Source: Actinokineospora spheciospongiae
GTDB taxonomy: Bacteria > Actinomycetota > Actinomycetes > Mycobacteriales > Pseudonocardiaceae
NCBI RefSeq assembly: GCF_000564855.1
Contig: NZ_AYXG01000081.1
Span: 1-64,000, forward strand
Length of the DNA: 64,000 nt
Reading direction: 5' to 3'
Each line of letters begins with the position of its first letter. Positions within the stretch are counted from its first letter, which is position 1. Below, in pieces: positions 1 to 64,000 of the stretch. The notes below the pieces were generated by a model, which did no database searches, was not told the origin of the DNA, and saw nothing but the letters and a program-made list of their open reading frames with translations. Both the position numbers and the translations under genes were made by a program.

Positions 1-101
1 TCGCCGGGCCGGCGGTTCTCGGGGTGGTCGGCTGGGCAAGCGCATCCACCCACCCGGGTATTCGCTCGCCGGGCCGGCGGTTTCGGGGTGGCTGATTGGG
101 C
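1..101. repeat. Imperfect direct repeat at window edge
   Basis: Two similar copies of a roughly 37-bp unit lie at 1-39 and 66-101. Both start with TCGCCGGGCCGGCGGTT, continue with a CGGGGTGG block and end in TGGGC. I see no coding sequence here. The unit may continue left of the window, so its true extent and copy number are unknown. Confidence 0.5.
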
Positions 102-134
102 TGCTGCGCCGGGGGTGCGGCCGGGCCGAATCGC

Positions 135-168
135 CCCGGGGTGGCCGTCGGGTGACGGCCACCCCGGG
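135..168 (-). terminator. Hairpin terminator after the alpha/beta hydrolase
   Basis: A perfect 15-bp inverted repeat (135-149 with 154-168) closes on a GGGT loop. It starts 3 nt beyond the stop codon of the minus-strand hydrolase. There is no strong U-run, which is usual for high-GC actinomycete terminators. Confidence 0.8.
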
Positions 169-171
169 TGG

Positions 172-1005
172 TCAGCCGGTGACGCGGGTGAGCCAGGAGG
201 CGAGGTCGGCCTCGACCTCGTCGCGGTTGGTCTCGTTGAGGAGTTCGTGGCGGGCGCCGGGGTAGGTGCGGTAGGTGATGTCGACCAGGCCGGCGTCGCG
301 GTAGCGCTGGACCAGGGCGTCGGACAGGGCCAGCTTCCGGTTGAGGGGGTCGCGGTCGCCGACCATGACGTACAGCGGGAGGTCGGGGCGGATGCCGGTG
401 GGCGTGATCGCGCGTTCGGCGCCCGCGTACATGCCCGCGAGGCCGCGCTCGTCGAGGGAGAAGCCGCACAGCGGGTCGGCGAGGTAGGTGTCCACTTGGG
501 ACTCGTCGCGGCTGAGCCAGTCGAACTCGGTGCGGGCGGGCTCGAACTCGGCGTTGTAGACCGTCAGGCCGCCCTCGGCGATCGTGGTGGCCAGCAGGTC
601 GAGGGCGGTGGTGCCGGACAGGGCGACCGCGTCGAGCAGGTCGGCGTGGTCGAGCAGGTACTGCTGGGCGGCGAAGGAGCCCATGCTGTGGCCCAGCAGC
701 ACCAGCGGCAGGCCGGGGTGGCGCTCGCGCAGCAGCCGGGTCAGCGCGACCACGTCCGCGACCAGTCCGTCCCAGCCCGCTTCGCCGAGGTCGCCGGGTG
801 CGGCCACCATGGTTCGGCCGTGGCCGCGGTGGTCGTTGGCGTACACCGCGTAACCGAGACCGGCCAGCAGCTCGGCGAGGTGGGCGTAGCGCGCGGAGTG
901 CTCGCCCATGCCGTGCGCGAGCTGCACGACACCGCGCACCGGGCCGGTGGGCTGCCACTCCTCGACGTGCACGGTCAGGCCGTCGGCGCTGGGGAAGGTG
1001 AACAT
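172..1005 (-). CDS. Alpha/beta hydrolase, monoacylglycerol-lipase type
   Basis: A 277-residue serine hydrolase, probably cytoplasmic, likely acting on monoacylglycerols or similar esters. The lid-region signature GMGEHSARY and the HGHGRT motif are typical of the monoacylglycerol lipase group. The nucleophile elbow is GHSMGS, the acid is probably the Asp in VGDRDPL, and the base is the His in GARHELLNE. I chose the ATG at 1005 because CGGAGGA lies just upstream; a longer frame from 1116 would add a non-conserved arginine-rich stretch. It is divergent from the branched-chain amino-acid-type importer and shares a 215-bp promoter region with two palindromes. The substrate is not deducible from sequence. 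Confidence 0.85.
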   Translation of the reverse strand: MFTFPSADGLTVHVEEWQPTGPVRGVVQLAHGMGEHSARYAHLAELLAGLGYAVYANDHRGHGRTMVAAPGDLGEAGWDGLVADVVALTRLLRERHPGLPLVLLGHSMGSFAAQQYLLDHADLLDAVALSGTTALDLLATTIAEGGLTVYNAEFEPARTEFDWLSRDESQVDTYLADPLCGFSLDERGLAGMYAGAERAITPTGIRPDLPLYVMVGDRDPLNRKLALSDALVQRYRDAGLVDITYRTYPGARHELLNETNRDEVEADLASWLTRVTG

Positions 1006-1084
1006 TGTCGGTTCCTCCGGGGGACGGGTGGGCCGCCGGGGACCTGGCCGACGGCGGCGAGTTCCGCCACCGTAGCCGATCCGG

Positions 1085-1123
1085 CATTGTCGAACAATGA
1101 ACCTGAGATTCGACATTGTCGAA
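1085..1123. promoter_or_regulatory. Two 15-bp palindromes, candidate operators
   Basis: CATTGT-CGA-ACAATG (1085-1099) and TTCGACA-T-TGTCGAA (1109-1123) are perfect palindromes. Their centres are 24 bp apart and they share the core CATTGTCGAAC. They lie between the divergent hydrolase and importer operon, so one regulator could control both. No regulator gene is adjacent. Confidence 0.55.
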
Positions 1124-1220
1124 CTTCGTTCTTGTGAACGCCGGGTTTCGCACCTACAGTTCTCAGCACCTCACCACCGCCGGTCTCCACTCAGGACACC
1201 CAGGCACGAAGGACTCCCCC

Positions 1221-2462
1221 ATGCGCTCCAGATCAGCAGCGGCGCTGGTGGCCGCGGCCGTGCTCACCGCCACCACCGCCTGCGGCTCGCCCAGCGGCTC
1301 CCCCGACAGCGACGTGGTCAAGGTCGGCGCGATCCTGTCGCTGTCCGGCATCTACGCCACCCTCGGCCCGGCGCAGAAGAACGCGTTGCAGATGGGCGTC
1401 GAGGAACTCAACCGCACCGGCTTCACCGTCGGCGGGCGCAAGCGCACGCTGGAGATCAGCTACGCCGACGACCGCTCCGACGCCGCCACGACCGGCGTGA
1501 CCGCGCTGCGCGAGCTGGTGCAGTCGCAGAAGGTCCCCGTCATCGCCTACGGCCTGGGGTCGGACACCTACGTACCGCAGTTGCAGCGCCAACCGGTGCC
1601 GATGGTGAACATGCTCGACTCCAGCTACCCCGGCATCCTCGGGCTCAGCGACCACCTGTTCCTCACCCGCGGCGCCTCCCCCACCTACGTGCCGGGCTGC
1701 CTGTACTACGCCAAGCGCAAGCTGGGCACCACCAGCATCTCGGTCATCACCGCCAAGGGCGAGCCCTACGGCGAGGGCCTGACCCAGCTCGTGACGAAGT
1801 CCGCGCAGGCCGAGGGCGTGCGGATCGCGGCGAACAGCGAGTTCCCGCTCAGCTCCACCGACTACAGCAACGCGATCAGCGCCGCCGTGGCCGCCAAGCC
1901 CGACGCGGTCTACCTCTCCAGTGTCACCGCCGTGATCCTGCCCGTGCTCAAGCAGTTGCGGCAGTCCGGCTACACCGGGCCGGTCATCCACAGCGCAGGC
2001 GTGAACCCCAACCAGGCCAAGGCGATCCTGGGCGCGCAGTACGACTCCATCATGAAGGACAACTACGACTGCGCGGGCACCCTGCCCACCACCTCGCAGG
2101 ACCCGGCGGCGCAGGCGTTCGCCAAGGACTACCAGCAGCGCTACGACGAGTACCCGCAGGACCTGACGATGTGGGCGCACGACTTCCCGTTCATCGTGGC
2201 CGCCGCGATGACCAAGGCCGACACCGTCTCCGACCCGGCGAAGATCGAGCAGGCGCTCAAGGAGATCGACGTTCCACAGGGGACAGTGAGCGGCTGGCTC
2301 CCCGGTGACGGCGGCAGGCTGTTCACCGACCGCAACGCCCGCACCGCCTCCGAGGTCACCGCGTGGTGCCCCGGCCAGGACACGCTGCGCAGCGCCATGG
2401 TGTTCGACGTCAAGGACGACGCCGTGGTCGACCCGACCTTCCCGCAGGAGACCTGCGGATGA
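1221..2462 (+). CDS. Branched-chain amino-acid-type ABC transporter substrate-binding lipoprotein
   Basis: A 413-residue periplasmic-binding-fold type I protein (Peripla_BP_6, LivJ-like) that should capture the solute outside the membrane for the importer encoded downstream. The start at 1221 gives an N-terminal signal peptide ending LTATTACGS, with the Cys as probable lipidation site, and an AAGGA box precedes it. The mature protein opens with VKVGAILSLSGIYATLG, typical of the family. The stop overlaps the next start (ATGA). Members bind amino acids, amides, urea or aromatic compounds, so the ligand cannot be named from sequence. Confidence 0.9.
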   Translation: MRSRSAAALVAAAVLTATTACGSPSGSPDSDVVKVGAILSLSGIYATLGPAQKNALQMGVEELNRTGFTVGGRKRTLEISYADDRSDAATTGVTALRELVQSQKVPVIAYGLGSDTYVPQLQRQPVPMVNMLDSSYPGILGLSDHLFLTRGASPTYVPGCLYYAKRKLGTTSISVITAKGEPYGEGLTQLVTKSAQAEGVRIAANSEFPLSSTDYSNAISAAVAAKPDAVYLSSVTAVILPVLKQLRQSGYTGPVIHSAGVNPNQAKAILGAQYDSIMKDNYDCAGTLPTTSQDPAAQAFAKDYQQRYDEYPQDLTMWAHDFPFIVAAAMTKADTVSDPAKIEQALKEIDVPQGTVSGWLPGDGGRLFTDRNARTASEVTAWCPGQDTLRSAMVFDVKDDAVVDPTFPQETCG

Positions 2463-3319
2463 GCCAGGTCCTGGTCAACGGGGTGTTCCTCGGCTGCCTG
2501 TTCGCGGTGGTCGCGGTCGGCCTCACCCTGGTCTACGGGGTGATGGAGGTGCCGAACTTCGCCCACGCCGGGGTCATCGTGCTCTCCGCGTACACCACCT
2601 GGTCGGCGAGCGCGGCGGGGCTGCCGTTCGCGCTCGCCGCCCTGGCGGGCATCGCCTGCGGGGCGCTGGTGTCGGTGCTGACCGAGGTGCTGGCCTACCG
2701 GTGGATCATCGACCGACCCGCCGCCGCGCCCGCCGTGGCGCTCGGGCTGATGCTGATCCTGCAAAATGTCGCACTGCGCCTCTACGGTGGCGAGGGCCGC
2801 TCCCTGGACACCCCGTACGACCGGGTGCTGCTGCGCCTGGGCGGGGTGTCGCTGTCGGGGGTGAAGGCGGCGCTGGTGGTGCTCGCGGTGGTGTCGCTGC
2901 TGGCGCTGCACCTGCTGCTGTCGCGCACGTCGCTGGGCCGGGCAATGCGCGCGGTGGCCCAGGACCGGGAGGCCGCGGCCATCCTCGGCATCCCGATGCG
3001 CAGGCAGTACGCGCTGGCGTTCCTCATCGCCGGGGTGCTCGGCGGGGTCGCCGCGATCGCCTACGCGCCGACGTTCCAGGTCTCGCCGTACATGGCCGAC
3101 GAGGTGCTGCTCAGCGCGTTCGTCGTGGTCGTGCTGGGCGGCCTGGGCAGCGTGTGGGGGGCGGTCGCGGGCGGGCTGGTCCTCGGCGTGGTCGAGGGAC
3201 TGGGCTCCGCCTACCTGAGCCCGGCCTACCAGAGCGCCTTCGGGTTCCTGCTGCTGGTGTCGATCCTCGTGCTGCGCCCCGGCGGGTTGCGCAGCACGAA
3301 CGCGAGAAGGGTGGCCTGA
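2459..3319 (+). CDS. Branched-chain amino-acid-type ABC permease, LivH-like
   Basis: A 286-residue membrane permease with about eight hydrophobic segments. The N-terminus VNGVFLGCLFAVVAVGLTLVYG and the later GLGSVWGAVAGGLVLGVVEG stretch are hallmarks of LivH-type permeases. It should form one half of the transmembrane channel with the LivM-like subunit. It starts inside the binding-protein stop codon (ATGA overlap), indicating translational coupling. The next gene begins 1 nt after its stop. Confidence 0.9.
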   Translation: MSQVLVNGVFLGCLFAVVAVGLTLVYGVMEVPNFAHAGVIVLSAYTTWSASAAGLPFALAALAGIACGALVSVLTEVLAYRWIIDRPAAAPAVALGLMLILQNVALRLYGGEGRSLDTPYDRVLLRLGGVSLSGVKAALVVLAVVSLLALHLLLSRTSLGRAMRAVAQDREAAAILGIPMRRQYALAFLIAGVLGGVAAIAYAPTFQVSPYMADEVLLSAFVVVVLGGLGSVWGAVAGGLVLGVVEGLGSAYLSPAYQSAFGFLLLVSILVLRPGGLRSTNARRVA

Positions 3320-3320
3320 G

Positions 3321-4286
3321 ATGCGCGCGCACGTGACGGCGCTGGGCGGCGCGGTGGGGTTGAGCGTGCTCGCCTACCTGCTGCTGACCGGGTTGAGCGG
3401 TGACCAGGGGCAGGTCGCGCTGCTGGTGGTGGTCTGGACGATCGCGCTGATCGGGTTGAACCTGATCCAGGGGTTGGGCGGGTACCCGAACCTGGCGCAC
3501 GCGGCGTTCTTCGGCGGCGGGGCGTACCTGTCGGCGGTGCTGCTGGACACCGGGCTGCCGATGACGGTGGCCGCGCTGCTGGCGGTGGCCGGGGTGATGG
3601 CCGCCGGGCTGGTCGTGGCGCTGGTGTTCAGCCGCACCCGCGGGCAGTACTTCGCCATCGGCACCATGTTCTTCACCGCCGTGGCCACCCTGGTGTTCAC
3701 CAACGCCGCCGACCTCACCGGCGGCCCCAACGGCAGGCCGGTGGCGCTCGGCTACAGCCTGGAGGCGACGGTCGTGCTGCTGGCCGCGTCGGTCGGGGTG
3801 GGGCTGGCGCTGTTCCACTGGGCCTCGGTCAGCCGGTTCGGCGACCGGCTGCGCGCCATCCGTGCCGACGAGGACCTGGCCCAGCACGTGGGCGTGCCGA
3901 CCTCCCGGGTCAAGCTGCTGGCGATGGTGTGCTCGGCGGGCGCGGCGGCGTGGGCGGGGGTGCTGTTCGGGCAGTACAACGGTGTGGTCGCCCCGTCGCA
4001 GTTCACCTTCGGGCAGAGCTTCCTGATGTTCGTGGCGCTGGGCCTGGGCGGTGCGGGCAGGCTGCTCGGCCCCGCCGTGGGCGCGGCGGTGGTCATCGGG
4101 TTGACGCAGTTGCTCACGCTCGGGCCGGGGGTGAGCCAGATCGTGCTGGGCGTGCTGTTCATCCTCGTCACCCTGCTCGCCCCGGAGGGCGTGCTCGGCG
4201 GGGTGTCGGCACTGGCGCGGCGGGTGCGCGCGGCCCGGACGGGTCGGGCGGATCGGTCGGTTCGGGGAGAGGGGGCGGTGGCGTGA
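3321..4286 (+). CDS. Branched-chain amino-acid-type ABC permease, LivM-like
   Basis: A 321-residue permease, the LivM-like partner. Conserved signs are GLNLIQGLGGYPNLAHAAFFGGGAY near the N-terminus, RFGDRLRAIRADEDLAQHVGV (EAA-type loop contacting the ATPases) and GGAGRLLGPAVGA. The C-terminal 30 residues are Arg-rich and cytoplasmic. The stop overlaps the ATPase start (GTGA). Role is channel formation, and operon position supports this. Confidence 0.9.
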   Translation: MRAHVTALGGAVGLSVLAYLLLTGLSGDQGQVALLVVVWTIALIGLNLIQGLGGYPNLAHAAFFGGGAYLSAVLLDTGLPMTVAALLAVAGVMAAGLVVALVFSRTRGQYFAIGTMFFTAVATLVFTNAADLTGGPNGRPVALGYSLEATVVLLAASVGVGLALFHWASVSRFGDRLRAIRADEDLAQHVGVPTSRVKLLAMVCSAGAAAWAGVLFGQYNGVVAPSQFTFGQSFLMFVALGLGGAGRLLGPAVGAAVVIGLTQLLTLGPGVSQIVLGVLFILVTLLAPEGVLGGVSALARRVRAARTGRADRSVRGEGAVA

Positions 4287-4993
4287 GCGCGCTGCTGGTC
4301 GTCGAGGACGTGGTGAAGCGGTTCGGCGGGGTGGCCGCGGTCGACGGGGTGTCGTTCACCCTGGACGCCGGGCAGGTGCTGGGGCTGATCGGGCCCAACG
4401 GGTCGGGCAAGACCACGCTGCTCGGGGTGCTCGCGGGCACCCACGACCCCACCTCGGGCAAAGTCACCCTGGACGGGCGCACCGCGTCCGGCCGGGGCGC
4501 GCACAGGGCGGTGTCGGCGGGCATCGCGCGCACCTTCCAGACCACCCGCCTGTTCGGCACGTGGACCCTGCGCGAGGCCCTGCGCCTGGCACACGGCGAA
4601 CGGCGCGGGCGCCCCGGCTGGCCGGACGAGCAGATCGCGAACCTGCTCGGCCTGGGCGACGCACTGGACCGGCCGGGCGCGAGCCTGACCAGCGCGGCCC
4701 AGCGGCTGGCGATGATCGCCCTGGCGCTGGCCACCGGTCCGAGGGTGCTGCTGCTCGACGAACCCGCCGTCGGCATGGACGGCACCGAGGCCGCCGCCCT
4801 GGCCGCCGCGGTGCGGCGCGCGGCGGGCGAACTCGGCGTCGCGGTGGTCGTGGTCGACCACAACATGCAGTTCCTGATGCCGCTGGCCGACACCGTCCTG
4901 GTGATGGCGGCGGGCGCGGTGCTCGCCTCGGGCACCCCCGCGCAGATCCGGTCCGACGAGGCGGTCATCGCCTCCTACCTCGGGGAGGCATGA
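4283..4993 (+). CDS. ABC transporter ATPase, LivG-like, with degenerate signature
   Basis: A 236-residue ATPase starting at GTG 4283 in a 4-base overlap with the upstream permease. It has Walker A GPNGSGKTT, Walker B VLLLDEP and the switch His in VVVDHNMQF, so it should bind and hydrolyse ATP. The ABC signature, normally LSGGQ or LAYGQQR in LivG, reads LTSAAQRLAMIALAL and has lost its glycines. It should pair with the next ATPase, which keeps a canonical LSGGQ, so the dimer may have one normal and one degenerate site. Confidence 0.88.
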   Translation: MSALLVVEDVVKRFGGVAAVDGVSFTLDAGQVLGLIGPNGSGKTTLLGVLAGTHDPTSGKVTLDGRTASGRGAHRAVSAGIARTFQTTRLFGTWTLREALRLAHGERRGRPGWPDEQIANLLGLGDALDRPGASLTSAAQRLAMIALALATGPRVLLLDEPAVGMDGTEAAALAAAVRRAAGELGVAVVVVDHNMQFLMPLADTVLVMAAGAVLASGTPAQIRSDEAVIASYLGEA

Positions 4994-5703
4994 CCGTGCT
5001 GGACGTGCACGACCTCACCATCACCTTCGGGCCCACCACCGCCGTGCGCGGGGTGTCGCTCACCGCCGCCGCGGGCACCGTCACCGGTGTCCTCGGCGCC
5101 AACGGCGCGGGCAAGACCAGCACCCTGCTGGGCATCCTGGCCCGCGCCCCCCGGCAGTCGGGCCGCATCACCTTCGACGGCGCGGACGTCACCGGCTTCG
5201 ACACCGGCGCCCTGGTCCGGGCGGGCATCGCGCTGTGCCCGGAGAACCGCAGGCTGTTCCCCAACATGTCCATCGAGGACAACCTCCTACTGGGCGCCTA
5301 CGGCACCGGCCGCGCCACCCGCCGCACCCGCCTGCGCGACACCTACGACCGCTTCGGCTGGGTCGCCACCCGCCGCGCCGAACCGGCGGGCAGGCTCAGC
5401 GGCGGGCAGCAGCAGACGGTGGCCATCGCCCGCGCACTGATGTCCGCCCCCAGGCTGCTGCTGCTCGACGAACCTTCCAGTGGGTTGTCGCCGGTGGCGG
5501 TGGACGAGGTGGGGGCGGTCCTCGCCGACATCGCTCGCGACGGGACAGCGCTGGTTCTGGTGGAGCAGAACGTCCGGCTGGTGCGTGCTCTGTGCGCCAC
5601 CGCGTACGTGCTGGCCCACGGGCAGGTGACCGCGTCCGGGCCGGTGCCGGAATTGCTCAGCGACACGGCTGTTTCCGATGCCTACCTGGGCACGACGGCG
5701 TGA
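4990..5703 (+). CDS. ABC transporter ATPase, LivF-like
   Basis: A 237-residue ATPase, last gene of the importer operon, starting in an ATGA overlap. Walker A is GANGAGKTS, the signature is LSGGQQQ, Walker B is LLLLDEPSSGL and the switch region is LVLVEQNV, all typical of LivF. It powers uptake together with the LivG-like subunit. It is followed after only 15 nt by the convergent hypothetical gene, with no separate strong terminator visible. Confidence 0.9.
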   Translation: MTVLDVHDLTITFGPTTAVRGVSLTAAAGTVTGVLGANGAGKTSTLLGILARAPRQSGRITFDGADVTGFDTGALVRAGIALCPENRRLFPNMSIEDNLLLGAYGTGRATRRTRLRDTYDRFGWVATRRAEPAGRLSGGQQQTVAIARALMSAPRLLLLDEPSSGLSPVAVDEVGAVLADIARDGTALVLVEQNVRLVRALCATAYVLAHGQVTASGPVPELLSDTAVSDAYLGTTA

Positions 5704-5718
5704 GACCTCGTCCCTGCC

Positions 5719-6108
5719 CTACTCGATGCCCAGCGCCAGGTCGCCCGCGAACGTGCGCAGTGAGATGAGGTGGTCGCCCGCCGTGATGTCGGCGCCCGCC
5801 AATTCGCCGAAGTCGTTGGTGCGGGCGGCGACCGACAGGATTTCCAGTCCTCCCGGGGGGATCTCGATGCCCAGCGGCCGTTGGGCGTGGTCCTCGGGGG
5901 GCCAGAAGTAGTCCGGGACCCCGTCGTCCGGGCGGGTGTCGAGTACCAGGGTCCAGTCGGTCCAGATGGTGAAGACGGCTGAGGTCGCGTCTTCGAACAC
6001 GAATTGGAGGGCGAGGAGGTCGCCGGTGGTGTCCACGACCCCCAGGACCGCGCGGGCCCTGCGGCCGACGATCAGGTTGGGGTTGAGGCGCTGGTGGCGG
6101 GGATTCAC
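5719..6108 (-). CDS. Hypothetical protein, 129 aa
   Basis: I do not recognise this family. The GTG at 6108 is chosen because GGGGGAG lies about seven bases upstream; frames starting further upstream add low-complexity sequence. The protein has no signal peptide or membrane segment. It is acidic and rich in beta-type sequence (LQFVFEDATSAVFTIWTDWTLVL), suggesting a small soluble beta-rich protein. It is convergent with the importer operon and divergent from the penicillin-acylase gene. No function is assigned. Confidence 0.65.
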   Translation of the reverse strand: MNPRHQRLNPNLIVGRRARAVLGVVDTTGDLLALQFVFEDATSAVFTIWTDWTLVLDTRPDDGVPDYFWPPEDHAQRPLGIEIPPGGLEILSVAARTNDFGELAGADITAGDHLISLRTFAGDLALGIE

Positions 6109-6339
6109 CGCTGCTCCCCCGTTCCCCGGGGCGTGTCGGGCGGCTCCGGTCGGACCACCCTGCCAGAAGCCACCTGACCGGCCGAAAGGAGACCGGGTTT
6201 TGTCACCCTGCGCCAGTTTCGCCGCGTTCCGACTGCACCGATGGACCAACCTCGCCGGTGCGAAATGTGAAGCCCTTCATAAGTTCCGGGCCCGGCGGTA
6301 GCCTCACCGCTCGTCACACTGGAGTGAGAGGGGTTGGGC

Positions 6340-9300
6340 ATGGGACGACGTTCCCGGTACCTGACGGGTGCGGTGGCCGCGGTCGCCGTGACCGCCGCCG
6401 CGGTGGTGGCGGTGCAGGGGTCGGCCGCCGGGGAGCAGGCTCCCCTGCCGCCCCGGGGGGCCGGGTTCGCGCAGGGTGACTACTGCCTCGGGCAGTGCGG
6501 TGACATCGTGCCGCCGGGGCAGAACGGCAGCGCCACGGTCGCCGAGATCCTGGCGAACAAGGCGTTCGGCACCCGGCCCAAGCACTTCGACGACCAGATC
6601 GGCAAGTACGACGCGCTCGCGCAGGGGTACGGCGGGCTGACCACCGAGAAGATCAACGCCTTCTTCAACGACTCCTCCTTCGGCGTGGCGCCGGACCAGG
6701 TGGAGAGCACGAAGAAGCCGCGGGCCGACGTGACGATCATCCGGGACAAGGCGACCGGGGTGCCGCACATCTACGGCACCACCCGCTCCGGGACCACCTT
6801 CGGCGCCGGGTACGCCGCCGCGCAGGACCGGTTGTTCCTGATGGACGTGCTGCGCCGGGTCGGGCGCGGGCAACTGACCCCGTTCGCGGGTGGCGCCGCC
6901 TCCAACCAGTCGCTGGAGCAGGGGTTCTTCGCCGACGCGCCGTACACCGAGGAGGAGTTGCAGCGGCAGGTTGACGAGGCCGCGGCGGCGAGCCCGCGCG
7001 GTCAGGTCGCGATCGCCGACGCCCGCTCCTACCTCGACGGCGTCAACCAGTACATCACCGAGGCGTACAACGGCCGGTACTTCCCCGGTGAGTACGTGCT
7101 GCTCGGGCACATCGACGCCATCACCAACCGGGGCAAGATCGAGCCGTTCAAGCTGACCGACCTCGCCGTGATCGCCTCGGTGATCGGTTCGCAGTTCGGT
7201 GGCGGCGGCGGTGGTGAGGTGCAGTCGGCGATCGCCAAGCTGGCGTTGCAGGAGCGCTACGGCGTCGTGGAGGGCGAGCGGGTCTGGCAGACCATGCGCT
7301 CCGAGGACGACCCGGAGCACATCCAGACCATCCACAACGGACAGAACTTCCCGTACGCCAAGCGACCGGCGAACCCGCAGGGCGAAGCGCTGCCGGACAA
7401 GGGTTCGGTGACCCCGCAGCCGCTGGTGTTCGACCGGGCGGGTGCGGCGACCCCGGCCACCGCGAGCAAGGACGTGGCCAAGCCGACCGGGGCCTCCCCC
7501 ACCACCCGCGACGGCAAGCCCAACCTGGAGGCCGCGCGCGGCGCCCTCGACGACGGCGTGCTGCCCGGCAACCTGCTGTCCGACAAGCACGGCATGTCCA
7601 ACGCGCTGCTGGTCTCCGGCGCGCACACCAAGAGCGGCAACCCGGTGGCCGTGTTCGGCCCGCAGACCGGGTACTTCGCGCCGCAGATGCTGATGCTCCA
7701 GGAGTTGCAGGGCCCCGGCATCAGCGCCCGCGGTGCCTCGTTCGCCGGCATCAGCTTCTACGTCCTGCTCGGCCGCGGCCAGGACTACTCCTGGAGCGCC
7801 ACCAGCTCCGGGCAGGACATCACCGACACCTACGCCGTCGACCTGTGCAGCACCGACGGCAGCCCGGTGACCAAGGACAGCAACAGCTACATGCTGCGCG
7901 GCGTCTGCACCCCGATGGAGGTCGTGGAGCGCAAGAACGCCTGGACCACGTCCATCGGCAGCACCACCCCCGCCGGGTCCTACACGCTGCGCTCCTACCG
8001 GACCAAGTACGGCCCGGTGGCCAGCCGCGCGACCGTCGGCGGCAAGCCCGTCGCCTACACCACGCTGCGCTCGACCTACCAGCACGAACTGGACACGGTG
8101 ATCGGCTTCCAGGAGTTCAACGACCCGGACGCGATCACCTCGGCGGCGGACTTCCAGCGCGCCGCCTCGCACGTGACCTACAACTTCAACTGGTTCTACG
8201 CCGACTCCAAGGACATCGCCTACTACAACTCCGGCCTCCAGCCGGTCCGGCAGGCCAACGTCGACCCCGGGATGCCGGTCCGGGCGAACGCGGGCTTCGA
8301 CTGGGTGAACTGGGACCCGGCGACCAACCGCGCCGACTACGTGCCCGCCGAGGCGCACCCGAACGTCGTGAACCAGGACTACCTGATCTCCTGGAACAAC
8401 GGCCAGGCCCCCGGCACGGCGTCCTCCGGCCTGGACCGGCAGTCGGTGCACCGCGGCGACCTGCTCGACGCGCGGGTCAAGAAGCTGATCAGCAACGGCG
8501 GCCAGGTCGACCGGGTCAACCTGGTGCAGGCCATGGCCGAGGCGGCGCTGGTCGACCTGCGCGCGGAGAAGGTGCTGCCGGAGGTGTTCCGGGTCATCGG
8601 CGACGGCGACGCGGACACCGCGGCGGCGGTGGCCGAGTTGAAGCAGTGGGTCGCCTCGGGCGGCAAGCGCACCGCGACCGCGCAGGGCAGCAAGACCTAC
8701 GCCAACGCCAACGCGATCAAGGTGCTCGACGCGTGGTGGCCGCTGCTGGTCAAGGGCGAGTTCCAGCCCGGCCTGGGCGAGGCGGCGTACACCGAGCTGA
8801 CCCGCAGGCAGAAGGTCGACGAGACGCCGTCGTACAACAACAGCCACCGCGGTTCGGCGTTCCAGGGCGGCTGGTGGGGCTTCGTGCACAAGGACCTGCG
8901 GGCCGTGCTCGGCGACAATGTGCAGGCCCCGCTGGGCAAGCGGTTCTGCGGCGACGGCGACCTGGCCAGGTGCAGGCAGGTGCTGCTGGACACGCTCAAG
9001 CAGGCCGCCGCCACCCCGGCCACGCAGGTCTACCCCGGTGACGGGAACTGCGCGGCGGGCGACCAGTGGTGCGCGGACTCGATCATCCACAGCGCACTCG
9101 GCGGCATCACCCAGGACACCATCGGCTGGCAGAACCGGCCGACGTTCCAGCAGGTCGTCGAGTTCCCGGCGCACCGGGGCGACCAGGTCGCCAACCTCAG
9201 CGCGGGCGCCACGGCCACCGCGTCGAGCTACGAGCGCGGCCTGTTCAACTCCCCGCCGCGCAACGCCGTCGACGGCAACACCGGCACCCGGTGGGCCAGC

Positions 9301-9582
9301 GACTGGAACGACAACCAGTGGCTGACCGTCGACCTGGGCTCGACCCGGTCGGTGTCGCGGGCGGTGCTCAAGTGGGAGGCCTCCTACGGCAAGTCCTACC
9401 GCATCCAGGTGTCGACCGACGGCACGTCCTGGCGCGACGCGTGGTCGACGACGGCGGGTGACGGCGGGACCGACGTCGCCGCGTTCGCCGCCACCGACGC
9501 CCGGTACGTGCGGATGCAGGGCGTGTCCCGGGGCACCCGGTACGGGTACTCGCTGTACGAGTTCGAGGTCTACGCGAAGTAA
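6340..9582 (+). CDS. Secreted penicillin acylase family protein with C-terminal F5/8 type C domain
   Basis: A 1080-residue exported N-terminal nucleophile hydrolase. A signal peptide spans about residues 1-30 (MGRRSR followed by an Ala/Val-rich core). An alpha-subunit region carries the early motif ATGVPHIYG. The probable autoprocessing site lies before Ser420 in HGMSNALLVSG, which would become the beta-subunit N-terminal nucleophile. Residues about 955-1080 form a discoidin-like F5/8 C domain (NLSAGATATASS, GTRWASDW, YVRMQG), likely binding carbohydrate. The ATG at 6340 is preferred over a TTG two codons earlier because of GAGAGGGG spacing. Related enzymes hydrolyse amides such as acyl-homoserine lactones, aculeacin or beta-lactams. 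The substrate here is unknown. Confidence 0.9.
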   Translation: MGRRSRYLTGAVAAVAVTAAAVVAVQGSAAGEQAPLPPRGAGFAQGDYCLGQCGDIVPPGQNGSATVAEILANKAFGTRPKHFDDQIGKYDALAQGYGGLTTEKINAFFNDSSFGVAPDQVESTKKPRADVTIIRDKATGVPHIYGTTRSGTTFGAGYAAAQDRLFLMDVLRRVGRGQLTPFAGGAASNQSLEQGFFADAPYTEEELQRQVDEAAAASPRGQVAIADARSYLDGVNQYITEAYNGRYFPGEYVLLGHIDAITNRGKIEPFKLTDLAVIASVIGSQFGGGGGGEVQSAIAKLALQERYGVVEGERVWQTMRSEDDPEHIQTIHNGQNFPYAKRPANPQGEALPDKGSVTPQPLVFDRAGAATPATASKDVAKPTGASPTTRDGKPNLEAARGALDDGVLPGNLLSDKHGMSNALLVSGAHTKSGNPVAVFGPQTGYFAPQMLMLQELQGPGISARGASFAGISFYVLLGRGQDYSWSATSSGQDITDTYAVDLCSTDGSPVTKDSNSYMLRGVCTPMEVVERKNAWTTSIGSTTPAGSYTLRSYRTKYGPVASRATVGGKPVAYTTLRSTYQHELDTVIGFQEFNDPDAITSAADFQRAASHVTYNFNWFYADSKDIAYYNSGLQPVRQANVDPGMPVRANAGFDWVNWDPATNRADYVPAEAHPNVVNQDYLISWNNGQAPGTASSGLDRQSVHRGDLLDARVKKLISNGGQVDRVNLVQAMAEAALVDLRAEKVLPEVFRVIGDGDADTAAAVAELKQWVASGGKRTATAQGSKTYANANAIKVLDAWWPLLVKGEFQPGLGEAAYTELTRRQKVDETPSYNNSHRGSAFQGGWWGFVHKDLRAVLGDNVQAPLGKRFCGDGDLARCRQVLLDTLKQAAATPATQVYPGDGNCAAGDQWCADSIIHSALGGITQDTIGWQNRPTFQQVVEFPAHRGDQVANLSAGATATASSYERGLFNSPPRNAVDGNTGTRWASDWNDNQWLTVDLGSTRSVSRAVLKWEASYGKSYRIQVSTDGTSWRDAWSTTAGDGGTDVAAFAATDARYVRMQGVSRGTRYGYSLYEFEVYAK

Positions 9583-9595
9583 CCACAGCACGCGA

Positions 9596-9631
9596 GAAGA
9601 CCGGGGTCTCCACACGGAGGCCCCGGTCTTC
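9596..9631. terminator. Bidirectional terminator
   Basis: A 16-bp stem (9596-9611 with 9616-9631, one G-T pair) with an ACAC loop lies between the convergent penicillin-acylase-family gene and the nitroreductase gene. It can serve both strands. Confidence 0.85.
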
Positions 9632-9643
9632 GTCGTCGGGGCG

Positions 9644-10078
9644 TCAGGACTTGGGGTCGAGGACGAACACGGGGATCTGGCGGTCGGTCTTCGTCTGGTA
9701 CTCGGCGTAGGACGGGAACGCCGCGACCGCGCGCTCCCACCACTGCGCGCGCTCCTCGCCGTCGACCTCGCGGGCGGCGTACTCCTTGGTCACCGTGCCG
9801 TCCTGGAGCGTGAACTCCGGGTGCGCCTTGATGTTGTGGTACCAGACGGGGTGCTCTTCGGCGCCGCCCTTGGAGGCGACCACGGCGTAGCGGCCCTCGT
9901 GCTCCACCCGCATCACCGGGGTGTAACGCAGCCTGCCGGACTTCGCGCCGCGCAAGGTCAGCAGCACGATCGGCGACCCGAGGACCTGCAGGCCCTCCGT
10001 CGTCCCGGTCTCGAGGATCTGCTTCGTCTGGTCCTGGACCCAGGGCGTCGGGCTGAACTCGGCGGTGTTTTCGACCAT
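9644..10078 (-). CDS. Nitroreductase/quinone reductase family protein (deazaflavin-dependent, DDN-like)
   Basis: A 144-residue split-barrel protein of the F420-dependent nitroreductase family. Family signs are [34 protein letters not shown] and the [13 protein letters not shown] block. Known relatives use reduced F420 (sometimes FMN or heme) to reduce quinones or nitro compounds. The gene starts 28 nt after the TetR gene on the same strand, so it is probably the target of that regulator. The physiological substrate is unknown. Confidence 0.88.
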
Positions 10079-10106
10079 GCCGGGGTCAACCCGGCACGGG
10101 GAGTCA

Positions 10107-10679
10107 CTATTCCGCCGGGGGCCAGTTGCGCAGCAGCGCGTCGAGGGCGTCGAGGATGCGGGGCCAGCTCTGCGCCGCGTCGGGGGCGCTGTGGTCGAAC
10201 GAACCCGCCGCGTCCAGGCTGGCGAAGCCGTGGAAGACGCTACCCAGGAGCCGGACCGCGTGGGTGCGGTCCGGCTCGGGCAGGTCGTAGCCGCGCAGGA
10301 TGGCCCGCGTGAGCTGTGAGTGCTTGCCGCCCGCGCTGGCGGCGGCCGTCTCCGGGTCGAGCCGAAGCCGGGTCGCGGCGTAGCGGCCGGGGTGTTCGCG
10401 GGCGTAGTCGCGGTAGGTGTTCGCCAGCGCCGTCAGGGCGTCCTTGCCCGCCCGGCCCGCCACCGAGTCCGACGCCCGGTCGGCGAGTTCGGCCAGGGCG
10501 AGCAGGGCGATCCTGGTCTTGAGGTCGTGCGAGCCCTTGACGTGCGAGTACAGGCTGGCCACCTTGACGTCGAACCGCCGGGCCAGCGCCGAGACGGTGA
10601 CCTGCTCGAAGCCGACCTCGTCGGCCAGCTCCGCCCCCGCCAGGGTCACCCGTTCCGTGGTCAGTCCCGCCCGTGCCAT
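10107..10679 (-). CDS. TetR family transcriptional regulator (WHG-domain type)
   Basis: A 190-residue repressor with an N-terminal helix-turn-helix ([23 protein letters not shown], about residues 27-50) and an alpha-helical ligand domain of the WHG/TetR_C_33 kind. The start [11 protein letters not shown] at 10679 is preferred because GGGGG lies just upstream; the frame could open seven codons earlier. It is cotranscribed with the nitroreductase gene and divergent from the FBP-domain gene. A 21-bp palindrome upstream may be its operator. Confidence 0.85.
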
Positions 10680-10714
10680 AACCCCCAGCCTACTTGCCAT
10701 CGCCCGTTAATGAT

Positions 10715-10735
10715 TTGCCTAAACCTTATAGGCAA
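10715..10735. promoter_or_regulatory. Candidate TetR operator TTGCCTA-N7-TAGGCAA
   Basis: Perfect 7-bp arms at 10715-10721 and 10729-10735 in the region between the divergent TetR gene and the FBP-domain gene. The position suits autorepression and control of both transcripts. This is an inference; binding is untested. Confidence 0.5.
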
Positions 10736-10741
10736 CTTAGC

Positions 10742-11239
10742 GTGCTTCCTGTGAAGCCGCTGACCGAGACCGAGATCCGTGCCGCCTTCGTGAACTGCTC
10801 CAAGGGCGAGGCGAAGCGCCTGCCCGTGCCCCACGACCTGCGCGAACAGCCCTGGGACGACCTGGACTACCTGGGCTGGCGCGACCCTCGGTCCCCTGTC
10901 CGCGCCTACCTCGTCGCCGAACTGGACGGCCGCACCCAGGCCCTCGCGCTGCGCTGCCCCAGCTCCACCGGCCAAACCCGCCGCACCATGTGCTCGATGT
11001 GCCTGACCTCCCCGGTCAGCGGCGTCTCGCTGATGGTCGCGCCGAAGGCTGGTGCGGCCGGGAAGCAGGGCAACTCGGTGGGCACGTACGTGTGCAGCGA
11101 CCTCGCCTGCTCGCTGTACCTGCGGGGGTTGAAGGACGCGGGTCCGGGGGCGCGGCTGAACGAGTCGATCGCGGTCGAGGCGAAGGTCGAGCGGACCGTG
11201 GCGAACCTGGCCGCGTTCCTGGCCAAGGTGACCGGGTGA
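10742..11239 (+). CDS. FBP-type treble-clef zinc-finger protein
   Basis: A 165-residue protein matching the elongation-factor-G-binding (FusB/FBP) C-terminal zinc-finger family. The opening PLTETEIRAAFVNCSKGEAKRL is characteristic. Two Cys pairs, MCSMC and VCSDLAC, would bind a structural zinc. FusB-type relatives bind EF-G on the ribosome and can free it from fusidic acid, but many actinobacterial members are uncharacterised. The start is uncertain: GTG 10742 or GTG 10751, neither with a strong Shine-Dalgarno, so it may be nearly leaderless. It is divergent from the TetR gene. Confidence 0.78.
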   Translation: MLPVKPLTETEIRAAFVNCSKGEAKRLPVPHDLREQPWDDLDYLGWRDPRSPVRAYLVAELDGRTQALALRCPSSTGQTRRTMCSMCLTSPVSGVSLMVAPKAGAAGKQGNSVGTYVCSDLACSLYLRGLKDAGPGARLNESIAVEAKVERTVANLAAFLAKVTG

Positions 11240-11265
11240 CCCCGCCCCGACCGTGATCGGGCGGA

Positions 11266-11688
11266 TCAGTTGAAGAACCGGCCGAGCAGGCCCTGGGCGG
11301 CCGCGCCGGGGTCCGACACCGCCTCCTGCGCCTGGCCGAGGAAGCCCTGCCCGGACTGCACCGCGCCCTCGGCCTGCTCGGTGGCCGCGCCCGCGAACCC
11401 GGACGCCTGCTCGGTCGCGCTCCCCGCGAACTCGGTGGCCTGGTCAGTCGCGGTCCCGGCGAACTCGGACGCCTGATCCGTCGCGGTGCCCGCGAAATCG
11501 GTCGCCTGGTCCGTCGCGGTGCCCGCGAACCCGGTCGCCTGGTCGGTCGCGGCACCGGCGAACTCCTGGGCCTGGCCGGTGGCGCCCGAGACCGCGTCGG
11601 TGGCGCCGCCCGCCAGGTCGGTGGCCTGGCCGGTGGCGTCACCGATGATCTGCGTGGCCTTGTCCTTGATCATGTCGAAGAAGCTCAT
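11266..11688 (-). CDS. LEA-like alanine/threonine repeat protein
   Basis: A 140-residue low-complexity protein built from an 11-residue repeat (pattern FAGTATDQATD) occurring about six times in tandem, with flanking degenerate copies. The repeats resemble group 3 late-embryogenesis-abundant proteins and would form an amphipathic helix or a disordered chain. The N-terminus MSFFDMIKDKATQII and the C-terminus GLLGRFFN are the only non-repetitive parts. Stress or desiccation protection is an inference from composition only. GAGAGGA precedes the ATG. It is divergent from the MetQ-type gene. Confidence 0.75.
   Translation of the reverse strand: MSFFDMIKDKATQIIGDATGQATDLAGGATDAVSGATGQAQEFAGAATDQATGFAGTATDQATDFAGTATDQASEFAGTATDQATEFAGSATEQASGFAGAATEQAEGAVQSGQGFLGQAQEAVSDPGAAAQGLLGRFFN
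11371..11568. repeat. Six tandem 33-bp units inside the LEA-like gene
   Basis: Units start at 11371, 11404, 11437, 11470, 11503 and 11536, each beginning CGCCTG or GGCCTG followed by a GTCGCGG-type block. They encode the 11-residue repeat and differ at a few positions, consistent with unequal crossing-over followed by drift. Confidence 0.85.
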
Positions 11689-11834
11689 CGGGTCCTCTCG
11701 TCGGGGTCGCTGTCACCCCCCTCAACGCACGAACTGTCCGTTTTGTCCCCATGCGTTCCGGCCTCGCCGATCCGCTGCGCCCGACCGACCACCCGGGGCT
11801 CCACAGTGGCCACTCCGGCAGCGCCGCCTATCAC

Positions 11835-11938
11835 GGGTGGCACCGGGAACGCCAATCGGCTCGCTCTGCGGAACGGTTTGGTCGCCGCGCGGCGGCTGCC
11901 GCAGGGTGTCCTCCGGCGGTGGACCACCGCCGGAGGAC
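11835..11938 (+). promoter_or_regulatory. Structured leader with T-box-like motif and SD-sequestering hairpin
   Basis: GGGTGGCACCG at 11835-11845 matches the conserved T-box core GGGUGGNACCG. Downstream, a perfect 13-bp inverted repeat (11908-11920 with 11926-11938) buries the GGAGGA Shine-Dalgarno of the MetQ-type gene, which starts at 11950. Another pairing option (CTGCGG near 11866 with CCGCAG near 11900) lies between. This looks like translational control of the importer. I could not recognise a full stem I or a SAM riboswitch core, so the class is uncertain. Confidence 0.45.
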
Positions 11939-11949
11939 GAGAGGGTGTC

Positions 11950-12885
11950 ATGGCTGAGGAAACGGGTTCCGGGTTGGTGCTGCCACCGCGGCCCCAGCGG
12001 AACCGGGGTGTGCTCATCGGTGCCGCGGTGCTGGTCGTGGTCGTCGTCGTGGGTCTGGTGGTGTACCTCACCCGGGGCGGGGACGAACCGGCGGCGGGCC
12101 GGACGGTGCGGATCGGCACGACCGAGGCGGGGTCGCCGTACTGGGCGACGTTCAAGCAGTTGGCCGCCGAGCGCGGGATCACCCTGGAGGTGGTCAACTT
12201 CAGCGACTACACCCAGGCGAACCCGGCGCTGGCGCAGGGGCAGATCGACCTGAACCTGTTCCAGCACCTGCTGTTCCTGGCGAACTACGACGTCGCCAAC
12301 GACGCGGACCTGACGCCGATCGCGTCGACCTACGTGGTGCCGCTGTCGCTGTACTCGAAGAAGCACGCCGCGGTGACCGACATCCCGCAGGGCGGCTCGG
12401 TGGCCATCCCGAACGACCCGACCAACCAGGCGCGGGCGCTGCTGGTGCTCCAGAAGGCCGGGCTGGTCGTGCTCAAGGGCGGCGGCACGGTGCTGTCGAC
12501 CCCCGCGGAGATCGACACCGCCGCCTCCAGGGTGACCGTGACCCCGGTCGACGCGGCGCAGACGGTCAACGCCCTGACCAGCGTGGACGGCGCGGTCGTG
12601 AACAACAACTTCGCCCTCAACGGCGGCCTCGACCCGTCCAAGGCGCTGTTCGGCGACGACCCGAAGGACCCGACCGCCGAGCCCTACATCAACGCGATCG
12701 TGGCCCGCGACGCCGACAAGGACGACCCGACCTACGCCGAGGTCGCCCGGATCTACAAGGACAAGCGCGTCGCCGAGCAGGTGCAGGCGGAGTCCAAGGG
12801 CACGTCGGTGCTGGTGGACCGGCCGGTGGCGGACCTGCGGGCGATCCTGGCCCGGCTGTCCGAGACCATCCGCGCGAAGAAGTGA
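11950..12885 (+). CDS. metQ: Methionine-type ABC transporter binding protein (NlpA/MetQ family), membrane-anchored
   Basis: A 311-residue solute-binding protein of the NlpA/MetQ family: VRIGTTEAGSPYWATFK, then the typical ALAQGQIDLNLFQHLLFLANY and AVVNNNFA segments. It should deliver methionine or a related compound to the MetN-MetI complex encoded by the next two genes. Unlike most relatives it has no lipobox Cys. Instead, residues about 20-40 form one Val-rich transmembrane segment after NRGV, so it is probably anchored as a membrane protein. The ATG at 11950 follows GGAGGA, which can be hidden in a hairpin. The stop overlaps the metN start. Confidence 0.85.
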   Translation: MAEETGSGLVLPPRPQRNRGVLIGAAVLVVVVVVGLVVYLTRGGDEPAAGRTVRIGTTEAGSPYWATFKQLAAERGITLEVVNFSDYTQANPALAQGQIDLNLFQHLLFLANYDVANDADLTPIASTYVVPLSLYSKKHAAVTDIPQGGSVAIPNDPTNQARALLVLQKAGLVVLKGGGTVLSTPAEIDTAASRVTVTPVDAAQTVNALTSVDGAVVNNNFALNGGLDPSKALFGDDPKDPTAEPYINAIVARDADKDDPTYAEVARIYKDKRVAEQVQAESKGTSVLVDRPVADLRAILARLSETIRAKK

Positions 12886-13889
12886 GCCCGCTGATCGAAT
12901 TCCGCGGCGTCACCAAGTCCTTCGGCGGCCCCCCGGTCCTCGACGGGATCGACCTGACCGTCGAGGCGGGCGAGGTGTTCGCGGTCATCGGGCACTCCGG
13001 GGCGGGCAAGAGCACGCTGGTGCGGCTGGTCAACGCCCTGGAGAAGGTGACGTCCGGGTCGGTGCTGGTCGACGGCGTGGACCTCACCACGCTGTCCGAA
13101 CGCGGGCTGCGGGAGGTGCGGCTGGGCATCGGCATGGTGTTCCAGCAGTTCAACCTGCTGCGCTCGCGCACGGTCTTCGGCAATATCGCCTACCCGCTGC
13201 GGGTGGCGGGCTGGGCCAAGGCGGACCGGGAGCGGCGGGTCACCGAGCTGCTGCACTTCGTCGGCCTCGCCGACAAGGCGTGGCAGTACCCCGACCAGCT
13301 CTCCGGCGGGCAGAAGCAGCGGGTCGGTATCGCCAGGGCGCTGGCCACCAACCCGCGCGTCCTGCTCGCCGACGAGGCGACCTCCGCGCTCGACCCGGAG
13401 ACCACCGCGGAGGTGCTGCGCCTGCTCAAGCGGGTGAACACCGAGTTCGGGGTGACCATCGTGGTGATCACCCACGAGATGGAGGTGGTCCGCGAGATCG
13501 CCGACCGGGTCGCGGTCCTGGAGTCCGGCCGGGTGGTCGAGCACGGCACCCTGCACGAGGTCTTCACCGCCCCGAGGGAGCGCACCACCAAGCGGTTCGT
13601 GGAGACCGTGCTGCGCGCCCGCCCGGACGCCGACGGCCTGGCCCAACTCCGGGAGCGCCACCCCGGCACGCTGGTCACCGCCCAGGTCCGCGACGGCAGC
13701 CGGGTCGGCGCCGTGCTGTCGGACGCCGGGCGGCACGGGGTGCGGTTCGAGGTGGTGCACGGCGGCGTCAAGGAGCTGGGCGCGGCGTCGTTCGGCAGCC
13801 TGACGCTGGAGCTGGTGGGGGCGGACGCCGGGGTCGTGGCGGTGGTCGCCGGGTTGCGCGCGGTCACCGAGGTCGAGGAGCTGGGCTGA
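12882..13889 (+). CDS. metN: Methionine-type ABC transporter ATPase
   Basis: A 335-residue ATPase with Walker A GHSGAGKST, signature QLSGGQKQRV, Walker B VLLADEATSALDP and switch His in VVITHEMEVV. The region after about residue 245 resembles the C-terminal NIL (ACT-like) domain through which MetN is inhibited by methionine. It starts at GTG in a 4-base overlap with metQ and overlaps metI in the same way, so all three genes are coupled. Confidence 0.9.
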   Translation: MSPLIEFRGVTKSFGGPPVLDGIDLTVEAGEVFAVIGHSGAGKSTLVRLVNALEKVTSGSVLVDGVDLTTLSERGLREVRLGIGMVFQQFNLLRSRTVFGNIAYPLRVAGWAKADRERRVTELLHFVGLADKAWQYPDQLSGGQKQRVGIARALATNPRVLLADEATSALDPETTAEVLRLLKRVNTEFGVTIVVITHEMEVVREIADRVAVLESGRVVEHGTLHEVFTAPRERTTKRFVETVLRARPDADGLAQLRERHPGTLVTAQVRDGSRVGAVLSDAGRHGVRFEVVHGGVKELGAASFGSLTLELVGADAGVVAVVAGLRAVTEVEELG

Positions 13890-14554
13890 TGGCGACGGAT
13901 TGGAACACCCTCTGGCCGGTCCTGCTGGACTCGGTGGGGCAGACGCTGTGGATGGTCGCGGCCACGCTGGTGGTCGGCGGTTTCCTCGGGTTGCTGCTGG
14001 GCATCGCGCTCTACATCACCCGGGCGGGCGGGATCGTGCCGAACCGGGTGGTGCACACGGTGCTCAACGTGGTGGTCAACATCGTGCGGCCGATCCCGTT
14101 CATCATCTTCATCACCGCGATCGGCCCGGTCACCATCGCGGTGGTCGGCACCCAGCTCGGCACCGGGGCGGCCACGTTCGCGCTGATCGCCGCGGCCACC
14201 TTCGGCATCTCCCGCATCGTCGAGCAGAACCTGGTCACCATCGACCCCGGCGTCATCGAGGCGGCCAGGGCGATGGGCGCCTCCCCGTGGCGGATCGTCA
14301 CCACGCTGCTGGTGCCGGAGGCGCTGGGCCCGCTCATCCTGGGCTACACGTTCGTCTTCGTCGCCGTGGTCGACATGTCCGCGGTGGCGGGCGCCATCGG
14401 CGGCGGTGGCCTGGGCGACTTCGCCATCGTGTACGGCTACCAGCGGTTCGACTGGGCGGTGACCGGCGTGGCGGTGGCGATCATCGTGGTGCTGGTGCAG
14501 GTCGCCCAGTTCACCGGCAACCGCCTCGCCCGCCGCGTCCTGCGGCGCGGCTGA
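13889..14554 (+). CDS. metI: Methionine-type ABC transporter permease
   Basis: A 221-residue inner-membrane permease with five or six hydrophobic segments and the EAA loop EAARAMGASPWRIVTTLLVPEAL that contacts the ATPase. The segments VNIVRPIPFIIFITAIGP and SAVAGAIGGGGLGDFAI are typical of MetI. The ATG overlaps the metN stop by one base. It is the last gene of the importer operon, followed by a hairpin terminator. Confidence 0.9.
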   Translation: MATDWNTLWPVLLDSVGQTLWMVAATLVVGGFLGLLLGIALYITRAGGIVPNRVVHTVLNVVVNIVRPIPFIIFITAIGPVTIAVVGTQLGTGAATFALIAAATFGISRIVEQNLVTIDPGVIEAARAMGASPWRIVTTLLVPEALGPLILGYTFVFVAVVDMSAVAGAIGGGGLGDFAIVYGYQRFDWAVTGVAVAIIVVLVQVAQFTGNRLARRVLRRG

Positions 14555-14565
14555 CCCCGCCCGGG

Positions 14566-14591
14566 GGCGCCGCCGGACCTCCGGTGGCGCC
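14566..14591. terminator. Terminator between metI and the GH43 gene
   Basis: An 11-bp stem (14566-14576 with 14581-14591, one G-T pair) with an ACCT loop sits between two convergent genes and can work in both directions. Confidence 0.75.
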
Positions 14592-14599
14592 TCCGGCGC

Positions 14600-15685
14600 C
14601 TACTCGAAGAACTTCAAGCCCCAGCCGGTGTCGGCGGTGGGCCCGGGCACGTTCGCCCGCCGGTAGGTGGTGCCACCCCACCAGCAGAAGCTGCCGCTGT
14701 ACCACTGGCGGTTGTCCCAGGTGTACGGGGTGCCCTTGGGGACGGCGTGGAACACCAGCGGGAACCGGGGTCCGGCAGGCGGGCTGGTGGCGATGTCACC
14801 GTCGAGGAGGACGAAGGTGTGGTGCCCGGGGCCGTTGACCGAGAGCGTGGGGTCCCAGCCGGACATCATGGTGGCCCGGTTGGAACCGAAGAGGCACCCA
14901 TTGGACTTGTACCAGTCCCAGACGTAGGTGGGGTCACCGCCCGCGCGCAGGCGCAGGTCCGCGAGGCAGTACTGGTCGCTCCAACTCCCGTTGGCGGAGT
15001 AGACGATGTGCAGTTGGCCGTTGGGGTCCTTGATGGCCTCGGGGGACTCGTTGATGAACGGGTTGCCCACCACGCGCTCCCACGGCTCACGCGGCTGGGA
15101 GATGACGTGGCGGTCACCGACCGGGGTGAACGGGTCGGACATGCGGGCCAGGTAGAGGTTCTGCTCGACGTTGGTGGTGCCCTCCCACCCGGACCAGACG
15201 AAGTAGCGCTGCCCCGCGAAGACGAACATCGTGCCGTCGATGGCCCACCGGTCCCCCGGCAGGGCGAGCCGCCGGTGCGTCGAGTAGCCGCTGTCCGGGG
15301 AAGCTGAACTGATGGCGTACATGCGGTGCGCGGCGTCGTTGCCCGCGGAGAAGTAGATGTAGTAGCGGCCACCGTCGTGCACGATCTCCGGCGCCCACAC
15401 CGAACCCAGGTTCCCGGTGTCGGCCCAGACCTGGCGCGCGGGAGCCCCGGCGAGCGCGTCGGGCGAGGGGGCCTGGCGGACCTGGATGGTGCCCGCCGCC
15501 GACTGCACCGAGATGTAGGTACCGCCGACGCGGATCACGCTTGGATCGGCGGCGCGCAACCCGATCTGCCCCCGCGTGGACCACGCCGGGTCCGGTTCGG
15601 CGGCGGCGACGGGGCTCAGCAGCACAGCGGCGGTCAGGACCAGGGCGGCTGCGATGGTGTGCAGGAAGGGGTGAACGGGGCGCAC
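14600..15685 (-). CDS. Secreted glycoside hydrolase family 43 protein
   Basis: A 361-residue five-bladed beta-propeller enzyme, exported by a signal peptide (VRPVHPFLHTIAAALVLTAA, cleavage near AAAEPDP). The three family 43 acidic residues are visible: Asp in LRAADPSVI (base), Asp in WAIDGTMF (pKa modulator) and Glu in FINESPEAI (acid). Relatives release arabinose or xylose units from plant polysaccharides, but the specificity is not readable here. I prefer the GTG at 15685 because GGAGGA is six bases upstream; a GTG two codons earlier abuts that box. It is probably transcribed alone. Confidence 0.85.
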   Translation of the reverse strand: MRPVHPFLHTIAAALVLTAAVLLSPVAAAEPDPAWSTRGQIGLRAADPSVIRVGGTYISVQSAAGTIQVRQAPSPDALAGAPARQVWADTGNLGSVWAPEIVHDGGRYYIYFSAGNDAAHRMYAISSASPDSGYSTHRRLALPGDRWAIDGTMFVFAGQRYFVWSGWEGTTNVEQNLYLARMSDPFTPVGDRHVISQPREPWERVVGNPFINESPEAIKDPNGQLHIVYSANGSWSDQYCLADLRLRAGGDPTYVWDWYKSNGCLFGSNRATMMSGWDPTLSVNGPGHHTFVLLDGDIATSPPAGPRFPLVFHAVPKGTPYTWDNRQWYSGSFCWWGGTTYRRANVPGPTADTGWGLKFFE

Positions 15686-15876
15686 GGGCACTCCTCCGGA
15701 TCGCCGGAAAGCCGTTGTCCCTGCGGCTCTGTGCACCGAAAGTAACACCCCATGTCCGCGTGGAGAAAGGTTTCCACCTGGCTGATCCCCTGGTCAACCA
15801 AACTTCTCGACCACCACGAGACCGGTGGCAGAACACAGCTCCCGCCCAGGACCCGACGATCCGGATCAGGAGCAGG

Positions 15877-16434
15877 TCACTCCAGGGCGCGCAGCACCGC
15901 CGCCGCGGCCTCGATGCAGTCGGCGAGAGCGGGCGGGTCCTCCGCCGAGACCCAGTGGGCGAACGCGACCTGGAATACCGCCACAGCACTGTGCGCGGCA
16001 AGACTGGCCGCGGGCTCGGCGACCCCCCGGGCCCGCAGCGCGTCCGCCGTCGCGGTGACCATCCCGGCCAGCTTGAGCAGTTCGCGCTCCCGCAGGCCCG
16101 GGTTGACCTCGATGATCCGGGAGCGGCGGGCGGCGTGCTCGTGCCGGTCCGCCAGCAGGTCACCCCCGGCGACCACGCCGACCAGCGCCGCGCTGAGCGG
16201 GGGGAGGTCGGCCGGGGCGGCCTCGATCGCCTCGCGGGTCACCCGGTCCATGGCGCCCGTGCTGTCGAAGAGCACTTCGCGCTTGTCGGTGAAGTGGCGG
16301 AAGAAGGTCCGCTCGGTCACCCCGGCCCGCTCGGCGATGTGACCCGCGGTGGTCTGCTCGAAGCCGCGCTCGCCGAACAGCTCCACCGCGGCGCGGATCA
16401 TCCGCCCGCGCGCGTCCGGCTCCCAGCGACCCAT
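15877..16434 (-). CDS. TetR family transcriptional regulator
   Basis: A 185-residue repressor. The N-terminal helix-turn-helix is TTAGHIAERAGVTERTFFRHFTDKREVLF (about residues 28-56), followed by a helical ligand-binding domain. It is divergent from an atypical SDR gene, and a near-perfect 16-bp inverted repeat lies between them, so it probably represses that gene and itself. The start MGRWEPDARGRM at 16434 is chosen by family length; the frame extends 11 codons further upstream into the operator. Confidence 0.87.
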   Translation of the reverse strand: MGRWEPDARGRMIRAAVELFGERGFEQTTAGHIAERAGVTERTFFRHFTDKREVLFDSTGAMDRVTREAIEAAPADLPPLSAALVGVVAGGDLLADRHEHAARRSRIIEVNPGLRERELLKLAGMVTATADALRARGVAEPAASLAAHSAVAVFQVAFAHWVSAEDPPALADCIEAAAAVLRALE

Positions 16435-16450
16435 GCCGCCGAGTGTAGTG

Positions 16451-16499
16451 ATGACAGCGACTGACAAGCGGTGCTAGTGTCGATGTCAGTCACTGTCAT
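16451..16499. promoter_or_regulatory. Candidate TetR operator, long inverted repeat
   Basis: A 16-bp arm at 16451-16466 pairs with 16484-16499 at 15 of 16 positions (sequence type ATGACAGYGACTGACA), separated by 17 bp. The repeat covers the likely promoters of both the divergent TetR and SDR genes. Each arm also contains a smaller TGACAG/CTGTCA-type half site. Confidence 0.6.
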
Positions 16500-16516
16500 C
16501 CTCGGGAGGACCCCCC

Positions 16517-17422
16517 ATGCGCGTCTTCGTCACCGGCGCTTCCGGCTGGATCGGCTCGGCCGTCACCGACGAGCTGCTCGCCCACGGCCACGAGGTCGTC
16601 GGCCTGGCCCGCTCCGCGGAGTCGGCCGCCGCCTTGGCGGCCAAGGGCGCCACCGCCCACCGCGGCACCCTCGACGACCCCGACGGCCTGGCCACAGCGG
16701 CCGCCGCGGCCGACGGCGTCATCCACCTCGCCTTCAACCACGACTTCTCCGACTACGCGGGCGCGGGCCGCACCGAGCACACCGCCGTCCAGCGGATGCT
16801 CGACGCGCTGGAGGACAGCGGTCGCCCGTTCCTGCTGGCCTCCGGTCTGGCGTCGGGGGTCACCGGCCGCCCCGTGACCGAGGACGACCCCTCCCCCTTC
16901 CACGGCGCCGACTCCATGCGCGGCGGCAGCGAGAACCTGGCCCTGGACCACGCCGACCGCGGCGTCCGCTCGGTCGCGCTCCGCTTCTCCCCCACCGTCC
17001 ACGGCGTGGACGACCACGGCTTCACCGCCGAACTGACCCGCCTGGCCAAGCGGCACGGGGCCTCGGGCCACATCGGCGACGGCTCCACCCGCTGGGCGGC
17101 CGTGCACCGCTCGGACGCCGCCCGGATGGTCCGGCTGGCCCTGGAGAAGGCCCCGGCGGGCTCCCGGCTGCACGCGGTCGCCGAGGAGGGCATCCCCTCC
17201 CGAGACATCGCCGCCGCCATCGCCGCGCACTTGGGCCTGCCGACGGTCTCGATCGCCCCCGAGGACGCCGAAGCCCACTTCGGCTGGCTCGGCCACTTCT
17301 TCGGCATGGACATCACCGCGTCCAACACCCGCACCCGACAACTCCTGGACTGGACCCCGACCGGCCCGACCCTCCTGGAGGACATCGCCGCCGGGGCCTA
17401 CGCGCGGGCGGCCTCGGCCTAG
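16517..17422 (+). CDS. NAD(P)-dependent epimerase/atypical SDR
   Basis: A 301-residue Rossmann-fold protein with the dinucleotide motif VTGASGWIGSAVTDELLAHGHEV at the N-terminus, typical of extended/atypical SDR proteins such as SDR_a5. A GGGAGGA box precedes the ATG. The middle region ASGLASGVTGRP stands where the catalytic Ser/Tyr motif should be, and I do not see a clear YxxxK. The reaction is therefore unclear and may be a reductase or epimerase. It is divergent from, and probably controlled by, the adjacent TetR protein. Confidence 0.85.
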   Translation: MRVFVTGASGWIGSAVTDELLAHGHEVVGLARSAESAAALAAKGATAHRGTLDDPDGLATAAAAADGVIHLAFNHDFSDYAGAGRTEHTAVQRMLDALEDSGRPFLLASGLASGVTGRPVTEDDPSPFHGADSMRGGSENLALDHADRGVRSVALRFSPTVHGVDDHGFTAELTRLAKRHGASGHIGDGSTRWAAVHRSDAARMVRLALEKAPAGSRLHAVAEEGIPSRDIAAAIAAHLGLPTVSIAPEDAEAHFGWLGHFFGMDITASNTRTRQLLDWTPTGPTLLEDIAAGAYARAASA

Positions 17423-17497
17423 GCCCGCCTCACAGCCGCTCGACCACCCCGAAGCCGACCGAGCACCACCTCACGAGTGTCCCAGGCGGAGGCACAC

Positions 17498-18553
17498 CTA
17501 GGAGCGGTGGGCGCAGTCCGGGCAGCTTGGATCGGGGTGGACCGGAACAGCGAAGGCGTGCCCCAGGGCCACGGCGTTCCAGACGACCGGGACCCCCGCC
17601 GGAGGCGGTGCGACGCCGGTGATCTGGGCCAGTGCCACGTGCGCGGTCAGGTTGCCCGCCAGGCCGGTCGTCGCGGCGGTGGCCATGTGCGGGGTGGTTT
17701 CGCCCGGCAGCGGGTCGCGGTCGTAGTGCTGAAGGCGCAGGCAGCGCCAGCAGGGGCCGTGCGGTGGGTCGTAGCGGGTGACGCACACGTGCGGGCCGTC
17801 GTAAGCGCCGCTGACCCACGGGGTGGTCGTCGTCAGCGCGGCCGTGTTGCACCACTGTTCTATCTCGGCCGGGGTGTCGGCGCAGAGCAGGACGACCTGG
17901 GAATCGGCGAACAGGTCCGCGATCTCGGCGGCCGAGGTCAGCGCCGAGTGGCGGACGTCCACGGCGAGGTCAGGGCGCAATTCGGTCAACCGCTCCGCTG
18001 CCGCGTCGACCTTGGGGCGGCCGATGTCCTTGGTGGTGAACAGCAGTTGCCTGTTCAGGTTGGACAGTTCGACCACGTCCGGGTCGATCAGGGTCAGACC
18101 GCCGACCCCGGAGGCGGCGAGGGCGTGGGCGGCGGTCGAGCCGACGCCGCCGACCCCCAGGACGGCGACGTGGGCGGCGGCGATGAGGTGGGGCACCTCG
18201 GTCATCGAGGCGCGGGGGGTGCGGTCCACGTAGCTGTAGTAGGCGGTGGACCGCGAGTACCGCTCTCCCACCGCCGGGTCCTCGGCGGTCGCGGCGTCTT
18301 CCAGGAAACCGGTTGCCACCAGTTGGTCGATCGCACCGACCAGGGCGGGTTCGGGCAGGTGCGGGCGGTCGGCGCGCACCGCGGCCGCGACCTGGGCGGG
18401 TGTCCTGGTGCCGTCCATCGCGGTGAGCAGCGACCAGACCACGCCGTCCGGGTCGGCGATCTCGGCGGCCACCCCGAAGGCCGCGCCGCCGATCCGGATC
18501 GCGCCGTTCGTCCGGTATGGGCGGTGGACGCCCTTGACCCTGGGCAACCGCAT
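17498..18553 (-). CDS. ThiF/MoeB/MccB-like E1 adenylyltransferase, putative RiPP enzyme
   Basis: A 351-residue E1-like protein. Residues about 1-115 form a non-catalytic N-terminal domain (KGVHRPYRTNGAIRIGG, TPAQVAAAV, LPEPALVGAIDQL) resembling the winged-helix/peptide-clamp region of leader-binding RiPP cyclases. The adenylation domain follows: ATP loop VLGVGGVGSTAAHAL near residue 130, then LIDPDVVELSNLNRQ near 160. Four Cys in CWRC (about 266) and CPDC (C-terminus) would hold a structural zinc. It is preceded, 75 nt upstream on the same strand, by a 25-residue peptide gene that is its likely substrate. By analogy with MccB it may adenylate and modify the peptide C-terminus; this is inference. 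Confidence 0.82.
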   Translation of the reverse strand: MRLPRVKGVHRPYRTNGAIRIGGAAFGVAAEIADPDGVVWSLLTAMDGTRTPAQVAAAVRADRPHLPEPALVGAIDQLVATGFLEDAATAEDPAVGERYSRSTAYYSYVDRTPRASMTEVPHLIAAAHVAVLGVGGVGSTAAHALAASGVGGLTLIDPDVVELSNLNRQLLFTTKDIGRPKVDAAAERLTELRPDLAVDVRHSALTSAAEIADLFADSQVVLLCADTPAEIEQWCNTAALTTTTPWVSGAYDGPHVCVTRYDPPHGPCWRCLRLQHYDRDPLPGETTPHMATAATTGLAGNLTAHVALAQITGVAPPPAGVPVVWNAVALGHAFAVPVHPDPSCPDCAHRS

Positions 18554-18593
18554 CCGCGTGGTCCTCTCCTGGAGCCGCCGGGGGGGTGGAGCG

Positions 18594-18623
18594 CGCGGGT
18601 GGGGGCGGGTGCCCCCACCCGCG
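18594..18623 (-). terminator. Hairpin between peptide gene and ThiF-like gene
   Basis: A perfect 13-bp stem (18594-18606 with 18611-18623) with a GGGT loop lies in the 75-nt gap between the peptide stop and the ThiF-like start. Such a partial terminator would let the short peptide be made in excess over the enzyme, a common arrangement in RiPP operons. Confidence 0.7.
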
Positions 18624-18628
18624 AGCGA

Positions 18629-18706
18629 TCATCGCGGGAGCGGGCGCTCCCAGGTGGGGCCACTGGCCTCGGCCACCGGCAGTTCGCGGATCTCGATGAT
18701 GATCAT
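18629..18706 (-). CDS. 25-residue putative RiPP precursor peptide
   Basis: A short gene encoding 25 residues, beginning MIIIEIRELPVAEA and ending WERPLPR. The ATG at 18706 is preceded by a perfect GGAGGTGA Shine-Dalgarno at ideal distance, far stronger than most genes here, so translation is very likely. The Ile-rich start could form the beta-strand that leader-binding domains grip. The C-terminal part contains Thr, Trp, Pro and Arg but no Cys, so thiazole or lanthionine chemistry is excluded. It lies directly upstream of the ThiF-like gene with a strong hairpin between them. Its function as a precursor is inferred. Confidence 0.7.
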   Translation of the reverse strand: MIIIEIRELPVAEASGPTWERPLPR

Positions 18707-18906
18707 CAGGTCACCTCCCCCCGTGCTCGACGGCCCCGATGGAAGCAAGCCGCGGGGGCGGGGACGGCCTGTCCTGGACTTTCCCGGACGAAGCTGGACA
18801 CCCCGGACCCCGCCGCGGCGGAGGACGGCGAGGAGGCCGACACCGAGGACCGCTCCCGCGTGCGCGGGGTCGACGGCAAGCCGGTGGGAGTGCCGGGTGC
18901 GGGATG

Positions 18907-19659
18907 TCAGCCGAGGTGGGAGAGGCTGAACGCGATCAGGAAGCCGCTCACCGTGATCAGCCCGATCCACAGGTGGGCCTGCTCGAACGCCTCCGGGATC
19001 ATCGTGTCGGTGACCATGGCCAGGATCGCCCCGCCCGCCACCGCCGTGATCGCCGCGAGCACGGCGGGCGGGGCGCCGCCGAGCAGGGCGTTGCCCACCA
19101 TCGCCGCGATGGCGCTGATGACCGCGATCCCACCCCACAGGCCGAACACGTAGCGCGCCGAGCGGCCCGCCTTGCGCATCCCGGACGCGCTGGACAGGCC
19201 CTCGGGGACGTTGCTGATGAACACCGCGGCCACCGTGACGGCGCTGACCGAGCCGCCGCCGAGCAGGCTGGTGCCGATCACGATGGACTCCGGGACGCCG
19301 TCGAGCAGGGCACCCAGGGCCAGCGCGGTGCCCGACCCGGACTGCTCGGACTCCGAGGGCTGCTGGTCGCCGGAGCGCTTGCGGTGCCGGGCGCCGCGCC
19401 GGGCGAGGGCGACGTTGGCGAGGGTGTAGACGACCGCACCCGCCACCGCGCCGACGGCGGTGGCGAGCAGCCCTCCCTGTTCCTCGGCCTCGGAGATGAG
19501 GTCGAAGGACACCGCGGACAGCAGCACGCCGCTGCCGAAGGCCATGACCGCGGCCACGACCTTGCCCGGCACCTTCGCCAGGAACCCGAACAGCGCGCCG
19601 ACGAGCAGCGCGGAACCGGCCAGCAGACCCCAGCCGCCCGCCGCGAGGAACTGTGGCAA
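18907..19659 (-). CDS. ZIP family metal transporter
   Basis: A 250-residue membrane protein with about eight hydrophobic segments. Metal-site motifs lie in helices 4 and 5: LLDGVPESIVIG and ISNVPEGLSSA, comparable to the HNxPEG motifs of ZupT-like proteins, with Asp replacing the first His. A charged cytoplasmic loop (GARHRKRSGDQQPSESEQSG) separates the halves as in ZIP proteins. I prefer the TTG at 19659, eight bases after GGGAGG; the GTG at 19668 would overlap that box. The transported ion (zinc, iron or manganese) cannot be decided. It lies upstream of the peptide gene on the same strand with a 200-nt gap in which I see no further gene. Confidence 0.83.
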   Translation of the reverse strand: MPQFLAAGGWGLLAGSALLVGALFGFLAKVPGKVVAAVMAFGSGVLLSAVSFDLISEAEEQGGLLATAVGAVAGAVVYTLANVALARRGARHRKRSGDQQPSESEQSGSGTALALGALLDGVPESIVIGTSLLGGGSVSAVTVAAVFISNVPEGLSSASGMRKAGRSARYVFGLWGGIAVISAIAAMVGNALLGGAPPAVLAAITAVAGGAILAMVTDTMIPEAFEQAHLWIGLITVSGFLIAFSLSHLG

Positions 19660-19761
19660 GTCCGTCACCTCCCGTTGAAACGATGTGGACAGTGGACACC
19701 GCCAGACCTACACGGGTCCGGCGGTGTCCACCAGTCGAATCAGGGTTGTCCGCGTGCCTGG

Positions 19762-20814
19762 TCAGTCCCGGGAGCGGTCGGAACCGCGGCCGGTGCCCGC
19801 CTTCGCCACCTCGTCGGACTCGCGCGAGTCGGACTTGCGGTGGTCGTTCTGCTCGGGGATGTCGGCGACCGCGGCCTTCTCGGCGTCGTCGAAGGAGTGG
19901 GTGTCGCGCGGCGGCAGGAACGGGTCCTTGTCCTCCGGCACCCCGTGGTCGATGGCGCGCGCCCTGGCCAGTTCGGCGTCGAGTTCGGCGCCGAAGAGGA
20001 TGGCCAGGTTGGAGATCCACAACCACACCAGGAAACCGATCACGCCACCCAGCGAGCCGTAGGTCTTGTTGTAGGAGCTGAAGTTCGCCACGTACAGCGC
20101 GAACCCGGCCGAGGCGACGACCCACACCACCACGGCCACCACGCCGCCGGGGGTGACCCAGCGGAACCCGGGCTGGCGCACGTTCGGCGACGCCCAGTAC
20201 AGCAGCGCGATCGCGATGTAGACCAGGACCGCGATGACCGGCCACTTGGCGATGTCCCAGATCATCACCCCGGTCGACCCGATCCCGAGCGCCGACCCGA
20301 TCTTCTCCGCGATGCCGCCCGTGGCGACCACACCGGCGGCGCACAGCGCCAACAGCAGGACGACCGCGGCGGTGATGCCCAGCCGCATCGGGATGGTCTT
20401 CCAGACCGGGCGGCCCTCGGGCATCTCGTAGATCGAGTTCGACGCCCGCATGAACGCGCCCACGTACCCGCTGGCCGTCCACAGTGCACCGAGCAGACCG
20501 ATGATCGCGATCGGACCGGCGATGCTCGCGCTGCCCTGCAACTCCTCGATGGCGCCGGTCAGGATCTTCGCCGCCTCGCCGGGCGCCAGGTCGTTGATGC
20601 TGTCGGTCAGGTTCTGCGTGGCCGACGGGCCGAGCATCGCCGTGATCGACGTCAGCACGATGATCGCCGGGAACAGCGACAGCACCGCGTAGTACGTCAG
20701 GGCGGCGGCCCAGTCGGTCAGGTTGTCCTTGACCACACCTTTACCGGTGCGGACCAATGTGTCTTTCCACGACCGCTTGGGCAGGTCAGTGGGTGTTTTC
20801 GCCTCGGCGGGCAT
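19762..20814 (-). CDS. YihY/BrkB family membrane protein
   Basis: A 350-residue inner-membrane protein with six predicted helices and the family motif LTDWAAALTYYAVLSLFPAIIVL near the N-terminus, plus SNSIYEMPEGRPVWKTIPMRL and SSYNKTYGSLGGVIGFLVWLWISN later. The C-terminal 60 residues are hydrophilic and charged. The family, once called RNase BN by mistake, has no firmly established biochemical role. It lies between the big regulator and the ZIP gene on the same strand. A GTTT...CGGTA sequence upstream resembles a SigB-type promoter with one mismatch. Confidence 0.87.
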   Translation of the reverse strand: MPAEAKTPTDLPKRSWKDTLVRTGKGVVKDNLTDWAAALTYYAVLSLFPAIIVLTSITAMLGPSATQNLTDSINDLAPGEAAKILTGAIEELQGSASIAGPIAIIGLLGALWTASGYVGAFMRASNSIYEMPEGRPVWKTIPMRLGITAAVVLLLALCAAGVVATGGIAEKIGSALGIGSTGVMIWDIAKWPVIAVLVYIAIALLYWASPNVRQPGFRWVTPGGVVAVVVWVVASAGFALYVANFSSYNKTYGSLGGVIGFLVWLWISNLAILFGAELDAELARARAIDHGVPEDKDPFLPPRDTHSFDDAEKAAVADIPEQNDHRKSDSRESDEVAKAGTGRGSDRSRD

Positions 20815-20898
20815 CGGACCTCCACAGGGTTTGCCCCCCGAGTACCGCCGTCCGCGCCGAGCAAAACACCTGCTCGCGGTGACCCCGGTGACCAGCGC

Positions 20899-23800
20899 CT
20901 AAACGCCGGGGCGACCGTCGAGGGCGAGGTCGACGCGCAGGCGGACGGTGGTGCCGGTGTCCGGGCTGTCGATGGCCACCTCGTCGACCAGCCCGCGCAT
21001 CATGGTCAGGCCGTGCCCCCTGGTGCTCTCCGGGGACGGGTTCGGCGGGCGCCAGCGGCCCTTGTCGGTGACGGTGACGGTGAGGGTGTCCGGGGTGGCG
21101 GTGGCGCGCAGGACCGCGGTGTCGGTGCAGGCCTGGTCGCTGTGCTCGATGCTGTTGGCGCACGCCTCGCCGACCGCCACCATGATGTCGGTGGCCTGCT
21201 CGGCGTCGATGTCGCAGCGGTCGAGCCAGTCGCCGAAGGCGGCGCGGATGCGGGCCAGTTCGCCGGTGGCCGGGGTGAAGGCGAGTTCCAGCGGGCCGGG
21301 GTGGCGGTAGAGCAGCAGCGCCACGTCGTCGTCGAAGCCGGGGGCCGGGGCCAGCTCGCCCATCAGGTGGTCGGCGAGGTCGTCGATGGACTTGCCCCGC
21401 CCCGAGCGCAGCGCCGAGGCCGCCTGGTCGACCCCGTCGTCCACCGAGTGGCCGCGGCGCTCGACCAGGCCGTCGGTGTAGAGCAGCAGGGTGGCGCGGG
21501 CGGGGACGACGAACTCCGCCGCGGTCCGCCGCGGCGCGGGGTCGACGACCAGCGGCACCGAGCGCCCCCCGTCCAGCAGCCGGGTGGTGCCGTCGGGGAG
21601 CACGACCGCGCCGGGCGGGTGCCCGGCGCTGGCGTAGGTCAGGTGCCCGGTGCGGGTGTCCAGCGCCGCGCAGAACACGGTGGTGCAGATCGCGCCGGGC
21701 AGGCTGGTGGCGAACTGGTCGAGGTCGTCGAGGGTCTGGGCGGGATCGGCCGAGCGCAGCAGCAGGGCGCGGCAGGCGCTGCGCAACTGGCCCATGACGG
21801 TGGCCGCGGGCAGGCCGCTGCCCACGCAGTCGCCGACGACGATGCCGATCCGGCCGTCGGACAGCTCCACCGTGTCGTACCAGTCGCCGCCCACGCTCAG
21901 CGGTCGGGTCGCGGGCTCGTAGCGGGCGGCGATGCCGATCGGCAGCAGCGGCGGCCCGAGGATCGCCCGTTGCAGCGCCAGCGCCGCCTCGCGCTGCTGG
22001 TCGATCTGGTGGGCGCGCTGCACCCCCTGCCCGAGGCGCCCGGCGAGCAGGGACAGCAGGGTGCGGTCCTCGGCCCCGACGCGGCGGCGCCCGCGTAGGT
22101 CGATCCGGATGCCCAGGATGCCGTCCGGGTGCTCCATGGCGATGGCGACGAACCCCTCCGGGCTGATCGCGGGGGTCAGCGGCGGCAGCCCGGCCACGTC
22201 CAGCATCGCGGTCCGGGTCGCCTGGTCCAGCCGCTCCCACTCCACCGGCCCGGTGAAGTCGCCGCCGTCGCCGAACACCTCCGGGTCGCCCGAGCGCCGG
22301 AAGGTCACGGCGAGGGCGTGCTCGGCGAGCCAGAGCGCGCGCAGCAGGGGCAGCACGGTCCGCACCGCCTCCGCGGCGGTGTCCGCCTGCGACAGGGCCG
22401 CGTTGAGCCGGGCCAGGGCGGTCTCGCGCTGGATGGCGTGGTGCTCGTCGGTGATGTCGCGGAAGGTGCCGACCACCACCCGCTTGCCGGTCTCCGGGTC
22501 CTCCAGCGGGGCGAAGGAGGCGGAGATCCACAGGTCGCGGCCGTCGCGGTGGATCGCGGGCAGTTCGCAGGTGTCCGCCGAGTCGACCATGACCCTGTCG
22601 AACACCTCCCGCACCCGGCGGTGGGCGTCGGGGTCGGCGTCGGGGTCGGGCCACCAGGGGTGCGGCGGCCGGTACGGCAGGCCCTCCACCCCGTAGCCGA
22701 GGATGTCGCCGAACGAGGCGTTGGCCTCGACGATGGACCCGTCGTCGGCGCAGACGAAGAACCCCTCGTGCAGCGAGTCGACCAGCGCGGTCCGCCAGCG
22801 GGTGTGGTGGTTGCGCTGCCGGGCGAGCTGCACGCTGGCGCGCACCCTGGCCAGCAGCTCCGCCGCGGAGAACGGTTTGACCAGGTAGTCGTCGGCCCCG
22901 GCGGCCAGCCCCTCGATGGAGGCCTCCTGCCCCGCCCTGGCGGAGAGCAGCAGCACCGGGACCGCGGCGGTGCGGGGTTCCTCGCGCAGCGCGGCGACCA
23001 GTTCGAGCCCGTCGAGCCGGGGCATCATCACGTCGCTGACGATGAGGTCCGGCGGGTCGGCGACGGCGGCCTCCCTGGCGTTGACCCCGTCGGTGGCCAG
23101 GTCGACGGTGTAGCCGCCCGCGCGCAGCAGCCGGGCCAGGTAGTCGCGCATGTCGGCGTTGTCGTCGGCGACGAGCACCCGCGCCCGCCGCGGCGCCCGC
23201 ACGGCCGCGGACTCCCCCACCGCGGGCAGCGTCACCGGCGCCCCGTCGCCCGCCCCGGCGCCCGCGTCCGGCAGCCACCGCAGGGCCTCCTGCACGTACG
23301 GGTCCGCGTCCGCGGTGGACGGGGTGCGCTCGCCCGCGGGTGCCACGTCCTCGGCGGGCAGGTGGTCGGAGCCCAGCGGCAGCCGGATGGTGAAGGTGGT
23401 GCCCACGCCCACCCGGCTCTCGGCGTCGATCGTGCCGCCGTGCAGGCCCACCAGCTCGCGGACCAGCGCCAACCCGATCCCGCTGCCCTCCCCGGAGCGG
23501 GCGCGGGCGCTGTGCACGCGGTGGAAGCGCTCGAACAGCCGGGGCAGCTCGTCCTCGGCGACGCCGATGCCGGAGTCGGCGACGGTCACGACCGCGTGCC
23601 CGTCCTCGGCGGCGGTCCGCACCCGGATCGCGCCGTCGAAGGTGAACTTGAGCGCGTTGGACAGCAGGTTGAGCACGACCTTCTCCCACAGGGAGATGTC
23701 CACGTAGACCGCGTCGGGCAGCGGCGGGCAGTCCACCTCGAAGTCCAGGCCCGCCCGCTCCACCGCCGATCGGAACACGCTCGACAGCTCCGCCGTCAGC

Positions 23801-25038
23801 ACCCCGAGGTCGACCGGGGTGAAGCGGGCCCGCATCCGGCCCGCCTCGATGCGGGAGAAGTCCAGCAGCGTGTTCACCAGCCTGCCCAGCCGCAACCCGT
23901 TGCGGTGCACCACCTCCAGCTCCGCGCTCGCCCGCTCGTCGCCCGCCGCCGCGGCGGCGGTCCGCAGCTCCTGCAACGGCCCCATGATCAGCGTCAGCGG
24001 GGTGCGGAACTCGTGGCTGATGTTGGAGAAGAACAGCGTCTTGGCCCGGTCCAGCTCGGCCAGCTCCTCGGCCCGCCGCTGCTGGGCCTCGTAGGCGATG
24101 GCGGCGTTGACCAGGTCGGAGGTCTGGCGGGCCACCAGGGTCAGGAACGACCGGTACGCCTCGTCGAGCCTGCGGCCCGCGTGCGCGACGAGCACGATCA
24201 CCCCGATGGTCCGCCCGCCGGTCTCCCCGGTGAGCGGCAGCACCAGCGCCTCGTTCGGCCGCTGCGCCCAGTCCCGGGTCGTCAGCCAGGGCGCGCGCTC
24301 GGCCACGTCGTCCAGCGACACCGCCTCGCCGCTGGCGAGCACCTCGGCCACCGGCCACGGCTCGTCCTCGGTCACGTCCTGGCTGGCAGCGGCCAACCGC
24401 AGCCCGTCGGGGCCGCGCAGGTGCAGCGCGGCGTAGGAGAGCGTGGACTCCGCCCGGCGCAGCACCTCAGCCACCAGGTGGCACGCCTCCGCGACGGTGC
24501 GCGCCCGGCCGGTCTGCGCGCCCAGGTCGTGCAGCACCGCCAGCCGCCGCTCGCCGACGACCTGCTCGGTGGTGTCGCTGACGGCGGTGAACACCCCCAG
24601 CACCTCGCCCGAGTCGCCGAAGACCGGGCTGTAGGAGTAGGTCCAGTAGGTCTCCTCCAGGTACCCGTGCCGGGCGGTCGGCAGCATCATGTCCTGCGAC
24701 CAGGTGGCCTCCCCGGTGCGCATCACCGACTCCAGCATCGGCCCGATGATGTGCCAGATGTCGGTCCACACCCGCGACCCCGGCTTGCCCAGCGCCGGGT
24801 GGTTGTCGCCCAGCGACGGCAGGTAGGCGTCGTTGTAGAGGAACACCAGCTCGCTCCCCCACCACACGATCATGGGGAACCGCGAGGTCAGGCAGATCCG
24901 CACCGCGGTGCGCAGGCTCTCCGGCCAGTCCGCGGGCTCACCCAGCGGGGTGTCCCCCCACGGGTGGGCGCGCATCCGCCGGGCCATCTCACCGCTGCCG
25001 GGGAAGAACAGTTCCAGCTCTCCCTGCGCACGCACCAC
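20899..25038 (-). CDS. Multidomain sensor: PAS-GAF-histidine kinase-receiver-PAS-PP2C phosphatase-RsbW-like ATPase
   Basis: A 1379-residue cytoplasmic regulator. Domains in order: PAS (about 30-150), GAF (160-310), HisKA with phospho-acceptor His in NISHEFRTPL (about 342), HATPase with GEGSGIGLALV (about 510), receiver with Asp in IVSDVMMPRLDG (about 669), second PAS (750-880), GAF-like linker, SpoIIE/PP2C phosphatase (GGDWYDT near 1052, IVVGDCVGSGLPAA) and a C-terminal RsbW-type ATPase (VAVGEACANSIEHS near 1286). Such fusions combine a histidine kinase with a partner-switching phosphatase and anti-sigma kinase. The start is GTG 25038 or the adjacent GTG 25035. Output is probably a SigB/SigF-like factor; none is encoded in this window. 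Confidence 0.88.
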   Translation of the reverse strand: MVRAQGELELFFPGSGEMARRMRAHPWGDTPLGEPADWPESLRTAVRICLTSRFPMIVWWGSELVFLYNDAYLPSLGDNHPALGKPGSRVWTDIWHIIGPMLESVMRTGEATWSQDMMLPTARHGYLEETYWTYSYSPVFGDSGEVLGVFTAVSDTTEQVVGERRLAVLHDLGAQTGRARTVAEACHLVAEVLRRAESTLSYAALHLRGPDGLRLAAASQDVTEDEPWPVAEVLASGEAVSLDDVAERAPWLTTRDWAQRPNEALVLPLTGETGGRTIGVIVLVAHAGRRLDEAYRSFLTLVARQTSDLVNAAIAYEAQQRRAEELAELDRAKTLFFSNISHEFRTPLTLIMGPLQELRTAAAAAGDERASAELEVVHRNGLRLGRLVNTLLDFSRIEAGRMRARFTPVDLGVLTAELSSVFRSAVERAGLDFEVDCPPLPDAVYVDISLWEKVVLNLLSNALKFTFDGAIRVRTAAEDGHAVVTVADSGIGVAEDELPRLFERFHRVHSARARSGEGSGIGLALVRELVGLHGGTIDAESRVGVGTTFTIRLPLGSDHLPAEDVAPAGERTPSTADADPYVQEALRWLPDAGAGAGDGAPVTLPAVGESAAVRAPRRARVLVADDNADMRDYLARLLRAGGYTVDLATDGVNAREAAVADPPDLIVSDVMMPRLDGLELVAALREEPRTAAVPVLLLSARAGQEASIEGLAAGADDYLVKPFSAAELLARVRASVQLARQRNHHTRWRTALVDSLHEGFFVCADDGSIVEANASFGDILGYGVEGLPYRPPHPWWPDPDADPDAHRRVREVFDRVMVDSADTCELPAIHRDGRDLWISASFAPLEDPETGKRVVVGTFRDITDEHHAIQRETALARLNAALSQADTAAEAVRTVLPLLRALWLAEHALAVTFRRSGDPEVFGDGGDFTGPVEWERLDQATRTAMLDVAGLPPLTPAISPEGFVAIAMEHPDGILGIRIDLRGRRRVGAEDRTLLSLLAGRLGQGVQRAHQIDQQREAALALQRAILGPPLLPIGIAARYEPATRPLSVGGDWYDTVELSDGRIGIVVGDCVGSGLPAATVMGQLRSACRALLLRSADPAQTLDDLDQFATSLPGAICTTVFCAALDTRTGHLTYASAGHPPGAVVLPDGTTRLLDGGRSVPLVVDPAPRRTAAEFVVPARATLLLYTDGLVERRGHSVDDGVDQAASALRSGRGKSIDDLADHLMGELAPAPGFDDDVALLLYRHPGPLELAFTPATGELARIRAAFGDWLDRCDIDAEQATDIMVAVGEACANSIEHSDQACTDTAVLRATATPDTLTVTVTDKGRWRPPNPSPESTRGHGLTMMRGLVDEVAIDSPDTGTTVRLRVDLALDGRPGV

Positions 25039-25150
25039 AGAGGTCCTTCCCTGACAGGTCCCCGGCCCCGTGGTCTCGGGGGGTCGGCTGAGATCGTCCC
25101 ACCCTGCCCCATCCGGGGGCGCCGCGCACACCGGACGGGCGACGCCGCGC

Positions 25151-25175
25151 GTTTGCCCGTGTCCCCACCGGGTAA
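25151..25175 (+). promoter_or_regulatory. SigB-like promoter GTTT-N15-GGGTAA
   Basis: GTTT at 25151-25154 and GGGTAA at 25170-25175 are spaced 15 bp apart. This fits the general-stress sigma consensus of Streptomyces (GNNTN14-16GGGTAY) except for the last base. It is about 45 bp upstream of the zinc alcohol dehydrogenase start. Confidence 0.6.
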
Positions 25176-25218
25176 GCGGGGGCAACGGTTGAAACCCTGA
25201 TCCGCCCCGGAGGGCACC

Positions 25219-26403
25219 ATGAAGGCAGTGACCTGGCACGGCAAGCGGGACGTCCGGGTGGACACCCACCCGGACCCGGTGATCCAGGACCCGACCGACA
25301 CCATCGTGCGGATCACCTCGTCCGGGCTGTGCGGTTCCGACCTGCACCTGTACGAGGTGCTGGGCCCGTTCCTGACCGAGGGCGACATCCTGGGCCACGA
25401 ACCCATGGGCGTCGTCGAGGAGGTCGGCCCCGGGGTGACGTCGCTGAAGGTGGGCGACCGCGTCGTGGTCCCGTTCAACGTCTCCTGCGGCGACTGCTTC
25501 ATGTGCGGGCAGGGCCTGCACTCGCAGTGCGAGACGACCCAGGTGCGCGAGCAGGGCATGGGCGCCTCCCTGTTCGGCTACACCAAGCTCTACGGCGCGG
25601 TGCCGGGCGGGCAGGCGGAACTGCTGCGGGTGCCGTTCGCCGACAAGCTGCCGATCAAGGTCCCGGAGGGCCCGCCGGACGAGCGGTTCGTGCTCCTGTC
25701 CGACGTGCTGCCCACGGCGTGGCAGGCGGTGCAGTACGCGGCCGTGCCCAAGGGCGGGTCCCTGGCGGTCATCGGCCTGGGGCCGATCGGGGACATGTGC
25801 ACCCGGATCGCCCGGCTGAACGGGGTCGAGAACGTGATCGGCATCGACCTGGTGGACGAGCGCCTCGCCCGGGTCACCGCCCGCGGCGTGCGCACCCTCG
25901 ACCTGCGCGAGCACGGCGCGAAGCTCACCGAGGCGGTGCGCGACCTCACCGACGGGCGCGGACCCGACTCGGTGATCGACGCGGTGGGCATGGAGGCGCA
26001 CGGCGCGCCGGTCGCGAAGCTCGCCCAGCAGGCCACCGGCTTCCTCCCGGACGCGCTGGCGGAGAAGTTCATGCGCACCGCGGGCGTCGACCGCCTGGAG
26101 GCCCTGCGCCTGGCCATCGACATCGTGCGCCGCGGCGGCACCATCTCCCTGTCGGGCGTCTACGGCGGCATGGCCGACCCGCTGCCGATGCTGACGATGT
26201 TCGACAAGCAGATCCAGCTCCGCATGGGCCAGGCCAACGTCCACCGCTGGGTGGACGACATCCTGCCGCACCTCACCGACGACGACCCGCTCGGCGTGGA
26301 CACCTTCGCCACCCACAAGGTCCCGCTGTCGCAGGCCCCCGAGGCCTACGACATGTTCCAGCGCAAGCAGGACGGCGCGGTCAAGATCCTGTTCACCCCC
26401 TGA
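25219..26403 (+). CDS. Zinc-dependent alcohol dehydrogenase family protein
   Basis: A 394-residue medium-chain dehydrogenase. The catalytic zinc site is visible (GLCGSDLHLY and GHEPMGVVEEVG), as is the structural zinc lobe CGDCFMCGQGLHSQC. The NAD-binding motif is VIGLGPIGDMCTRIA. The length and the long insertion after the NAD domain resemble the formaldehyde-dehydrogenase-like group. CCGGAGGG precedes the ATG. The SigB-like promoter and the divergent partner-switching regulator suggest stress-induced expression. The substrate alcohol or aldehyde is not known. Confidence 0.88.
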   Translation: MKAVTWHGKRDVRVDTHPDPVIQDPTDTIVRITSSGLCGSDLHLYEVLGPFLTEGDILGHEPMGVVEEVGPGVTSLKVGDRVVVPFNVSCGDCFMCGQGLHSQCETTQVREQGMGASLFGYTKLYGAVPGGQAELLRVPFADKLPIKVPEGPPDERFVLLSDVLPTAWQAVQYAAVPKGGSLAVIGLGPIGDMCTRIARLNGVENVIGIDLVDERLARVTARGVRTLDLREHGAKLTEAVRDLTDGRGPDSVIDAVGMEAHGAPVAKLAQQATGFLPDALAEKFMRTAGVDRLEALRLAIDIVRRGGTISLSGVYGGMADPLPMLTMFDKQIQLRMGQANVHRWVDDILPHLTDDDPLGVDTFATHKVPLSQAPEAYDMFQRKQDGAVKILFTP

Positions 26404-26416
26404 CCCCACGACCACG

Positions 26417-26451
26417 GAGACCGTCCCCTCGCATCGCGAGGGGACGGTCTC
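26417..26451. terminator. Bidirectional terminator
   Basis: A perfect 16-bp stem (26417-26432 with 26436-26451) closes on an ATC loop between the convergent alcohol dehydrogenase and glycosyltransferase genes, followed by a short T-rich stretch on the plus strand. Confidence 0.88.
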
Positions 26452-26469
26452 TTCGTTGGGTGCGGGGGC

Positions 26470-27288
26470 TCAGCCACGCAGGCGCAGCACGTCGGCGTCC
26501 GGGTCGAAGTCGACCAGGCCATCGCGGGCGAGGTCGTGCAGCCAGTCGCGCATCGGCCAGTACCCGTGGCGGCGGCGGAACAGGTGGGAGTTGTGCACCA
26601 TCTCCGCGGCCCGGGCAGGCGTCTCGCGGGTCGGCGGGTGGTACTGGTGGTGGGCGTCGGCGCCGCCGAGCCAGTACAGGCGGGCACCCGCCGCCGCGGC
26701 GGTGAGGGCGAAGTCGGTGTCCTCCGCGCCGTAGCCGCGGTAGCCCTCGTGGAAACCGCCCCAGCTCCGCCAGCTCTCCGCCGACACCCCGAAGGACAGC
26801 GACCAGAACAGCTCGAAGCGGTCATCGCGCAGCAGCACCCCGTCATCCGGGGCCGGGCGGCCCGGGTGCGGCGGAGCCAACGCGGCGAGCCCCGTCGCCG
26901 GGTACCCCTCAGGCGGCGGGGGTGGCAGGTAGGCCACGGGCCCGCAGAACAGCGCGGGCCCGGTCGCCGCGCTGACCGCCTCCCGGTAGCGCGAGACCGC
27001 CCGCGGACCCGGGATGCAGTCCACGTCCAGGAAGACGAGCACTTCCGCACCCGCCCCCAGCGCCTCGTCCGCTCCCCGGTTGCGGGCCGCGGCGAGGGGC
27101 AGCGGCCCGCCGTGGTCCGGCAGCACCACCACGACCTGCTCGCACCCGGGGACCACGGGCGGCTCCGGCCGCTCCCCCATCCCCACGACGACGTGCAGGT
27201 CCGGCGGGTCAGCCGCCAGACCACGGCACTGCAACGCCAGGTGCCCCGCCCGCCCCCGGGTGATGGTGACGACCGCCGTCCGGCTCAC
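26470..27288 (-). CDS. Family 2 glycosyltransferase with galactosyltransferase-like C-terminus
   Basis: A 272-residue GT-A fold enzyme. The nucleotide-sugar motif is VFLDVDCIPG (DxD type). The C-terminal half WGGFHEGYRGYGAEDTDFALTAAAAG matches the glyco_transf_7C module, where the ED pair is near the catalytic base. The GTG at 27288 begins VSRTAVVTITRGR, the normal GT2 start; an upstream extension to 27546 is non-conserved. It is the last gene of a four-gene minus-strand operon. Donor and acceptor are unknown. Confidence 0.82.
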   Translation of the reverse strand: MSRTAVVTITRGRAGHLALQCRGLAADPPDLHVVVGMGERPEPPVVPGCEQVVVVLPDHGGPLPLAAARNRGADEALGAGAEVLVFLDVDCIPGPRAVSRYREAVSAATGPALFCGPVAYLPPPPPEGYPATGLAALAPPHPGRPAPDDGVLLRDDRFELFWSLSFGVSAESWRSWGGFHEGYRGYGAEDTDFALTAAAAGARLYWLGGADAHHQYHPPTRETPARAAEMVHNSHLFRRRHGYWPMRDWLHDLARDGLVDFDPDADVLRLRG

Positions 27289-27335
27289 CACGCGGCACCA
27301 CCGAGGCGCCCGGGTACGGCACCGCCGCCTTGTGG

Positions 27336-27556
27336 CCACCGGTCCCCACCGCGACGCACAGCCCGGCGAAGCAGACTCCACCACCAGCCGATCACCAAGC
27401 CCCCACCCGCCACGCGCCAGTCTCCCTCCCGCGTCGCGACCGCCGCGCACACTCCGCTCACCGCGCGGAACCGCCAAGCTCGTCGAGCAGGGCGGCGGCA
27501 CGAGCGGCACCGTCGCCCCGCGACCAGTGCGACCACCGGTCCCCACCGCGACGCAC
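27336..27556. repeat. 24-bp direct repeat flanking the end of a glycosyltransferase gene
   Basis: CCACCGGTCCCCACCGCGAC followed by GCAC occurs at 27336-27359 and again at 27533-27556, 197 bp apart. The second copy lies in the 3' end of the upstream glycosyltransferase gene. The first lies in the 169-bp gap behind it, where the translated opposite strand again reads RAVRRGGDRW. This indicates a partial duplication of that gene's 3' end. Confidence 0.7.
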
Positions 27557-28480
27557 CGCCCGGTCGAGCAGCCCCGGCCACCGCTCGGCCGCGGGCCACG
27601 CCGGGACCACCACCGCCAGCCGCCCGCGCGACAGCGCCGCCGCGGTCGCCCGCTGCTCCCCGAACGGGCGCGGCTGCGGGATCACCACCGCGGGCCTGCG
27701 GGCGGCGGCCACCTCGGCGAGCGCGTTCTGCCCCGCGTGGGTCACCACCACCCCGGCCGCGCCCAGCGCGGGCCACGGGTCGGACAACCAGCCCCGCCAC
27801 CGCAGGTTCCCCGGCCCCGGCTCGGCCGACGGCGGACCCGCGACCTCCCACTCCCACCCGGGCGTGGCCTCGGCGGCGGCGACCACCTCCGCCGCACCGA
27901 CCTCGGTCCCCCCGGTGCCCCACAGCGCGAGCACCCGGCCCGGCCCCGGCGGCGGGTCCGGTGCGGTCCGGTCGTCGAACCGCGACACCGCGCCCAGGTG
28001 GACCGCTTTGGCCGTCCAGGACGCGGGCCAGCCGGGTTGCGGCCGGGCGGGCCACGGGGCCAGCAGCCGCTCGGCGGCGTCGTAGGCCAGCCGGTGGGCC
28101 GGGTCGAGCCGGTCCCCCGGTTGCGCCATGACCACGACCGCCACCCCGTGCAACCGGGCGAGCAGCGCGATCTCCACGGACACGTCGGAGACCAGGGCGC
28201 GCACGTCGGGGCGGGCGAGCACCGCGCTCACCGCGGCCATCCGGGCGCGCAGCCCCTGGTGGCCGAGCGGAACCCAGTGCAGGGTGCCGTGCGCGGTGAC
28301 GTCCGCCGTCGCGGTGTCCACACCGTCCGCGTCGTCCGGCAGGCGCACCCACTCCCCTGGCCAACCTTCGGGCTCGGGCGCGCTGGAGAGCCCGACGACC
28401 GGGGTCCGCAGCTTGCGGGCGATGGACACCGCGCGGTGGCGGTGGCCGCTGCCGTGGTGGTGCACGTAGTAGGCGATCAC
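27458..28480 (-). CDS. Glycosyltransferase, MurG/UGT-like (GT-B fold)
   Basis: A 340-residue protein with a GT-B layout. The N-terminal motif YYVHHHGSGHRHRAVSIAR resembles the GxGxH loop of MurG/UGT enzymes, and the C-terminal region VVVTHAGQNALAEVAAARRPAVVIPQPRPFGEQ is the UDP-sugar-binding signature. It begins 4 nt after the upstream GT4 gene, so the two are cotranscribed. A soluble or peripheral membrane location is likely. Its product is unknown. Confidence 0.82.
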   Translation of the reverse strand: MIAYYVHHHGSGHRHRAVSIARKLRTPVVGLSSAPEPEGWPGEWVRLPDDADGVDTATADVTAHGTLHWVPLGHQGLRARMAAVSAVLARPDVRALVSDVSVEIALLARLHGVAVVVMAQPGDRLDPAHRLAYDAAERLLAPWPARPQPGWPASWTAKAVHLGAVSRFDDRTAPDPPPGPGRVLALWGTGGTEVGAAEVVAAAEATPGWEWEVAGPPSAEPGPGNLRWRGWLSDPWPALGAAGVVVTHAGQNALAEVAAARRPAVVIPQPRPFGEQRATAAALSRGRLAVVVPAWPAAERWPGLLDRAVRRGGDRWSHWSRGDGAARAAALLDELGGSAR

Positions 28481-28484
28481 GGCG

Positions 28485-29585
28485 TCAGTCCCCCCGCACC
28501 AGTTCGCGGTAGAGGCGTTCGTAGCCGTCCACCATGGCCTCGACCGAGCAGGTGACCTCGGCGCGGCGGCGGGCGGCGGCGCGGTCGAGTCCGGACGCGG
28601 TCCGGATCGCCCCGGCCAGGCCCGGCACGTCGCCGGGAGCGGCGAGGGCGCCGGTGGCGTCGTCGAGCAGTTCGGGCAGGGCTCCCCTGGCGAACCCGGC
28701 CACCGGGGTGCCGCAGGCCAGCGCCTCGGCCACGACCAGGCCGTAGGGCTCGTCCCAGCACGGGGAGACCACGGCGACGGTGGCCGACCCGACCAGGTCG
28801 GCGAGCGCGGCGTGATCGAGGTGCCCGACGTAGTCGACCCCGTCGCCGAGCAGTGGCCGCACCCGCTCGCGGAAGTAGGTGGGGTCCGGGCACGGTCCGG
28901 CCAGCCGCAGGCCGGTGCCCGCCAGCCGGGCGGCGCGGATGGCCTCCTCCGGTCCCTTCTCCGGGACGACGCGGCCGGACCACACCGGCGGCCCGCCCCC
29001 GGGCCCGGGGCGCCACCGGTCCAGGTCGACGCCGTTGCGGATGACGGTGCTCACCGGCACGCTGCCCCGCCACTCGTCGGCGGTGTGCTGGCTGACGGCG
29101 GCGAAGTGGGCGCACGTGCCGGGTTCGATGCCCAGCGCGGACTCCAACCACGGCGTCGGCGGGGTGTGCAGGGTGGTCAGCAGCGGCGCGGTGAGGCTGG
29201 AGGCCATGGCGATCGGCAGGTAGTGCAGGGAATTGTTGTGCACCACGTCGTAGTCGTGCCCGGCGGCCAGGGAGAGCATGAGCGACAGGTAGGCGTGGTG
29301 CTCGGCCAGGAAGTACTCCGCGGGCATGCTGACGTCCTGCTGGGCGGCCCGCGACAGGGCGGGCAGCGCGCGCAGCACCCGGACGTCGAGACCCGGGTCG
29401 GAATCGGCGCCCGCGTAGACGTGCACCCGGTGGCCGCGGGCGCCGAGGCGGTGCGCGAGCTGCCAGGTGTGCGCCTCCAGGCCGCCCGCGAAGGGTTGGC
29501 GGATGGGGTAGCGGGCGGAGGCGATGACGGCGATGCGCAGCGGCGCCGTGCTGGGCCGCTCGTCTGCGCAGCGTGGAGTCGCCAT
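28485..29585 (-). CDS. Family 4 glycosyltransferase
   Basis: A 366-residue GT-B enzyme. The start at 29585 (MATPRC) is preferred because GGAAGGG lies upstream. Typical GT4 features are PFAGGLEAHTWQLAHRLGARGHRV at the N-terminus, IRNGVDLDRW in the middle, and the catalytic region CWDEPYGLVVAEALACGTPVAGFARGALPELL with the E-x7-E arrangement. It should transfer a sugar from a nucleotide donor with retention. It is the second gene of the minus-strand operon after the WcbI-like gene. Confidence 0.87.
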   Translation of the reverse strand: MATPRCADERPSTAPLRIAVIASARYPIRQPFAGGLEAHTWQLAHRLGARGHRVHVYAGADSDPGLDVRVLRALPALSRAAQQDVSMPAEYFLAEHHAYLSLMLSLAAGHDYDVVHNNSLHYLPIAMASSLTAPLLTTLHTPPTPWLESALGIEPGTCAHFAAVSQHTADEWRGSVPVSTVIRNGVDLDRWRPGPGGGPPVWSGRVVPEKGPEEAIRAARLAGTGLRLAGPCPDPTYFRERVRPLLGDGVDYVGHLDHAALADLVGSATVAVVSPCWDEPYGLVVAEALACGTPVAGFARGALPELLDDATGALAAPGDVPGLAGAIRTASGLDRAAARRRAEVTCSVEAMVDGYERLYRELVRGD

Positions 29586-29724
29586 GGCCCTTCCGGATCT
29601 GCCGTGCGGGAGCGTCGACCGCGGCACTGGAGCGTGCCGGGCCCGGTGGGGAGCGGCGCCGGTGTCGGCGGTCCGCGCGCTCATCATCGGTTGGGTGGTG
29701 CGGGCGCACAACTCGAACGGGTGC

Positions 29725-30627
29725 TCACCGGCCCAGCAGGGCCAGTCGGTCGGCGTGCCGGGCCATCCCGCTCTCCACCCACCGCGGGTGGTCGGCGTAC
29801 CAACGCCGTTGGGCCGTACGGACCTCCGCGTCGTCGACCGGTGTCCCGCCGACGATCCAGTGCTCCCTCGGTTCGACGTCCAATCCCAGCCCGGTGACCA
29901 CGGCTTCGGTCAGCGGCGCGTGCACGCTGTCGAGCAGCACCCGGCCGGGGTCGGCGGCGTCGGCGGGTGCGCCGAAGGCCCGCTGCACGCGCCGGGCAAG
30001 GCCGATCAGCACCGGGTTCCCCGGGTGGTTCAGGGTGTTCGCCGCCGACGCGCCCGCGTCCCGCAGCAGGTCGGACACGGTGACGTCGACACCGGCCCGC
30101 CGTTCCCGCTCGGCGAGGTCGGCCACGGAGGCCGCCGCCACGGCGCGCACCGAGGCCGGGGACAGGTCCGGTTCCCAGGGCACCCCGGCGGCCTCGGTGA
30201 GGGTGCGCAGGTCGTGGTAGGGCACCACCGGCGGCACGAGCGAGCGGTCGTCGGGGTGGCGCACGGTCGCGGCGAACGGGTGCAGCCCGTAGTGGCGGAT
30301 GACCGGCCACCGGACGACTGCGGCATTCGGCGGCAGTCGAGTGAGGACCTGCCGGGTTCCCAACGGGAGGTCTCGGTAATCATCGCGGACCGGTTGTGTC
30401 GCAAACAACACAGTGCGCCCCAGGAGGGCGTCGAGGGCGGGCAGGTCGTCGGCTGTCAGCTCGTGCACGGGTGGGACGCGGACGGTGCGAACGGGGAACG
30501 TCGACGAGCCCGCCAACAGCACGCGCAGCGATTCGGCCTGGCAGTTGCCGAGCACCACCGCGACCGGCTCACCGCCGGTGGTCGCCCCGTAGAAGTCCCC
30601 GTAGTGCGCTCGTCGCCCGTTGTCCAC
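29725..30627 (-). CDS. WcbI-like polysaccharide biosynthesis protein
   Basis: A 300-residue protein with the motif VLGNCQAESLRVLLAG that marks the WcbI family. This family was first described in capsular polysaccharide synthesis in Burkholderia and is thought to act as an acyl or acetyl transferase. The GTG at 30627 follows CAGGATC; frames upstream are Arg-rich and non-conserved. The C-terminal part (HAPLTEAVVTGLGLDVEPREHW) suggests a globular helical domain. It is divergent (71 bp) from the plus-strand glycosyltransferase operon and heads the minus-strand one. The acceptor is unknown. Confidence 0.7.
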   Translation of the reverse strand: MDNGRRAHYGDFYGATTGGEPVAVVLGNCQAESLRVLLAGSSTFPVRTVRVPPVHELTADDLPALDALLGRTVLFATQPVRDDYRDLPLGTRQVLTRLPPNAAVVRWPVIRHYGLHPFAATVRHPDDRSLVPPVVPYHDLRTLTEAAGVPWEPDLSPASVRAVAAASVADLAERERRAGVDVTVSDLLRDAGASAANTLNHPGNPVLIGLARRVQRAFGAPADAADPGRVLLDSVHAPLTEAVVTGLGLDVEPREHWIVGGTPVDDAEVRTAQRRWYADHPRWVESGMARHADRLALLGR

Positions 30628-30698
30628 CGCGCGATCCTGCCCCAGGTCCGCTGCCGCCGCCGAAGTTTCGCCGGGGGCGGTTCGGGGAATACGCGCCA

Positions 30699-31751
30699 AT
30701 GCCCGTGCCCTCACCCGCGATCCGGGTGGCCTCCGTCCCTTCCGGACACGTCTACGTGCGCCACCTGTCACCCGTCGAGGACGGCGGGGTGGTGCACCGG
30801 CTGCCGGACCCGCCCGTCCCCGGTGCCCCAGCGGGCCAGTGGTGGCCCTCGCCGCTGCTCGAGGCGTCCTGGGTGGACGCACACGCGGCCGAGTTCGACC
30901 TCTACCACCTGCACTTCGGCTTCGACGACCGCACCCCGGCGCAGTTGCGCGAGCTGGTCGCCGCACTCCGCCGAGCGCGGCGCCCGCTGGTGCTGACGGT
31001 GCACGACCTGCGCAACCCGCACCACCCCGATCCCGCCCCGCACGCCGCCGCCCTCGACGTGCTGGTACCGGCGGCGGACGCGGTGGTCACGCTCACCCCC
31101 GGCGCGGCGGCCCGGATCACCGAGCGGTGGGGGCGCACCCCCGAGGTGGTCGCGCACCCGCACGTCGTCCCGCTGGAGCTGCTGGCAGGCACCCGGGAAC
31201 GCGGCCCCGGTTTCGTGGTGGGCCTGCACGCCAAGAGCAAGCGCGCCAACAGCGATCCCGTCCCGGTCGCCCGCGCGCTCGCGGCGGCGGTGGCCGCGCT
31301 GCCCGGCGCCCACCTGCGAGTGGACGCCCACGACGACGCCGGGGGTCGCGCGGTGGCCGCCGCACTGCCCGACCTGGACGTGCGGGTCCACCCGCCGTTC
31401 AGCGACGAGGAGCTGTGGGAGTACCTGCGCGGCCTGGACGTGTCGGTGCTGCCCTACCGGTTCGGCACCCACTCCGGCTGGTTGGAGGCGTGCCACGACC
31501 TGGGCACGACGGTCCTGGCACCGTCGTGCGGCTTCTACGCGGAGCAGGCGCCGTGCCTGTCCTACGGGATGGACGAGGACGGGTTCGACGCGGAGTCGCT
31601 GCACGCGGCGGTGCGGCGGGCTTACCACGAGCGGCCGGTGTGGCAGGCCCGTCGCGTGGATCGGCTGCGCCAGCGCCGGGAGGTGGCGGACGCGCACGAG
31701 GCGGTCTACCGGGCGGCGCTGCGCGGGGTCCGACAGGAGGTGGGGGTGTGA
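30699..31751 (+). CDS. GT4-like glycosyltransferase
   Basis: A 350-residue protein with GT-B character: YHLHFGFDDRTPAQLREL and LVLTVHDLRNPHH in the N-terminal domain, a nucleotide-binding domain starting GFVVGLHAKSKRANSDP, and FSDEELWEYLRGLDVSVLPYRFGTHSGWLEACHDLGTTVLAP near the acceptor/donor cleft. The usual E-x7-E pair is not obvious. It starts with ATG 30699 behind a weak purine stretch and overlaps the next gene by GTGA. Probably works with its two neighbours on one glycan. Confidence 0.75.
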   Translation: MPVPSPAIRVASVPSGHVYVRHLSPVEDGGVVHRLPDPPVPGAPAGQWWPSPLLEASWVDAHAAEFDLYHLHFGFDDRTPAQLRELVAALRRARRPLVLTVHDLRNPHHPDPAPHAAALDVLVPAADAVVTLTPGAAARITERWGRTPEVVAHPHVVPLELLAGTRERGPGFVVGLHAKSKRANSDPVPVARALAAAVAALPGAHLRVDAHDDAGGRAVAAALPDLDVRVHPPFSDEELWEYLRGLDVSVLPYRFGTHSGWLEACHDLGTTVLAPSCGFYAEQAPCLSYGMDEDGFDAESLHAAVRRAYHERPVWQARRVDRLRQRREVADAHEAVYRAALRGVRQEVGV

Positions 31752-32695
31752 GGGTCCTGTTCCACGCCCCGGGCCCGGCGTCGCACGGGGTGGTGCGCCA
31801 CTCGGCGCTGGTGGCCGACCTGGCGGCGGCCCACGGCGTGCGGGCGGTGGCGTCGAACCCGGACGTGGTCCACGCGCAGTTCACCGACGGCCTGTACGGC
31901 CCCGACACCCGCGCGGCGGCCACCGCGTTCGAGACCTGGGCGGCTACCGCCCCGCGCCCGCTGGTCGTCACCCTGCACGACGTGCCCGGCGCCGACCCGG
32001 ACCCCCGGCGCGGCGCCGCCCGCGCCGAGTCCTACCGGCGGGTCGTGACCGCTTGCGACGCGGCGGTGGTCTCGTCCCGGCACGAGGCGAACAAGGTCGC
32101 CCGACTCGGCGGCGACCCGGTGCGGGTGATCGACCTGCCACTCCCCCACCTCCCCACTCCCGGTGACCGCCCGCCATGGGCAGCCGTTCCGACACTGGGC
32201 GTCCTCGGCTTCGTCTACCCCGGGAAGGGCCACGCCGAGGCGATCACCGCCGCAGCCCGCCAGCCCACAAGACCCGCGGTGGTGGCCATGGGCGCGGTCA
32301 GCACCGGACACGACGACCTGGCCGCTTCCCTGCACACCCTGGCCGCAGACCTCGGGGTCCGTTTCACCATCACCGGCACCCTCAGCGACACCGAGATGGC
32401 ATCCGCCGTGGCCGCCGTGACGGTCCCGCTGGCGCTGAACCGGGGCGTGAGCGCCAGCGGCTCCCTGCTGACCTGGCTCGCGGGCCGCCGCAAACCCCTG
32501 ACCGCCCACGGCGACTACGCCGACGAGGTCGCCGCCCACAGCCCGGTGTGGCTCTACGACGACCTGGACGACGCGATCACCGCAGCACTGGCGGACCCGA
32601 CCCGCACCACCCTGCCGAACCCGCCGCCGTGGCCGGACACCGGCGCGGCCCACCGGGCGCTCTACGACTCGGTCCACGCGGCCGTCCCGTGCTGA
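31748..32695 (+). CDS. GT4-like glycosyltransferase
   Basis: A 315-residue protein that begins RVLFHAPGPASHGVVRHSALVADLAAAHGVRAV, a GT-B N-terminal pattern, followed by DVVHAQFTDGLYG and VVTLHDVPG. The C-terminal domain starts PTLGVLGFVYPGKGHAEAI, a typical GT4 nucleotide-sugar region, and ends with VSASGSLLTWLAGRRKPLTAHGDYADEV. It is coupled by GTGA overlaps to both neighbours. The specific sugar is not deducible. Confidence 0.75.
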   Translation: MRVLFHAPGPASHGVVRHSALVADLAAAHGVRAVASNPDVVHAQFTDGLYGPDTRAAATAFETWAATAPRPLVVTLHDVPGADPDPRRGAARAESYRRVVTACDAAVVSSRHEANKVARLGGDPVRVIDLPLPHLPTPGDRPPWAAVPTLGVLGFVYPGKGHAEAITAAARQPTRPAVVAMGAVSTGHDDLAASLHTLAADLGVRFTITGTLSDTEMASAVAAVTVPLALNRGVSASGSLLTWLAGRRKPLTAHGDYADEVAAHSPVWLYDDLDDAITAALADPTRTTLPNPPPWPDTGAAHRALYDSVHAAVPC

Positions 32696-33981
32696 CCGAC
32701 GTCCTCGTGCCCGGCAACCGCTGGGACCTCCTCGCCCCCTACCCCATCCCCACCCCCCGGGTCAGCGTCGTCGTCACCCACTACGAACAACCCCACCAAC
32801 TGCAACGCACCTGCCTGGCCCTGCACCGCCAAACCGCCCCACCCCTGGAAATCATCATCGCCGACGACGGCTCGGCCACCCCGCCCGCACCCCCCACCGG
32901 CGGCCCACCCACCCGCGTCGTGCGCCAACCCGACCGGGGCTTCCGAGCAGCCGCCGCCCGCAACCTGGGCGCCCGCCACAGCTCCGGCGAAGTCCTGGTC
33001 TTCCTCGACGCCGACACCGTCCCCGAACCGGACTTCCTCCGCGAGATCGTCGCAACGGTTTCCCGCTGCCCCGACGCCCTGGCCGTCGGCCGCCGCAGGC
33101 ACGCGGACTTCACCGGCACGGCACCGGATGCCCACCCCGCCACCGCCACCCACCTCCCCGAACCCACCTGGCTGACCGAGGGCTACACGACGAGCCGAAA
33201 CCTCCTCGACGCCGACGGCCGCAGCTTCCGCCACGTCATCAGCGCCCTCCTGGCCTGCCGCAAAACCCTCTTCGAGGAACTGGAAGGCTTCGACGAACGC
33301 TTCACCGGCTACGGCGGCGAAGACTGGGACCTCGGCTACCGCGCCTGGAACGCAGGAGCAGTCCTGGTCCACGAACGAACAGCCACCGCCTGGCACGACG
33401 GCCCCGACTGGGAAGGCCGGGACTCCGACCGCGAGGCACTGGACCGCCAGAGCGCCCGCCTGGCCGCCCTCATCCCCGAACCCACCACCCGGGGCGCAGC
33501 CCTCCCGGTCGACCTCCCCGACGTCCTGGTGGACCTGTCCCCCACAGCCGACCCCTTCCGCACCACCCATTCCCTGCTGCGCCAGGACTTCCGGGACCTG
33601 AAGGTCCACCTCCCCCCGAACACCGCCCCGGCGGTGCTGGAACTCTACGGCCGCACCGCACAAACCGAGGCGTGGTCCCCCGACCAACTCCGCCGCTGCC
33701 GAGCCCGCCTGCACGCACGCGCCCCCCTACCCCCCGGTGCTGTCACGACCGCGATGAACCTGCTGGTGGACAAGGACCTCGCCCAGGTGACGCTGACCAC
33801 CGCCGGTGACGAGGTCGCCACCCTCACCAGCACCCGCAGCACCGCCCGAGCCCACCGCTGGCGCAACCGGTTCTCCTCCGAGGAAATCCGCGCCCAGTTC
33901 GGCACCACCCACATCGAGACCGGCCCCCCACCACCACCCCGCGCAACCCTGGCGGGCTTCTTCGAGAAGCACTACCGGTGA
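32689..33981 (+). CDS. Family 2 glycosyltransferase with extra C-terminal domain
   Basis: A 430-residue protein. Residues about 20-240 form a GT2 domain with VSVVVTHYEQPHQLQRT, IIIADDGS, DADT (metal binding) and a 7C-like module GFDERFTGYGGEDWDLGYRAWNAGA. The C-terminal 190 residues (DLPDVLVDLSPTADPF onwards) are not recognisable and end in FFEKHYR. The start is GTG 32689, overlapping the previous stop by seven bases. Codons ending in A (GAA, CAA, CCA) are more frequent than in the neighbouring genes, so it may have a different history. Confidence 0.83.
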   Translation: MLTDVLVPGNRWDLLAPYPIPTPRVSVVVTHYEQPHQLQRTCLALHRQTAPPLEIIIADDGSATPPAPPTGGPPTRVVRQPDRGFRAAAARNLGARHSSGEVLVFLDADTVPEPDFLREIVATVSRCPDALAVGRRRHADFTGTAPDAHPATATHLPEPTWLTEGYTTSRNLLDADGRSFRHVISALLACRKTLFEELEGFDERFTGYGGEDWDLGYRAWNAGAVLVHERTATAWHDGPDWEGRDSDREALDRQSARLAALIPEPTTRGAALPVDLPDVLVDLSPTADPFRTTHSLLRQDFRDLKVHLPPNTAPAVLELYGRTAQTEAWSPDQLRRCRARLHARAPLPPGAVTTAMNLLVDKDLAQVTLTTAGDEVATLTSTRSTARAHRWRNRFSSEEIRAQFGTTHIETGPPPPPRATLAGFFEKHYR

Positions 33982-34060
33982 CCGAGAACAGCCTCGGCGA
34001 TCAAGCGGTTGTCGCGCTGCGCCCGAAAAGCAACCACTCGCCGACCAGACCCGGCGCGCG

Positions 34061-35548
34061 TCAGGGATCGCGGCGCGGCAGCGGTTCCACCGCAGGCCCC
34101 TCCAATACAGCACCGTCAACGTCGAACCGGGAGCCGTGGCACGGGCAGTCCCAACTCCGCTCCGCCCCGTTGAACCGCACCAGGCACCCCAGGTGCGTGC
34201 AGCGCAACGAAACCGCGTGCACCACCCCAGCCTGATCCCGGTAAACCCCCTTCTTCCCCGCCCCATCAGACACCACGCGCCCCTCATCCACCGGCACATC
34301 AGCGCTGGCAGAGGCATCAGAGGTGGCAAGCCGATCCCCGACGATGTCCTTGGCCACCTTCAGGTTCTGCTGCACCAACGTCGGCGCGCTGCGCAAGCTG
34401 ACCCGGTGCGGCGAGAACAACTCCGCGTGCGGGCTGTCCACCCCGGTGATCCGGTCGGCCAGCACCTCACCGGCGACGCTCCCCATGGCCAGCCCCCACT
34501 TCGCGAACCCAGTCGCCACCCACAGCCGCGCCGACCCCGGCAGGTAGGACCCCACCATCGGCAGGTTGTCGTACGGCTTGGGGTCCTGCGCCGACCACCG
34601 GTGGGTGACCTCGGCGACGTCGAAGTGCCGGTGGGCGAAGTCGGCGAGCGCGGTGTACCGCCCGGCATCAACCCCCCGCTCCCCCGCCGGGTGGCCCTGG
34701 CCGCCGACGATCAGGTGATCGCCGTGGCGGCTGAACGACCACGATTCGCTGCCCGCGCTGATCGCCAGGTCGTGCGGCGGTGTGCCGGAACGCAGCCGGG
34801 CCGCGACGCAGTAGGACCGCTCGGCGTCGAGGCGGGCGAAGAACAGGCCCCGGTCGAGCATCGGGTAGTGGGTGGCGACGACCACCTGTTCCGCGACGAC
34901 CTCCCCGTCGGCCGTGCTCACCCGGTAGGGCGTGGTGACGGACACGGAGCGCACGCGGCTGCGCTCGTGGATGCGCCCGCCCGAGGCGGTGAACGCGGCG
35001 GCGAGGCCGCGCACGTACTTCGCGGGGTGCAGCACGATCTGGTCCGGCAGCCGCACCGCGCCGTGGGTCGGGAACGGGAGGTCGAGCTGTTCGGTCCACT
35101 CGACCGCCAGCCCGGCCCGGTCGGCGGACCGCATCTCCGCTTCGACCGTGGCCCGTTCGTCCTGCGCGTAGGCGAAGGTCGCGGCCGGTGCCCGTTGCAG
35201 GTCGCAGTCGATGCCCTCGGCCAGGGTGGAGACCACGCGCACGCCCGCGGTGGCGGCGGAGGCGTACCCGGCGGCGGCGAGGGCGCCGTGGCGCTGTTCG
35301 ATCGTGGAGTACATCGTGGACTGCAACGCGGTGACCTTGGCGGTGTTGTTCCCGCTGACCCCGCCGCCGACCCGTTCGGCCTCGATCACGACGACGTCGA
35401 CCCCGCGCCGTTGCAGCAGCAGGGCGGTCGTCAGCCCGGCGATGCCGCCGCCGATCACCGCCACCTCCGCCCGCTGCTCACCGGTGAGCGGCAGGTGCTC
35501 GACGGTCGTCTCGCCCAACCACAGGGACTGCTCGGCGGTGGTGGTCAC
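34061..35548 (-). CDS. FAD-dependent oxidoreductase fused to a Rieske [2Fe-2S] domain
   Basis: A 495-residue protein. The N-terminal DAO-type flavin domain carries [35 protein letters not shown] (about residues 28-62). It ends with a second flavin contact region [25 protein letters not shown]. The C-terminal Rieske domain has both cluster motifs, CTHLGC and CPCHGS. Proteins with this architecture are common in actinomycetes but their substrate is not established. GTG 35548 is chosen after GGGGG; a GTG at 35626 would add an Arg-rich tail. Confidence 0.85.
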
Positions 35549-35690
35549 GAGCGGACCCCCGACTCGTGGAGGTGGGCCCGGCAGGTCAGCGAGAGCGGCA
35601 CGACGACGCCTTTCCTCGGAGTTCACGCGGGTGGTGGTGCACCCAGCGGCCAGGATTCCCCGCCCATCCGCGCTCTAACCCCGCACCCGG

Positions 35691-35726
35691 TTGACGCAAC
35701 CCATCGGTTGCCATAGTGTCGCAACC
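35691..35726 (+). promoter_or_regulatory. Promoter with overlapping GGTTG/CAACC palindromes
   Basis: TTGACG (35691-35696) and TAGTGT (35714-35719) are 17 bp apart and fit a housekeeping promoter. The palindromes GGTTG-ACG-CAACC (35689-35701) and GGTTGC-N9-GCAACC (35706-35711 with 35721-35726) cover it. They are good candidate sites for the ArsR-type repressor encoded in the same operon. Confidence 0.6.
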
Positions 35727-35754
35727 AACCAGTTGCCACACTTCGGAGGAACCC

Positions 35755-36186
35755 ATGGGCTTTCCCAACCGCATCGAGCGCACCCTGGACCTCGCGCACC
35801 CGCCTGCCAGGGTGTGGGCGGCGCTGACCACCGCCGAGGGCCTGGGCACCTGGTTCGGCAACGAGGCGCACATCGACCTGCGGCCGGGCGGCACGGCGGC
35901 GATGAGCTGGACCGGCGGGCACAAGGTCGAGATGCGGGTGGAGCGGGTCGAGGAGCCGACCGCCTTCGGGTTCAGTTGGCCCCTCGAAGAACTCCCCGAG
36001 GACGACCCCCGCCGCACCTACGTCGAGTTCACCCTCGAACCCGCGGGCGACGGAACCCGGCTGACCGTGGTGGAGACCGGTTTCGCCCAGTTGCCCGACG
36101 ACGCGCACCGCACGGCCTACGACTCGCACACCCAGGGGTGGGCGAGCGAACTCGGCGAGCTGGTCGACCACCTCGATGCCGCCTGA
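35755..36186 (+). CDS. SRPBCC (AHSA1/START-like) domain protein
   Basis: A 143-residue protein of the AHSA1-like branch: RIERTLDLAHPPARVWAALTTAEGLGTWFG, then RPGGTAAMSW and GWASELGELVDHL. These small hydrophobic-pocket proteins are usually encoded next to ArsR regulators, as here; the ArsR gene overlaps the 3' end by 11 bases. CGGAGGA precedes the ATG. The ligand is unknown. Confidence 0.87.
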   Translation: MGFPNRIERTLDLAHPPARVWAALTTAEGLGTWFGNEAHIDLRPGGTAAMSWTGGHKVEMRVERVEEPTAFGFSWPLEELPEDDPRRTYVEFTLEPAGDGTRLTVVETGFAQLPDDAHRTAYDSHTQGWASELGELVDHLDAA

Positions 36187-36547
36187 CCCCGAGGCGGTAG
36201 CCGAACAGGTCTTCGTCGCCCTGGCCGACCCGAGCAGGCGCGCCATCCTGGCCGCGCTGGCCGCCCGGGGCCCGGCCACGGCCACGGACCTGGCGGCCCG
36301 GCTGCCGATCACCCGCCAGGCGATCGCCAAGCACCTGGCCCTGCTCGCCGACGCGGGCCTGGTCACCGCCGAACCCGGCGAGCGCCGCCGCGTGCGCCAC
36401 CGGCTGAACTCCGCACCGATGCGGGTCGCCCAGCAGTTCCTCGGCGCGCTGGCCCGCGACTGGGACTCCCCGCTCGCCGCGTTGCGAGACCACCTCGACC
36501 GCACCACCGACCAACCCGACCACACCGACACCCCGGAGGCACCGTGA
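36176..36547 (+). CDS. ArsR family transcriptional regulator
   Basis: A 123-residue winged-helix repressor: LADPSRRAILAALAARGPATATDLAARLPITRQAIAKHLALLADAGLV. It lacks the Cys metal-binding motifs of classical ArsR, as expected for the group paired with SRPBCC proteins. It overlaps both neighbours, so it is translated with them. It probably autoregulates the operon through the GGTTG/CAACC palindromes at 35689-35726. Confidence 0.88.
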   Translation: MPPDPEAVAEQVFVALADPSRRAILAALAARGPATATDLAARLPITRQAIAKHLALLADAGLVTAEPGERRRVRHRLNSAPMRVAQQFLGALARDWDSPLAALRDHLDRTTDQPDHTDTPEAP

Positions 36548-37272
36548 CCGACAACCCGACACCCCCCTTCCTGCCCGCCGTGGTCGACCGGGCCACCTGG
36601 ACCGCCGAACGGGAGGCGTTGCTCGTCCGGGAGAAGGCGCACACCCGCGCGGGCGACGAGATCGCGGCGGCCCGCCGCAGGCTGCCGATGGTGGAGGTGG
36701 ACGCGGGCGCCCCGCTGGTCGGCCCGTCCGGCCCGGTCACGCTGCTGGACGCCTTCGAGGGCCGCGACCAGCTCATCGCCTACTTCCACATGTGGCACAC
36801 CGGCCACCCCGCCGCCGAGCAGTGCGCGGGCTGCACGTTCTGCGCCAGCCAGGTCCGCGAACTGTCCTACCTGCACTCCCGTGGCGCCACCTACGCCATC
36901 CTCTGCCAGGGCCCGTACGAGCAGAGCGCCCGCTACCGCGACTTCATGGGCTACGACGTGCCCTGGTACTCCGCCCAGGAGTCCGCCGAGACCCTGCTCG
37001 CCGGGCGCGGCCCCTTCCTGCTCGCCTTCTACGTGCGCCACGGGGACCGGGTGTTCGAGACCTACGCGACCAACGGCCGTGGTGTCGAGGCGATGACCCC
37101 GACCTACTCGCTGCTGGACATGACCGCCTTCGGCAGGCAGGAGGAGTGGGAGGACATGCCGGAGGACCGGTCGCAGGGGTGGACGCCCGACGGCGGGCAG
37201 ATCGTTGACGGCCGCCCGACCGCCCAGTGGGCCCGGCTGCGCGGGGGCCACTCCGACGACCTGGGCACCTGA
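36544..37272 (+). CDS. DUF899 family thioredoxin-like protein
   Basis: A 242-residue protein of the DUF899 family. It has the opening EREALLVREKAHTRAGDEIAAARRRLPMV and the Cys cluster CAGCTFCAS, in which a CxxC-like pair sits at a thioredoxin-fold active-site position. Function is not established; a redox role is inferred. It starts at GTG in a 4-base overlap with the ArsR gene, completing a three-gene operon. A hairpin follows 18 nt after the stop. Confidence 0.82.
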   Translation: MTDNPTPPFLPAVVDRATWTAEREALLVREKAHTRAGDEIAAARRRLPMVEVDAGAPLVGPSGPVTLLDAFEGRDQLIAYFHMWHTGHPAAEQCAGCTFCASQVRELSYLHSRGATYAILCQGPYEQSARYRDFMGYDVPWYSAQESAETLLAGRGPFLLAFYVRHGDRVFETYATNGRGVEAMTPTYSLLDMTAFGRQEEWEDMPEDRSQGWTPDGGQIVDGRPTAQWARLRGGHSDDLGT

Positions 37273-37290
37273 CCGGAAAACCGGCTGTGA

Positions 37291-37321
37291 GCGGCACGAC
37301 CGGGTGTTACGGTCGTGCCGC
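37291..37321 (+). terminator. Hairpin just upstream of the tRNA pair
   Basis: A perfect 12-bp stem (37291-37302 with 37310-37321) with a seven-base loop ends 2 nt before the 5' end of the first tRNA. It can terminate the DUF899 operon. A possible -10 TACGGT (37308-37313) with a weak -35 CTGTGA (37285-37290), 17 bp apart, lies within it, so it could also hold the tRNA promoter. Confidence 0.6.
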
Positions 37322-37323
37322 CA

Positions 37324-37395
37324 CGTGGAGTGGATCAGCGGTGGATCACCCGGCTGTTATCCGGGAGGGCGCGGGTTCGAATCCCGCCTCCACGG
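37324..37395 (+). tRNA. Atypical tRNA with GTT (Asn) anticodon and initiator-like features
   Basis: A 72-nt cloverleaf read by hand. It has a 7-bp acceptor (CGTGGAG/CTCCACG), D arm GATC-AGCGGTG-GATC, anticodon stem CCCGG/CCGGG with loop CTGTTAT, variable loop AGGGC, T arm GCGGG-TTCGAAT-CCCGC and discriminator G. The GTT anticodon and G73 fit asparagine. C1, T8-G9 and the A11:T24 pair are hallmarks of bacterial initiator tRNA, and position 21 is G instead of A. CCA is not encoded. It is unlike a normal actinobacterial tRNA-Asn and may be a specialised tRNA. Confidence 0.7.
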
Positions 37396-37399
37396 CAAA

Positions 37400-37471
37400 C
37401 CTGGTGTAGCTCAACGGCAGAGCACCTGGCTCGAGACCAGGTGGGTGCGAGTTCGACCCTCGCCACCAGGT
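37400..37471 (+). tRNA. Atypical class I tRNA with CGA anticodon
   Basis: A 72-nt cloverleaf 4 nt after the first tRNA: acceptor CCTGGTG/CACCAGG, D arm GCTC-AACGGCA-GAGC, anticodon stem CCTGG/CCAGG with loop CTCGAGA, variable loop TGGGT, T arm GCGAG-TTCGACC-CTCGC and discriminator T. The anticodon CGA would read the serine codon UCG. Serine tRNAs, however, have a long variable arm, and this one has only five bases. The D arm and U73 resemble tRNA-Gly instead. CCA is not encoded. It is either a mistranslating/specialised tRNA or a tRNA-like non-decoding RNA. Confidence 0.65.
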
Positions 37472-37496
37472 CCCCCTTCTCATCCTGGAGTCCACA

Positions 37497-39824
37497 GTGT
37501 CCGACGACCCGCGCCAGTCCGCCTCACCCGCGTACGCGACCGACCGGTTGCAGCGCGCCCTGCTGGGCGCGGCGCGGTCCGAGGACCCGGCGGTGCGGGC
37601 CAGGGCGGCGGGGAAGGTCCGCCGCTGGGAGCGGGTGCTGGCGGGCACGGCGGCGGGCCGGATCACCGTGGGCTCGCGCGTCCCGGTGGCGGGCGCGCCC
37701 GCCTGGGTCACCCTGGAGGTCGTCACCGGCGGTTTCGCCACCGGCCGCCACCTTGCCGATGCCCCGCTGTCCGAAGAGGAGTCCCGGCGGGTGGCCGCGC
37801 TGCCCGCCGACGTCCCCGGCGACACCGACCGCGCCCGCCTGAACCACTGGTACCTGGGCGACGCCGGTCAGGCCGAGCTGCTGGCGGCGCTGCGCACGGG
37901 CCACTACCGGGTCGACATCCCGGAGGAGGCGGCGCTGGTGGTCGTGGCCCTGCTGCTGGACAAGGGCTTCACCGAGGCGGCGCTGGACCTGCTCGACGAG
38001 CTGCGCCCGTTCCTCGACCGGCTGCGGTTCACCCCCCACTTCCAGCCCACGGCCGCGCTGTCCGGCACCGCCGTGCGCCTGGCCACGGTCGCCGACGTCA
38101 CCCGCTCCCTGGACGCCGTCGTCGTGCCGGCGCAGGTGGCCCTGATGAACCGCACGCTGGGCGTGTGGAACCCGCTCTACGACCGCCTCGTGGCGCTGTG
38201 GTGCCGAACCGTCGACGGCGACCTGCCGACCCTCGACGACGAGGGCGCGCTCCACGGCGGTCGCCCCGGCACCCGCCTGCCCCCGGACTGGGCGGCGGAG
38301 CGGGCCGCGTGGCTCGCCGACTTCGAGCGCGCCCGCGCCGAGCACGGGTTCACCGGCAAGCACGCCCACCGCAAGGGCAACTTCACCCGGCTGCACCACG
38401 CCCTCACCGCCTGCCCGGCGGACTTCACCGCCCTCACCGCGCGGGACCTGGGCTGGGTCCGCCGCGCCCTGGCGGGCACGCTCACCCACCACGGCGCCCC
38501 CGGTTCCGCCGAGCGCGCCGCCGTCCGCGCGGACCAGGCCGAGACCGCCCGCACCCCGACCACTGCCGCGTTCGCCCGCGTCCTCACCCACCGCCTGCGC
38601 CACTACCCGGCCGACGGCGGTATCCCGGCGCTGGAGCCCATCGCGGCCGAGGTGTCCGAGGCGGACACCGAGGGCATCCCGCCGGGTTCAGCCATGCCGC
38701 CGCAGTTGGTGCGCAAGACCGCCCGCGCGCTGGAGGCACCACCGGAGGAACTGGTGGCCCAGGGCGTGATCACCTCCGCCGACGTGCTGGCCACCGTGCT
38801 CCCCCAGTTGACCTCCCGCCTGACCGCCGCGAACTTCGCCGACCCGGTGGCGGCGGGCCTGCACGAGCGGCTGTACACCGCGTTCCGCCGCAGGCGCGGC
38901 CTGCTCCTGCTCAACCTGGAGCAGCAGGTCCACTTCGAGGAACTGCCCTGGGTGTCCGCACTGGCGGTGCTGCGGGGGTCGGGCACCGACACGGTGGCGG
39001 CCCGGCGCGCGCTGGAGCAGGCCACCAAGCTGACCCTGACCGCGTTCCCGCACGCCATCACGCCGAACCCGCTGGTCACCGAACTGCGGGCACTGGCGGC
39101 GCAGGCGGGCCTCAAGCCACCCCTGGTGCAGGAGGTGGCGGCGGACATCTTCACCGGCACGTTCACCCCGCAGTGGCACGCGGCGGCGCTCGTGGCGAGC
39201 GAGTTCACGGCGGGCACCCTCTACGCGTCCTACTACGACCTGCCGCCTGTCACCCGGTGGAGTGAACCGACCCGGAGCCGCTTCACCCTGCGCTGGGGCA
39301 AGAAGGTCGCCGAGGATTTCACCCACCTGTGCGAGCAGCGGGCGCGGGAGGCGGGCCGCAGCAGCTACCCGTCCGGCAACGGCACCCTGCTGGAGCAGAG
39401 CCAGATCCTCACCACGCACAACCTGGCCGCCCTGGTCCACGCGTTGGACCTGGGCGACTGGCTGCGCGAGCAGGCGCCGGACCTGGCGGCACGCGCGTTC
39501 GGCGGCGCCGTGCGGCTGCTCGCCCAGCGCCCGGCCCACCACCACGCGGAGCTGATCCAGGTGAAGAACGCCGCCTACGCGTGGCGCCAGGCGATCTTCT
39601 TCCTGGGCTTCTGCGACCCCATCACCCAGCGCTCCCAGGTCACCGCCCTGCACGGCGAGGTCGCCGAAGCGGGCATCGGCGACCGCTTCGCGCCAGTCCT
39701 GGAGGGCTTGGTGCATGTCCTGGGCGGTGGTCGGTTCACCGAGGCGGGCACCACGCCGTCCGGCACCGGCCGCCGGTTCCTCGGCTGGGCCGCGTACCGC
39801 CACTGGTACATCGCCGGGCGCTGA
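37497..39824 (+). CDS. Conserved-looking 775-residue protein of unknown function, linked to tRNA pair
   Basis: I cannot name this family with confidence. The protein has 775 residues, no signal peptide and no membrane segment. It is rich in Arg/His/Trp and helical repeats. Likely conserved blocks are KVRRWERVLAGTAAGRITVGSRVPV and AWVTLEVVTGGFATG near the N-terminus, NRTLGVWNPLYDRLVALWC (about 220), AFRRRRGLLLLNLEQQVHFEELPW (about 465), AADIFTGTFTPQWHAA (about 550) and LLEQSQILTTHNLAALV plus LIQVKNAAYAWRQAIFFLGFCDP towards the end. The GTG start follows GGAG by six bases. It lies only 25 nt after the second tRNA, so it must be cotranscribed with the pair. RNA binding or tRNA modification is a plausible but unproven role. 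Confidence 0.75.
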   Translation: MSDDPRQSASPAYATDRLQRALLGAARSEDPAVRARAAGKVRRWERVLAGTAAGRITVGSRVPVAGAPAWVTLEVVTGGFATGRHLADAPLSEEESRRVAALPADVPGDTDRARLNHWYLGDAGQAELLAALRTGHYRVDIPEEAALVVVALLLDKGFTEAALDLLDELRPFLDRLRFTPHFQPTAALSGTAVRLATVADVTRSLDAVVVPAQVALMNRTLGVWNPLYDRLVALWCRTVDGDLPTLDDEGALHGGRPGTRLPPDWAAERAAWLADFERARAEHGFTGKHAHRKGNFTRLHHALTACPADFTALTARDLGWVRRALAGTLTHHGAPGSAERAAVRADQAETARTPTTAAFARVLTHRLRHYPADGGIPALEPIAAEVSEADTEGIPPGSAMPPQLVRKTARALEAPPEELVAQGVITSADVLATVLPQLTSRLTAANFADPVAAGLHERLYTAFRRRRGLLLLNLEQQVHFEELPWVSALAVLRGSGTDTVAARRALEQATKLTLTAFPHAITPNPLVTELRALAAQAGLKPPLVQEVAADIFTGTFTPQWHAAALVASEFTAGTLYASYYDLPPVTRWSEPTRSRFTLRWGKKVAEDFTHLCEQRAREAGRSSYPSGNGTLLEQSQILTTHNLAALVHALDLGDWLREQAPDLAARAFGGAVRLLAQRPAHHHAELIQVKNAAYAWRQAIFFLGFCDPITQRSQVTALHGEVAEAGIGDRFAPVLEGLVHVLGGGRFTEAGTTPSGTGRRFLGWAAYRHWYIAGR

Positions 39825-39832
39825 GCGGGGAG

Positions 39833-40042
39833 TCAGGCCGGATGGATCTTGTCCGGGTGGTGGACGGCGGTCCGGCCTGACTTCTCGCTGCGCACCAGGT
39901 ACTGCGGCTCGTCCTTCGACGCCTTCACGTCCCGACCGCCCGCGTGGGTGTCGCTGGTGATGACGTCCTCGACCGTGCCGACGGAACTCTGGTTCCCCGC
40001 GTCCCAGCGGACCCGGTCACCCTTGTGGAATGTCTTCGCCAT
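39833..40042 (-). CDS. DUF2945 (hypervirulence-associated TUDOR-like) protein
   Basis: A 69-residue protein matching the DUF2945 pattern: FHKGDRVRWDAGNQSSVGTVEDVIT, then YLVRSEKSGRTAVHHPDKI. These small beta-barrel proteins are common in bacteria and fungi without a settled function. It begins with ATG 40042. It is convergent with the 775-residue protein gene, with only 8 nt between stop codons, and follows the membrane-protein gene on the same strand by 16 nt. Confidence 0.82.
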   Translation of the reverse strand: MAKTFHKGDRVRWDAGNQSSVGTVEDVITSDTHAGGRDVKASKDEPQYLVRSEKSGRTAVHHPDKIHPA

Positions 40043-40058
40043 GCCGGGTGGCTACCCG

Positions 40059-40541
40059 TCATCGCGGGGTTGATGCGTCCAGGTTCGCGTGTGGTCGGAC
40101 GGGCCTGCGGCGCTCGACCTCCTCGAAGAAGTCCTGCACGCGCCACTGGTAGGCCGAGTCGAGGCGGTACGCCGCCTTGGTCAGTACCAGTTCGGTGCCG
40201 TCGGTCCGGGTGATGGCCGGGTTGAACCGGTCGCCCGCGGCGTTGCGGCTCGCGGCGGGGCGGAGGTCGACGGCGGCGATGTCGCCGAGCGGGACGCGCA
40301 GCGTCCGCCAGGTCATCCGCACGACCAGGCCGTCGCGTTCGAGGACGACGAACGGGAACACCGCGAGGCGGGCGGCGCGCAAGGCCGCCAGGGTGTAGAG
40401 GACCACGAGGACAACCCTGTGGAGGGTGTACCCGCCCACGAACCCGAAGAACAGCATGAGGAGGACGAGGGCCGAGGCGAGGACGGTGCCCACGATGTAC
40501 CCCGCGTGGGTGGCGGGGCGGGGGTACAGGCGGCTTGACAC
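40059..40541 (-). CDS. Small membrane protein with PH-like domain
   Basis: A 160-residue protein with two adjacent transmembrane segments (about residues 14-65, IVGTVLASALVLLMLFFGFV and RVVLVVLYTLAALRAARLAVF). A soluble part follows beginning VVLERDGLVVRMTWRTLRVPLGDIAAVDL, the pattern of bacterial PH-like domains. GTG start behind AGGAG. It is probably cotranscribed with the DUF2945 gene. Function unknown. Confidence 0.65.
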   Translation of the reverse strand: MSSRLYPRPATHAGYIVGTVLASALVLLMLFFGFVGGYTLHRVVLVVLYTLAALRAARLAVFPFVVLERDGLVVRMTWRTLRVPLGDIAAVDLRPAASRNAAGDRFNPAITRTDGTELVLTKAAYRLDSAYQWRVQDFFEEVERRRPVRPHANLDASTPR

Positions 40542-40771
40542 GGTGGGCTCCTGAGCGATCCGGGTGGGGTGGTGCCGGTGAGGACACCCGGGAGGTCCTC
40601 TCGTCGGACGACACGCAAGATAGCCCCGATCCGATCTTTTGAGGCCGTGTTTCCGCAGTTGGGAGCAACTAACACAACACCCGTCGAGCCGATGGGGAAG
40701 TCACTGCCGCACACCCCGGTATGCCCCGCGTCACCCCGGGAATGAACGGGCCGGTCAGCGCCTTGAAGGGG

Positions 40772-40791
40772 GTACATGACACATCATGTAC
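40772..40791. promoter_or_regulatory. 20-bp palindrome GTACATGA-N4-TCATGTAC
   Basis: A perfect inverted repeat with 8-bp arms and CACA spacer, 34 bp upstream of the flavin monooxygenase start. It is a good operator candidate for the MarR protein encoded by the third gene of the operon. Confidence 0.6.
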
Positions 40792-40825
40792 TTTCGGCAG
40801 GGCACGCAGTGAGCAGGAGGGTCCC

Positions 40826-41974
40826 ATGCAGTTCGGCATCTTCTCGGTAGGCGACATCACGACCGACCCGACGACCGGTCGCGCGCCCAGCGAGGCGGAG
40901 CGGCTCAAGGCCGTCGTCACCATCGCCGAGAAGGTCGAGGAGGTCGGCCTCGACGTCTTCGCCCTCGGCGAGCACCACAACCCGCCGTTCTTCACCTCCT
41001 CCCCCACCACCACCCTGGGCTACATCGCCGCGCGGACCAGCCGCTTGCAGCTCTCCACCGCGACCACGCTGATCACCACCAACGACCCGGTGAAGATCGC
41101 CGAGGACTACGCGATGCTGCAACACCTGGCCGCCGGGCGGGTGGACCTGATGATGGGCCGGGGCAACACCGGACCGGTCTACCCCTGGTTCGGCAAGGAC
41201 ATCCGCACCGGCATCGAACTGGCCGTGGAGAACTACGCACTGCTGCACCGCCTGTGGACCGAGGACGTCGTCGACTGGAGCGGCAAGTTCCGCACCCCGC
41301 TGCAGGGCTTCACCTCCACCCCGCGCCCGCTGGACGGCGTCGCGCCGTTCGTGTGGCACGGCTCCATCCGCAGCCCGGAAATCGCCGAACAGGCCGCCTA
41401 CTACGGCGACGGGTTCTTCCACAACCACATCTTCTGGCCCAAGGAGCACACGCAGCGCATGGTGGAGTTCTACCGCCGCCGCTTCGAGCACTACGGCCAC
41501 GGCGCCGCCGACCAGGCGATCGTCGGCCTGGGTGGGCAGGTGTTCATGCGCAAGAACAGCCAGGACGCGGTCAAGGAGTTCCGCCCGTACTTCGACAACG
41601 CCCCGGTCTACGGCCACGGCCCGTCCCTGGAGGACTTCAGCCGCGAGACCCCACTGACGGTGGGCAGCCCCCAGCAGGTCATCGACCGCACCCTCGGCTT
41701 CCGCGACTACGTAGGTGACTACCAGCGCCAACTGTTCCTCATCGACCACGCGGGCCTGCCGCTCAAGACGGTCCTGGAACAGCTCGACCTGCTCGGCGAG
41801 GAGGTCGTCCCGGTCCTGCGCCGCGAGTTCGCCGCCCTCAAGCCCGCCCACGTCCCCGACGCCCCCACGCACGCCTCCCGCGTCGCCGCAGCGGGCGGGG
41901 CGAAGGACAGCACCGTGCACGGCGCCGGTGACGACGTCACCGGCCAGGCCCGAGAGGAGGCCCAGGTCCGATGA
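40826..41974 (+). CDS. LLM class flavin-dependent monooxygenase (CE1758 type)
   Basis: A 382-residue bacterial-luciferase-like TIM-barrel enzyme beginning MQFGIFSVGDITTDPTTG, a pattern of the CE1758 group. Other family marks are GLDVFALGEHHNPPFFTSSP and GRVDLMMGRGNTGPVYPWFG. It would oxidise an organic substrate with O2 and reduced FMN from the adjacent reductase. GGAGGG precedes the ATG. The C-terminal 50 residues are flexible and not conserved. Its stop overlaps the reductase start. Confidence 0.88.
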   Translation: MQFGIFSVGDITTDPTTGRAPSEAERLKAVVTIAEKVEEVGLDVFALGEHHNPPFFTSSPTTTLGYIAARTSRLQLSTATTLITTNDPVKIAEDYAMLQHLAAGRVDLMMGRGNTGPVYPWFGKDIRTGIELAVENYALLHRLWTEDVVDWSGKFRTPLQGFTSTPRPLDGVAPFVWHGSIRSPEIAEQAAYYGDGFFHNHIFWPKEHTQRMVEFYRRRFEHYGHGAADQAIVGLGGQVFMRKNSQDAVKEFRPYFDNAPVYGHGPSLEDFSRETPLTVGSPQQVIDRTLGFRDYVGDYQRQLFLIDHAGLPLKTVLEQLDLLGEEVVPVLRREFAALKPAHVPDAPTHASRVAAAGGAKDSTVHGAGDDVTGQAREEAQVR

Positions 41975-42573
41975 AGCGCACCCTGGCCGTGGTCAGCGCG
42001 GGCCTGTCGGTCCCGTCCTCGACCCGCCTGCTGGCCGACCGCCTGACCACAGCCACCGTCGAGGCCCTGCGCGAACGCGGGGTGGAGGTGTCGGTCGAGG
42101 TCGTGGAACTGCGCGAGCACGCCCGCGACCTCGCCGACAACCTGGTCACCGGCTTCCCCAACGAGGCCCTGCGCCACTCGGTGGACACGGTGACCGGCGC
42201 CGACGCCCTGATCGCCGTCACGCCGGTCTTCGCCGCGTCGTACAGCGGCCTGTTCAAGACCTTCTTCGACGTGCTGGACAAGGACGCGCTGACCGCCAAG
42301 CCCACCCTGCTCGGCGCCACAGCGGGAACCGCCCGGCACTCCCTGGTCCTGGAGCACGCGATGCGCCCCCTGTTCGCCTACCTGCGAGCGGTGGTCGCCC
42401 CCACGGCGGTGTTCGCCGCCTCGGAGGACTGGGGCGGCGACGAGGCCCTGGCCGACCGCGTGCGTCGAGCCGGAACCGACCTGGCCGACCTGGTGGCAGC
42501 CCGCCCCCCGGCGACCCGACCCGACCCGTTCGCCGACCCGGTTCCGTTCGAAACCCTCCTACACGGAGCCTGA
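41971..42573 (+). CDS. FMN reductase (CE1759 type)
   Basis: A 200-residue flavodoxin-like NAD(P)H:FMN reductase. It has the phosphate loop SAGLSVPSSTRLLADRL at the N-terminus and ITPVF-type motif IAVTPVFAASYSGLFKTFFDVLD in the middle. It supplies reduced FMN to the monooxygenase encoded just before it (ATGA overlap). This pairing is typical of two-component flavin monooxygenases. Confidence 0.88.
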   Translation: MKRTLAVVSAGLSVPSSTRLLADRLTTATVEALRERGVEVSVEVVELREHARDLADNLVTGFPNEALRHSVDTVTGADALIAVTPVFAASYSGLFKTFFDVLDKDALTAKPTLLGATAGTARHSLVLEHAMRPLFAYLRAVVAPTAVFAASEDWGGDEALADRVRRAGTDLADLVAARPPATRPDPFADPVPFETLLHGA

Positions 42574-42575
42574 CC

Positions 42576-43037
42576 GTGCCGGAACCCGAATGGCTGACCG
42601 ACGACGAACAACGGGCGTGGCGAGGTCTGTTGCAGATGACGGCACGGCTGGGCAACCGCCTCAACCGCGACCTGCAACAGACCTCGTCACTGTCCATGGC
42701 GGACTACGACGTGCTGGTCCAACTGTCGGAGACCCCCGGCGGGCGCCTGCGGGTGTTCGAGGTCGCCGAGCACTTGCAGTGGGAGCAGAGCAGGCTGTCC
42801 CACCACTTGGCCCGCATGCAGCGCCGGGGCCTGGTGGTGCGCGAGGAGTGCACCACCGACCGCCGGGGCGCCTACGCGGTCCTGACGGACGCGGGCCGCG
42901 AGGCCATCGAGAAGGCGGCCCCCGCCCACGCGGCCACCGTCCGCCGAACGGTCTTCGCAGGCTTGTCCCCCGACCAGGTCGCCGCCCTGGAAGCGATCAC
43001 CACCGAGGTCCTGTCCCGCCTCGACCCACCATTCTGA
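42576..43037 (+). CDS. MarR family transcriptional regulator
   Basis: A 153-residue winged-helix regulator: LSMADYDVLVQLSETPGGRLRVFEVAEHLQWEQSRLSHHLARMQRRGLV, then the wing TTDRRGAYAVLTDAGRE. GTG start two bases after the reductase stop, behind GGAG. It is part of the flavin monooxygenase operon and probably represses it through the 20-bp palindrome at 40772. A strong terminator follows. Confidence 0.88.
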   Translation: MPEPEWLTDDEQRAWRGLLQMTARLGNRLNRDLQQTSSLSMADYDVLVQLSETPGGRLRVFEVAEHLQWEQSRLSHHLARMQRRGLVVREECTTDRRGAYAVLTDAGREAIEKAAPAHAATVRRTVFAGLSPDQVAALEAITTEVLSRLDPPF

Positions 43038-43076
43038 ACTCCACTGTGGATAGCCGTGTCGTCCACAGTGGAGTTC
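43036..43076 (+). terminator. Strong terminator after the MarR gene
   Basis: A perfect 15-bp stem (43036-43050 with 43062-43076) with an 11-base loop begins in the stop codon of the MarR gene and is followed by TGTTT. Confidence 0.88.
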
Positions 43077-43289
43077 TGTTTCACCCCGCCGAACGAGTGA
43101 ATTCCCGAGTCGACCGGACCGTCGATTCGTTGTGCTGTACCGGTTTCTCCTAGTGTGAACGCGTTGCGTATGGTGCAACAGCGGTTCGGTGCCGAACACC
43201 TGATGATGAGCCGCCCCGCCGGATGCGACCCACACTGTAGATTCCCCGCTTCGGCGCACACGCGTCCTTGCAGGGGTGGAAAGGAAGCC

Positions 43290-44120
43290 GTGTCCGGCCA
43301 GAGGAAGAACCCGCAGGCGCGGGACAGAACCATAGGCGCCCAGCTCAAAGCGGTCCGGGTGCAGCAGACCGCGTTGAATCTGGAGGCCGCCGCCCAGGCG
43401 ATCGGCTGGTCGGCAGCGACCCTGAGCCGCACCGAGAACGGCAAGCGCCACATCACCAGCGAGGACGTGGCGGTCATCCTGACCACCTACGGCGTCCCGG
43501 CGGCCCAACGCGAGGAACTGATCGAAAGCGCCCGCTCAGGAGTCCAGGCCGGTTGGTGGGCTCGCCCACTCCCCGGAGTGCTGCCTGACGTGGGAACACT
43601 CGCCAGCCACGAGGCTTCGGCCAGGGCAATCACGACCTGGTCATTCAGCTTCATCCCCGGGCTGCTGCAAACCGAGCGGTACGCCACGGGCTTGATGACT
43701 GATGATGGTGTTGCGCCGGAAGACGCCAAGTTGCTCTGGCTCGCCCGCTTGCGGCGACAGGGGGTGCTGCCCAAGGTCGACTATGTGGCCTTCCTCCACG
43801 AGAGCGCCCTGTACATGTCGTTCGGTGGCGTCGATGCGTTCCGGGAGCAGTTGGGCCACTTGGCTCACGCCTCCAGCCAAGGCCGAACTGTCCGTATCGT
43901 GCGGGGCCGGGTGCCGCACCGACTGTTGCTGCATCCGTGGCTGTTGCTGCACTTCTCCGAATCGGCGCCGATACTCTACGTCGAGCTGTACGGAAGCAGT
44001 GTTTATCTGCACGACACCGAGGTGCACGCCTATGAGAGCATGCGCTCCGCGCTCGATCGTGTGGCCCTGTCAGGTGCGGAAAGCCGCAGTATGATCGAGC
44101 GACTACGAGAGAGGTTGTGA
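43290..44120 (+). CDS. Scr1/WhiJ-like helix-turn-helix regulator (DUF5753)
   Basis: A 276-residue XRE-type protein. The HTH (about residues 18-72) contains LEAAAQAIGWSAATLSRTENGKRHITSEDVAVIL; the rest is a DUF5753 domain (TWSFSFIPGLLQTERYATGL, YVELYGSSVYLHDTEV). Such genes are abundant in filamentous actinomycetes and are usually followed by a DUF397 gene, as here. WhiJ-type members control development and Scr1-type members were described as antitoxin-like. GTG start behind GGAAAGGAAG. The 250-bp upstream region holds no gene. Confidence 0.87.
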   Translation: MSGQRKNPQARDRTIGAQLKAVRVQQTALNLEAAAQAIGWSAATLSRTENGKRHITSEDVAVILTTYGVPAAQREELIESARSGVQAGWWARPLPGVLPDVGTLASHEASARAITTWSFSFIPGLLQTERYATGLMTDDGVAPEDAKLLWLARLRRQGVLPKVDYVAFLHESALYMSFGGVDAFREQLGHLAHASSQGRTVRIVRGRVPHRLLLHPWLLLHFSESAPILYVELYGSSVYLHDTEVHAYESMRSALDRVALSGAESRSMIERLRERL

Positions 44121-44122
44121 TC

Positions 44123-44278
44123 ATGGAGTGGCGCAAGTCATCCCGTTCCGGCAGCACCGGGGAATGTGTCGAACTGCGGCAAGACCTCGCAGCCGTCCGA
44201 GACAGCAAGCGACCCAGCGTCGCCCTGCCGGTCCCCCGGATCGCCGTCCGCGAGCTGATCACCCGACTCAGCCGCTGA
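44123..44278 (+). CDS. DUF397 small protein
   Basis: A 51-residue protein beginning MEWRKSSRSGSTGECVEL and containing the VRDSKRP motif, the defining features of DUF397. It starts 2 nt after the Scr1/WhiJ-like regulator gene. DUF397 proteins act as small partners of the upstream regulator, either toxin-like or as modulators of its DNA binding. It is slightly shorter than most family members because the usual W..F C-terminus is replaced by RELITRLSR. Confidence 0.85.
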   Translation: MEWRKSSRSGSTGECVELRQDLAAVRDSKRPSVALPVPRIAVRELITRLSR

Positions 44279-44392
44279 CCCGCAGGACCGAGGGGTGGGT
44301 CACCACGCACTACGGTGACCCACCCCCACCGAATGAACTCGGGTACCAGGCCCTGACTCCCGGCGGCCCGGACGTCGCCCAAAGGCTGGCGC

Positions 44393-44710
44393 TCAGAGGC
44401 TGGCGCTGAGGAGTTCGGGCAGCGCGGCGATGCGTTCGCGGTTGCGGCGGTAGTAGGTCCACTGCCCGATCCGAGTGCTCTCGACCAGTCCGGCGCGCTG
44501 GAGCACCGACATGAACTGCGATGCGGTGGACTGGGAGATCCCGGCCTTCTCCTGGATCTGCTTCACGCACACCCCGACTTCCTCCACCGGGTCGGCCTGC
44601 GGCGCGAAGTGGTCGGACGGGTCGCGCAGCCAGCCCATGATCTGCAAGCGCGTGGGGTTGGCCAGCGCCTTGCACACCTCCAGCAGGTCGTCCAGCTCAG
44701 CGTTGCTCAC
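44393..44710 (-). CDS. ArsR/SmtB-like winged-helix regulator
   Basis: A 105-residue regulator: LLEVCKALANPTRLQIMGWLRDP, then CVKQIQEKAGISQSTASQFMSVLQRAGLVESTRIGQWTYYRRN. GTG 44710 gives the normal family start SNAELDDLLEV; an ATG at 44737 is also possible but its GAGGA box abuts it. It is divergent from the PRISE-type reductase gene, with a 16-bp palindrome between, so it probably controls that gene. Confidence 0.83.
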   Translation of the reverse strand: MSNAELDDLLEVCKALANPTRLQIMGWLRDPSDHFAPQADPVEEVGVCVKQIQEKAGISQSTASQFMSVLQRAGLVESTRIGQWTYYRRNRERIAALPELLSASL

Positions 44711-44765
44711 AGCCCCAGTGTACCGAGGTATCGCCATTCCTCGATGAAGCGTGCTAGCTTCAAGC

Positions 44766-44781
44766 ATCGGAAAATTCCGAT
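44766..44781. promoter_or_regulatory. 16-bp palindrome ATCGGAA-AA-TTCCGAT
   Basis: A perfect inverted repeat, 21 bp upstream of the reductase start and 56 bp from the ArsR-like start. It is a likely operator of the ArsR-like regulator. Confidence 0.55.
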
Positions 44782-44801
44782 ATGACGATCGGAGGTTGGT
44801 C

Positions 44802-45860
44802 TTGTCGGACAACGTGGCGTTGGTCGTGGGAGCCCGTGGGGTGATCGGGGGGAACCTCGTCCACCACCTGGAAGGGCTGGGCAACTGGCAGGTGATCGGC
44901 CTGTCCCGGCGGGGAGGCGAGGGGTCGGAGCGGGTGCGGCACATCAGCGTCGACCTGCTCGACGCCGACGACACGCGGGCGAAGCTCGCGGGCCTGACCG
45001 GCGTGACCCACGTGTTCTACGCCGCCTACCAGGACGCTCCGACGTTCGCGGGCCTGGTCGAGCCGAACCAGCGGATGCTGGTGAACGTGTTGGAGGCGGT
45101 CGAGCCGGTGGCCGCCGGGTTGCGGCACGTGCAGTTGATGCAGGGGTACAAGGTCTACGGCGCGCACCTGGGACCGTTCAAGACCCCAGCCCGCGAGGAC
45201 GACCCGCCGCACATGCCGCCCGAGTTCAACGTCGAGCAGCAGGCGTTCGTCGAGCGGGCCCAGCGGGGCAAGGACTGGACCTGGTCGGCGCTGCGGCCGT
45301 CGGTGGTGTGCGGCTTCGCGCTCGGCATCCCGATGAACCTGGCGATGGTCATCGCCGTCTACGCCACCATCTCCAAACACCTCGGCGTTCCGCTGCGCTT
45401 TCCCGGCAAACCGGGTGCTTACCGCTCGTTGATCGAGATGACCGACGCCGGGCTGCTCGCGGAAGCGATGGTGTGGGCGGCCACCGACCCGGCTGCCGCG
45501 AACCAGGCTTACAACATCAACAACGGCGACCTGTTCCGCTGGGAGGAGATGTGGCCCCGGATCGCCGACTACTTCGACCTCCCGGTCGCACCCGGCCTGC
45601 CGATGAGCCTCGCCACCGTCATGGCCGACAAGGAGCAGGTGTGGCGGGAGATCACCGCCGAGCACGACCTGGCGCCCACGCCGTATCGGGACGTGTCGTC
45701 CTGGGCGTTCGGCGACGCCGTGTTCTCCTGGGACTACGACTTCATCGCCGACGGGTCCAAGGCCCGCCGCCACGGCTTCCACCACCACGTCGACACGACC
45801 GAGATGTTCCCGCGCATCTTCGACGAGATGCGGGCACGCAAGATCATCCCACCGCGATGA
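44802..45860 (+). CDS. PRISE-type SDR reductase
   Basis: A 352-residue atypical SDR resembling the progesterone 5-beta-reductase/iridoid synthase (PRISE) family. It has the NADPH motif VVGARGVIGGNLVHHL near the start, QGYKVYGAHLGPFKTPAREDDP in the middle and an NINNGDLFRWEEMWPRIADYF stretch. These enzymes reduce activated C=C bonds of enones; the bacterial substrate is unknown. TTG 44802 follows GGAGG by six bases and gives the correct family N-terminus; an ATG upstream lacks this. It is divergent from the ArsR-like gene. Confidence 0.85.
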   Translation: MSDNVALVVGARGVIGGNLVHHLEGLGNWQVIGLSRRGGEGSERVRHISVDLLDADDTRAKLAGLTGVTHVFYAAYQDAPTFAGLVEPNQRMLVNVLEAVEPVAAGLRHVQLMQGYKVYGAHLGPFKTPAREDDPPHMPPEFNVEQQAFVERAQRGKDWTWSALRPSVVCGFALGIPMNLAMVIAVYATISKHLGVPLRFPGKPGAYRSLIEMTDAGLLAEAMVWAATDPAAANQAYNINNGDLFRWEEMWPRIADYFDLPVAPGLPMSLATVMADKEQVWREITAEHDLAPTPYRDVSSWAFGDAVFSWDYDFIADGSKARRHGFHHHVDTTEMFPRIFDEMRARKIIPPR

Positions 45861-45935
45861 GCACCGAGCACGACAATTCCGCGGTCTCGGCGCCCGGCAC
45901 GCGGTTGCCATCCCGGCGTGGACGGAAAGGCCCCT

Positions 45936-46055
45936 TCACCCGTTGAACGCGGCCGACAGGCGATCGAGGTCGGCGAGCAGACCGGGGAGGCGTTCCGCCG
46001 GAACAGCATCCGCCAGCCGCGCCATCGCTGCCGCCGACACGCCGATGCCCGCCTG
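45936..46055 (-). pseudogene. Possible 3' remnant of a MarR-like regulator
   Basis: About 40 codons on the minus strand end with ADAVPAERLPGLLADLDRLSAAFNG and a stop. This resembles the C-terminal helix of a MarR-type protein. No HTH-coding sequence is found upstream, because the frame runs into the SDR pseudogene. It is probably a fragment left by a deletion. Weakly supported. Confidence 0.3.
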
Positions 46056-46101
46056 AGCGCGGCGGTGTCCTCGGCTGCGGAACGGACCTGGCATCGGCGG
46101 G

Positions 46102-46890
46102 GTGGAGAACTCCGAAGGGCCGTTGGCGGGCCGCGTCGCGGTGGCGATCGGTGTCGGCAGGCGGGCGGGCATCGGCTTCGCGGTCGCTGCGAACTTGGTG
46201 GCAGCGGGAGCACCGGTGCTCGTGCATTCGTGGTCACCGCACGACGCGGAACAGCCGTGGGGTGCCGATCCCGTCGGCGACGCGGGCATCGTCGACCTGC
46301 TGGGCAGCGAGGGCCCCGGCTGCGCCACGTCGCCGCCGACTTCGCCGAGCCGGGGGCGCACGCCCGGGTGATGGCGGCCGCGGTGGCCGCATTCGGGGCC
46401 GTCGACGTGGTCGTGGCCAACCACGTCCGCAGCTCGGAGCAGACCCCGGCCGGGGTCACCGCCGCCGAGCTGGACCTGACCTGGGCGGTCAACGCCCGCG
46501 CCAGCGTCCTGCCGGCCCAGGCCTTCGCCGCGGCCCACGACGACACCCAGCCGGGCGACCGGGTCATCCTGTTCACCTCAGGCCAGCAACTTGGGTCCGA
46601 TGACCCGTGAACTCCCGTACACGATCAGCTAGGGCGCCACCCACCGGATGACCCCCACCCTCTCCGACGCCCCGGTGGAGCGGGGGATCACCGTCAACGC
46701 GATCAACCCGGGTCCGGTCGACGCTGGCTGGGCCTCCCCCGATCTCACCGCGAGCGTCGGCCACCGCCTCCCCGCCGGGCGTTGGGGCCAGCCGTCGAAC
46801 GTGGCCCGCCTCGTCCGCTGGCTCGCCTCCGACGAGAGCGAGTGGATCACCGGCCAGGTCATCAACTCCGAGGCCACCAGCCCCGGGCCC
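46102..46890 (+). pseudogene. Decayed SDR family oxidoreductase
   Basis: A broken short-chain dehydrogenase. The first frame from GTG 46102 has the cofactor motif GVGRRAGIGFAVAANLVAAG. A frameshift near 46320 moves the reading to HVAADFAEPGAHARV...VVVANHVRSS...LPAQAF. A second near 46595 returns it to the first frame, where TAG at 46630-46632 replaces the Lys codon of the catalytic YxxxK (read YTIS-stop-GA). The C-terminal part, ITVNAINPGPVDAGWA and SEWITGQVINSEA, is well kept. The end runs into the convergent regulator gene. Loss seems recent because most motifs are intact. Confidence 0.82.
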
Positions 46891-46891
46891 G

Positions 46892-47356
46892 TCACGATTC
46901 GGACGGGTCCGGGGGCTGGTGCGGCTCGGGCTTCTCTTCCACCGGAGGGAGGCCCTGGGCCTTGCGGATCTGGTCCAGGACCGCGGCGACCGCGTCGAGG
47001 CTCTCCGCGGGGAGGCCGACCGCGCGCAGGGCTATCGAGCGGACGCCCGCTTGGCGCAGTTCGTCGAGCATCGCGAGCTGCCGGTCGGCCTGCCGGGCGT
47101 GGGCCGGGTCGACGAAGTAGGCCGGGGACACACCGAAGAAGTTCGCCAGGGCCGCGACCAGCTCGGGGCCCGGGTTGGTGCGCTTGCCGGTGCGGATGGC
47201 CGAGAGGTAGGCACCACTGACCTTGAGCGTGGGGACCGCGCGCTTGATCTCGGCCGCCACCTCGCTGTTGGTCCACCGGCGGCCGCCGGGGCGACTGGTG
47301 TGGAACAGCTCGTCGAGCCGGACGGACAGCATTGGCCGATCTCTGTCAGCCGTCAT
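46892..47356 (-). CDS. EspR-like helix-turn-helix regulator
   Basis: A 154-residue XRE-family protein. The HTH is WTNSEVAAEIKRAVPTLKVSGAYLSAIRTGKRTNPGPELVAALANFFGVSPAYF (about residues 28-82), with the long insertion and FFGVSPAYF ending seen in mycobacterial EspR. A C-terminal helical part for dimerisation follows. ATG 47356 sits behind AGGAGG. The promoter (TACAAT -10) is overlapped by a TCAAC-N5-GTTGA palindrome. It is divergent from the AvrD-type biosynthetic operon and is the best candidate for its regulator. Confidence 0.83.
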   Translation of the reverse strand: MTADRDRPMLSVRLDELFHTSRPGGRRWTNSEVAAEIKRAVPTLKVSGAYLSAIRTGKRTNPGPELVAALANFFGVSPAYFVDPAHARQADRQLAMLDELRQAGVRSIALRAVGLPAESLDAVAAVLDQIRKAQGLPPVEEKPEPHQPPDPSES

Positions 47357-47380
47357 GAGTCCTCCTGTTGCGCACCCCAT

Positions 47381-47424
47381 TCAACTGTCAGTTGATTGTA
47401 TCTGTGTCGCCGGTCACTTGTCAG
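47381..47424 (-). promoter_or_regulatory. Promoter and TCAAC-N5-GTTGA operator of the EspR-like gene
   Basis: Reading the minus strand, CTGACA (47424-47419) and TACAAT (47400-47395) are spaced 18 bp apart, a good housekeeping promoter. The 15-bp palindrome TCAACTGTCAGTTGA (47381-47395) covers the start region, as expected for autorepression. Confidence 0.6.
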
Positions 47425-47454
47425 GAGGGTTCGACGCGGCTAGCTTTGAGCGAG

Positions 47455-47469
47455 TCAACGGCTGGTTGA
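47455..47469. promoter_or_regulatory. Second TCAAC-N5-GTTGA site
   Basis: TCAACGGCTGGTTGA has the same arms and the same 5-bp spacing as the site at 47381. It lies in the same intergenic region, upstream of the acyl-CoA ligase operon. A further GTTGA half site is at 47486-47490. A GAGCTG-GGGG-CAGCTC hairpin follows at 47515-47530. One regulator could act on both divergent units. Confidence 0.5.
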
Positions 47470-47647
47470 GCAGCGTCGCCCAATAGTTGACCACTGAGGA
47501 CACGTACCGGTTCTGAGCTGGGGGCAGCTCCTCGAATCGTCACCGCGCGGCCCGTGCGCCGTGCGGGGCGACCGGCTGGACACGAGTCGACTGAATCAAC
47601 CGAAAGATGGGCAGCGGCCGCGGCCGCCGAACCGATCGGGGAGATCC

Positions 47648-48985
47648 ATGAGTCATCCGTTCCTGGCCGCGCTGGCCGACTTCGGCGCCGCGGACGCGAT
47701 GGTCGTCGACGACCGGGTGGTGAGCTACCGCGAGCTCACCGACCTGGTGCGGCACTGGGGAGACCGCCTGGACCGCGCGCGGGTGCGGGCGGGGAACGTG
47801 GTCGCGCTGGAAGGCGTCCACTCCCCCGATGTCTGCGCGGCGCTGCTGGCGCTGGTCGACCGCGGGGCCATCGTGGTCCCGCTCACCGCGGTGCCCGCGG
47901 CCAAGCGCGCCGAGTTCCACGAGATCGCGCAGGTCGAGGTGGTCCTGACCCCGGCCGACGGCGGCGACCCGGTCGTCACCGGGCGCACCGCGGCCCACCC
48001 GCTCTACGACCGCCTGCGCGGCGCGGGCACACCCGGGCTGGTGCTGTTCAGCTCCGGGACCTCCGGGCGCAGCAAGGCGTCCGTGCTCGACTTCACCAAG
48101 GTCCTGAACCGCTACGGACCGCCGACCCGCCCGCGCCGGACCCTGTCGTTCCTCAACCTCGACCACATCGGCGGGGTCAACACCCTGCTGCACACCCTGA
48201 GTCAGGGCGGCGCGCTGATCACCGTCCCGGAGCGCACCCCGGACGCGGTCTTCGCCGCCATCGCCGCGCACCGGGTGCAGGTGCTGCCGACGACACCGAC
48301 CTTCCTCAACATGGTGCTGATCTCCGGCACCTGCGAGCGGTACGACACGTCCTCGTTGCAACTGCTGACCTACGGGACCGAGCCGATGCCGCCGCGCACG
48401 CTGCGCGGCATCGGGGCGGCGCTGCCGCACGTGCGCCTCAAGCAGACCTACGGCCTGTCCGAGTTGGGCATCCTGCCTACCAGGTCGCGCGGTGACGACA
48501 CGCTGTGGGTCAAGCTCGGCGACGCCGGGTTCGAGCACCGGATCGTCGACGACATCCTCTGGATCCGCTCGGAGATGGCGATGCTGGGCTACCTCAACGC
48601 CCCCGCGCCGTTCGACGCGGACGGCTTCTTCAACACCCAGGACGTCGTGCAGACCGACGGCGAGTGGGTGCGCATCCTCGGCCGCCGCTCGGAGATCATC
48701 AACGTCGGCGGGGAGAAGGTCTACCCCGGCGAGGTGGAGAACATCCTGCTGGAAATCGGCAACATCGCCGAGGCGACGGTGGCGGGGCGCACCAGCCACG
48801 TGACCGGCATGGTCGTACAGGCCACGGTGTCGCTGCACAGCGCGGAGGACGAACGCGCCGTCAGCCGCCGGGTGCGCGAGTACTGCCGGGGCAGGCTGGA
48901 CGCGTACAAGGTGCCGATGGTCGTGCGGGTCTCGGACACGCCGCTGCACTCCGAGCGGATGAAGAAGATCCGGAGCGCGCTGTGA
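47648..48985 (+). CDS. AMP-dependent acyl-CoA/acyl-ACP ligase
   Basis: A 445-residue ANL-superfamily enzyme. The phosphate loop is LFSSGTSGRSKA, then TYGLSELG (A5), DGFFNTQDVV (A7), GRRSEIINVGGEKVYPGEVE (A8) and the catalytic Lys near the end (HSERMKKIRSAL). It should activate a carboxylic acid as adenylate and load it on CoA or on the acyl carrier protein encoded two genes later. It is shorter than typical ligases at the N-terminus. ATG 47648 follows GGGGAG. First gene of the AvrD-type operon, coupled by GTGA overlap. Confidence 0.88.
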   Translation: MSHPFLAALADFGAADAMVVDDRVVSYRELTDLVRHWGDRLDRARVRAGNVVALEGVHSPDVCAALLALVDRGAIVVPLTAVPAAKRAEFHEIAQVEVVLTPADGGDPVVTGRTAAHPLYDRLRGAGTPGLVLFSSGTSGRSKASVLDFTKVLNRYGPPTRPRRTLSFLNLDHIGGVNTLLHTLSQGGALITVPERTPDAVFAAIAAHRVQVLPTTPTFLNMVLISGTCERYDTSSLQLLTYGTEPMPPRTLRGIGAALPHVRLKQTYGLSELGILPTRSRGDDTLWVKLGDAGFEHRIVDDILWIRSEMAMLGYLNAPAPFDADGFFNTQDVVQTDGEWVRILGRRSEIINVGGEKVYPGEVENILLEIGNIAEATVAGRTSHVTGMVVQATVSLHSAEDERAVSRRVREYCRGRLDAYKVPMVVRVSDTPLHSERMKKIRSAL

Positions 48986-49713
48986 CCGGGACGCGGGTGG
49001 CGGTGGTGAGCGGTGGCAGCCGGGGCCTGGGCCGGATCCTGGTCGAGCGGCTGCTCGCCGAGGACTGGTCGGTGGCGACGTTCAGCCGCAACGCCAACGA
49101 CTTCACCAAGCAGACCGAGGAGGACAGCGGCGACCGTTTCCACTGGGCGCGGCTCGACCTGGCCGACCCGGACGCCATCACCGGGTTCGTCGCCGGGGTG
49201 CGGGAGCGCTTCGGCGGGGTCGACCTGCTGGTCAACAACGCCGCCATCCTGCACCAGGGCCTGTTCGTGACCATGCCGCGGGCCCAGACCACGGCCACGG
49301 TCACGACCAACCTGCTCGCCCCGATCCTGCTGACCCAGGCCTGCGCGCGGGAGATGACGCGCCGCGGCGGCGGGCAGGTGGTGGCCATCTCCTCGATCAA
49401 CTCGGTGCGCGGCTACCGGGGCGTGGCCGTCTACACCGCCACCAAGGCGGGCATGGACGGGTTCACCCGCGCGCTGGCCACCGAGCTGGGCGCGTTCGGG
49501 ATCCGGGTCAACTCAGTGGTCCCCGGCTTCTTCGACAGCGCGCTCACCGAGGGGGTCACCGACGAGAACCGGGAGAAGATCATCCGCCGCACCCCGCTGG
49601 GGCGACTGGCCACCGGTGACGACGTCGCCGACGCGGTGCGGTTCCTGGTCTCCCCCGCCGCGTCGTTCATCACCGGGCAGACCATCGTCGTGGACGGAGG
49701 AATCACATGCTGA
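48982..49713 (+). CDS. SDR reductase, FabG-like
   Basis: A 243-residue short-chain dehydrogenase with cofactor motif SGGSRGLGRIL, NNAA, catalytic Ser in SSINSVRG and YTATK (YxxxK), ending TGQTIVVDGGITC. It probably reduces a beta-ketoacyl group carried by the next gene's acyl carrier protein. It overlaps its neighbours on both sides (GTGA before, seven bases with the ACP gene), so these steps are tightly coupled. Confidence 0.88.
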   Translation: MTGTRVAVVSGGSRGLGRILVERLLAEDWSVATFSRNANDFTKQTEEDSGDRFHWARLDLADPDAITGFVAGVRERFGGVDLLVNNAAILHQGLFVTMPRAQTTATVTTNLLAPILLTQACAREMTRRGGGQVVAISSINSVRGYRGVAVYTATKAGMDGFTRALATELGAFGIRVNSVVPGFFDSALTEGVTDENREKIIRRTPLGRLATGDDVADAVRFLVSPAASFITGQTIVVDGGITC

Positions 49714-49994
49714 CCATCGCCGACGTGCGCGCGGTCATCACCAGCGAGATCCGGCACCTGCTCGTCGAAGCCGGTGGCGACGACGACCCGGGGCTCGACG
49801 ACGGCGGCCGCGCGCTGCACGAGGTGGGGCTCAACTCGCTGATGCTGGCGCGGTTGCTGATCCAGCTCGAGGGCGAGTTCGGCGTCGACCCGTTCGCCTC
49901 GGGCGAGGTCTCCATCGTGGACGTCCGCTCGCTCGACGAACTGGCGGAGGTCTACCGGCGGGCGATGGCGACACCGCGGTCCGTGCCGGGGTGA
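49707..49994 (+). CDS. Acyl carrier protein
   Basis: A 95-residue carrier protein. The phosphopantetheine attachment Ser is in VGLNSLML (about residue 44), within a four-helix pattern: LLIQLEGEFGVDPF and SLDELAEVYRRA. It should carry the acyl group activated by the ligase and modified by the SDR enzyme. Its start overlaps the SDR gene end. A dedicated ACP outside a fatty-acid operon supports a secondary-metabolite pathway. Confidence 0.85.
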   Translation: MLTIADVRAVITSEIRHLLVEAGGDDDPGLDDGGRALHEVGLNSLMLARLLIQLEGEFGVDPFASGEVSIVDVRSLDELAEVYRRAMATPRSVPG

Positions 49995-50043
49995 GCCGCG
50001 CCCACTCGATGGCAAGCGTTCCGACGAGAGCCGAGGAAACCCG

Positions 50044-51036
50044 ATGACACCAACCCGCCTGTCCTGGGCGAGCATCGACGACCACCTCGGGCCCGGCGCG
50101 ACCCGGTTCTTCGGCGCCGGGTACCGGCGGGCCGAGTACGACGTCCGCGACGTGCGCCTCGGTGCCGAGCTGTCGGCCGAGGTGAGCGTCGGCTACCCCG
50201 CCGACTGGTCGCGCAAGTCCGCGGACGTCGACCTGCGCCCGCACCTGAGCAGCGTCGACACCCTGGTCCTCGGCGCCCAGCTCGCCGAGGCGCTGCTGGC
50301 CGCGCGGCACCGGCTCGACGGCCCGGCCCGGCGCCGGATGCGGCTGCGCAAGGTCACCCTGCGTGCCGGGATGGCACCGGTGGAGGACCTGGTCGGGCTG
50401 CCCGCGTCCGCCGCGGTGACCGGGACCAGTGCGGCAGGTGGCGGCCTCGTGTCCGTCGTGGACACCGCGGTCGGCGCGATGCGGGCCAAGGTCGAGGTCG
50501 AGCACCCGGTCGACGGCGGCATGGCGTGGCCGGACCGGGCGCGGTCCCTGCCGGACCTGCTCGGCCCGGCGGCCCAGCGCTACTACGGCGACGGGTTCCG
50601 CGGTCGCGCGCTGCGGCTGTGCGACGTCGACGCCGACACGGTCGAGCACGTGGCAACGGCCGTCGTGCGCCGTGAGGAGCCTGCCGCCGTCGGTGGCGAA
50701 GGCATCGAGGGTGCGTCGCAGCCGTCGGTGTCCATGGTGGACTGCTTCGTGGTCTGCCTGCAGCTGTCGCAGGTCCTGATGTACGAACTGGATTCGCTCA
50801 CCAGGGGCAGCAGCAACACGCTGTGGATGATGCAGACAACGCTGACCGCGGTCGACCGAGCCCGGCCTTGGCACCGCGAACTGCCCGCGCGCACCGCCAT
50901 CACCGGCAACCACCTGCTCCCGCTGCGCGGGCAGACCTGGCGCAACGTCGACGTCGCGGGCGAACTGGGCGGCGTGGCCATGCGCAGCTCGCTGGCGCAC
51001 CGACTCCCCGACCCGACCACTGGAAGGACATCATGA
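50044..51036 (+). CDS. AvrD-like family protein
   Basis: A 330-residue protein that closely recalls AvrD of Pseudomonas, which directs synthesis of syringolide elicitors from beta-ketoacyl and pentulose units. Recognisable blocks are SIDDHLGPGATRFFGAGYRRAEY, VGYPADWSRKSADVDLRPHLSSVDTLVLGAQL, and in the second half LGPAAQRYYGDGFRGRA, QPSVSMVDCFVVCLQLSQVLMYELD and SNTLWMM. The two halves look like copies of one domain of about 150 residues. I rely on memory of the family, so a search should confirm it. It lies 49 nt after the ACP gene and is coupled (ATGA) to the next. Confidence 0.75.
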   Translation: MTPTRLSWASIDDHLGPGATRFFGAGYRRAEYDVRDVRLGAELSAEVSVGYPADWSRKSADVDLRPHLSSVDTLVLGAQLAEALLAARHRLDGPARRRMRLRKVTLRAGMAPVEDLVGLPASAAVTGTSAAGGGLVSVVDTAVGAMRAKVEVEHPVDGGMAWPDRARSLPDLLGPAAQRYYGDGFRGRALRLCDVDADTVEHVATAVVRREEPAAVGGEGIEGASQPSVSMVDCFVVCLQLSQVLMYELDSLTRGSSNTLWMMQTTLTAVDRARPWHRELPARTAITGNHLLPLRGQTWRNVDVAGELGGVAMRSSLAHRLPDPTTGRTS

Positions 51037-51749
51037 AGCTCGCGATCTCCGGCACGTACTCCTCGGGCAAGACCTTCACCGTGATGGCGCTGGCGCACCA
51101 CACCGGCCTCCCGCGCACCCTGGCCAAGACGATCCGGGAGATCCTGCCCGACGCGGTCCCCGGCAAGTCGCTCGCCCAGTGCACCCCGGCCGAGTTCCTG
51201 CAGCTGGCAATGCGCAGGCACGTCGGCCGCGCGGTGCACGAGGGCAGGCTGGTGGACGGGTTCATCTCCGACGGGTCGTCGCTGCAGGAGTGGATCTACG
51301 GCGCGGTCCGGGTGCTGTTCGGGATGAACCCCAGCGTCACCGCCGACCGGCTCGACGTCATCCCGCGCTCAGAGCTCTCCGCGGAGATGCTGTTCTTCGA
51401 GCAGGTCGTCGCCCAGTACGGGCACGCCTTCAAGCAGCACGTCAAGGCGAGCTTCGACGCGTTCGTCCACCTGCCCAACGAACTCCCGCTCTCCGCGGAC
51501 GGGCACCGGCCGATGAACGACCGCTTCCGCGCCACCTGCGACGACATGCTGCTCGGCACGCTCGACGAGCTGGAGATGCCCTACCACATCGTGGGCGGCA
51601 CCATCGAGCAGCGGCTGGAGACGATCACCCGCCTGCACGACCTGCCGGTGGTGCTCGGGATCGAGGAGTCGGTGGCCAGGGCGCGCGCGGAGTACGCGCT
51701 GCTCGACACCCGCCTGGAGACCCAGCGCGCCAAGAGCGCGGTCGCGTAG
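51033..51749 (+). CDS. P-loop NTPase (NadR-like ATP-binding protein)
   Basis: A 238-residue protein with the phosphate loop GTYSSGKTFTVMAL at the N-terminus and ISDGSSLQEWIYGAV further on, a pattern of AAA_28/NadR-like kinases. An aspartate in FISDGS could be the Walker B acid. It may phosphorylate a small molecule made by the operon. It starts in an ATGA overlap behind GGAAGGA. The substrate is unknown. Confidence 0.78.
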   Translation: MKLAISGTYSSGKTFTVMALAHHTGLPRTLAKTIREILPDAVPGKSLAQCTPAEFLQLAMRRHVGRAVHEGRLVDGFISDGSSLQEWIYGAVRVLFGMNPSVTADRLDVIPRSELSAEMLFFEQVVAQYGHAFKQHVKASFDAFVHLPNELPLSADGHRPMNDRFRATCDDMLLGTLDELEMPYHIVGGTIEQRLETITRLHDLPVVLGIEESVARARAEYALLDTRLETQRAKSAVA

Positions 51750-51756
51750 GCCCGCC

Positions 51757-52074
51757 TTGGCCACCACCCGCGCACCACTGGAGCGGCTCAGCGAGCGCGA
51801 ACTGCAGGTGCTCGACCTGCTCTCCCGGGGGTGCTCGAACCTGGCCATCGGCGAGCGGCTGCGGGTGATGCCGAAGACGGTGGAAGCCCACGTGCGCAGC
51901 GTCTTCGCCAAGCTCGACCTCGAACCCCGCGCTGACGAGCACCGCCGCGTGCTGGCCGCGGTGACCTACCTGGGGCACCGGTCCGACACCGGCCCCGATC
52001 CACACGGCACCGATGCCCACGGCACGCATTCCCGCAGCACCGATTCCCCCGGCACCACTGAGGAGACAGCATGA
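51757..52074 (+). CDS. Stand-alone LuxR/GerE-type HTH protein with low-complexity tail
   Basis: A 105-residue protein. Residues about 8-70 are a GerE DNA-binding domain (LSERELQVLDLLSRGCSNLAIGERLRVMPKTVEAHVRSVFAKL) without any sensory domain. The last 30 residues are a His/Thr/Ser/Gly-rich tail (GTDAHGTHSRSTDSPG) encoded by imperfect short repeats. It starts at TTG 51757, 7 nt after the previous stop, with only a weak upstream TAGG. It could be a pathway-specific regulator or the remnant of a larger one. The stop overlaps the methyltransferase start. Confidence 0.72.
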   Translation: MATTRAPLERLSERELQVLDLLSRGCSNLAIGERLRVMPKTVEAHVRSVFAKLDLEPRADEHRRVLAAVTYLGHRSDTGPDPHGTDAHGTHSRSTDSPGTTEETA

Positions 52075-52895
52075 CCGACACCCTGGACACCACGGGCGAC
52101 GTCGGTGAGTTCACCGCCGTCGACACCACCGCCGACGCCTCCTGGTTCATCCACTTCATGGACCTGGCCAACGCGCTGCCGGAGTACGTCGCGGTCCGGC
52201 GCGAACTCATCACCACGCTCGGCGACCTGACCGGGAGCACCGTGCTCGACGTCGGGTGCGGCACCGGGGACGACGCCAGGGAGCTCGCCGAGCACGTGGG
52301 GCCGACCGGCGGTGTGCTCGGCACCGACCTGAGCGAGGCGATGGTCACCGAGGCGCGCACCAGAAGCGCGGGGTCGCCCCTGCCCGTCCGCTTCGAAACC
52401 GCCGACATGTGCGCGCTGCCCTACGACGACGGCGCCTTCGACGGCGTGCGGGCCAAGCTGGTCCGCCAGCACTGCCCGAACCTCGACGCGGCCGACGACG
52501 AACTGGTGCGGGTGATCAGGCCCGGCGGGCGGCTCGCGGTGTTCGACTACGACTTCGAGACCCTCGCGGTGGACCACCCGGACCGGGCGGCGACCCGGGA
52601 GCTGGTGGCCTGCTGGGTCGACGGGCACCGGAGCGGGTGGAACGGCAGGCAGTTGGAGCGCCGCTTCCTTGACCGCGGGCTGCGCGAGGTGACGGTGACG
52701 CCCCACACCGTGCGGCTGCCGTTCGGCTTCTTCCGCGCGTCCCTGGAGGGCAAGCTGGCCCAGGCGCAGGCCTCCGGTCAGCTGTCGCTGTCGGCGGAGG
52801 ACCTCCAGTCCTGGTGGAAGCCGCTATTCGCGGCGCAGGAGAACGAGCGGTTCTTCGCCTCGCTGACCGGTTTCGTGCTCGGCGCTACCCGCTGA
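52071..52895 (+). CDS. Class I SAM-dependent methyltransferase
   Basis: A 274-residue methyltransferase with SAM motif I VLDVGCGTGDDARELAEHV, acidic GTDLSEAMV, motif post-II FETADMCALPYDDGAFDGV and the family start TAVDTTADASWFIHFMDLAN. It likely methylates an O or C position of the operon product. Translationally coupled by ATGA overlap; last gene of the operon. Its 3' end overlaps the convergent MarR gene by 11 bases. Confidence 0.87.
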   Translation: MTDTLDTTGDVGEFTAVDTTADASWFIHFMDLANALPEYVAVRRELITTLGDLTGSTVLDVGCGTGDDARELAEHVGPTGGVLGTDLSEAMVTEARTRSAGSPLPVRFETADMCALPYDDGAFDGVRAKLVRQHCPNLDAADDELVRVIRPGGRLAVFDYDFETLAVDHPDRAATRELVACWVDGHRSGWNGRQLERRFLDRGLREVTVTPHTVRLPFGFFRASLEGKLAQAQASGQLSLSAEDLQSWWKPLFAAQENERFFASLTGFVLGATR

Positions 52896-53430
52896 CCTCG
52901 GCCGGGGCGCCCGCGGCGGCGGGCGCCCCGGCACCCTCCTCGTCCAGGCTGAGCAGCAGGTCCCGCAGCAGGCCCGAGAGCTGCTCGCGGGACTCCGGGC
53001 CGACCCGGTCGACCAGCTCGGCGGTGGCCGCGGAGTGCGCCCGCACCGCGGTCTCGGCCAGTGACCGGCCCGTGTCGGTGAGCGCGACCAGCAGCGAGCG
53101 GCGGTCGCCGGGGGCGAGCCTGCGGGTGATCAGCCCGCGCTCCTCCAGCCGGGCCAGGCGCTTGGTCAGCCCGCCGCCGGAGATCATGAGCCAGCGGTTG
53201 AGCGCGCTGGGCGCCAGCTCGTGCGCGGCGCCGCTGCGCAGCAGGATCGCCAGCACTTCGAACTCACCGGGGTCGAGGCCGAGCGGGGCGAGCGTATCCG
53301 TCGCCAGCCGCTCCAACCGCCTGGCCAACAGAGTGATCCGCTTGGAGACGGCCATCTGCCGCAGGGCGAGGTCGTAGCTGGACCACGACCACTCGCCCAG
53401 CATCCGATCGATGTCGTCTCGGCCGTCCAT
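52885..53430 (-). CDS. MarR family transcriptional regulator
   Basis: A 181-residue winged-helix regulator: LDPGEFEVLAILLRSG, then LAPSALNRWLMISGGGLTKRLARLEERGLITRRLAPGDRRSLLVALTDTGR. The C-terminus is Ala/Gly-rich. It is divergent from an MFS exporter gene and nested inverted repeats lie between, the typical layout of a MarR-controlled efflux system. The ligand may be the nearby operon's product or another aromatic compound. Confidence 0.87.
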   Translation of the reverse strand: MDGRDDIDRMLGEWSWSSYDLALRQMAVSKRITLLARRLERLATDTLAPLGLDPGEFEVLAILLRSGAAHELAPSALNRWLMISGGGLTKRLARLEERGLITRRLAPGDRRSLLVALTDTGRSLAETAVRAHSAATAELVDRVGPESREQLSGLLRDLLLSLDEEGAGAPAAAGAPAEVSG

Positions 53431-53460
53431 GCCCGTCAGCGTACCTCGAACGAAGGGTGG

Positions 53461-53499
53461 TAGTTTGCCGGTGAATGGTATTCCAGCAAACTATTTGCT
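53461..53499. promoter_or_regulatory. Nested inverted repeats, candidate MarR operators
   Basis: TAGTTTGC (53461-53468) pairs with GCAAACTA (53486-53493). AGCAAA-CTA-TTTGCT (53485-53499) forms a second, overlapping palindrome. Both lie in the 102-bp gap between the divergent MarR and MFS genes. Confidence 0.65.
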
Positions 53500-53532
53500 A
53501 GCGTAGTTATACCCAGGCCCCAGGAGGTTACC

Positions 53533-54750
53533 GTGAGCACACCCCAGACGACCCGCGATCCGAGCACCGCGGCCGGGCCGGACGCACCGAAGAGCTCCCC
53601 GCTGCCGCTGGCCGTCGCGTTCCTGACGCTGCTCGCGATCGGCACCGACCTGTTCGTGGTCTCCCCGCTGCTGCCCGCGATCGCGGGCGAGTACGGCGTG
53701 TCGATCGGCGCGGCGGGCACGTCGGTCACCGCGTTCTCCCTGGCCTACATGGTCGGCGCGCCGCTGGGCGGCACCCTGGCCGACCGGGTCGGCAGGCGCG
53801 GTGTGCTGGTCATCGGCCTGACCGGCTTCGCGCTGGCCAACATCCTCACCGGTCTGCCGCTCGGCTTCGGCCCGCTGCTGGTCGCGCGGGTGATCGCGGG
53901 CCTGTTCGCCGCGGGGGTGACGCCGTCGCTGCTGGCCCTGGTCGGGCAGTCGGCCCCGCCCGCGCGGCGCGGGTTCTGGATGTCCACCGCGATGGCGGGC
54001 TTCCTGATCTCGCTGACCACCGGCGCCCCGACCGGCACCGCGGTCGCCGCGGTCCTCGGCTGGGAGTCGGCCTTCTTCGGCATCGGGATCCTGGCGCTGG
54101 TGCTGGCCGTGGTGAACCGCTTCATCTGGCCGCGCGGCGCGGGCGCGGTCGCCCCGCAGGCGGGGGCGGGCCGGGTGCCGCTGGCCACCAAGCTCCGGGC
54201 GGTCTCGGTCACCGGCATCTGGGCGTTCGCGGTCTACTCGTTCTACACCTACCTCGGCAGCGGTCTGGAGGACGTCGCCGGGCTCAGCACCGGTGTCATC
54301 GCGACCGCGCTGATCGTCTACGGCCTCGGCGCGGTCGCGGGCAGCCTCAGCGGCGGCAGGTTGGCCGACCGCTACGGCGCGGGCCGGGTCGCCGTCACCA
54401 GCCTACTGCTGCTCGCCGTCGCCCTGGTCGTGGTCGACCTGCTGGTGCACGCGCCCGCCTGGCTGCTGCTGGTGTCCCTCGGCCTGTTCGCGCTGACCGC
54501 CTACCCGTGCCTGCCCGCCTACCAGTCCAGGCTGGTGGCGACCTTCCCCACCGAGAGCGGCTCGGTGTTGGCCTGGAACAGCTTCTTCATGTACCTCGGC
54601 ACGTCGGTCGGGTCCGCGGTCGGCGGCGCCCTGCTCAGCTCGGCCGGATTCCGCTGGATCCCGGTCGTGGGCGCGATCGCGGCGGTCATCGGCGCCGTGG
54701 TCTACCACCGCTGGTCGCTGCCGAGGCAGAAGGTGGGGGAGACCGCGTGA
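53533..54750 (+). CDS. MFS transporter (DHA1-type exporter)
   Basis: A 405-residue, 12-helix major facilitator. The loop 2-3 motif GGTLADRVGRRGVLVIG and the N-terminal LTLLAIGTDLFVVSPLLPAIA fit drug:H+ antiporters of the AraJ/CmlA kind. GTG 53533 sits behind CAGGAGG. It is divergent from the MarR gene and probably repressed by it. Its stop overlaps the oxidoreductase small-subunit gene (GTGA), so exporter and enzyme are made together. Confidence 0.88.
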   Translation: MSTPQTTRDPSTAAGPDAPKSSPLPLAVAFLTLLAIGTDLFVVSPLLPAIAGEYGVSIGAAGTSVTAFSLAYMVGAPLGGTLADRVGRRGVLVIGLTGFALANILTGLPLGFGPLLVARVIAGLFAAGVTPSLLALVGQSAPPARRGFWMSTAMAGFLISLTTGAPTGTAVAAVLGWESAFFGIGILALVLAVVNRFIWPRGAGAVAPQAGAGRVPLATKLRAVSVTGIWAFAVYSFYTYLGSGLEDVAGLSTGVIATALIVYGLGAVAGSLSGGRLADRYGAGRVAVTSLLLLAVALVVVDLLVHAPAWLLLVSLGLFALTAYPCLPAYQSRLVATFPTESGSVLAWNSFFMYLGTSVGSAVGGALLSSAGFRWIPVVGAIAAVIGAVVYHRWSLPRQKVGETA

Positions 54751-55214
54751 TCCCACTGGTCCTGCGGGTCAACGGCCGCGAGCACCGCATCGAGGTGGAG
54801 GCCAGGGTGACCCTCCTCGACGCCCTGCGCGACGTGCTGCACCTGACCGGCACCAAGAAGGGCTGTGATCGCGGGGAGTGCGGTGCCTGCACGGTCCACG
54901 TCGACGGCGAGCGGATCAACTCGTGCCTGGCGCTGGCGGTCATGCAGGAGGGCAGGGAGGTGACCACCGTGGAGGGTGTCGGCACGGTCGGGGCGCCGCA
55001 CCCGGTCCAGGCGGCCTTCGTCGCCCGCGACGCGCTGCAGTGCGGCTACTGCACCCCGGGGCAGGTCATGTCGGCGATCGCGTGCGTCCGGGAGGGCCAC
55101 ACCGGCAGCGACGACGAGATCCGGGAGTGGATGAGCGGCAACCTCTGCCGGTGCGCGGCCTACGAGCAGATCGTGGCCGCCGTCCGGGACGCGGCGGAGG
55201 CGCACCGTGCGTGA
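54747..55214 (+). CDS. Molybdenum hydroxylase [2Fe-2S] subunit, PaoA-like
   Basis: A 155-residue iron-sulfur subunit. The plant-ferredoxin cluster motif is CDRGECGACTV plus NSC, and the second cluster is held by QCGYCTPGQ and GNLCRCAAY. It transfers electrons from the molybdenum centre to FAD. GTG 54747 overlaps the MFS stop, and the stop overlaps the FAD-subunit start. No Tat signal is present, so the enzyme is probably cytoplasmic. Confidence 0.9.
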   Translation: MIPLVLRVNGREHRIEVEARVTLLDALRDVLHLTGTKKGCDRGECGACTVHVDGERINSCLALAVMQEGREVTTVEGVGTVGAPHPVQAAFVARDALQCGYCTPGQVMSAIACVREGHTGSDDEIREWMSGNLCRCAAYEQIVAAVRDAAEAHRA

Positions 55215-56196
55215 CTTCGACTACGTCCGGGCCACCGGGTCCGACCACGCGATCGAGGCCCTGGCCGCCCGGCCGGGCGCGCGACCGGTCGCGGGCGGCA
55301 CGGACCTGCTCACCCTCCTCAAGGACGGGATCGAGGCCCCCGAGGCGCTCGTCGACATCACCGGCACCGGGCTCGGCGCGGTGGAGCACGGCCCGGACGG
55401 CCTGACCCTGGGCGCGCTCGCCACCCTGAGCCGGGTCGCCGCGGACCCCGCGGTGCGCGCGAGCCACCCGCTGCTGGTGCAGGCGGTGGAGTCCGCCGCG
55501 TCCCCGCAGCTGCGGAACATGGCCACCATCGGCGGGAACCTCCTGCAGCGCACCAGGTGCCCGTACTTCCGGGCCGAGACCGCGCTGCCGTGCAACCGCC
55601 GCACCCCGGGGTCCGGCTGCTCCGCCGTCGACGGCGAGCACCGCGCCGCGGCGATCTTCGGCTGGACCGGGCACTGCGTGGCCACCCACCCCTCCGACCC
55701 GGCGGTCGCGCTGTCCGCCGCGGACGCCCGGGTGCGGGTGCGCTCGGCGGGCGGCGAGCGCACCCTGGCGCTCGACGAGCTGCTGCGGCTGCCCGGCGAC
55801 ACCCCCGACCGGGAGACGGCGCTGGACCACGCGGAACTGATCACCGCCGTCGAGGTGCCCGCGCTGCCCGCCGGGAGCCGGTCCTGCTACCTCAAGGTCC
55901 GCGAGCGGGCCTCCTACGAGTTCGCGCTCGTCTCCTGCGCGGTGGTGCTGGGGGTCGACGGGCGCAAGCGCATCAGCCAGGCGCGGATCGCGCTGGGCGG
56001 GGTGGCCGCCCGCCCGTGGCGGCTGGTCGAGGCGGAACGCGCGCTGGTCGGGGTCGAGCTGACCGCCGTCCCGGTGCGCGCCGCCGTCGAGCGGTCCTTC
56101 GCGGCGGCGGAGGCGTTGCCGGGCAACGCGTTCAAGGTCGAGGTCGGCATCCGCACGGCGGTCCGCGCCGTGCTCACGGCGGGGGGCGCGCGGTGA
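55207..56196 (+). CDS. Molybdenum hydroxylase FAD subunit with [4Fe-4S] loop, PaoB-like
   Basis: A 329-residue FAD-binding subunit: ARPVAGGTDLLTLLKDGI (FAD pyrophosphate), then MATIGGNLLQ. The loop TRCPYFRAETALPCNRRTPGSGCSAVDGEHR carries three Cys, and a fourth lies at WTGHCVATHPSD. This pattern holds an extra [4Fe-4S] cluster in PaoB/YagS and in hydroxybenzoyl-CoA reductase beta subunits. This points to a PaoABC-like aldehyde oxidoreductase rather than a plain xanthine dehydrogenase. Confidence 0.88.
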   Translation: MRDFDYVRATGSDHAIEALAARPGARPVAGGTDLLTLLKDGIEAPEALVDITGTGLGAVEHGPDGLTLGALATLSRVAADPAVRASHPLLVQAVESAASPQLRNMATIGGNLLQRTRCPYFRAETALPCNRRTPGSGCSAVDGEHRAAAIFGWTGHCVATHPSDPAVALSAADARVRVRSAGGERTLALDELLRLPGDTPDRETALDHAELITAVEVPALPAGSRSCYLKVRERASYEFALVSCAVVLGVDGRKRISQARIALGGVAARPWRLVEAERALVGVELTAVPVRAAVERSFAAAEALPGNAFKVEVGIRTAVRAVLTAGGAR

Positions 56197-58346
56197 CCGG
56201 GGCGCGGCCGCGCGTCGACGGCCCGGCCAAGGTCACCGGCGCCGCCCGCTACGCGGCGGAGTGGCGGGCCGCGGACCTGCGGCACGCCGCCCTGGTGACG
56301 TCCCCCGTGCCCGCGGCGACCATCACGGCCGTCGACACCTCAGCGGCCGAACGCGTCCCCGGAGTGGTGGCGGTGTTCACCCACCACAACGCGCCCCGCT
56401 TGCGGCCACCCGTCGGCGCCCCCTACGGCGGGCGGCTTCCGTTGCAGGACAACCGCGTGCACTACGAGGGCGAACCGGTCGCGGTGGTCGTGGCCGAACG
56501 CCTCGAACAGGCGCGCGAAGCCGTCGGGCTGGTGCGGTTGGACTACGCGCCACTGTCCGCCGAGACCGACTTCCGCGCGGTCGCCGACACCGCCGTCCCC
56601 ACCCCGCCCGCCCGGTGGGGACCGGCCGACACGACCGTCGGGGACCTGGCGGCGGGGATCGCCGAGGCCGACGTGGTGCTCCGCGCGGAGTACTCGACCG
56701 CGGCGCGGCACCACAGCCCGATCGAGACCTCCGCGACCCAGGCCGAGTGGCGCGACGGGGTGTTGACGCTGCGCGACGCCACCCAGGGCGTGTTCAACGT
56801 GCACGCGGTCGTCTCCTCCGCCCTCGACCTGCCCGCGGACCGGGTCCGGGTGCTCGCGGAGTACACCGGTGGCGGTTTCGGCAGCAAGGGGTACGTCTGG
56901 CCGCACCAGGTCATCGCGGCGATGCTCGCCAGAGAACTGGGCGGCGCGCTGCGGCTGGTGCTCACCAGGGCGCAGAGCTTCACCTCGCACGGCTACCAGC
57001 CGCCGACCCGCCAGCGGCTCGTCTTGGCGGCGACCGCCGAGGGCAGGTTCACCGCGATCCGGCACGACTCGCTCAGCCCCACCTCGACCTACGGCGAGTA
57101 CGTCGAGATGACCGCCAACGGCAGCCGGGTCGCCTACGCCTGCCCGGCCATCACCACCACCCACCGGGTCGCGCCGGTGGCCACCGTCCTGCCCACCCCG
57201 ATGCGGGCCCCACACGAGGGTCCGGGCATGTTCGCACTGGAGGTGGCCGTCGACGAGGTGGCCTGCGAACTCGGGATCGACCCGCTGGAGCTGCGGCTGC
57301 GCAACCACGCCGAGGTCGACCCGACGAGCGGGAAACCGTTCTCCACCAAGGGACTGCTCGCCTGCTACGCCGAGGGCGCGCGCCGCTTCGGCTGGGCGGA
57401 CCGCCCGCGGGCGACCGGCTCGCTGCGCGAGGGCGACCAGCTCATCGGCTGGGGCATGGCCACCGCGGTCATGGCGACCATGCGGTTCCCCGCCGCCGCC
57501 CGCGCCCGCCTGCACGCCGACGGCCGGGTGGTGGTCGAGGCGGGCTGCCAGGAGATCGGCACCGGCACCTACACGATCATGCCGCAGCTCGCGGCCGAGG
57601 TGCTGGGCTGCCCGCCGGAGCAGGTGGTGCTGCGGCTCGGCGACACGGCGCTGCCGCGGACCGGGATGACCGCCGGGTCCTCGACCACGCTCAGCGTCGG
57701 CTCGGCCGTCACCGCCGCCGCCGAGGCGCTCGCCGCCCGGCTCGCGCTGCTGGCCACCGGCGACCCGACCGCGGCGGTCCGGCTGGACGGGATCGAGCTG
57801 ACGGTCAAGAACGGCGCGGTCGAGGTCTTCCGGCTCGACGAGCTGTTCGCCCGGCTCGGTGTCGACTCCGTCGCCGCCGGGGGTTCCTGGGAGCCGCGGG
57901 AGAACCAGCGCTCCATGCACACCTTCGGCGCGGTCTTCGCCGAGGTCGCGGTGGACGTCGACCTGCCGGTGCCCCGGGTGCGCAGGCTGGTGGCCGTCTA
58001 CAGCGCGGGTCGCATCGTCAACCCGCTCACCGCGCGCGGCCAGATGACCGGCGGCCTGGTGTGGGGCATCGGGCAGGCCCTGCTGGAGAAGTCCACCACC
58101 GACCACCGCCTCGGCCGGTTCGTGGACAAGAACCTCGCGGGCTACCGGCTGCCGGTGAACGCCGACGTGCCCGACCTCGACGTCGCCTTCGTCGAGGAGT
58201 ACGACCCGCACGCGAGCGGCATCGGCGCCCGGGGGATCGGCGAGCTCGGCTCGGTCGGGGTGGCCCCGGCCATCGCCAACGCCGTGCACCACGCCACCGG
58301 CAAGCGCGTGCGGTCGCTGCCGATCGCGCTGGAGGACCTGCTGTGA
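56193..58346 (+). CDS. Molybdenum hydroxylase catalytic subunit, PaoC/XDH large-chain-like
   Basis: A 717-residue molybdopterin-binding subunit. Conserved contacts include GGGFGSKGYVWPHQ, MRAPHEGPGMFALE, QEIGTGTYTIMPQ and the catalytic Glu in GARGIGELGSVGVAPAI near the C-terminus. It oxidises an aldehyde or N-heterocycle with water as oxygen source. It is coupled by GTGA overlaps to the FAD subunit and to the lipoprotein. No maturation (XdhC-like) chaperone is seen in the window, so one must be encoded elsewhere. Confidence 0.9.
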   Translation: MTGARPRVDGPAKVTGAARYAAEWRAADLRHAALVTSPVPAATITAVDTSAAERVPGVVAVFTHHNAPRLRPPVGAPYGGRLPLQDNRVHYEGEPVAVVVAERLEQAREAVGLVRLDYAPLSAETDFRAVADTAVPTPPARWGPADTTVGDLAAGIAEADVVLRAEYSTAARHHSPIETSATQAEWRDGVLTLRDATQGVFNVHAVVSSALDLPADRVRVLAEYTGGGFGSKGYVWPHQVIAAMLARELGGALRLVLTRAQSFTSHGYQPPTRQRLVLAATAEGRFTAIRHDSLSPTSTYGEYVEMTANGSRVAYACPAITTTHRVAPVATVLPTPMRAPHEGPGMFALEVAVDEVACELGIDPLELRLRNHAEVDPTSGKPFSTKGLLACYAEGARRFGWADRPRATGSLREGDQLIGWGMATAVMATMRFPAAARARLHADGRVVVEAGCQEIGTGTYTIMPQLAAEVLGCPPEQVVLRLGDTALPRTGMTAGSSTTLSVGSAVTAAAEALAARLALLATGDPTAAVRLDGIELTVKNGAVEVFRLDELFARLGVDSVAAGGSWEPRENQRSMHTFGAVFAEVAVDVDLPVPRVRRLVAVYSAGRIVNPLTARGQMTGGLVWGIGQALLEKSTTDHRLGRFVDKNLAGYRLPVNADVPDLDVAFVEEYDPHASGIGARGIGELGSVGVAPAIANAVHHATGKRVRSLPIALEDLL

Positions 58347-58861
58347 CCGGCATCCGGCCGTCGTCGGCGGTGGCCGCGGTGGTCCTCACCGCGGCCTGTT
58401 CCGGCACACCCGCCCCACCGCCGTCGTTCCCCGCCGTGGAGTCGCGGGTGGACGCCCTGATCGCGCGGGTGCGCGCCGAGGACGGTTTCACCGTCGACCC
58501 GCGCAGCGGGCGGGAACCCACCACCGGCTACGTGGTCGGTTCCGCCCGGGACGCGCGGGTCGTGCCCGCCGCGGACCTGTTCGGCGGCGGTGGCCGGGAG
58601 CTGCTGCTCGGCTACCTGCGGGACAACGCCGGGCACTTCACCGCCGACCCCGCGGTCGACCTGGGCGCCTGGTACGACCGCCGGGGCGCGCGGGTGGTGT
58701 TCAGCCTGGTCTCGGTGGTGGCCGACCGGGACAGCGCGCTCCGGTTGGGCGTGCGCAACAACCAGCGCCTGGTCTACGACGTGGTGGGCAGGGCGGAGCT
58801 GCCCACCGGGGTGGGGGTCACCCCGACGACCGCTGGTACAGCACGAAGCGATGGGTCATAG
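58343..58861 (+). CDS. Small lipoprotein
   Basis: A 172-residue protein with an N-terminal signal (SSAVAAVVLTAACSG) whose Cys is a likely lipidation site. The rest (SRVDALIARVRAEDGF, then LGAWYDRRGARVVFSLVSVVADRDSALRLG) resembles no family I know. It starts in a GTGA overlap with the oxidoreductase large subunit. Its last 44 bases overlap the convergent membrane-protein gene, an unusually long 3' overlap. Confidence 0.72.
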   Translation: MTGIRPSSAVAAVVLTAACSGTPAPPPSFPAVESRVDALIARVRAEDGFTVDPRSGREPTTGYVVGSARDARVVPAADLFGGGGRELLLGYLRDNAGHFTADPAVDLGAWYDRRGARVVFSLVSVVADRDSALRLGVRNNQRLVYDVVGRAELPTGVGVTPTTAGTARSDGS

Positions 58862-59939
58862 CCGTGAGCCACTCGACCTCCCCCGCCAGGTCTGTGCGCT
58901 CGGACCCGCCGTCCTGGGCCACGCGCAGCTGCGCGGCGGCGATGGCGGCGGGCAGGCCGTCCCCCGAGACCGCCTCGTCGCCGACCAGCTGCGCCGTCGC
59001 GGAGTCGACCTCCGCCCGGAAGGCCCGGCGGGCGTCCTGGATCTCCACCACCCGCCGGTGCAGCCAGAAATCCATGTCGCGCACCCGGAGCAGGTCGCGC
59101 AGCCGCGACTTCGGCGGGTCGAGCGACACCTCGGGCACCGCGTCGTACAGCGCCTTCCACAGCGGGTACAGGACGACGTGCGCCCGGTAGGCCCCGAACC
59201 ACTCCCCCAGCTGCGTCAGCCGCGGCCCGACCGTCGGCACCGCCCAGCCGATCAGCGCCAGCGCGGAGCCGACGTCACCGCACAGCCACGCCGTCGGTTC
59301 CAGGAAGCGCAGGTCACCGCCGAGCTGGCCCGCGGTGATGTCGGCGACCCGGATCGCGCCGTAGACCAGGATCACGCACGCGCCGACCGTAGTGATCACC
59401 ATGCCGGTCCGCAGCCACGAGCGGTCGGCGATGCGGGCGAACCGCGCGCAGTTGCGCGCCACGTCGACCTGCCCGGCGATGCAGGCCACCGCGTAGATGA
59501 CCAGGTAAGGCGCCTGGGACAGCTGGTGGGTGTACTCCACGTAGAAGTCGTCGAACTTCTGCACCCTCGGGATGAACAGGAAGAAGGTGGTGACGAACGC
59601 CAAGACCATGCCACCGGCGAGCAGCGCCCGGACGGTGCCCTGCCGCCTGGCCCGTTCGGCCGGGTAGGTCCAGTGCGCCATCAGCACCTGCTGGGCGCCG
59701 GTCAGCCCGAGCACGCACACCGCGGAGACCATGCCCGCGCTGTTGGGCACCCCGGTCGTCCGGTCGATGAGGACGTAGACCGGGGGCAGCAGCACGAGGT
59801 AGCCGAGCGCGGAGAAGCCGACGTAGACGCAGAACGCGCTGTTGGCCACGTCGCGCGGGTTCCGCACCAGCGCACCGGTGCGCAGGACCAGGAAAGCCGC
59901 ACCGATGAGCAGGCAGATCAGGTGCAGCGTGGTGGTCAA
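58818..59939 (-). CDS. MAB_1171c-type (DUF6545) membrane protein
   Basis: A 373-residue protein with seven predicted transmembrane helices in the first 230 residues (LHLICLLIGAAFLVLRTGALV onwards). A cytoplasmic helical domain follows, opening PTVGPRLTQLGEWFGAYRAHVVLYPLWKAL, the mark of the MAB_1171c/DUF6545 family. TTG 59939 overlaps the stop of the ImmA-like gene, the usual partner of this family in actinomycetes. Function is unknown; transporter or toxin-like roles have been suggested by annotation only. Confidence 0.8.
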   Translation of the reverse strand: MTTTLHLICLLIGAAFLVLRTGALVRNPRDVANSAFCVYVGFSALGYLVLLPPVYVLIDRTTGVPNSAGMVSAVCVLGLTGAQQVLMAHWTYPAERARRQGTVRALLAGGMVLAFVTTFFLFIPRVQKFDDFYVEYTHQLSQAPYLVIYAVACIAGQVDVARNCARFARIADRSWLRTGMVITTVGACVILVYGAIRVADITAGQLGGDLRFLEPTAWLCGDVGSALALIGWAVPTVGPRLTQLGEWFGAYRAHVVLYPLWKALYDAVPEVSLDPPKSRLRDLLRVRDMDFWLHRRVVEIQDARRAFRAEVDSATAQLVGDEAVSGDGLPAAIAAAQLRVAQDGGSERTDLAGEVEWLTAMTHRFVLYQRSSG

Positions 59940-60487
59940 ACCCCACCCCCGGCGGGCGCGAACGACCGTTCCAGCCGGGCCAGCACGGCCGCGGGGCCCG
60001 AGCCCGCGGGGCCGCGGCGCGCTGAGAACGACCGGATGCGCAGCAGGATCAGCGAGGCCATCACCTCGGCCTCGAGTTCGTGGTCGTCGGAGTACTCGGC
60101 GCGGGCGAGCATGTCGCGGACCAGGAGCGGGTCCAGGTCGGGGAACAGCAACCGGGAGGTCTCGTCGTCGACAGGCCCGGTGCTGCGGTGCCCGCAGACG
60201 ATGTGCGCGAGTTCGTGGGCGATGATGTGTTCCTGGTGCGGCACAGTCGTACCGGCCTCGTAGACGATGAGGTCGGTGCCCGCCACGGCGAGCCAGAGCC
60301 CGGAGCACGGCGAGGCGGCCAGCGCCATCGGCACCAGCTGGATGGGCCTGCCGGTGCGTCTGCTCAGGGCCTCGATGAGCGCCGCGATGCTGTCGACCTC
60401 GGGCAAGTCGAGCGCGGAGAGCCGCGCCTGGCAATCACGCAGGAACCTGGTGACCCTGGCGCGGGAAGTGGGTGCGGTGGGTGTCAT
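59936..60487 (-). CDS. ImmA/IrrE-like metallopeptidase family protein
   Basis: A 183-residue protein with HEHIIAHELAHIVCGH, which includes an HExxH-type zinc site (HELAH), and an acidic C-terminal helix SDDHELEAEVMASLIL that could give the third ligand. ImmA/IrrE peptidases cleave repressors in mobile elements and stress systems. Here the partner is the DUF6545 membrane protein downstream and no XRE repressor gene is adjacent. A palindromic sequence lies about 180 bp upstream. Confidence 0.82.
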   Translation of the reverse strand: MTPTAPTSRARVTRFLRDCQARLSALDLPEVDSIAALIEALSRRTGRPIQLVPMALAASPCSGLWLAVAGTDLIVYEAGTTVPHQEHIIAHELAHIVCGHRSTGPVDDETSRLLFPDLDPLLVRDMLARAEYSDDHELEAEVMASLILLRIRSFSARRGPAGSGPAAVLARLERSFAPAGGGV

Positions 60488-60669
60488 CGGTGCTGTGTGC
60501 TCCTCGGTGCGGAGGCATGCCTACAGGCCGGTGGGCAAGCGAACCCGGTGTCATACCGCTGAAGGGCGAGGTCGCACCCCCCGGGAACGGGCGGCGCGGA
60601 AAACTCCCCAGTCGACCGTCGCGCAGTTCGTCGGTTTGTCACATCCACCCGATGCTGCCGTATCACCCT

Positions 60670-60684
60670 CGTGTTGACAACACG
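60670..60684. promoter_or_regulatory. 15-bp palindrome CGTGTTG-A-CAACACG
   Basis: A perfect inverted repeat in the 234-bp gap between the quinone-reductase gene and the ImmA-like gene. On the minus strand it contains TTGTCA, which could act as -35 for the ImmA operon. Candidate operator only; the gap holds no gene that I can support. Confidence 0.4.
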
Positions 60685-60721
60685 AATACGCGCACCCCGT
60701 TGTGCGCCGTCCAGGTGAGGC

Positions 60722-61720
60722 TCAGCCCACCTCCACCACGATCTTCCCGACCTGCCGGTTCGACTCCAGGTAGTGGTGCGCGGCGACGATGTCGTCGAGG
60801 GCGAAGGTGCGGTCGATGGTGGGGCGCAGCCACCCTCGCACCAGCCCCTCGTTCACGAAGCGCACACCGCGGCGGCGGCGCTCGGCGTCCCTGGTCAGCT
60901 CGAACACGGTGTAACCGCGCAGCGCCAGGCCTTTCGCCACCGCGACCCGCGGGAAGGGGGTCTCCTGGCCGCTGAGGCTGCCGTAGACCACGACCACGCC
61001 ACCGGGGGCGGTGGCCGCCGCCAGGTCGGCGACCCCGGGGCCTGCCACCGGGTCGAACACCAGGCGCACACCCGCCCCGCCGGAGTGGCGCAGCAGCGCC
61101 CCGGTCGTCTCCTCCTCCTCGGTGACGACCACCTCGGCCGCGCCCGCCGCGCGCAGCGCCGCCGCCTTCCCCGCAGTACGCGTGACGGCCACCGGGACGG
61201 CGCCGAGGTGCAGGCAGAGCTGGATCGCGGCCAGCCCGACGCTGCTCGACGCGGCGGTGATCGCCACGACGTCCCCCGCGCCGACGCGGGCGGTGTCGAC
61301 CAGCGCGCCGTACGCGGTCAGGTAGGGCATCCACACCGCGGCGCCGCGGGCCATGTCGACACCGCCCGGCAGCGGCACCAGCGAGTCCACCGGCACGACC
61401 GCGCGGTCGGCGTAGACGCCGTAGTCGTTCATCGAGAACGTCGGCAGCACGCTCACCTCGGCACCGGGGGCGAACCCGGTCACCCCGGCGCCGACCGCCT
61501 CGACCGTGCCCGCCGCCTCGGCTCCCAGGCGGGCGGGCAGCGACCGGGGCTGCTCCAGGTAGCGCCCGGAGCGGAAGCTCGCCTCCGCCCGGTTGAGCCC
61601 GATCGCCGCGACCCGCACCAGGACCTCACCGGCACCGGGCGCCCCGGGGTCACCCTGCTCGACCCGCAGCACGTCCGGACCGCCCACCTCGTGGAACCGC
61701 ACCACCCTGCCCACGGTCAT
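60722..61720 (-). CDS. Zinc-binding-type/quinone oxidoreductase (MDR family)
   Basis: A 332-residue medium-chain reductase of the quinone-reductase branch. It has GRVVRFHEVGGPDVLRV at the start, NRAEASFRSG, the NADPH region ITAASSSVGLAAIQLCLHLGAVPVAVTRT and the C-terminal HHYLESNRQVGKIVVEVG. No zinc ligands are present. It probably reduces quinones or enones with NADPH. It overlaps the upstream SnoaL-like gene by 4 bases (ATGA), so both are expressed from the promoter shared with the divergent TetR gene. Confidence 0.88.
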   Translation of the reverse strand: MTVGRVVRFHEVGGPDVLRVEQGDPGAPGAGEVLVRVAAIGLNRAEASFRSGRYLEQPRSLPARLGAEAAGTVEAVGAGVTGFAPGAEVSVLPTFSMNDYGVYADRAVVPVDSLVPLPGGVDMARGAAVWMPYLTAYGALVDTARVGAGDVVAITAASSSVGLAAIQLCLHLGAVPVAVTRTAGKAAALRAAGAAEVVVTEEEETTGALLRHSGGAGVRLVFDPVAGPGVADLAAATAPGGVVVVYGSLSGQETPFPRVAVAKGLALRGYTVFELTRDAERRRRGVRFVNEGLVRGWLRPTIDRTFALDDIVAAHHYLESNRQVGKIVVEVG

Positions 61721-62169
61721 CCCACCTGCGCCGGGTCGGTGAAGTCGCGGTGGCCCAACTGGCGCATCACGTCGACGAAGTCGAACAGCGCGGTGCGCTC
61801 GACCACCTGCTCGCCGCGGAACCGGTCGATGCCCACGGCGGTGAAGTCCGCCCGCCTGCCGCTGGGGGGCAGCCCGCGGAAGTCACCCAGTTGGGTGCCG
61901 ATCACCCGGACCCGGGTGATCACCACGTCCCCCTCGCAGACCTGCTCCTGCACGCTGTCGACGACGTCCGGGAACGCCGCGCGGAAGTCGCGGACCCAGG
62001 TGCGGACCCCGTCCGGGCCGTGCAGGTCGAACTGCGGCCAGTGGAAGTCCGGCGCGAAGATCTCGTCCGCGAGGTGCAACTCGTTGTGCGTGATGACCTG
62101 CTCGAACAGCTGCGCGATCCGTGCCTTGCGAGCCGCGGGCGACGTACCGGGCGCGATCTGGGCGGTCAT
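61717..62169 (-). CDS. SnoaL/NTF2-like protein
   Basis: A 150-residue cone-shaped alpha+beta barrel protein: FEQVITHNELHLADEIFAPDFHWPQFDLHGPDGVRTWVRDFRAAFPDVVDSV. The middle and end (TRVRVIGTQLGDFRGLPPSGRRADFTAVGIDRFRGEQVVERTALFDF) also match the SnoaL-like polyketide cyclase fold. It could bind or isomerise a small aromatic or polyketide. ATG 62169 is chosen because GGGGGAG is five bases upstream, against a GTG two codons earlier that abuts it. Confidence 0.83.
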   Translation of the reverse strand: MTAQIAPGTSPAARKARIAQLFEQVITHNELHLADEIFAPDFHWPQFDLHGPDGVRTWVRDFRAAFPDVVDSVQEQVCEGDVVITRVRVIGTQLGDFRGLPPSGRRADFTAVGIDRFRGEQVVERTALFDFVDVMRQLGHRDFTDPAQVG

Positions 62170-62184
62170 GTCCACTCCCCCATC

Positions 62185-62202
62185 TCCAACTGATCCGTTG
62201 GA
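62185..62202. promoter_or_regulatory. Candidate TetR operator TCCAAC-N6-GTTGGA
   Basis: Perfect 6-bp arms (62185-62190 and 62197-62202) lie in the 95-bp gap between the divergent SnoaL-like and TetR genes. Position and symmetry fit autoregulation and repression of the quinone-reductase operon. Confidence 0.55.
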
Positions 62203-62264
62203 ATTAGGCTAGGCAGGGTCGCGGTTCGACGTCAACGGCCGCGCCCGGAGGAGGGTGGTCGCCG

Positions 62265-62861
62265 ATGGCCTGGAACACCGCCGAGACGCGGCGCAGGCTG
62301 CGCGCCGCGGCGACCGCCGAGTTCGCCGCCCACGGTCCACACGGGACGACCATGGACCGCATCGCCCGGCGGGCCGGGATCAACAAGGAGCGGCTGTACT
62401 CCTACTTCGGCGGCAAGGACGCGCTGTTCGCGACGGTACTCGGCGAGGAGTTGGCCGCGGTGGCCGCGACCGTGCCGCTGGCCTCCCTCGGCGAGCAGGA
62501 CATCGGCGAGTTCGCCGGGGCCGTCTTCGACCACCACGCCGCCAACCCGACCCTGGTCCGGCTGCTGCACTGGGAGGGCCTGGCCTACTCCGGGCCGGTC
62601 CCGGACGAGTCGGCGCGCACCGGGTTCTACCTGGCCAAGGTCGAGGCGTTCGAGGCGGCGCGGCGCCGCGGCGCGCTCGCCGGGTCGCCGGATGCGGCGC
62701 ACCTGGTGTTCCTGGTGCTGTCCCTGGCGGCCTGGTGGTTCGCGGTGCCCCAGGTCGCGCGGATGCTGACCGGCGCGGACGCCGACGACCCCGGCGAACT
62801 CGCGCACAGGCGCGCCGCGGTGGTCGAGGCCGCGCGGAGGCTGGCCGGTCCGCACGAGTGA
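62265..62861 (+). CDS. TetR family transcriptional regulator
   Basis: A 198-residue repressor with HTH TTMDRIARRAGINKERLYSYFGGKDALFATVL (about residues 28-59) and a ligand domain containing LVRLLHWEGLAYSG and a C-terminal LVLSLAAWWFAVPQVARMLTG helix. CGGAGGAGGG precedes the ATG. It is divergent from the SnoaL/quinone-reductase operon and the palindrome between them is its likely site. Confidence 0.88.
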   Translation: MAWNTAETRRRLRAAATAEFAAHGPHGTTMDRIARRAGINKERLYSYFGGKDALFATVLGEELAAVAATVPLASLGEQDIGEFAGAVFDHHAANPTLVRLLHWEGLAYSGPVPDESARTGFYLAKVEAFEAARRRGALAGSPDAAHLVFLVLSLAAWWFAVPQVARMLTGADADDPGELAHRRAAVVEAARRLAGPHE

Positions 62862-62937
62862 GGGTTGACCCTGATGACGGCGGGCCGCCCACGCCCTAGC
62901 GTCGGGGAACACCGGCCGGATTCAGGAGGACGGACCC

Positions 62938-63039
62938 GTGCGAGGACCCGCCGCAGGACCACTCGACCCGTTTCCCCCCAACGGACGACGCACCCGGGCC
63001 ACCGCGGTCGGTCGACAGCGGCGCGCGGTCTCGTGGTGA
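62938..63039 (+). CDS. Short upstream ORF (33 aa) coupled to the MFS gene
   Basis: A 33-codon frame starting at GTG 62938, nine bases after an excellent AGGAGGA box, reads MRGPAAGPLDPFPPNGRRTR and ends at TGA 63037-63039. Its stop overlaps the GTG (63036) of the MFS gene, which has no Shine-Dalgarno of its own. The peptide is basic and Pro/Arg-rich and shows no known motif. It may act as a leader peptide that carries ribosomes onto the transporter gene. Confidence 0.45.
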   Translation: MRGPAAGPLDPFPPNGRRTRATAVGRQRRAVSW

Positions 63040-64000
63040 CCGGACGGGCCCGGCAGGCGCCGGGGGCGGGCGGGGAGGTCCCCGGCGGCACGCGGCTCAA
63101 CCGCAGGCACCGGCTGGTGTTCGCGGTGTGCGTGGCGGGGGCGTTCTTCGACTCGATGGACCTGCAGGTCATGGCCTTGGTGTCCCCGGTGCTGCTGCGC
63201 GAGTGGGCGCTCACCCCGAGGGCGGTCGGCATGCTCGCGGCCGCGGCGATGCTGGGCATGCTGGTGGGCTCGCTGGTGTTCGGCCGGGTGGCCGACCGGA
63301 TCGGGCGGCGACCCGCTTTCCTGGTCACCGTCGCGGTCTTCGCCGGGTTCGGCGCCCTGTGCGCGGCGGCGCAGGGCCCGGCGCAGTTGACCGTGCTGCG
63401 GTTCTGCGTCGGGGTCGGCATGGGCGGGTTCATCCCGGTCGACACCGCGATGCTGCACGAGTTCCTGCCCGAGGGCGCGCGGGCCCGACTGCTCGCGCTG
63501 TGGGCACTGGCGTTCCCGGTCGGGGCACTGGCGGCGACCGCCCTGGTGCGCTCGGTGCTGCCCGCGACCGGCTGGCGGGGCGCGTTCCTGCTCTGCGCGC
63601 TGCCCGCGGTGCTGCTGTTCCCCCTGCGGCGGCTGGTCCCGGAGACCCCCGCTTTCCTGCTCTCGCAGGGCAGGATCGCCGAGGCGGAGCGGTCGTTGGG
63701 CTGGATCTCCCTCGGCGCAACGGTCAGAGTGGACCCGCCCGCCCCCCGGTCGCGCCCCACCCTGCTGTCCGCGCAGCACCGCTCGACGACCGCGCTGACC
63801 GGCCTGCTCTGGTTCACCTGGAGCTTCGCCTACTTCGGCGTGATCCTGTGGCTGCCGACGCTGCTGGTGCTCGCCGGGATGCCGCTGGCGCAGGTCTTCG
63901 CCTACACCCTCGGCTTCCAGTTGGCGGCGATCCTCGGCCGGGTGGCGATGCTGCCGGTGATCCGGGTGGTCGGGCTGCCCGCGGTCGTCGTGGGCACCGG
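63036..64000 (+). CDS. MFS transporter (partial, runs off window)
   Basis: The first 321 codons of a major facilitator. After a 25-residue basic N-terminus come RLVFAVCVAGAFFDSMDLQV, the loop motif GSLVFGRVADRIGRRPAFLV, and GVGMGGFIPVDTAMLHEFLPEGARA, a pattern of sugar- or aromatic-acid-type transporters (SP/AAHS). About eight helices are visible. The start at GTG 63036 is supported only by overlap with the upstream short ORF; GTG 63033 is possible. The 3' end lies beyond the window. Confidence 0.8.
   Translation, partial: MTGRARQAPGAGGEVPGGTRLNRRHRLVFAVCVAGAFFDSMDLQVMALVSPVLLREWALTPRAVGMLAAAAMLGMLVGSLVFGRVADRIGRRPAFLVTVAVFAGFGALCAAAQGPAQLTVLRFCVGVGMGGFIPVDTAMLHEFLPEGARARLLALWALAFPVGALAATALVRSVLPATGWRGAFLLCALPAVLLFPLRRLVPETPAFLLSQGRIAEAERSLGWISLGATVRVDPPAPRSRPTLLSAQHRSTTALTGLLWFTWSFAYFGVILWLPTLLVLAGMPLAQVFAYTLGFQLAAILGRVAMLPVIRVVGLPAVVVGT

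Follow-up and report, generated by a model that had tools for sequence, protein, structure and literature searches.

In type III toxin-antitoxin systems such as ToxIN, a small RNA of the repeat/pseudoknot kind is encoded directly upstream of its protein, which is a small nuclease toxin. Other bacterial and phage systems make use of complete tRNA-like genes. The allo-tRNAs, according to PMC7609411, have 8/4 or 9/3 acceptor branches, carry anticodons for 35 of the 64 codons, and are read as serine isoacceptors by their identity features, and some of them are suspected there to be parts of transposons or toxin-antitoxin systems. The units of mycobacterial tRNA arrays, as described in PMC12803027, contain 26-27 tRNA genes for 19-20 amino acids. 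The anticodon loop itself is a contested site. PMC10264068 argues for a contest over its sequence between phages and the anticodon nucleases of their hosts, ascribes changes in the loops of phage tRNAs to such nucleases, and names PrrC, colicins D and E5, and VapC among them.

Within the window, by which we mean the whole stretch of 64,000 nucleotides that was analyzed, 2 tRNA-like elements precede the gene of a large protein (Table 1). A preliminary description of this locus, made from the sequence alone, reported 2 cloverleaves of 72 nt, 4 nt apart and ending 25 nt before the start of the reading frame, and this layout was confirmed. ARAGORN calls tRNA-Asn(GTT) at 37324-37396 and tRNA-Ser(CGA) at 37399-37474, and the Rfam model RF00005 gives 66.2 bits to 37324-37395 and 65.0 bits to 37400-37471, with a gathering score of 29. 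Most of the details listed there were found as well: both elements have a C1:G72 pair and neither encodes CCA, the first joins T8-G9 and A11:T24 to a GTT anticodon, and the second has U73 and a CGA anticodon on a body that lacks the long arm of serine tRNAs, with a variable loop of 5 nt. The initiator-like A11:T24 pair, however, does not work as a mark of identity, since it is common in type A elements with other anticodons. Both elements have the 7/5 acceptor-T branch, a canonical T-loop, and anticodon loops of 7 nt.

Table 1. Features of the locus, in positions of the window.
Feature	Position	Strand	Remarks
12-bp hairpin	37291..37321	+	arms 37291-37302 and 37310-37321; not a family-wide feature
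Likely -10 box TACGGT of a common transcript	37308..37313	+	lies 16 nt ahead of the first element; TANNNT family pattern
First tRNA-like element, type A	37324..37395	+	loop CUGUUAU, anticodon GTT, G73; ARAGORN, Rfam, cloverleaf scan
Second tRNA-like element, type B	37400..37471	+	loop CUCGAGA, anticodon CGA, U73, without long variable arm
775-aa partner protein, GTG start	37497..39824	+	predicted to be helical almost throughout; no family assigned; homologue searches

The source genome (7.5 Mb in 262 contigs) contains 49 RF00005 matches. Its other tRNAs carry 42 anticodons, including its own Asn-GTT and its own Ser-CGA, and the window pair is therefore redundant for decoding and does not consist of sole isoacceptors. 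A covariance model of the family, which had both window elements in its training set, gives 91.7 bits to the first, 87.3 bits to the second, and 66.0 bits to the best other tRNA of the genome. On the strength of these scores, the features of the family, and the redundant anticodons we rejected the idea that the elements are housekeeping tRNAs, which the preliminary description had already doubted.

The partner protein had been called unrecognised, and it still is: the window protein has no match in Pfam, NCBIfam, or PADLOC at E 1, to a ToxN-like nuclease or to any other family, and none among PDB sequences whether searched alone or as a profile. Comparison with PDB structures by fold, HEAT/ARM-like helical repeats included, returned mainly short helical matches. 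Conserved segments predicted at low confidence lie at residues 54-64, 79-85, 467-476, and 548-551. Of 53 homologues, 6 have weak Pfam matches to the bpX3 domain of MoxR-vWA-bpX ternary systems (best E 0.021); the window protein has none, and we regard this hint as too weak to build on. Homologues are about 680-860 residues long in most loci.

The linkage between elements and protein is very tight. Each of the 86 loci read whose protein frame stays open for 600 codons or more, the window included, has 1 to 3 elements just before the start codon. The scan used to find them requires U33 and tolerates one mismatch in the acceptor stem (6 of 7 pairs), one in the T stem (4 of 5), and none in the anticodon stem (5 of 5). 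Elements at the loci score mostly 17-18.5. As controls, 400 windows of similar length were taken from the same neighbourhoods, and 5 of them matched the scan, none above a score of 16.4. The first set of loci was read from 66 of the 67 positive genomes of the host family (the one left out, G235, matched at E 3.7e-4) and gave elements at 63 of 63 long-frame loci once 3 duplicates (L044, L065, and L105) had been dropped. In the set from the class and phylum samples the scan found 22 of 23, and the locus that it missed, L130, has an element with a single stem mismatch. By scan, 26 of the 63 loci have 1 element, 36 have 2, and 1 has 3, with single-element loci over-counted, as the second element of L066 was missed by the stem demand.

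Loci with broken or fragmentary proteins behave less uniformly. In the first set 5 of 9 keep their elements and 4 show none by scan, and among these 4, G250 has a covariance-model match beside the protein fragments and L095 has what appears, judged by eye, to be a 5' half-element. The second set includes the broken G854 locus (L124, L141), which retains its element, and loci that hold nothing but inner or end fragments (L137-L140, L142), where the scan found none. One of the 63 long-frame loci, L090, has lost its frame near the end.

A dedicated RNA-protein system, as the preliminary description proposed, is well supported by this linkage, and no homologue without linked tRNA-like elements was seen among the long-frame loci. 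Its expectation that homologues would carry the same 2 tRNAs does not hold, as the anticodons vary from locus to locus. Of its suggestions for how the protein might use the tRNAs, tRNA-dependent biosynthesis has become less likely. Loops of 5-6 nt in part of the family, the missing serine arm, and a T-loop unlike that of tRNA in one clade all speak against ordinary decoding or charging.

The elements form an RNA family of their own. An alignment of 36 sequences shows two-sided change in 12 of 21 stem pairs, including 4 of the 7 pairs of the 7-bp acceptor stem and 4 of the 5 pairs of the 5-bp T stem, with a covariation score of 0.311 versus 0.104 in shuffles. Paired bases fill 99.2% of its cells versus at most 51.5% in slid controls; this figure is partly by construction, since the scan demands most pairs, and Rfam and ARAGORN are independent of the scan. 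C1:G72 is present in 97 of 97 distinct elements. Class I, defined by TTCGA in the T-loop, makes up 86 of these and has U73 in 81 of the 86, followed by CCA in 13. Class II, in which GGC replaces TTC, makes up the other 11; these lack T54-T55 and mostly have G73. A further element, at L135, has TGC in its T-loop. With the U33 demand of the scan lifted, the 63 loci yield 103 elements, every one of which has C32 and U33. Serine and leucine anticodons occur on bodies without a long arm.

At a threshold of E 1e-15 the covariance model matched 57 of 362 genomes of the host family, of which 52 are also positive for the protein. The matches without protein are G252, at 87.3 bits and possibly a relic, and 4 others at 74.6-76.3 bits, close to the threshold. 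From the model's list, in turn, 15 of the 67 genomes with the protein are missing: 3 have class II elements, 4 are fragmentary, weak, or broken, and 8 were perhaps unsampled or filtered out. On a quick maximum-likelihood tree of the proteins, which has some long branches, the T-loop class changes once, and it has thus been inherited together with the protein.

Short gaps also join the elements to the gene that follows. In most loci the last element ends about 10-60 nt before the start codon, and at L108 elements start as far as 343 nt upstream. Of 71 loci (duplicates included), 66 have a TANNNT box ahead of the first element, at a distance of 12-45 nt that is mostly 16 nt, versus 15.6% of shuffles. 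The -10-like box and the short gaps fit a single transcript, which would probably comprise the mimics and the mRNA of the protein. The 12-bp hairpin noted earlier in the window is real and ends 2 nt before the first element, but a general role for it was set aside, because just 7 of 63 loci reach a shuffle p of 0.05 or less, the window among them, where about 3 are expected. Since the hairpin overlaps the likely -10 box, we take it for a putative terminator of the upstream DUF899 gene or a putative operator.

The anticodon loop is hypervariable on this slowly changing body. In class I, the entropies of positions 34 to 38 are 1.45, 1.73, 1.66, 1.41, and 1.07 bits, and many stem positions stay below 0.3 bits; the other most variable sites are the covarying stem pairs 2:71 and 6:67 and T-loop position 59. 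The length of the loop varies too, at 7 nt in 98 of 112 elements, 6 nt in 13, and 5 nt in 1. On the tree of 63 proteins, the loop of the last element requires at least 47 changes and its anticodon at least 41. Among 156 close pairs, which are not independent and include duplicates, loops change at 0.292 per site, bodies at 0.027, and fourfold sites at 0.199. Disjoint closest pairs separate the 2 types of element. In type A (16 pairs), 12 of 80 loop and 25 of 1,024 body positions changed, with a fourfold mean of 0.144. In type B, 19 of 40 loop and 11 of 517 body positions changed, with a fourfold value of 0.163, rates that come from 8 pairs after 3 of 11 were set aside for a changed loop length. 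By these raw counts the type B loop changes at about 3 times the rate of fourfold sites, an excess that G+C bias may inflate by holding fourfold divergence down, whereas the type A loop is not above fourfold sites.

Identical bodies with different loops and anticodons occur in the family. One example of near-identical bodies is the pair L067 and L068, in which the type B body differs at 0 of 65 positions and the loop at 5 of 5, under proteins that are 87% identical. The 38 distinct 7-nt loops hold 22 anticodons, and among 31 two-element loci (with repeated sequences removed) none repeats a loop within the locus. The loops nevertheless keep to a rule of tRNA: G37 follows G36 in 36 of the 38 (shuffle mean 21.5, with none of 20,000 shuffles as high), as it does in 42 of 42 host tRNAs. 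A closer copying, in which an element would share positions 37-38 with the tRNA of its own genome for the same anticodon, was dropped, since its 9 matches in 32 are no significant excess over shuffles (mean 6.3, with 515 of 5,000 as high).

Homologues of the protein are scattered. They were found in 8 of 61 relatives, one of which (G057) holds a 64-residue stretch, and in 67 of 390 genomes of the host family; the class sample gave 26 positives among 394 genomes and the phylum sample 4 among 396. These counts include the source genome, fragments, and weak matches. The one positive among 66 genomes of another class was already known. Two further genomes with a homologue are those of Saccharopolyspora spinosa and Kibdelosporangium aridum. 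Plasmids carry the protein in 6 of 72,556 records (Streptomyces, Embleya, and Curtobacterium). The window protein matched none of 50,697 phage records, and 17 pattern matches in IMG/VR included no relative by tblastn.

Across 42 neighbourhoods of 10-14 kb, with home-made gene calls and with 2 entries (L042 and L148) that seem to be one and the same locus, the protein alone recurs in all and the next most frequent cluster in 6. The unit is stand-alone and patchy, with no conserved neighbour. A PADLOC scan of 140 neighbour proteins gave matches to 9 families, each with 1 or 2 members, and from these raw counts we make no claim of a location in defence islands. RlaP adjoins 8 of 9 loci of one genus, but 29 of the 31 genomes of that genus have RlaP, and the suggested link to RNA repair is probably old synteny.

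This pattern of a conserved body and a changing loop bears on what the protein recognizes. Loops can differ even where bodies are almost identical and proteins similar, as at L067 and L068, which suggests that the loop is not what the protein reads. Since the T-loop class is inherited with the protein and the loop changes under similar proteins, the body is most likely what the protein reads, with the loop turned toward a third party. A bait for enemies specific to anticodon loops would be expected to look like this, diversifying and yet keeping U33 and the G36-G37 rule. Our favoured reading, held tentatively, is that of a decoy or tripwire: the protein would grip the tRNA body and display the diversified anticodon loop to an antagonist that is probably an anticodon nuclease. 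In this two-part conflict system one transcript would yield 1 to 3 tRNA mimics and a large helical protein that recognizes the slowly changing elbow and acceptor, leaving the anticodon loop exposed. The loop would imitate, through U33 and the G36-G37 rule, those loops of real tRNAs that are attacked by the anticodon nuclease, or other loop-binding agent, of an invader or competitor. Once the bait is cut or occupied, the attacker would be soaked up or the protein would be released or activated, and the activated protein may in turn halt growth or eliminate the threat. By shifting their target tRNAs, antagonists would impose diversifying selection on the loops and leave body and protein conserved, and 2 different baits per locus would widen the range.

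Several observations count against this reading. The type A loop does not outpace fourfold sites, and the excess in type B comes from 8 pairs. Positions 37-38 show no significant match to the host loop for the same anticodon, and the PADLOC matches near the loci are raw counts. The anticodons TCG, CAG, TTA, and TAT, in 6 of the 38 distinct loops, were not found among the other tRNAs of the genomes that carry them and are hard to explain as mimics of those genomes' own tRNAs. On the protein tree, the acceptor strand on the 5' side of the last element takes 16 states with 20 changes or more; the body thus does evolve, if slowly. Neither a known defence family nor an effector domain was found in the partner protein.

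An RNA upstream of a protein gene, probably on one transcript with it, is also the arrangement of RNA-antitoxin systems, and the protein could be a toxin acting on tRNA or translation, with the elements as a pseudo-substrate antitoxin whose loop drifts or follows the targets. The patchy, plasmid-borne, stand-alone unit and the elements that outlive a broken protein (5 of the 9 broken or fragmentary loci) are consistent with this. We regard it as unlikely all the same, given the size of the protein at most loci and its lack of a match to a nuclease family; moreover, a toxin that recognizes the loop should change with it, yet large loop changes occur under similar proteins, and the type B loop changes faster than fourfold sites. 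The constancy of C32 and U33 and the G36-G37 rule, which decoding needs, might instead point to a silencer of particular codons, in which the protein brings an uncharged, codon-matched mimic to the ribosome and stalls chosen codons in stress signalling or on foreign mRNA. The many anticodons would suit it, as would C1:G72 with U73, a combination that to our knowledge matches no known housekeeping isotype. It is quite unlikely, we think, in view of the loops of 5 or 6 nt in 14 of 112 elements, the missing T54-T55 of class II, and the fast change of codons, which it leaves without explanation.

If the loop were unconstrained, the folds might act in cis as a leader that matures or regulates the mRNA, through cleavage by RNase P or Z or through autoregulation by a tRNA-binding protein. 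This possibility draws on the position of the elements between a -10-like box and a nearby start codon and on a type A loop that changes at about the rate of fourfold sites. We rate it as improbable, because U33, C32, and the G36-G37 rule are unexpected in a free loop, the type B loop exceeds fourfold sites, a locus can have up to 3 elements, and those of L108 begin far upstream. Ordinary supplementary decoding tRNAs on a mobile gene would account for the ARAGORN and Rfam scores and for a tRNA-like anticodon loop. We consider them very improbable, as both window anticodons are redundant, serine and leucine anticodons appear without the long arm, and the family includes short loops, the altered T-loop of class II, and identical bodies with different anticodons.

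A loop that changes repeatedly on a slow body resembles a bait in an evolutionary arms race. That the unit is a new immune system, in which a guard protein and a slow tRNA body with a fast anticodon loop report tRNA-cutting attackers, is a possibility that we advance with somewhat more reserve. If the bait reading is true, bacteria use tRNA mimics as sensors of attacks on translation, and the loops are a readable record of the tRNAs that were under attack. If it is false, the family would still represent a use of tRNA outside decoding with a dedicated protein, spread over several actinobacterial families and plasmids. We found no earlier description of this family of tRNA mimics and protein among open PMC papers, and we know of none in which anticodon loops are hypervariable on a slow tRNA body that, at long-frame loci, always lies beside one protein.

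A similar arrangement is that of ToxIN, which likewise has a small RNA encoded directly upstream of its partner protein; here, in contrast, the RNAs are full cloverleaves and the partner is a protein of 775 residues with a predicted helical fold. With the allo-tRNAs, as PMC7609411 describes them, the family shares bacterial tRNA-like genes and very diverse anticodons on one body, but its elements have a 7/5 branch and C1:G72 in 97 of 97 and are tied to a single protein family. The phage tRNAs with altered loops (PMC10264068) and the tRNA arrays (PMC12803027) are similar in that tRNA genes are proposed to take part in a contest over tRNA cleavage or defence and occur in phages or on plasmids. 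They differ from the present family in forming larger sets for many amino acids, where we find 1-3 mimics and one protein, and unlike the phage tRNAs, most of our loci come from genome assemblies, with none in the phage records searched. With PrrC, colicins D and E5, and VapC, as named in PMC10264068, the family would share the anticodon loop as the contested site. Those proteins are the attackers, whereas the unit described here, in which no nuclease family was found, would be the bait or the sensor.

In genus g331, a gene for RlaP lies 5' of the unit and on the same strand at 8 of the 9 loci (L176-L180 and L200-L202, with L199 the sole locus lacking it), at a distance of about 0.7-3.2 kb upstream of the partner protein. 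Since RlaP is present in 29 of the 31 genomes of this genus, its location next to the unit may reflect synteny and not function.

Three tandem tRNA-like elements are found upstream of the protein at loci L108 and L134, as opposed to one or two elsewhere, and the upstream regions of L075 and L132 contain elements whose loops carry the anticodons TTA and CTA, which read stop codons. Inspection by eye showed an A-rich stretch resembling GGAAAATCGG that recurs upstream of the -10 box (TANNNT) in many loci and is possibly an operator. CRISPR-like direct repeats of the CCCCGCACACGCGGGGGTGGTCCCG type, also seen by eye, occupy L032:1100-1245 and stop a short way 5' of the first element.

Features upstream of the unit
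Feature	Description	Coordinates	Placement	Basis
RlaP	RNA-repair-associated nucleotidyltransferase		same strand as unit, upstream	
A-rich stretch	like GGAAAATCGG	window, about 37270-37290	some tens of nt before -10 box	by eye

In genome G057, a short segment (locus L038) has 52% identity to residues 294-357 of the partner protein and is in frame with a long ORF that by eye resembles a thioredoxin-domain protein. The segment is perhaps a relic.
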